Origin: a virus
Length of the DNA stretch: 22,361 bases
Strand: one strand, 5' to 3'
Virus record (IMG/VR): IMGVR_UViG_3300020159_001345
Span: 1-22,361 of that record
Shown: one piece after another, positions 1 through 22,361 of the stretch
How positions within the stretch are numbered: the stretch's first letter is position 1
How the letters are laid out: every line of letters begins with the position of its first letter
Notes under the pieces: generated by a model
Seen by the model: only the letters and a program-made list of their open reading frames with translations
What the model was told of the DNA's origin: nothing
Database searches by the model: none
Position numbers and translations under genes: made by a program

Positions 1-840
1 GATGTCTTTAGCAAAACTATTAATTAATTTTGTTCTCTGTGCCTGGGCGTTCTGTATATAGTGAGCCTCATCAATGATAACTAAATCAAAATTACTTTGT
101 GTAATCAATGAATTTTGTTTATCTTTGAGGTCGTAAAAGTTTTTAATAATGTCATAATTAACAATCACAAAATCGTGTTCCTTTGAAAAATTCTTACCTT
201 CACAAATGTATACAGGTCTGTCGGAATAATTCTCAATTTCTCTTTGCCAATTTATCTTTAAAGTTGCAGGACAAATAATCAATATCTTTTTAGCGTCTGT
301 TTCTAACGCGGCAATGATTGTTGAAGTTGTTTTACCCAACCCCATATCATCCGCTAATATGTATCGTTTAGAACCCGCTAATGATTCGATTGCTATTTTC
401 TGATGTTCTAATGGGGGACGGTGAGAATACTTCGTATAATCAACATTAACGTCTTCAGTTCTATGGGTTTTTAATAACGCACCTTTTGGTAACCACAAAT
501 CACGAATAGTTTCACTTTCAAAAAACTTACCCCAAACATGATATGATTTATCTTTCTCAACCAATAATTTCTCAACCCACATTTCTTTTGGGATTTCAGT
601 GAATAAATTATCGTTAGCGATTTTTTTTGCAAAGTAAGGGTCTAACTCAACCCATTTCTTAGCAACTTTTGGTTGTGTTTCAGAATAGTTAATTATGTAA
701 TCTGATTGTGACCTTGTAGGATAAAAGTTTTTATTCTTTTCCTTTTGATTTTTTAACTTAATAATATAGTTGTTAGCCCCTGAGTAAGACTCAAGTAACT
801 TAATTGCTTTCTGTTCTATTGTAATGATTTTATCTTCCAA
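1..840 (-). CDS. SNF2-family DNA helicase/ATPase, N-terminal part (runs off left edge)
   Basis: Reading the minus strand from 840 gives 280 codons without a stop, still open at base 1, so the C-terminal helicase lobe is outside the window. Visible superfamily 2 motifs are a Q-like segment PPLEHQKIAI (142-151), Walker A ADDMGLGKT (163-171), motif Ia around LIICPATLKINW (187-198) and the Walker B box DEAH (257-260). The DxMGLGKT form of Walker A is typical of SNF2 proteins (SMARCAL1/HARP-like or bacterial/phage SNF2), which translocate on duplex DNA and remodel or anneal it. The role in replication, recombination or repair is inferred from family only. The first 140 residues are charged and not recognised. 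The only in-frame start near the 5' end is TTG at 840, because an in-frame TAG lies at 847-849. An ATG at 845 is out of frame. It is divergent from the neck gene and shares a 47-base intergenic region with it. Confidence 0.85.
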   Translation of the reverse strand, partial: MEDKIITIEQKAIKLLESYSGANNYIIKLKNQKEKNKNFYPTRSQSDYIINYSETQPKVAKKWVELDPYFAKKIANDNLFTEIPKEMWVEKLLVEKDKSYHVWGKFFESETIRDLWLPKGALLKTHRTEDVNVDYTKYSHRPPLEHQKIAIESLAGSKRYILADDMGLGKTTSTIIAALETDAKKILIICPATLKINWQREIENYSDRPVYICEGKNFSKEHDFVIVNYDIIKNFYDLKDKQNSLITQSNFDLVIIDEAHYIQNAQAQRTKLINSFAKDI

Positions 841-863
841 AACATTCTATTTGTTATAAAATA

Positions 864-870
864 ATAAATA
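864..870 (-). promoter_or_regulatory. Candidate late promoter element (TATTTAT) for the helicase gene
   Basis: Reading the minus strand gives TATTTAT 23 bases before the TTG start. It sits back to back with a plus-strand copy at 877-883 in a divergent intergenic region. Support is only that the same motif recurs upstream of most genes here in gene-ward orientation. The AT-rich background produces the motif by chance too. Confidence 0.3.
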
Positions 871-876
871 TTATGA

Positions 877-883
877 TATTTAT
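877..883 (+). promoter_or_regulatory. Candidate late promoter element (TATTTAT) for the neck gene
   Basis: The sequence GATATTTATCAATATG places TATTTAT only 4 bases before the preferred ATG at 888. The same 4-base spacing is seen before the HAD gene at 6831. If the motif is a -10-like element, the transcript would be leaderless or nearly so. Confidence 0.35.
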
Positions 884-887
884 CAAT

Positions 888-1403
888 ATGTCAAACAATA
901 GAGTTCCAATAAATCGTTTAGGTAAATTCTTCGGTGGTGAAGATTATAGCCTTGATATTAATATGGGTGAAGAGTGGTTACACGGTGATATGAACTTCAC
1001 ACTTGTGTTATATCGTATTGACCGAATTAAAACTAAAACAGATGATGTTTATGGTGAGACGGTTAGTGATGGTATCAAATTCTTACCTCCTGTTGAGTTT
1101 AAAGGTTATGTTCAAGTCTTAGCTCCTGAGAACAAAATGATAGGTAATTCTAAGATAGAACAGTTTGAACCCGGTAATATCAAAGTTGGGGTTTACCAAA
1201 AACATTTAGATGAATTAGAGATTGATATTAATTTTGGTGATTATCTTGCATATTACGAAACTGAAGATGTTGTAAGATATTACACGGTTAATAATGATGG
1301 TAGGATTGTTTCTGATAACAAACATACTTATGGTGGTTACAAACCATTCTATCGTAGTATTGGTGCTTCACCTGTTACTAACAACGAGTTTAGAGGTTTA
1401 TGA
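888..1403 (+). CDS. Putative neck / head-tail connector protein (gp14-like)
   Basis: A soluble 171-residue protein with no signal peptide or membrane segment. The start is placed at ATG 888 (MSNNRVPINRLGKFF). A second in-frame ATG at 873 would add five residues but overlaps the candidate promoter motif. The C-terminal half carries a 'GDYLAYYETEDVVRYYTV' segment followed by GYKPFYRSIGAS, a beta-rich pattern like that of phage neck or head-closure proteins, where a short stretch describing the protein-protein interface precedes 'PFY'. Position supports this: it heads a block encoding a gp15-like terminator, the sheath and the tube, the order seen around T4 genes 14-15-18-19. The assignment to gp14 itself is weak; any head-tail joining protein would fit. 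The stop codon overlaps the next start (ATGA), suggesting translational coupling. Confidence 0.45.
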   Translation: MSNNRVPINRLGKFFGGEDYSLDINMGEEWLHGDMNFTLVLYRIDRIKTKTDDVYGETVSDGIKFLPPVEFKGYVQVLAPENKMIGNSKIEQFEPGNIKVGVYQKHLDELEIDINFGDYLAYYETEDVVRYYTVNNDGRIVSDNKHTYGGYKPFYRSIGASPVTNNEFRGL

Positions 1404-1573
1404 AAATAATAATAACTGAAAGACAATTAACCCTTATTGAGCGTATTATAAAAAACAAGGTTTTTTGTGAGGGGGACGGTTGTGATTGGAGTTGGGATTG
1501 GAAAAAAGAAAAGGGTAAAAAAGACCAATACATTTGTCATAAATGTGGTCACGATAACACACCAAAAAAATAA
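1400..1573 (+). CDS. Small zinc-ribbon-like protein, 57 aa
   Basis: ATG at 1400 overlaps the upstream stop as ATGA, and the frame runs to TAA at 1571-1573. The protein starts with an amphipathic stretch MKIIITERQLTLIERIIKNK and continues with Cys23 and Cys28 (CEGDGC), a Trp/Lys-rich segment, and Cys46 and Cys49 (YICHKCGHDN). The pattern C-x4-C-x17-C-x2-C is what a small zinc-binding fold needs; His47 and His51 are additional possible ligands. It is co-directional and probably co-translated with the neck gene, and lies four bases before the gp15-like gene. Function is not recognised. The leader contains I-T-E and L-I-E tripeptides, which match the (L/I)xE rule for T4 prohead protease sites, so a packaged head protein is one possible idea. 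Confidence 0.7.
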   Translation: MKIIITERQLTLIERIIKNKVFCEGDGCDWSWDWKKEKGKKDQYICHKCGHDNTPKK

Positions 1574-1577
1574 TATA

Positions 1578-2621
1578 ATGGGGTTACCGAAAAAAAATAA
1601 TATTAAAAAACATATTCCATTAACTGAGGAAAAAACTTTATTACCAAGAAGGTATGAGTTATTGGATAAAATTAATAGGGATGGTACTTACCTTCCTAAA
1701 TCAATATTACATGCCGATTTGGACAAAGGGTTTTTAGATTTTGTTAAAGAAGATTTAAAAACAACAATTGACGGTAAAACGATACCTATGGTTGATATAT
1801 TAATAACAACCCAAAATTGGTCTCAGTTTGTTGAAACTTGGGATATTCAAAATCTTGACAAGAATATTGAACCCCCTTTTATTACTGTTGTTAGAATCCC
1901 TGAAGTTAAATTTGGAACTAACCCCTCAACCGTTTATAACATCCCTAATAGACGACAATATTTTTATGCTCAAGTCCCAACTTGGGATGGTCAAAGAAAT
2001 GGTACGGACATTTACAAAATACCTCAACCAATTCCTGTTGATATACAATATCAAGTTAAGATAGTTTGTAATAGGATGAGAGAATTAAATGAGTTCAATC
2101 AAATTGTATTGAGTAAATTCGCATCAAGACAAGCCTATAGAAATATTAAAGGTCATTATATCCCAATTTTAAATATGGGTATTGCGGATGAATCGGTTAA
2201 CGATTTAGAAAAAAGAAGATACTACGTTCAAAGTTATGACTTTACTATGTTAGGGTTTTTAATTGACGAAGATGAATTTGAAATTTCACCAGCTATCAAC
2301 CGTGTTTTACAGGTTTATGAAGTTGATTTAAAAACTTCAAGAAAACAATTAAAACAAAACAGTAACCCAAACAACACAGAGTTAAATGCTTTATTTGTTC
2401 AAGGGAATACCATTATTACCGAGTTATTTAATTACACGGTAAATATGAATTTGGGAGATACCGACAATGTATCATCATTCGATGTTTACATTAATAATCA
2501 ATTTTATGGAAGTGATGTTTCGGAAATTCAAATTAATACAGGTGATGTGTTAAAACTTGAAGTTACAAAGACTGATAATACTTTGGATTCAACAATTAAA
2601 TTTAACAATACGTTACTTTAA
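1578..2621 (+). CDS. Tail terminator / sheath stabiliser (gp15-like)
   Basis: 347 residues from ATG 1578; the frame is open further upstream to 1467, but that stretch overlaps the zinc-ribbon gene and starts only with GTG. The middle resembles the T4 gp15 layout from memory: a domain around KIPQPIPVDIQYQVKIVCNR (about 182-201), a helix RMRELNEFNQIVLSKF, a strand GHYIPILNMGIADES, and an acidic LEKRRYYVQSYDFTMLGFLI close, comparable to gp15 segments that pack as a ring on the tail tube end. The protein would cap the tube and sheath and join the tail to the head. The last ~90 residues (after KQLKQNSNPNN) are an extra beta domain ending in INTGDVLKLEVTKTDNT, Ig-like in character. Its stop shares the bases TTAA with the convergent ribbon-helix-helix gene. 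gp15 identity is moderate; a neck protein is the alternative. Confidence 0.55.
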   Translation: MGLPKKNNIKKHIPLTEEKTLLPRRYELLDKINRDGTYLPKSILHADLDKGFLDFVKEDLKTTIDGKTIPMVDILITTQNWSQFVETWDIQNLDKNIEPPFITVVRIPEVKFGTNPSTVYNIPNRRQYFYAQVPTWDGQRNGTDIYKIPQPIPVDIQYQVKIVCNRMRELNEFNQIVLSKFASRQAYRNIKGHYIPILNMGIADESVNDLEKRRYYVQSYDFTMLGFLIDEDEFEISPAINRVLQVYEVDLKTSRKQLKQNSNPNNTELNALFVQGNTIITELFNYTVNMNLGDTDNVSSFDVYINNQFYGSDVSEIQINTGDVLKLEVTKTDNTLDSTIKFNNTLL

Positions 2622-2782
2622 TCTTCACCGTAAATATCCTTCTTATCTTTACATTTTTCTACAATTAACTTCTCTAAAAATCGGTATATTTTTATACCTC
2701 TTTTATCACAGTAGTTTTTTAGAATTTCGTGAACTTCCTCACTAATTTTTAAATTTTTTACTTTTTTATTATCTTCTGACAT
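2618..2782 (-). CDS. Ribbon-helix-helix (Arc/MetJ-type) DNA-binding protein, 54 aa
   Basis: On the minus strand ATG at 2782 leads to 54 codons and TAA at 2620-2618. After a charged tail (MSEDNKKVKN) the sequence has the ribbon-helix-helix plan: a short strand VKNLKIS (about 8-14), helix EEVHEILKNYCDKRG (15-29), and helix KIYRFLEKLIVEKCKDK (31-47). Such proteins dimerise through the strand and bind operator DNA, usually as repressors or as plasmid/phage maintenance regulators. It is the only minus-strand gene inside the structural block, is convergent with the gp15-like gene (the two stops share the palindrome TTAA at 2618-2621) and divergent from the sheath gene. Its operator may lie in the 124-base region 2783-2906 shared with the sheath promoter. 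Target is unknown. Confidence 0.75.
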   Translation of the reverse strand: MSEDNKKVKNLKISEEVHEILKNYCDKRGIKIYRFLEKLIVEKCKDKKDIYGED

Positions 2783-2816
2783 AGTATAAAAAAGGAAGAA
2801 AATATTCTACCTAAAA

Positions 2817-2824
2817 TATAAATA
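2817..2824 (-). promoter_or_regulatory. Candidate late promoter element (TATTTATA) for the RHH gene
   Basis: The minus strand reads TATTTATA 34 bases before the RHH start. On the plus strand the same bases read TATAAATA, the T4 late promoter core, but no plus-strand start follows at the usual distance and the copy at 2862 is better placed for the sheath gene. The orientation toward the RHH gene matches the pattern seen at the other genes. Confidence 0.35.
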
Positions 2825-2861
2825 GTTCAAACAAAGTAAAGTATTTTGGTTTTTTTCCGAA

Positions 2862-2868
2862 TATTTAT
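2862..2868 (+). promoter_or_regulatory. Candidate late promoter element (TATTTAT) for the sheath gene
   Basis: GAATATTTATGA lies 38 bases before the sheath ATG, followed by an A-rich leader that ends in AAAAAAATAATGG. No Shine-Dalgarno-like purine box is visible in the leader. Confidence 0.4.
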
Positions 2869-2906
2869 GAAATAAATAAATCTTTTTAGAAAAAAACAAA
2901 AAAATA

Positions 2907-5900
2907 ATGGCAACAAACAGTAAAGTATTCGTTTCGCCAGGTGTTTACACTTCTGAAGTTGATTTGAGTTTCGTATCTCAAAGTGTAGGGGTTACTACAT
3001 TGGGTATCGTTGGTGAGACTTTAAAAGGTCCCGCATTCGAACCAATATTTATCCGTAACTTTGACGAATTCTCAACTTTCTTTGGAGGAACTTCACCTGA
3101 GAAATTTGTAAACACCCAAATTCCTAAATATGAGTCAGCTTATATTGCAAAATCTTATTTACAACAATCTAACCAATTGTTTGTAACAAGGGTTTTAGGT
3201 CTTTCGGGTTATGACGCTGGACCATCTTGGTCTATCGTAACTAAAGCAAATGTTGACCCATCAACCATTGATAGAGTTTGTATCACAACCGCAACAACTA
3301 ATTGTGAAATAGTTTGTACTGATTATCAAGATACACAATTCACTATGGATTTCACAGGTTGTACGTCATCATCTAATAGTATCACATTAACAACAAGTTC
3401 ATTACCAGGTTCTTTATTAAGTAGGTTAAATTTACCTTATGAAAATTTTGATGGAACAGTTAGTAATATTGATGAAAACTTCAAATCACAAGTGTTTGCA
3501 ATAATGAACACACCTGATTTAGAACCTTCATCAATATATTATTACGGTGCAGTTCCCGGAACTTTCTATAGTGCTAATACCAATAATGGTTATTCGGCAA
3601 GAACTGATGTATTCCAAGTTAGTGATATGAATTCCGATAATATCAATTACGCTGACCCGGTTAATGATGCTTGGTATTACGCAATGTTTGATAACATCGG
3701 TGGTGGTCAATATACAGGTTCTTCTTTTTACAGTTATGTAACAGGGTTAACACAAACATCAACATCATCAACTTGTGCATCTTTCAATAACTATCAGATT
3801 TTTGGTCACGTTACATCAGCTGTTACAACAAACACAGGTTCTAATTACAGTGACACAAATAATGTTCCAACATTCCCTCAAGGTGTAACACAAGGTACAG
3901 GATTAACAGTTAATATTTTAACAGATAGTGGTGCTATCACAGGTGTAACTATTAGTAATGCAGGTTCAGGTTATCAAATTGGTGATGTATTAATCATTGA
4001 TAGTGGTGACCAAAATGCTGAAATAACAATATCAGGTGTAACATCAACTGAAGGTTGTATTGATTATAATAGTAATATAATAACAGTGGTTTTACCTGAT
4101 AACGTTTCATATAATAACAACTCAGTATTGGTTTCATCGTTTATTGCTTGTACTAATGACGTTAAAATTGGTCTAACAACTCAATTCTCATCAGGGTCGA
4201 CTAATAGTTTCTCAGGTGGTAGTCAAACATATTCATTAACATCAACAAGTAATTCAGTAGTTAAAAATTTTGTAGTTAATGTTAAACACGATGATTTTTG
4301 TAACCCAACCACAGTTTGTAACGTAGGAACATTAGACCCAGGTGTTACTGTTAATTGTTTCTCAGGAACAGTTGTTGGTAATCAAATTGAATTTGTTGGT
4401 GAAGCATATAAAGACTTTGACGATTTAGTTGTTGCAACTTTACGTTCAAGAGGTCTTAATTCAGATGGTGCTGGAGCTGTTTATGAAGTTCAAGATTACC
4501 TAACAGGTGTGACATTAGATATGTCAGGTGTTTATTCAGGTGTTACTAAAAATCCATATTCAACATTTGTTGTTAATGTAACAAATAAAGATAATGAATC
4601 TTTATCGTTCCAAACATCATTCACAAATTCGGATTCAAGATACATTAGTAAAGTATTTGGTTCAAGTAATTTCTCTAAAGATAGAAAATCAGTTCCTTTA
4701 TTTGTTGAGGAAAGATATCAAACATTATTAAATTATGGTTGGAGAAAAGGTTATATTAGAGGTTTACATACTAGTTTAGTTAAATTACCTGATGCTAGAC
4801 AAGGTAGTGACCCATCATCAATTGGTTTCTATTTAGAACAATACCAAACTCCAAAAACACCTTGGTTTGTGTCAGAATTAAGAGGTACTAATGTATATAA
4901 TCTATTTAAATTTACAACAATTTCAGATGGTAATGAAGCAAATATTGAAGTTAAAGTTTCAATTGCTAACATCTCATTTGGAAATGGAACTTTTGATGTT
5001 ATTGTTAGAGATTACTTTGACACAGATGCTGCTCCTCAAGTTATTGAGAAATTTACAAACTGTTCAATGAATCCTAACGATAATAGTTATATTGCTAAAA
5101 AAGTTGGAACATCCGATGGTGAGTATCAATTAAACTCAAAATACATTATGGTTGAGGTTAATGAAGAAGCACCAATTGATTCATTACCTTGTGGTTTTGA
5201 AGGTTATAACACAAGAACTTATGCGGGACATCGTTCACCGTTCCCAATATTTAAAACTAAATATGATTTCCCTGGTGAAGTTACTTATAACCCACCATTT
5301 GGTTTACCGTCAGGTGCTGATGATTCAATTAAAAGTCCAGGTGATAATGTTAGAAGAACTTATTTAGGTATTTCAGACACTATTGGGTTTGATGTTGATT
5401 TTTCATCATACAAAGGTAAACAATTACCTTTAGATATTTGTACTCAAACAACAGGTGCGGTATGGGCAACTAAAACAAGAGGTTTCCACATGGATAATAG
5501 AGCTTCGGCAATTACTATTAATAACACATTCTACGAAAAAGTGTTTGAACCACAAGAAAATAAATATGTGATGTCAGCAATAACTGTTCCAACAACTGCG
5601 TTCTACACAGGAACTGCGAACTTTAGTTCTGACCCTGAAAATGAATCAAACCCTTATTACAGATTATACGCACGTAAATTTACTGTGTCATTCCAAGGAG
5701 GTTTTGACGGATGGGATATCTATAGAGAATCAAGAACAAACCTTGATAGATTTGTTTTAGGTAGAAGTGGTTACTTAAAAGGTGCTTGTCCTTCAACTAG
5801 ATACCCTACGGCAACAGGATGGGGAGCATTTAAACGAATCACTATTGGTGATAACACTCAAGATTGGGCAAATACTGACTACTACGCATATCTATTAGGT

Positions 5901-6764
5901 CAAAGAACTTTCGCTAATCCTGAAGCTGTTAATATTAACGTATTTGTAACACCTGGTGTTGACTATGTTAATCACTCAGATTTAGTTGAGAATGCTATTG
6001 ATATGGTTGAAAAGGATAGAGCGGATTCAATCTACATTTGTACAACACCTGACTATAACATGTTTACATCAACATTAGGTGATTCTGCAGATTTAATCTA
6101 CCCTCAAGAGGCGATTGATAACTTAGAAAACACAGGTATTGATTCTAACTATACTGCAACATATTACCCTTGGGTATTAACGAGAGATAGTGTTAATAAT
6201 ACTCAAATTTACTTACCAGCAACGGCTGAGGTGACAAGAAACTTAGCGTTAACTGATAACATCGCGTTCCCTTGGTTCGCAGCGGCAGGTTACACGAGAG
6301 GTATTGTAAATGCGATTAAGGCTCGTAAGAAGTTAACTCAAGAAGATAGAGATACTTTATATAAAGGTAGAATTAATCCAATCGCAACATTCTCAGACGT
6401 AGGAACAGTAATATGGGGTAACAAAACTCTTCAAATTAGAGAGTCAGCGTTAGATAGAATAAACGTAAGAAGATTATTATTACAAGCTCGTAAATTGATT
6501 TCAGCGGTTTCAGTGAGATTGTTGTTCGAACAAAACGACCAAAAAGTAAGACAAGATTTCTTAGATGCGGTTAACCCAATCTTAGACTCAATTAGAAGAG
6601 ATAGAGGTTTATACGATTTCCGTGTTACAGTTTCATCAGACGCAGCTGATTTAGATAGAAATCAAATGACAGGTAAGATTTACATCAAACCAACTAAATC
6701 ATTAGAGTTCATTGATATCACATTCTACATCACACCAACAGGGGCATCGTTTGAAAACATATAA
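2907..6764 (+). CDS. Tail sheath protein (gp18-like), enlarged
   Basis: The contractile sheath subunit that polymerises around the tail tube and contracts on infection. The N-terminus (VFVSPGVYTSEVDLSFVSQS) and a GIVGETLKGPAFEP segment are the standard sheath opening. Around residues 690-755 is a gp18-type domain with FDVIVRDYFDTDAAPQVIEK. From about 1000 is the IYICTTPDYN region, and the last 200 residues (AFPWFAAAGYTRGIVNAIKA, then VRRLLLQARKLISAVSVRLL and a final ISLE-like strand) form the conserved C-terminal core. At 1285 residues it is about twice T4 gp18 (659). The extra length lies mostly between about 110 and 600 and is rich in Ser, Thr, Asn and Gly. It includes a 'GTGLTVNI...NAGSGYQIGDVLII' beta module at about 326-368, a type common in surface-exposed phage structural proteins. 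The insertion probably decorates the outside of the tail. A strong terminator follows. Confidence 0.93.
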   Translation: MATNSKVFVSPGVYTSEVDLSFVSQSVGVTTLGIVGETLKGPAFEPIFIRNFDEFSTFFGGTSPEKFVNTQIPKYESAYIAKSYLQQSNQLFVTRVLGLSGYDAGPSWSIVTKANVDPSTIDRVCITTATTNCEIVCTDYQDTQFTMDFTGCTSSSNSITLTTSSLPGSLLSRLNLPYENFDGTVSNIDENFKSQVFAIMNTPDLEPSSIYYYGAVPGTFYSANTNNGYSARTDVFQVSDMNSDNINYADPVNDAWYYAMFDNIGGGQYTGSSFYSYVTGLTQTSTSSTCASFNNYQIFGHVTSAVTTNTGSNYSDTNNVPTFPQGVTQGTGLTVNILTDSGAITGVTISNAGSGYQIGDVLIIDSGDQNAEITISGVTSTEGCIDYNSNIITVVLPDNVSYNNNSVLVSSFIACTNDVKIGLTTQFSSGSTNSFSGGSQTYSLTSTSNSVVKNFVVNVKHDDFCNPTTVCNVGTLDPGVTVNCFSGTVVGNQIEFVGEAYKDFDDLVVATLRSRGLNSDGAGAVYEVQDYLTGVTLDMSGVYSGVTKNPYSTFVVNVTNKDNESLSFQTSFTNSDSRYISKVFGSSNFSKDRKSVPLFVEERYQTLLNYGWRKGYIRGLHTSLVKLPDARQGSDPSSIGFYLEQYQTPKTPWFVSELRGTNVYNLFKFTTISDGNEANIEVKVSIANISFGNGTFDVIVRDYFDTDAAPQVIEKFTNCSMNPNDNSYIAKKVGTSDGEYQLNSKYIMVEVNEEAPIDSLPCGFEGYNTRTYAGHRSPFPIFKTKYDFPGEVTYNPPFGLPSGADDSIKSPGDNVRRTYLGISDTIGFDVDFSSYKGKQLPLDICTQTTGAVWATKTRGFHMDNRASAITINNTFYEKVFEPQENKYVMSAITVPTTAFYTGTANFSSDPENESNPYYRLYARKFTVSFQGGFDGWDIYRESRTNLDRFVLGRSGYLKGACPSTRYPTATGWGAFKRITIGDNTQDWANTDYYAYLLGQRTFANPEAVNINVFVTPGVDYVNHSDLVENAIDMVEKDRADSIYICTTPDYNMFTSTLGDSADLIYPQEAIDNLENTGIDSNYTATYYPWVLTRDSVNNTQIYLPATAEVTRNLALTDNIAFPWFAAAGYTRGIVNAIKARKKLTQEDRDTLYKGRINPIATFSDVGTVIWGNKTLQIRESALDRINVRRLLLQARKLISAVSVRLLFEQNDQKVRQDFLDAVNPILDSIRRDRGLYDFRVTVSSDAADLDRNQMTGKIYIKPTKSLEFIDITFYITPTGASFENI

Positions 6765-6780
6765 CAAACAACTCTAAAAT

Positions 6781-6810
6781 AAAAAGGGAGACAAGTTCTC
6801 CCTTTTTTTT
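6781..6810 (+). terminator. Rho-independent terminator after the sheath gene
   Basis: GGGAGA (6786-6791) pairs with TCTCCC (6797-6802) around a 5-base loop CAAGT, flanked by A5 before and T8 after, which lengthen the stem to about 11 pairs. It lies 17 bases after the sheath stop and 10 bases before the candidate promoter of the next gene. Confidence 0.9.
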
Positions 6811-6819
6811 ATATAATAA

Positions 6820-6827
6820 TATTTATA
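6820..6827 (+). promoter_or_regulatory. Candidate late promoter element (TATTTATA) for the HAD gene
   Basis: AATATTTATAGATATG places the motif about 4 bases before the ATG at 6831, directly after the sheath terminator. Such a position implies a leaderless or near-leaderless message, as at 888. Confidence 0.4.
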
Positions 6828-6830
6828 GAT

Positions 6831-7787
6831 ATGAGTAATAGAAATTTAATAAAAAAAATTTTAAAAGAGGTTGCTGAAGAAAGAAATCTAAGATTATATG
6901 CCTTAGATTGGGATGACAATATTTTAGGAATGCCTACTAAAATTTATCTTAAAGATGAAGAGGGTAATTCTATTGGAATGCCAACAGACCATTTTGCCGA
7001 ATATAGACATTTAATCGGTAAAGAACCTTTTGAATACGAGGACTCAACAATTGTTGGATTCGACGAAGACCCGTTTAGAGATTTTACACACCCTGAAACG
7101 TTTTTAAGGGACACTATTAAAGCGGTTAAAAATAATAGATTTTCCCCAAGTTTTGAGAAATTCAAAGAGACATTAATTTATGCAAATCCATTTTCAATTA
7201 TCACGGCAAGAGGTCATAGTCCAAAGGTAATTAAAAAAGGTGTTAAATTATTTATCAACATCGCATTAACACCGGAAGAAAAACAAGAAATGATTAGTAA
7301 CATCAAAGATGTTTTGGACTTCGAAGAAATTGGAGGTTACTATAAAATGGGTGATTTGGACGATTCTCAAATGATTGACGTGTATTTAGATGAAAAAGGG
7401 GAATACTATCCTGTATCGTCAAAAGAATTCGGTCAGAGGTTTAATTTGGACTCAACTAAAGGTGCGTCTAGTCCGGAACATAATAAGAAATTAGCATTGT
7501 CAGACTTTTTAGACCAAGTATATTATAAGGTAGGTAGATTAATTGATAGTGGTAAATATGGTTCGGTTTCATTAGGATTTTCAGATGACGATATAAGTAA
7601 TGTTAGAAGTATGGTTCAACATATAGAAGATGAACTTTCAAGAGTTTACCCTGAAATACATTTTGTTGTAAAAGACACTTCTGAAGGTGGAATGAAAAAG
7701 ATAGTTATAACAAGACTTAACAATGAGGCAGACTCCGAGTCTTTACTAGAAAGTTATATGATTAAAAAAATATTAAGCTATTTATAA
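6831..7787 (+). CDS. HAD-superfamily hydrolase-like protein in the tail cluster
   Basis: 318 residues. HAD motifs are visible: motif I LDWDDNIL with Asp26 and Asp28 (nucleophile and acid/base in the family), motif II IITARGHSP with Thr125, a plausible motif III lysine in HNKKLALSDF (about 217-226), and motif IV GFSDDD (249-254) with acidic residues for the metal. These proteins are Mg-dependent phosphatases or related phosphotransferases; the substrate cannot be told, and a nucleic-acid 3'-phosphatase is one option. The region between motifs I and II (about 35-120) acts as an enlarged cap. Both ends carry a similar amphipathic stretch: NLIKKILKEV near residue 5-14 and MIKKILSYL at 310-318. 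It sits alone between the sheath terminator and the tube gene, unusual for an enzyme in a tail operon. Start choice is ATG 6831, the only good start after the terminator. Confidence 0.7.
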   Translation: MSNRNLIKKILKEVAEERNLRLYALDWDDNILGMPTKIYLKDEEGNSIGMPTDHFAEYRHLIGKEPFEYEDSTIVGFDEDPFRDFTHPETFLRDTIKAVKNNRFSPSFEKFKETLIYANPFSIITARGHSPKVIKKGVKLFINIALTPEEKQEMISNIKDVLDFEEIGGYYKMGDLDDSQMIDVYLDEKGEYYPVSSKEFGQRFNLDSTKGASSPEHNKKLALSDFLDQVYYKVGRLIDSGKYGSVSLGFSDDDISNVRSMVQHIEDELSRVYPEIHFVVKDTSEGGMKKIVITRLNNEADSESLLESYMIKKILSYL

Positions 7788-7816
7788 TTAAATAATATTT
7801 AAAATAATTAACTGGA

Positions 7817-7824
7817 TATTTATA
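7817..7824 (+). promoter_or_regulatory. Upstream TATTTATA copy before the tail tube gene
   Basis: GGATATTTATAACT is one of two copies in the 143-base AT-rich gap between the HAD and tube genes. It lies more than 100 bases before the ATG; a tandem promoter is possible but the nearer copy is better placed. Nothing else is recognised in this gap. Confidence 0.3.
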
Positions 7825-7886
7825 ACTAGATTACTAGAAGTATAAAAATAAAAAAAATAAAAGTCAATAGAAAAATTTTAAAAGAC

Positions 7887-7894
7887 TATTTATA
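7887..7894 (+). promoter_or_regulatory. Candidate late promoter element (TATTTATA) for the tail tube gene
   Basis: GACTATTTATATAC lies 36 bases before the tube ATG and is followed by an A-rich leader ending in AAAAAAGATAAGATGG. The spacing is close to that before the sheath gene (38). Confidence 0.4.
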
Positions 7895-7930
7895 TACAAA
7901 AATAAACATAAAAATTAAAAAAAAGATAAG

Positions 7931-8419
7931 ATGGCTGATTTATTAATGAAAATGCCCATACCATATGAACCTAAAAGACAAAACAGGTTTATATTACGTT
8001 TCCCGTCAACATTGGGGATTAACGAATGGTTTGTTGAAAGTACGGCTAGACCTAAATTAACTATAAACTCAACTGAGATTCAATTCTTGAATACTTCAAC
8101 TTATGTTGCTGGTCGTTTTACTTGGGGTGATATTTCAGTTAAATTTAGAGACCCAATTGGTCCGTCAGCGTCACAAGCATTAATGGAGTGGGTTCGTTTA
8201 TGTGCTGAATCTGTAACAGGACGTATGGGTTATGCTGCGGGTTATAAGAAAAATATCGACTTGGAACTTTTGGACCCAACAGGTGTTGTTGTTGAGAAAT
8301 GGATTTTAGAAGGTGCTTGGTTAAGTAGTGTTGATTTTGGTTCATTAGGTTATAGTACTGATGGTATTGCTGAGATTAATGCAACTTTGAGACCTGACCG
8401 TTGTATATTAGTTTACTAA
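7931..8419 (+). CDS. Tail tube protein (gp19-like)
   Basis: 162 residues, the length of T4 gp19 (163). It forms the stacked hexameric rings of the inner tube through which DNA passes. The sequence has the expected features: an N-terminal strand NRFILRFPSTLGINEWFVES, a beta segment with TSTYVAGRFTWGDISVKFRD (about 56-75) and an SQALMEWVRLCAESVTG helix (about 83-99), then the closing beta hairpin LELLDPTGVVVEKWILEGAW and a C-terminal INATLRPDRCILVY. No signal peptide is present. It sits downstream of the sheath as in T4, although a HAD gene intervenes. A terminator follows 25 bases after its stop. Confidence 0.92.
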   Translation: MADLLMKMPIPYEPKRQNRFILRFPSTLGINEWFVESTARPKLTINSTEIQFLNTSTYVAGRFTWGDISVKFRDPIGPSASQALMEWVRLCAESVTGRMGYAAGYKKNIDLELLDPTGVVVEKWILEGAWLSSVDFGSLGYSTDGIAEINATLRPDRCILVY

Positions 8420-8443
8420 TCCAACAAATATAATTATTTATTC

Positions 8444-8477
8444 AATCCACGTAATTTGTTTTACGTGGATTTTTTTA
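8444..8477 (+). terminator. Rho-independent terminator after the tail tube gene
   Basis: AATCCACGTAA (8444-8454) and TTACGTGGATT (8461-8471) form an 11-base-pair stem around a 6-base loop TTTGTT, followed by an unbroken T run to about 8476. Confidence 0.92.
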
Positions 8478-8509
8478 TTGATTACTTTAGTTAAAAAAAA
8501 AGTAAATTA

Positions 8510-8517
8510 TATTTAAG
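8510..8517 (+). promoter_or_regulatory. Weak promoter-like element (TATTTAAG) for the gp26-like gene
   Basis: TATATTTAAG lies about 15 bases before the start and resembles the TATTTATA element with one mismatch in the core. Its position after the terminator argues that this gene has its own promoter, but the match is poor. Confidence 0.25.
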
Positions 8518-8531
8518 AAAAAAAGATAATT

Positions 8532-9293
8532 ATGGAAATGATTGATGAAAATGTGTTAAGGGCTTCAACTGAAAATTTTAATTTACCCCACGACGTTGTT
8601 AAATTACCTTCACAAGGTATTTTTTATAAAAGTAAAAAAAGTTCGGTGAAAGTTGGTTATTTAACGGCAAATGATGAGAATTATTTAATGAGTAACAATA
8701 ATAAAGAACATATTGTAATTTCATTATTAAGAAATAAAGTATATGAACATGATTTAAGACCTGAAGAATTAATAGAATCAGATGTTGAAGCTGTTTTATT
8801 GTTTTTACGAAATTCGTCATTTGGTCCTGAATATAAATTAAATTTAATTGACCCTAAGACAAATAAAATTTTTGAACATAGTGAGGTAATTGATAATCTA
8901 TCATTAAAAGAAACAACTATAAAACCTGATTTAGATGGGACATTTACAACTAAACTTCCAAAAACAGGTGTTACTGTAAAATTAAAACCAATTACATTTT
9001 TTGAAACGGTTGAGATGGAGAAATTAGGTGAAAAATATCCTAAAGGGATTACTGTTCCAATTATCACAAATCGTTTAACTAAAGAAATTGTATCTGTTGA
9101 TGGTAATGAAGACCTTGGATTTATAGCACAATTTGTTTCAACACTACCAATTATGGATTCAAAGTATATTAAAAAATATTTAAAAGATAACGTCCCCCAA
9201 ATTGACTTAACAAGACAAACTTACGCCCCGTCAGGAGAATTGGTTACATTTAGTGTATCCTTTGGGGTGGACTTTTTTCGACCTTTCTTCTGA
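8532..9293 (+). CDS. Tail assembly / baseplate hub assembly protein (gp26-like), zero-frame product
   Basis: 253 residues from ATG 8532 to TGA 9291-9293. The N-terminal LPSQGIFYKSKKSSVKVGYL followed by TANDENYL is typical of the T4 gp26-type baseplate protein family found in T4-like phages. Further features are the DVEAVLLFLRN helix (about 85-95), a KTGVTVKLKPITFFETVE segment, and a C-terminal beta stretch APSGELVTFSVSFGVDFF. The family assists hub and tape-measure assembly; I infer a tape-measure chaperone role because the gene is directly upstream of the tape measure, as lambda G/T is. The open +1 frame overlaps from 9211 and runs to 9438, so the tail end of this product is probably alternative to the fusion described in the next entry. 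Confidence 0.75.
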   Translation: MEMIDENVLRASTENFNLPHDVVKLPSQGIFYKSKKSSVKVGYLTANDENYLMSNNNKEHIVISLLRNKVYEHDLRPEELIESDVEAVLLFLRNSSFGPEYKLNLIDPKTNKIFEHSEVIDNLSLKETTIKPDLDGTFTTKLPKTGVTVKLKPITFFETVEMEKLGEKYPKGITVPIITNRLTKEIVSVDGNEDLGFIAQFVSTLPIMDSKYIKKYLKDNVPQIDLTRQTYAPSGELVTFSVSFGVDFFRPFF

Positions 9294-9438
9294 TTATGGA
9301 AGATATATTCTCGAAGAATATTATCTCTTATCCAAGATATTAAGAACACAATATAGTGAATTTCTAAAAATACCAACATATATTCGTAAATTTTTAGTTA
9401 ACCGAATTATTGAAGATTATACACCAAAGGAAAAATAA
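8532..9438 (+). CDS. Predicted +1 frameshift product, about 301 aa tail assembly chaperone
   Basis: A second frame, open between 9211 and the TAA at 9436-9438, has no own convincing start: only GTG at 9253, inside the upstream gene. The natural junction is T6C at 9273-9279, read as GAC TTT TTT CGA in frame 0. A tRNA-Phe on TTT (codon 249) slipping forward one base meets TTC, and GAC CTT TCT TCT follow, giving DFF-DLSSDYGRYILEEYYLL. The downstream peptide (YSEFLKIPTYIRKFLVNRII) is hydrophobic and helical, like the T half of G-T chaperones, which bind the tape measure. The product would have 249 + 52 = 301 residues. A -2 slip on the same T run gives the same frame and one extra Phe. A homopolymer sequencing error is the main alternative. 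Confidence 0.55.
9273..9282 (+). promoter_or_regulatory. Candidate programmed +1 (or -2) frameshift site
   Basis: The run TTTTTTC followed by GAC lies 12 bases before the zero-frame TGA (9291-9293). The waiting A-site codon is CGA, seldom used here compared with AGA, and the slipped pairing is perfect (TTC with the GAA anticodon). A hairpin starts 22 bases downstream (9301-9326). Confidence 0.5.
9301..9326 (+). other. RNA stem-loop downstream of the frameshift site
   Basis: AGATATATTCT (9301-9311) pairs with AGAATAT and ATCT (9315-9326) around loop CGA, with one bulged T at 9322. The stem has 11 pairs but is A/T-rich, and its start is further from the slip site than classic stimulators. Confidence 0.35.
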
Positions 9439-9453
9439 TCCTTTGGTGTATTT
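9419..9453 (+). terminator. Hairpin terminator overlapping the end of the chaperone gene
   Basis: ACACCAAAGGA (9421-9431) pairs with TCCTTTGGTGT (9439-9449), and two more pairs extend the stem outward to 13. The 7-base loop AAAATAA contains the stop codon TAA (9436-9438). The T tract that follows is short and interrupted, so it is a weaker terminator than the other two, or a processing or attenuation hairpin. Confidence 0.65.
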
Positions 9454-9455
9454 AT
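9449..9455 (+). promoter_or_regulatory. Candidate late promoter element (TATTTAT) for the tape-measure gene
   Basis: GTGTATTTATTATAT lies 18 bases before the ATG and begins within the last stem base pair of the preceding hairpin, so terminator and promoter overlap. Confidence 0.35.
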
Positions 9456-9473
9456 TATATAGACATTTGAAAT

Positions 9474-11372
9474 ATGAACGAAGAAAAAGATGGCGCACCT
9501 GTTGGTGACGCTTTATCAGGTTATAAGACTAGCGTTGAAGAAGCGGTGCTTAGTAATTTTGATTCTAAGAAAATAGTAGAGACTATGGAAACGGTTGAAA
9601 AATCAACATCTAACCTCCAAAAATATATGGGTGTTGGTGCTGAAATGTCAGATGAAATTCGTAGTGCTATGACTGACGCCGCATCTAAGATAATTAGTAT
9701 GGGTGGTGGTATGGAGCATTTAGAGTCAATCCAAAAAGGATTACTTGAAGCTACAGGTAGAAATGTTATCGCATCAAATGAATACTTTGATGAAATATAC
9801 GCAGCGTCTGAAGTTTCAGGTGTTAGTATGGATGCTTTACAAAAAGGTTTCATAGATGCTGGATACAATATGAATAATATTGGGACTGAGATGCAATCAG
9901 TATTAGATACATCAAGAGCGTTGGGTGTTAGTATGCAGGCGGTTTCAAGTGCGGTTGTGGGTAATATGTCGGCTTTAGATTCACACAATTTTCAAGGTGG
10001 AGTTGAAGGTTTAGCTAAAATGGCAGCAACCTCAGCAACATTACGTGTTGATTTGGGGTCTATGATGAGGTCGGTGGATAAAGCGTTTGACCCTCAAGGG
10101 GCTATTGATATGGCGTCGGCTTTCCAAAGATTAGGTGTTACACAAAGTGAATTGTTAGACCCACTTAAATTGATGAATATGTCAATGAATGACCCTGAAC
10201 AATTTATGAAGTCAATTAGTGATATGGGTAAATCATTGACTGAATTAGATGAAAAAGGTAATATTAGAATTGCTCCTGGTAGTATTCGAAGAATGAAACA
10301 ATTGGCGGATGCTGCGGGTATGATGCCTGAAGAATTCGCTAAAATGTCTAAGGCAAGTGCTGAGTTGGATATCAAAATGAAAAAAATCTCATTCCCTGAT
10401 TTCGCAACTGAGGAACAAAAAACGATGATTGCCAACATTTCCCAAATGAAAGATGGTAAGATTCAAATGAAGGTTGATGGGGAAATGAAAGATGTGAATG
10501 AAGTTCTTCAAAAATTTAAAGGTGACCAAAAAGGTTTACAGGAATTTTTAGAGTCTTCACAACCAAAAAGTATGGAAGAATTAGCTTTAGAACAATTAAC
10601 GACACAACAAAGTATTGATGCCGGAATTAGTTCTATTGCTAATAGAACGGGTTTAGCATTTGCGGGTTCTAAAACTGGTGGTAAAATTAGGGAGGCTGAG
10701 CGAAAAATTGTTAGAGCGGGAACGGATGCTGTTGGAAATACTTTTGATGTGTCTAAATTAAGACAAGGGTTTGATAATGAAGTTGGTGTTTTAACGCAAT
10801 CTTTGATTAAATTGTCAAAAGGTGAGGGTTCATTAACAGAAGTTGGACAAAGTTTAACAACTGTTTTAAATGATGTTAAAGGAGGTTTTGGTAATATATA
10901 TGAAGATTTAAAGAAAAACTTAGGAACCGAAGAGCAAAAATTATTATCATCGACTAATGAATTTGTTCAGATGTTAAATACTGCGGTTGTTAGTGGGGCT
11001 GATTTCTTTTCAAAAAATGAAAAACTTGGGGATGTTGATAAAAAAATATCACCTGAAAAAACAAATGAAGGGAAAAATTTACAAGTTGATATGTCAAAAA
11101 TTAAACCTGAAAATAACATTGATGTTTTTAAACAAATTGAAACTAAATCAGGATTAGGTAAAGAACAAGTCTTAGAAATGGCTAATTTAATGGCTAAAGA
11201 AAATGTTTCAGGAGATATTGTTTTAACTGTTAAAGTTGATACTTCTGATAGTGAGTCTAAATCTAAATTAGAAAGATTATTACAAAGTGATACACAAATT
11301 CGTGACTTATTAGTTAAAGCAATCTCTAACGCTAAATCTGATGATGGTCGAAAAGGATATATTAAAAAATAA
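9474..11372 (+). CDS. Tail tape measure protein (gp29-like)
   Basis: 632 residues with long helical, Ala/Ser/Gly/Met-rich stretches and repeated short helices, such as ASEVSGVSMDALQKGFIDAG (about 116-135), typical of tape measure proteins. A KTG-containing, glycine-rich patch (AFAGSKTGGKIREAERKIVR) marks the middle. A lysine-rich C-terminus follows. It determines tail length and is ejected ahead of the DNA. The length is close to T4 gp29 (590), consistent with a tail of roughly 95 nm if 1.5 A per residue applies. No enzymatic domain is seen. Immediate upstream position of a gp26/G-T-like chaperone supports the call. No Shine-Dalgarno sequence is visible before the ATG (AGACATTTGAAATATG), in line with the rest of the window. 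Confidence 0.8.
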   Translation: MNEEKDGAPVGDALSGYKTSVEEAVLSNFDSKKIVETMETVEKSTSNLQKYMGVGAEMSDEIRSAMTDAASKIISMGGGMEHLESIQKGLLEATGRNVIASNEYFDEIYAASEVSGVSMDALQKGFIDAGYNMNNIGTEMQSVLDTSRALGVSMQAVSSAVVGNMSALDSHNFQGGVEGLAKMAATSATLRVDLGSMMRSVDKAFDPQGAIDMASAFQRLGVTQSELLDPLKLMNMSMNDPEQFMKSISDMGKSLTELDEKGNIRIAPGSIRRMKQLADAAGMMPEEFAKMSKASAELDIKMKKISFPDFATEEQKTMIANISQMKDGKIQMKVDGEMKDVNEVLQKFKGDQKGLQEFLESSQPKSMEELALEQLTTQQSIDAGISSIANRTGLAFAGSKTGGKIREAERKIVRAGTDAVGNTFDVSKLRQGFDNEVGVLTQSLIKLSKGEGSLTEVGQSLTTVLNDVKGGFGNIYEDLKKNLGTEEQKLLSSTNEFVQMLNTAVVSGADFFSKNEKLGDVDKKISPEKTNEGKNLQVDMSKIKPENNIDVFKQIETKSGLGKEQVLEMANLMAKENVSGDIVLTVKVDTSDSESKSKLERLLQSDTQIRDLLVKAISNAKSDDGRKGYIKK

Positions 11373-11391
11373 ATAAAATAGTATTCTAATC

Positions 11392-11399
11392 TATTTATA
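11392..11399 (+). promoter_or_regulatory. Candidate late promoter element (TATTTATA) for the 1678-aa baseplate gene
   Basis: ATCTATTTATAAAATA lies about 17 bases before the ATG, inside the 44-base gap after the tape-measure stop. No terminator hairpin is visible in this gap. Confidence 0.4.
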
Positions 11400-11416
11400 A
11401 AATAAAGAAATAAGTA

Positions 11417-14400
11417 ATGCCGAATAGTACTTTATCATTTGCGTCATCATCATCATTTAGAGATGTGTTAATGGCTAAAAATTTAGCCAGTTATTCTGTT
11501 ACAGGTGTTTATACCCCACCTTCAGGTCCTTTGAATTATGAGATATCATTAACTCAATCACCTGTTGTTGATTCACCTAATGATTTAATTGCGAATGACC
11601 CATATGCGAAACAGTTATATCCATTGAACCAATTCGGTCCTGATGGTGGGTATAATATTGATATTACATTTAATGGTCCCCCATTACCTGTTAATTCAAA
11701 TCAAGGACCTTACAATTCAATCAATAGTAAAGTTTTAGCGAGTGGTGATTTGTATTTAAATGTTTTACCAACATCACCGGCAATCAAAAACATTTTCTTA
11801 CCGCCTAACGCTCAGTATGTTAATGTTTTTAATGTTGTTGATACTCAAAACAACAATCAATTATTTTTACCATACCCAACAACATTTGTTCCGTCGTTTT
11901 ATAGTCCTTATGAAATATTAATTTCGGATAATCCAACGGGAGATAGTGGTCCATTATCTAATGACTCTTTCTTAGCAAGATTAGGTTCAAAACAATTAAG
12001 GGCGTTATTTAAAGAACGAATTGATACTGAAATATATCAAAACACTGTTGGTTTAGTTAATTTAGAATCGTTACAAGACCCTTTTGAAGCAAGTATGATT
12101 GCTTCAGGTAAAGAACCGTTAATATATCGTAATTGGAGAATTACTGTTCCTGAATTTCCTGTGACGAGAGCCGTTGATTTTGCATCAAGAATTGCGGGGA
12201 CATATTGGCCTGTGTCATTTATACCCGGTGATTATTTTGATGAAAATACCGTTGGTGGTTTACAATCAAGACAAACGTCAGTTGCTTTAAATATTGGTAA
12301 TCAATTAACAGGTGGTTTATTAGCTCCTATTTTAAATTTATCACGTAATCCGTCTCAATTATTTTTGGCTAATACGGGTAATGGACAAAGGTCCGTATTA
12401 TTTAAAAATTTAGAATACAATAGATATCAACCGGGTTATAAAAAAGAGTTTGGTGGTATATTAGGTATTGTTAGTACAATAATAGATTTAGCCGCTAGTT
12501 TAATAAAACCTAACGGAACTATATCAGGTGGTTATTATGTTGGTAGTACAAATTCTGAACCGAGTTTACTAACTTCCCCTACGAATGCTATTCCTAAAAA
12601 TTCTTATGGTGAACAAGTACAAGCACCTGTTTATGGTCCATCTGAAATGGGGATACTATATGAAGGTAATCAAAGTAAATTAAATTTTGGTTTAGCTGGA
12701 TTATCATATACCAATTCGGGAAGTCTTGACGGTGGTTTTCTATGGACATCTAAGAAATATAAGGCTAATGCGGGGTATAGTGCAACACCTGGTGGTGGTA
12801 ATGGTTCTAAAGATGATGCTTATAAACAAATATCAAGTTACATTGAAAAAGATGAATCAACTAGTGTTGACTTCAAAGAAAACTCAATATTAGATAATAC
12901 ACAAAGATTAATTGACGCGTCAGACAATGTTCAAGGGGCTAATAGATTAAAACACGTAGGTAATGCGATTAATCAAGTTAGTAAAGTTTTTAATGACGGG
13001 TATAAAGAAATGACCAAAGGTTCTCAAGTTGTTTCATATAAAGATAATACGACAGGAAGTGATAAGGGTATGGAATATTGTCGTGTGTTCACTAAAGACA
13101 CTCCATACTTTACTTATGGTGATTTACAGAAAACTGATGGTATCACAACGTCAGGTAGAAGATTTACATATTCTGTTTTAGATAACACATACAATCTAAA
13201 CATAGCACCGTTGAAAGGTAATGAATCGACAAATATTATTCAGGGAGGTTCAGATTGGAATAGTACTAAAGGTAAAGTTAAAAAATATATGTTCTCAATA
13301 GAGAATTTAGCTTGGAGAACATCAAGTAGGCCTGGTTTTACTTATGAGGATTTACCAATATGTGAAAGAGGTCCTAATGGGGGTAGAATAATGTGGTTCC
13401 CACCGTATAATTTACAATTTAATGATAGTAGCACTGCGGATTGGAATGGAACAGTATTCTTAGGTCGTCCTGAACCTATTTATACGTATAAAAGTACAAG
13501 TAGAACAGGTTCGTTACAATGGAAAATGATTGTTGACCATCCGTCGGTTATGAATACTATTGTTGAAAAACAATTAAAAGGTGCGTCTAAACAAAGAATA
13601 GACTCAATTATTGATTCATTTTTCGCTGGATGTGTTAAGTATGACATATATGAGTTAGCGATTAAATTCAATACATTACCTGTTAGTGAATTATATACAT
13701 TAACAACAATTTTAAATGACCCAAGAAAAACTAATTTAGAAACTATTGGTCGAGTTGTTCAAGAAATACCAAAAGGAAATTCGGATAATGGTGGTTCATC
13801 AACGGCATCTGTTGAAACTGATAATTCAGGGAAAAAAGACCAACCTGAAGACAATTCAATTAAAGAGTTTCAAGACAAGTATGTTGATTTCGCGTTTTAT
13901 TTTGAAAATGACATACCGGGTAAAAATCCGCAAACAACAACAAGTATAGATTTTGAAGATATTTACAAATCATATACAAGTGATGATAATATTAGTTTAT
14001 ATCAAAAAAATGCTGATAGTGTGTTTAAATCGGGTAATGTTGAAAGAAACACAACAAGTTTCTTTAACACAATAATTAAACCTAATTTTGATGAGTTTGC
14101 AGGTAAAGATAAGAACTTTATAACTGATGCTCATGATATATTATCAAAAGGTTTAGGTACGATTACGGTTGAGATGGAAGGTTCGGCATCGGCAATTGCT
14201 GAAGTGGAATATAATAGGTTATTATCTGAAAGACGTATCTCGACTATTACTAATTTTTTTAAAAATAAAACAATTGGTGATAAAAATTTGGGTAAATATA
14301 TGGAAGGTCCTGATGCGACTTTTAAAATTGTCCCTAAAAAAGGAACGGGTGAACAAACAGTTATACCTAAGACATCAATAAATGCGGGGTCAGGAAGTGG

Positions 14401-16453
14401 TACTACTGATAATTCAGGGACAGGAACTGATGTTAATTGTACTGTTGACCAAAAACCTGACAATGTTTTTAAAGGTTCAAAAACTATTGCGTTAATTAAC
14501 GCGACAAGTGCGATGGCGTGTCGTAGAGTTCGTGTTAGTAATATTAAAATTGTTCCAAAACCAAAACCAACGGAGAACCCTGAACCTCAAAAAGAAGTTA
14601 TTAATCCGCCAATTGCGACAACAGGGACTACATCAACCGCACCAATTAAAAAACCTGAATCTACGGTTACAATTTCACAAGATGTTAGAGCGGGTATTTC
14701 TAAAAAAATATTAAGGTATATCTTATCGGAATGTGATTACTTTCAAGTAATTAAAGAAAATGACCCAATAATGTATGATTCATTTAGTGAAAAAATTAAA
14801 TATTTTAATCCTACGTTTCACTCAATGACACCTGAAGGTTTAAATTCTCGTTTAACATTCTTAAATCAATGTGTAAGACCTGGTGAAACAATACCTGTAA
14901 TTAGTGATAATCAAATTAAAAGTCCCGATGCGGTGAATACTTCATTTGGTGCTCCACCTGTATTAATACTTAGAATTGGTGACTTTTATCATACTAAAAT
15001 AATACCGGATAGTGTTTCGTTTACTTATGAACCATTACAGTTAGATATTAACCCTGAAGGTATTGGTGTCCAACCAATGTTGGCAAATGTTACTTTAAGT
15101 TTTAAAATGATTGGTGGGATGGGATTAAAAGAACCTGTTGACCAATTACAAAATGCGTTATCGTTTAACTACTATGGTAACACTGAAATATATGATGAAA
15201 GAGCGACAGCAACTGAAGATACGTCAGCTTTAGATAAGTATGTTGTTGATAGTATTGTTGCGAAATTACCACCGGTAACGGTGAAAAATGCAGTAACAGA
15301 ACCCGCAAATGAAGGTGCGTCAACTATTGGTGAGTTTAAAACGAGTGTTCCTGTTACAGGTGGTGAAACAGGTGAATTTAGTTATATGAAAATTATGGAC
15401 AAAATGTTTGATAATACTAAAACTTATTTTGAAAATACCGTGAATTCATTAACTGAACTTATGTCAAAAACAAATTATGCAATGTTACAATTAATTTGTG
15501 GTAAACGAAACTTTACTAAAGGGACTGTGTTTACTAAAGTGAGTTATACGGTTAATATTTTAGGTAAACCATCGTTTCAAGAAAATTTAGATAAGTTATT
15601 TACTAAAGTTAATCAAGATGTTAGGGATGAAAAAAACCCAATCTTAGTTGATTTAAAGGCTAAAGGGTTTAATGACCCTGTTATATTGAACATTTTAAAA
15701 ACAAATATAAATAAGTATATTAATGGTTTAAAAAGTGGTATATCGACAGATATTGCAACAGTTGTTAATAATAAAATAACAAATCAACAAGTTGAGATGG
15801 TTCAAACCATACGAAAAATTAATTATGTTAATTCAGGTAGTGATGGTAAAATATTAGAAAATGGTAGTGTGAAAATATATAACTTAACAAGTAATTTAGA
15901 TAAAGTTGAAACTGATTATTTTAAAGTGGTTACTGGTTTACAAAATTTTAACACACTAATAACTAATGAAAAAATATTACCACCTGAATATAAAGAAGAT
16001 GGTTCATTTACCTCACAAACTACTGATTTAGGAACGTTAGAAAGTAAAAGATTTTTCACTATTGTTGGTAGAATTTTTTCGGATAAAAATAAGCTTGAAG
16101 ATTTTAAGAAAAAAGTGATGACACAGAATTTATTATCGGTTAAAAAGCCTAAAAATTTAAATCGTCAGTTTGATAATATTGTTGATGATTTAGCTGACAC
16201 CTATAAAGATGAGATAAAAGAAGAAGATAAATTTTTTGAAAAGTTTAAGAAATCACCTGAATATAAAAAATATACAACAGGTGTAAACGATGTGTTGTTT
16301 AAAAAATCTTTACCAAGGATTGTAAATTTCACAACAGTCCCTAATCCAACAACACAAGCACTTAAAGAAACAAATTTAAAAAATTTATATGCGGGTGACC
16401 CATCAAAAATAAATGACCTTGGAACTTTTGATGGTAAAATTAAATTTAATTAA
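11417..16453 (+). CDS. Giant baseplate/hub-like protein with an OmpA-family domain, 1678 aa
   Basis: A multidomain virion protein directly after the tape measure, the place of T4 gp48/gp54 (tube initiator and hub). Residues 1-620 are not recognised. A tube- or hub-like beta region at about 630-705 holds GRIMWFPPYNLQF and GRPEPIYTYKSTSRTGSLQW. An OmpA-like domain spans about 820-1040: opening strand VDFAFYF (823-829), core G922-R940 (GSASAIAEVEYNRLLSERR), which aligns without gaps to E. coli OmpA GYTDRIGSDAYNQGLSERR, and a closing RRV (1036-1038). The R286-equivalent arginine is kept, but the D271-equivalent is Ser. A Pro/Thr linker (about 1048-1085) leads to a second hub-like domain with PPVLILRIGDFYHTKIIPDS (about 1179) and NPEGIGVQPM, and a long Lys/Asn-rich C-terminal part. 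The protein probably sits at the baseplate and may touch peptidoglycan. Function of the whole is inferred. Confidence 0.7.
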   Translation: MPNSTLSFASSSSFRDVLMAKNLASYSVTGVYTPPSGPLNYEISLTQSPVVDSPNDLIANDPYAKQLYPLNQFGPDGGYNIDITFNGPPLPVNSNQGPYNSINSKVLASGDLYLNVLPTSPAIKNIFLPPNAQYVNVFNVVDTQNNNQLFLPYPTTFVPSFYSPYEILISDNPTGDSGPLSNDSFLARLGSKQLRALFKERIDTEIYQNTVGLVNLESLQDPFEASMIASGKEPLIYRNWRITVPEFPVTRAVDFASRIAGTYWPVSFIPGDYFDENTVGGLQSRQTSVALNIGNQLTGGLLAPILNLSRNPSQLFLANTGNGQRSVLFKNLEYNRYQPGYKKEFGGILGIVSTIIDLAASLIKPNGTISGGYYVGSTNSEPSLLTSPTNAIPKNSYGEQVQAPVYGPSEMGILYEGNQSKLNFGLAGLSYTNSGSLDGGFLWTSKKYKANAGYSATPGGGNGSKDDAYKQISSYIEKDESTSVDFKENSILDNTQRLIDASDNVQGANRLKHVGNAINQVSKVFNDGYKEMTKGSQVVSYKDNTTGSDKGMEYCRVFTKDTPYFTYGDLQKTDGITTSGRRFTYSVLDNTYNLNIAPLKGNESTNIIQGGSDWNSTKGKVKKYMFSIENLAWRTSSRPGFTYEDLPICERGPNGGRIMWFPPYNLQFNDSSTADWNGTVFLGRPEPIYTYKSTSRTGSLQWKMIVDHPSVMNTIVEKQLKGASKQRIDSIIDSFFAGCVKYDIYELAIKFNTLPVSELYTLTTILNDPRKTNLETIGRVVQEIPKGNSDNGGSSTASVETDNSGKKDQPEDNSIKEFQDKYVDFAFYFENDIPGKNPQTTTSIDFEDIYKSYTSDDNISLYQKNADSVFKSGNVERNTTSFFNTIIKPNFDEFAGKDKNFITDAHDILSKGLGTITVEMEGSASAIAEVEYNRLLSERRISTITNFFKNKTIGDKNLGKYMEGPDATFKIVPKKGTGEQTVIPKTSINAGSGSGTTDNSGTGTDVNCTVDQKPDNVFKGSKTIALINATSAMACRRVRVSNIKIVPKPKPTENPEPQKEVINPPIATTGTTSTAPIKKPESTVTISQDVRAGISKKILRYILSECDYFQVIKENDPIMYDSFSEKIKYFNPTFHSMTPEGLNSRLTFLNQCVRPGETIPVISDNQIKSPDAVNTSFGAPPVLILRIGDFYHTKIIPDSVSFTYEPLQLDINPEGIGVQPMLANVTLSFKMIGGMGLKEPVDQLQNALSFNYYGNTEIYDERATATEDTSALDKYVVDSIVAKLPPVTVKNAVTEPANEGASTIGEFKTSVPVTGGETGEFSYMKIMDKMFDNTKTYFENTVNSLTELMSKTNYAMLQLICGKRNFTKGTVFTKVSYTVNILGKPSFQENLDKLFTKVNQDVRDEKNPILVDLKAKGFNDPVILNILKTNINKYINGLKSGISTDIATVVNNKITNQQVEMVQTIRKINYVNSGSDGKILENGSVKIYNLTSNLDKVETDYFKVVTGLQNFNTLITNEKILPPEYKEDGSFTSQTTDLGTLESKRFFTIVGRIFSDKNKLEDFKKKVMTQNLLSVKKPKNLNRQFDNIVDDLADTYKDEIKEEDKFFEKFKKSPEYKKYTTGVNDVLFKKSLPRIVNFTTVPNPTTQALKETNLKNLYAGDPSKINDLGTFDGKIKFN

Positions 16454-16455
16454 TT

Positions 16456-16782
16456 ATGGCGGGTAGACAATATTATAATAGGTATAATGATTTTGTGATT
16501 AATGGTCAACAAACGGTTGTTCCTTATGTTACATTACCAAGTAAAAATACTGATAAAAGATACATTTATAAAGTTGGATTATCTAGATTAGATAAAATAT
16601 CTCAACAACATTATGGAACACCTTATTTTGGGTGGTTAATAATGTTAGGTAATCCAAAATATGGGGGACAAGAATGGAACATTACTGACGGTTCTATATT
16701 GACAATTCCATTTCCTTTAGTAGCTTCATTACAGGATTATAACAATCAATTAGAAACTAGATTCTTTTATTATGGCAGGTAA
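16456..16782 (+). CDS. Baseplate wedge protein (gp53-like)
   Basis: 108 residues, shorter than T4 gp53 (196). It carries the LysM-like core YKVGLSRLDKISQQHYGTPY (about 39-58) then FGWLIMLGNPKYGGQEWNIT and SILTIPFPL, the gp53-type pattern of a short helix-strand motif closed by a 'TIPFPL' strand. It is expected in the baseplate wedge. It follows the stop of the giant gene by two bases (TAA TT ATG), and its own end overlaps the next gene by 11 bases (ATG 16772, stop 16780-16782). The tight packing suggests translational coupling and equal regulation of this baseplate set. The start MAGRQYYN is the first available ATG. Confidence 0.75.
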   Translation: MAGRQYYNRYNDFVINGQQTVVPYVTLPSKNTDKRYIYKVGLSRLDKISQQHYGTPYFGWLIMLGNPKYGGQEWNITDGSILTIPFPLVASLQDYNNQLETRFFYYGR

Positions 16783-19700
16783 CACGGAAAATGTATATGT
16801 AGATTTTGATTATAATAACATTATTATAGTTGACCCAAATAAAGTTGTTGATGAAAAAGGGACAATTAAGGAACGATTTGTTAAACAGGAAGACTTAGTT
16901 ATGTATGCTAATTTAGAGTGTCAGGTGTTTCCTAGAACTAAATTGGCTTTAGGGGTTGCTATTAATGATAGTATACAAACAGTTTCAATTGCGTCAATGA
17001 ATTTTATGTCACCTGGTGGTTCAGAGTATTTAAATAACGCTTATACTGATGAAATAACAGGTAAAGGTACTTTAAAAGGTAAAGGAGTTAATCAACCTAA
17101 TAAAAAAACAATTACTAATCCCAAAGACCCCAATGATACGTATATTAGACAAAATATGATGTCAAATGGTAAAGAAGCTACAACGGATAATGGTTTATTA
17201 GGTATTACTAGTATTAATATTAGACAAGGTTTAGATTTTATGCCAACGTTTGATATTACATTACAAGATATTAAAGGTAGAGCGTTATTTGAAGCGGGTA
17301 ATAGTTCACCATATGCTGCGTTTTTTAATATGCCTTACCCTATGTTTGAATTAACATTAAAAGGGTTTTACGGTAAAGGGGTTAAATATAAATTAATGTT
17401 AAGGTCTTTTAATGCTAGATATGATTATAATAGTGGTAATTTCAATGTTGATTTAAAATTCCATACATATCAATTTAGTATTATTGCTGAAGTGTCAATG
17501 GGTTATTTATTGTCGGCACCTTATATGTATAAATCTAATTTCTCAGTAACACCTAAGTTAGGTGGTCCGTCTAATGTTACTAAAATTAATAATGAAAATA
17601 CCTACAAGGGTTTTGAGAAAGTAAAAGAAGTTTATAATGAATATAAATCAAAAGGTTTAATTCCTGAAAATTTTCCATATTTAACTGTTGGACAATTAAG
17701 ATATAATATTGAGTATTTTGTTAAAAATGTTTTAGATTCATTTACTAAACAAAATTTAGATGCGTTAACAAATATTGAAATGTATCAAAGAGACATTGCT
17801 CAATTAAGGAAAGATGTTTATATGGCACAAACAACTTCTTGGGTTGAAACAAATCTTGATTTAAAAAATTACATAGTATTAAAAGAATTTGGTTTAGGTT
17901 CTGTTAATTCGTTGGTTAATCAGTCAACCGAAGTTATTAATAGTTTGTCGTCTAAAACAGGTGGTGGTGGTAATACAACACAAACACCAATTAAATACAT
18001 ATATACTTTTAAAAAAGAACTTAAAGACCCAAGTCAAAGAAGTGAGGCTAGGTCAAAACTTGAAGGTATCATTAAAGAGGCGGTTAAAAAACTTAACGAT
18101 AACCCAACATTAGGTGCTAACGGTACATATACCATTGATAATAAAAAAACCTCATCAAGTATTGCTGTTAAACTTAGTTACGATATGTTTGTTCAACCAA
18201 TTTTCACAAAAGAAGATGTTGATTTGATGAAAACGTATATGTTGTTTAAAAATACTAAAAAAGAACCTACTGACGCTGAACTAGTTGAATTTGAAATGGA
18301 TTTAGTTAAGAAAGGGGTTCTTAAAAATGAAGTTAATTCTACATACACTTTAAAAGACGGTGAAGCGGTACCTGTTACTGAATATTTCTTTTATGAAGGT
18401 AAAAAAAGTTTTACAGAATCATTAGATGATATTGAAAATCAATCAAAAAAGTTGAGAAAACAAATTGAGACTGAATTGAGCGATGCGTTATTTAAATTAC
18501 TACAAAGTAGTAATAGTGGAATTGGGTTTAAACCAACGATTAGAAATGTTCTTGCGGTTATTTTTGCGAATGGTGAGGCGTTTTTGAGAATGTTAGAGGA
18601 GGTTCATAAAAAGGCTTGGGAGGTTAGAATGGATGTTGATAGAAAAAAGGCGGTTTTAAACAGTTCAGTTTCAAATGCCAATCCTGATAATACAACACCG
18701 GGATTAAGTGCTGATGTTCCTGTTTATCCTTGGCCAACATTTTTAATACAAACAAATGGTGAGGATGGACATGAAAAATTTGAACCAAAATATCCTGGAG
18801 ATAGGGATGTAGTAACATTAACTAAGGGTTATGATTATAGTGTATGGCCTGAAGTTGAATTTGTTGAGGAGTTTAGTAATGCTTATACATCCAGAGGTAA
18901 AGGTGAAACATCGGCAGGTCCTACTATGAATTCAGTTACGGATGTTAAACGTATTACATTAAACGCTATTGAATTTCCAATAACAAATAATGTTTTTGAA
19001 AACAAAGAAGAAGTAAAATTCTTTTACGAAATCTTTGAAAGAATTATGTCGATATCAACTATGTCAAGATTAGGTAGATTAAACCATAATGTGTCGAGTA
19101 AGGATATCATAGCTAATTTAATTTCTGAATCGGAAACAATCAATATTAAGGAGAGTTTATCGAATGATAATCCATTTTTAATAAAGAAATTATCTGATTA
19201 TGCTTATTCCTCAAATAATTTTTTAAATGTTTTAAGACACATTTCAAATCAGGGTGTTGGTCTTAGTTGGCAAAACTATATTAGGGCAATTTATAATACT
19301 GTTTATATTAAAAATCAGAATCAATTTTCATTTTTTGATGAGGTGGTTTTAGGTTTATCAATGTCAAAACCTATTGTTAGTCTTGAAAATGAAACTAAAT
19401 TTAATGAATTGTTGACTGAGACGACGATAACTAATAATGTTGATTTTTTGGATGTTTATCCGTTTATTGATATTACTTGGATTAAGGATAAATTACCCGG
19501 AGGTAAAAACGTGTCACAAGTAAGTGAGGTTTTTAATACTACTAATACAATATCATACGATAAAAATTTAAAAGTATTAACTAATTTCACATCAAAACCT
19601 AAATTGATGCCGGTAACTAATTTTGTTTATAATGGTAATGTTAGTGTTCCTAAACCTGAAAGTTTTGCTCAATTAAAGGAGTTTTATACGCCAAGAATTA

Positions 19701-22361
19701 AACCTGATAAACAGTTAATTACTGAAGGTAATTTAGAGTATATTAATTATAGTGGTTATGTTTCTAACAAACAAACTATATCAATGTTAAACACGCCTTA
19801 TTTTGTTAACGCAATTCAAGAAGGGGTTAAACATTTTAGAGAGTATAACCAATATCCGTTTATATCTGCAGCGTATTTGTTTATTAACAGTTTACCATTA
19901 ACAACGTTTAGTGAGAAATTTAAAACATATGAATTAAATTCAGTAACAGAATTAGATTATGTATTTGGGACACTTAAAAAATTCGGGGCAATTCATAAAT
20001 TACCATATCCTTGGATTTTAAAGGTTGGGTCAATTTGGCATCGTTATAAAAAATATATTAATAATGGTGTTGACATCTTAGATGGTGTGTGGAAAAATTT
20101 TGATTACAAAGGTAATTTTGACCCTACGGCATCGGCTGCGACTAAAAACTATACTTTAACTATTGATGGTGGTGTTGTTGATATTATATTAGAAAAAAAT
20201 GCGACTTTTGGTGATGAAACATCTACGGTAATTAATACAGGTTTTTACCCGAAAGTTATTAATGACTTTAATTTATTCTATCAAGGATTTGAAGTGTTTT
20301 CAGGTTATACTAATACTGAAATACAAGAAGGTATTGATACGTTTAAAGTTGGTGTTAAATTTGTTGACGACACGTTAATCTCAGGTATTAAAGGGTTTGA
20401 TAAAAAATCACCAAAAAGAGATTTAAAAGTAATTCCGTGGAGTGTATTTGTCGAAGGTTTAGATGGAAAATCTACATACCCCCTACCTTCAATGGGTTCT
20501 GTAATGAATCAAGCAAAGAGTGAATGTTTTAAAGGGACTGAAATGAAGATTGAGTTGTATCAAAATCAGTCAATGTTTAATGGAACGGTAAGAAGTTTTT
20601 GGGCGTTACCGACCTATGGGTATTATGATAATAGTAAAGTGTTTAAACAAAACCCAAAACAATATTTAAAAGAGTTATTAGTTGTTGATGAAAATAAACA
20701 AACTCAAAATATTAAACAACCGAATTTCTCAATACTTGGGGATACAAATAGATACCACGATATTAGTGAAATCTTTTCAGTATTTGAAAAAGATATTTTA
20801 GATTTATTCGAAACTAAATTTTTAGATTTCTCTAAATCAATGTATGATATTAATGATAGTATTGATTATGGACTTAATTTTCAAAAATTAATGGTTGATA
20901 TGATGAAAATCCCCAAACAAACGGGGGCCACATCAACTGAGATTGTTAATAAGTTAATGACACAACAATTAGATAGTGTTAATCAAGCGATAACTAAGTT
21001 TTTAGAAACAACACAATATATTCAGTATGGTAATCCTGGAAATTACGATAGAAAATTATTTTTAACATTTTCTAATTATGAATTAACTGACCCATATGTT
21101 TGGGAAAAGTATGAGGTTGCAACTAAAAACGCATTACCAACTAACGGAGGGACTGTAACATTATCGGCATCGAAAAATGCGTATCCTAATGAATGGAAAT
21201 CCTTAGAGACTTATATTGGTTTCTCAAATGCTCCTTATTTAGAGTATAGTAATGATGGTTCATATATTACTGATTTCTTTGTTGATTTAAATGTTGCGTT
21301 TACGGAAGAAAACATTAAAAGATTTTCTCCAATGATTAAGATATACGCAACTCAAAAATTGAGGGATTATCTTGATAGTGCGGTAATTCCATCAAACGCT
21401 CCCAATCGTAACTCATATGCTGTTTTAACTGATGGTAATATTATCGAATTAATCCCTGGTGTTGAAGGTAAGGTAGCCCCTGTCTTGTATACACCTAATA
21501 AAGTTTTAATTACTAGTGGACCGTTAAGGAAGTTAAGTGGTAAAAACCCCGAAGATAAAATATTTAAACAAATGATTGTTAATTATTATGGGGAGTTTGG
21601 TTTAGACGATAATCCAATTGTTACTAAATATATAAGACCGAAAAATTTAATGAATAAAGTTCCATACAAATCTAACTTTAATTTTGAAAATTTTAAAAAA
21701 TTGGTTGATGAATATGTTAATGAATTATCAGGATTTCAGGATAGAACTTTAAATAATTTAATGTTACGATTACAGGTTATATTACCAAATGTGACAACAA
21801 CACCTGAACAAATTACAACATCAAATCTTGAATCAACATTAGGTAAACTTGAGTATTGGGAATCATTTAAAGCGTTAAATGATAAATGGATTGCTGGTTA
21901 TGAATTTAGTAATAAAACATTATTTGAAGATGTTTTAATGTTAGATAGGGCTTCACGAAATATTGGTGATGATATTTTAGTTGACATTTATAAATTGAAA
22001 GCAAGATTGGATACGTTGTTTAATGATAGTCCTCTTGTTGATATGTTATCGTTTAGTGAATCAATATTAATTGAGAACAATTTTGTGGTGATGAATTTAC
22101 CATCATATGTTAATTTTTATAATATTTCTGAAGTTAGTAAAAATGCTAAACCAAAATTAGAAAGTACAAGTGAATTTGCCAATACTTTATTTGGGACATT
22201 TTTAAATGTGGATACAAGACAATCAACACCTAAAATGGTTTGTACTTATGCTGGTAATTCAAGTCAACATTTAGATATTAAAAATATTGATTATAAATTT
22301 AGAGATGATGCGTTTGATATTAGAAAATCAGATAACCCATTAGTTGAAAATCAGATTGATA
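16772..22361 (+). CDS. Giant virion structural / baseplate protein, N-terminal 1863 codons (open at right edge)
   Basis: I read the frame from ATG 16772 codon by codon and found no stop to the end of the window, so the protein exceeds 1863 residues. The start MAGNTENVYVDFDYNN overlaps the gp53-like gene by 11 bases. An N-terminal beta-rich domain at about 145-260 has the pattern FDITLQDIKGRALFEAG, then PYPMFELTLKGFYGKGVKYK and FNVDLKFHTYQF, like a tail hub or tube-initiator barrel. Around 553-577 is a charged helical segment (LRKQIETELSDALFKLLQ). No lysozyme, transmembrane or collagen-like segment was noticed. T4 has genes 5 and 6 after 53, so a hub or wedge role is reasonable, but no domain proves it. 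The C-terminal fate is outside the window. Confidence 0.65.
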   Translation, partial: MAGNTENVYVDFDYNNIIIVDPNKVVDEKGTIKERFVKQEDLVMYANLECQVFPRTKLALGVAINDSIQTVSIASMNFMSPGGSEYLNNAYTDEITGKGTLKGKGVNQPNKKTITNPKDPNDTYIRQNMMSNGKEATTDNGLLGITSINIRQGLDFMPTFDITLQDIKGRALFEAGNSSPYAAFFNMPYPMFELTLKGFYGKGVKYKLMLRSFNARYDYNSGNFNVDLKFHTYQFSIIAEVSMGYLLSAPYMYKSNFSVTPKLGGPSNVTKINNENTYKGFEKVKEVYNEYKSKGLIPENFPYLTVGQLRYNIEYFVKNVLDSFTKQNLDALTNIEMYQRDIAQLRKDVYMAQTTSWVETNLDLKNYIVLKEFGLGSVNSLVNQSTEVINSLSSKTGGGGNTTQTPIKYIYTFKKELKDPSQRSEARSKLEGIIKEAVKKLNDNPTLGANGTYTIDNKKTSSSIAVKLSYDMFVQPIFTKEDVDLMKTYMLFKNTKKEPTDAELVEFEMDLVKKGVLKNEVNSTYTLKDGEAVPVTEYFFYEGKKSFTESLDDIENQSKKLRKQIETELSDALFKLLQSSNSGIGFKPTIRNVLAVIFANGEAFLRMLEEVHKKAWEVRMDVDRKKAVLNSSVSNANPDNTTPGLSADVPVYPWPTFLIQTNGEDGHEKFEPKYPGDRDVVTLTKGYDYSVWPEVEFVEEFSNAYTSRGKGETSAGPTMNSVTDVKRITLNAIEFPITNNVFENKEEVKFFYEIFERIMSISTMSRLGRLNHNVSSKDIIANLISESETINIKESLSNDNPFLIKKLSDYAYSSNNFLNVLRHISNQGVGLSWQNYIRAIYNTVYIKNQNQFSFFDEVVLGLSMSKPIVSLENETKFNELLTETTITNNVDFLDVYPFIDITWIKDKLPGGKNVSQVSEVFNTTNTISYDKNLKVLTNFTSKPKLMPVTNFVYNGNVSVPKPESFAQLKEFYTPRIKPDKQLITEGNLEYINYSGYVSNKQTISMLNTPYFVNAIQEGVKHFREYNQYPFISAAYLFINSLPLTTFSEKFKTYELNSVTELDYVFGTLKKFGAIHKLPYPWILKVGSIWHRYKKYINNGVDILDGVWKNFDYKGNFDPTASAATKNYTLTIDGGVVDIILEKNATFGDETSTVINTGFYPKVINDFNLFYQGFEVFSGYTNTEIQEGIDTFKVGVKFVDDTLISGIKGFDKKSPKRDLKVIPWSVFVEGLDGKSTYPLPSMGSVMNQAKSECFKGTEMKIELYQNQSMFNGTVRSFWALPTYGYYDNSKVFKQNPKQYLKELLVVDENKQTQNIKQPNFSILGDTNRYHDISEIFSVFEKDILDLFETKFLDFSKSMYDINDSIDYGLNFQKLMVDMMKIPKQTGATSTEIVNKLMTQQLDSVNQAITKFLETTQYIQYGNPGNYDRKLFLTFSNYELTDPYVWEKYEVATKNALPTNGGTVTLSASKNAYPNEWKSLETYIGFSNAPYLEYSNDGSYITDFFVDLNVAFTEENIKRFSPMIKIYATQKLRDYLDSAVIPSNAPNRNSYAVLTDGNIIELIPGVEGKVAPVLYTPNKVLITSGPLRKLSGKNPEDKIFKQMIVNYYGEFGLDDNPIVTKYIRPKNLMNKVPYKSNFNFENFKKLVDEYVNELSGFQDRTLNNLMLRLQVILPNVTTTPEQITTSNLESTLGKLEYWESFKALNDKWIAGYEFSNKTLFEDVLMLDRASRNIGDDILVDIYKLKARLDTLFNDSPLVDMLSFSESILIENNFVVMNLPSYVNFYNISEVSKNAKPKLESTSEFANTLFGTFLNVDTRQSTPKMVCTYAGNSSQHLDIKNIDYKFRDDAFDIRKSDNPLVENQID

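Follow-up and report, generated by a model that had tools for sequence, protein, structure and literature searches.

In a window of 22,361 nucleotides (the whole stretch of viral DNA analysed), a T4-related myophage carries a probable tail assembly chaperone gene that, judging from its sequence and those of its relatives, is likely to undergo a ribosomal +1 frameshift. A conserved RNA hairpin lies just upstream of the slip site and may well stimulate the slip; more tentatively, such a natural 5' hairpin could be a cis-encoded stand-in for the internal Shine-Dalgarno (SD) duplex in phages of Bacteroidota, in which the anti-SD is occluded. Frameshifts in helper proteins of this kind are well known; the apparent novelty lies in the combination of a forward skip, a conserved hairpin upstream of it and bacteria that scarcely use SD pairing. 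If this reading is true, the short/long chaperone rule would reach a large group of T4-related phages, with one +1-shift gene doing the work of the two paralogous T4 genes 26 and 51. Conserved in nature, the upstream hairpin would also be a test case for frame movement by mRNA that refolds behind the ribosome, and this in hosts to which the usual SD explanation should hardly apply.

Two overlapping reading frames joined at a T6C site

The body of the gene is a frame-0 ORF with the C-terminus ...FGVDFFRPFF*, overlapped by a +1-frame ORF that runs from a GTG at 9253 to a stop at 9436–9438. The features of the coding region are as follows.

8532–9293, + strand: frame-0 ORF of 253 aa, predicted short form of a T4 gp26-type (PF12322) chaperone (TAC-N or 'G'), from Pfam, PHROG and AlphaFold (AF2)
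9273–9279, + strand: slip site TTTTTTC
9276–9278, + strand: P-site TTT, which would re-pair to TTC at 9277–9279, with CGA (9279–9281) in the A site
9280–9438, + strand: +1-frame C-terminal extension, 52 aa plus stop, putative TAC-C or 'T' domain, from dN/dS, stop counts and AF2
9291–9293, + strand: frame-0 stop TGA (TAA, TAG or TGA in relatives)

Read in frame 0, positions 9270–9293 are GAC TTT TTT CGA CCT TTC TTC TGA, and the two frames meet at GAC TTT TTT CGA (9270–9281). A slip from the TTT at 9276–9278 to the TTC at 9277–9279 yields DFF-DLSSDYGRYILEEYY... and a predicted long form of 301 aa (249 + 52). The original prediction had placed a shift here, and its coordinates and DFF-DLSSDYGRYILEEYY junction proved right when compared with the ORF list and the translation.

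We propose that most ribosomes end in frame 0 and release the 253-aa short form. In a fraction of them, while the E site holds UUU and the A site an Arg codon, CGN, the peptidyl-tRNA-Phe would slip from UUU to UUC, and these ribosomes would go on to produce the 301-aa long form, whose C-terminal domain is predicted to have three helices. If the parallel with lambda gpG/gpGT holds, coating of the tape measure would fall to the short form and recruitment of tail tube subunits to the long one.

The slip site and both frames are conserved

A first protein search retrieved three IMG/VR relatives with 92, 71 and 70% identity, and from an alignment search 80 of at least 443 were retained. Across these protein searches, each of the 84 sequences (the three and the 80 relatives included) has TTTTTTCG, and every relative found there that was not cut by a contig end had the frame-0 stop and an extension of 50–52 aa. 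At the DNA level, the pattern GANTTTTTTCGNCCNTTNTTNTRR gave at least 204 matches, and the 204 listed are all in ORFs ending RPFF* and followed by a +1 extension; this pattern includes the slip site itself, and the invariance of the site was therefore judged from the protein searches. A further scan added relatives with other Gly codons, and in a marine-type sister clade (loci L213, L215, L218, L219, L220, L222, L227, L228, L233, L248 and L249) frame 0 ends FFRPFYGI* after the same T6CG slip site. The T6C site, the frame-0 stop and the +1 extension are shared by about 160 distinct IMG/VR relatives, the most divergent of them at 36% protein identity.

One T less would make the gene a single ORF, and the original prediction had named a T5 run in the raw reads, or relatives conserving neither the T6C site nor the end of frame 0, as outcomes that would speak against it, calling for a comparison of the T run and both frames in related phages. 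That comparison gave the opposite result. The same T6 recurs in the roughly 160 distinct relatives, whose sequences come from many different contigs and samples, and both frames are selected; sequencing error is therefore ruled out by conservation and the probability of an assembly error or a decayed gene is close to nil. Purifying selection acts on the extension in the +1 frame only: in that frame, dN/dS is 0.10 and none of 125 distinct sequences has a stop, whereas the two remaining frames give dN/dS values of 1.1 and 2.2 and are interrupted by stops in 124 and 125 of the sequences.

The extension might instead be started independently, at TTG 9262 or GTG 9253, as a separate small protein, with the help of GGAGA and a looped-out hairpin. 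Of 159 relatives, 134 do have a start codon at −11 relative to T6 (TTG where the sequence reads TTTGGGG), and a looped-out hairpin would bring the nearly invariant GGAGAA to about 5 nt from that codon. However, 13 of the 159 relatives lack any +1-frame ATG, GTG or TTG ahead of the conserved domain, and 8 carry a TAG in that frame, at positions −5 to −3 relative to the T-run; in these 13 and 8 relatives the extension would be expressible only by a shift at the site. Initiation at TTG or GTG is thereby excluded for the relatives that have no start codon, and the TAG just 5' of T6 places the shift at the slip site. Moreover, the candidate start codon lies partly within the outer stem of the RNA element described below and these genomes hardly use SD motifs. 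We consider an independent start very improbable and a shift at T6C the better reading.

A scan of bacterial and archaeal genomes for remote relatives returned only one, at 30% identity, on a contig from a Prevotella MAG (L264); its gp26-like gene (6001–6700) has no obvious shifted extension.

The direction of the shift in distant phages

The +1 arrangement was also found in phages of Flavobacterium, Rhodothermus, Microcystis, Bacillus and Streptococcus. Translations placed a +1 extension after AAC TTT TTT TGG in Microcystis phage Mel-JY01, GAA TTC TTT CGT in Streptococcus phage GXN1, GAA TTT TTT CAC in Bacillus phage SP-15 and AAC TTT CTA in the uncultured LR756508, while the DNA, read by eye, placed one after AGC TTT CTT TGG in Flavobacterium phage immuto and TCC TTT TTT TGG in Rhodothermus phage RM378. 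The slip codons are thus UUU-C, UUU-U or CUU-U, and +1 re-pairing is possible in all the phages compared. In immuto the junction of the long form would read ...GVSFLGLTPEYR if CUU moves to UUU and ...GVSFFGLTPEYR if UUU moves to UUC.

The original prediction had left the direction as +1 or −2. On a U6 run the P-site tRNA could indeed re-pair with UUU at −2, as in Mu, which would lead to the same frame and add a Phe. In GXN1 and LR756508, however, a −2 shift would set tRNA-Phe on TCT and ACT, respectively, and because neither phage could re-pair in this way, +1 is favoured and a −2 shift is extremely unlikely.

Where these distant phages are annotated, no fusion is recorded for the extension. 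If the +1 reading is true, GenBank annotation has overlooked an extension of about 50 aa, or entered it as a separate hypothetical gene, in phages that include those of Flavobacterium and Rhodothermus. In Xanthomonas phage XacN1 (L010, ~3747–3760), a gp26-type gene has a −1-frame extension after GCT TTT TTT ATT; the gp26-type family seems to use both shift directions.

A conserved stem-loop upstream of the slip site

A covarying stem-loop that the original prediction had not seen is conserved at 9225–9268, its 3' end 4 nt ahead of the T-run. It consists of the following parts.

9225–9229, + strand: outer stem, 5' arm GCCCC, pairing with 9264–9268 (helix 99.1% paired)
9234–9239, + strand: GGAGAA of the internal loop, nearly invariant at the codon level (GGA in 136/140)
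9242–9248, + strand: inner hairpin, 5' arm GGTTACA (pairs 38–50 and 36–52)
9254–9260, + strand: inner hairpin, 3' arm TGTATCC, pairing with 9242–9248, with covariation
9264–9268, + strand: outer stem, 3' arm GGGGT (Gly codon GGG in 134/140)

Several comparisons indicate that this element is base-paired. In corrected mutual information, calculated from 105 non-redundant sequences with an effective number of only about 8, the predicted pairs 38–50 and 36–52 ranked first and second of 2346 column pairs, and the outer-stem pairs 20–59 and 19–60 ranked fourth and sixth. Among 67 sequences, 84.5% of cells were paired, compared with 74.1 ± 0.9 after shuffling, and the covariation score was 0.323, compared with 0.168 ± 0.011 for shuffled sequences; sliding the partners, a control in which relatedness is preserved, gave no more than 0.138. 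Folding of the 45-nt element gave a mean z of −2.4 relative to a synonymous-codon null in 117 sequences, all of them below zero, and −0.03 in control windows.

Wobble bases are nearly fixed at three codons of the element. At one Ala position, 117 sequences have GCC and 4 have GCA, although GCC makes up 15 of the 295 Ala codons of the window, and the two Gly positions hold GGA and GGG, as listed above, where the main Gly codon of the window is GGT. Natural variants that restore pairing include GCACC/GGTGT and TGTCC/GGACC; the wobble–wobble covariation of the outer stem comes from few variants (3 A-U and 2 U-A of 144), with one A-C mismatch (L251). In the marine sister clade the slip site is kept and the outer stem is often broken, and the stem is therefore not universal. 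A search of 8400–9600 against Rfam 15 gave nothing near the gathering score, and our search of open-access papers turned up no description of an upstream stem-loop of this kind. GGAGAA (9234–9239) has no obvious pairing partner: a pairing of its region with the downstream TTCTTCTGA, seen by eye, had no covariation support, and dual coding accounts for the downstream part as well.

In our proposal the stem-loop, by folding again behind the ribosome, would favour the forward slip and so stand in for the SD duplex responsible for +1 shifting in prfB. Hairpins placed upstream in a 70S system were found to mimic the SD duplex and to stimulate +1 shifting (PMC6321510); they acted near the E site and in the forward direction, as proposed for the present one, the difference being that they belonged to engineered reporters whereas this is a natural, conserved element. 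The likeness to prfB extends to the +1 direction, to P-site tRNA re-pairing on YUU-Y and to a stimulator, here a candidate, just 5' of the site. In prfB, however, the A site holds a stop codon, where CGN is found in all 84 protein-search sequences, and the stimulator is a pairing with 16S rRNA and not an intramolecular stem-loop. The prfB-type SD, which sits about 3 nt ahead of the P codon, is absent here, the nearest G-run being GGGG at 9264–9267, 8 nt away. An SD-like role for this GGGG was considered and rejected: it covaries with CCCC at 9226–9229 and the genomes hardly use SD motifs, and RNA pairing is accordingly preferred. Counting against a role of the hairpin, the end of the stem is 7 nt from the P-site codon, farther than the SD in prfB.

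A nascent stem-loop beside a T-run could also act on RNA polymerase, which would drop one U in some transcripts and leave the long form to ordinary translation. We regard this as the main and a serious rival to ribosomal shifting, though an unlikely one. The closest likeness is an IS of Roseiflexus, in which, according to a review, a nascent stem-loop adjoining T5C5 deletes one base (Penno 2015, in PMC5009743). In both cases a stem-loop is followed by a short T-run and a one-base deletion gives the needed frame, and the stem 4 nt before T6 would be about as far from the 3' end of the RNA, although the Roseiflexus stem is adjacent to its T5C5 and the stem here is set off from T6 by the 4-nt spacer. 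However, the shifted arrangement is kept in relatives that have no run, namely the +1-type GXN1 (GAATTCTTTCGTCCC), LR756508 (AACTTTCTATTC) and immuto (AGCTTTCTTTGG). The base after the run also argues against polymerase slippage. It is an invariant C in the 84 protein-search sequences, although the main Arg codon of the window is AGA (140/218), and a fixed C is needed for re-pairing to UUC and not for slippage of the polymerase. The original prediction had a rarely used CGA waiting in the A site; an Arg CGN codon is indeed kept there, but CGA itself varies, any third base occurring in relatives.

Host and Shine-Dalgarno use

An SD-like motif precedes 2.9% of 611 ATG-start ORFs of the family, compared with 7.7% at a control position and 62% in a T4 stretch (13 ORFs). 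These ORFs are enriched in A at −3, −6, −12 and −13, the positions at which A has been reported in F. johnsoniae (PMC6847099). Relatives of 308 kb and 272 kb encode bS21, as do huge phages that have been assigned to freshwater Bacteroidetes (PMC9723584), although the window is a 22-kb fragment. From the scarcity of SD motifs, the A at these positions and the bS21 of the relatives, the host of the virus is probably a member of the Bacteroidota. Two studies describe the anti-SD of Bacteroidia ribosomes as occluded (PMC8710568; PMC12421855), and the second reports that prfB shifting is inefficient in F. johnsoniae. In the 308-kb relative (L268), bS21 (1483–1686) is encoded on the opposite strand and is flanked, two genes off to each side, by a head maturation protease and a portal-like gene, a setting like that in the huge phages of freshwater Bacteroidetes (PMC9723584).

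A probable T4 gp26-type tail assembly chaperone

The gene lies at 8532–9438, between two neighbours on the same strand.

7931–8419, + strand: tail tube gene (phrog_4542 tail tube, E=3e-27)
9474–11372, + strand: ORF of 632 aa in tape measure position

Flavobacterium phage immuto has the same gene order, with the gene in the place of the 9474–11372 ORF annotated as tape measure; that ORF had no Pfam family above the cut-off and no convincing PHROG, and we call it a putative tape measure by position alone. The body of the chaperone gene matched PF12322 (E=2.3e-6, 27.9 bits for a cut-off of 24.5) and the phrog_150 baseplate hub (E=1.2e-11), and PF12322 was matched at E ≤ 0.01 by 49 of 49 relatives, one of them (L001) just below the cut-off at 24.3. 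Modelled as separate parts with AF2, the body reached a pLDDT of 89.7 and the extension preceded by FF (54 residues) a pLDDT of 90.7, as three helices; no solved structure in the PDB was found to match either model. Gene order, PF12322 and the short/long architecture are all consistent with a role as tail assembly chaperone, in support of the frameshifted chaperone of the original prediction.

Chaperones of the lambda G/GT type come as a short and a long protein at a fixed ratio; they attach to the tape measure and the tube and are not found in virions. As in lambda gpG/gpGT, the present gene is the next upstream of the tape measure position, and its predicted short and long forms share an N-terminus; at the sequence level, the shift likewise lies near the 3' end and adds a small C-terminal domain. 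It differs in its body, which is of the T4 gp26 type (PF12322), and in its direction, lambda slipping by −1 and this gene by a predicted +1 with an upstream stem-loop. The extension, being in the +1 frame, does not follow a −1 heptanucleotide X XXY YYZ, which is typical, though not definitional, of the lambda type. The lambda proteins were described by Xu, Hendrix and Duda (2004; cited in PMC9024508) and are covered in a review (PMC5009743), and HSTV-2 is thought to use +1 (PMC5009743).

T4 gp26 and gp51 belong to the same Pfam family as the chaperone described here. In T4 they are two paralogous genes, whereas the window holds one gene with a +1 extension. T4 gp26 consists of the body only (PF12322 match 1–206 of 208) and gp51 of the body with a 48-aa C-terminal extension (match 1–201 of 249). 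Profile comparison of our extension with the C-terminus of gp51 gave a local P = 2e-4 and a probability of 47%, which is suggestive of a relationship. The full-length fused family profile had no significant match to gp51 or gp26, and the link to these proteins therefore comes from Pfam. A frameshift in a gp26-type protein had been thought noteworthy in the original prediction; it is less surprising in light of the proposal, cited in PMC10885494 and PMC12846349, that gp26 and gp51 are the chaperones of T4-like phages, encoded by a short and a long gene (Vladimirov, Gautam and Davidson, 2022). Since poly-T −1 signals are mentioned for TAC-N genes of T4-like phages (PMC12846349), frameshifting as such in the PF12322 family is not new.

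A terminator-like hairpin of 13 pairs (9419–9451) lies between the chaperone and the next gene, overlapping the last codons of the +1 extension, and similar hairpins are found 3' of the sheath (6781–6807) and tail tube (8444–8471) genes. The 1285-aa tail sheath (2907–6764) has sheath domains only at about 991–1283, with a large N-terminal remainder. Between the sheath and tube genes, a 318-aa ORF (6831–7787) had no Pfam match at E ≤ 1; it carries a DWDDN motif near its start and looks HAD-like by eye.
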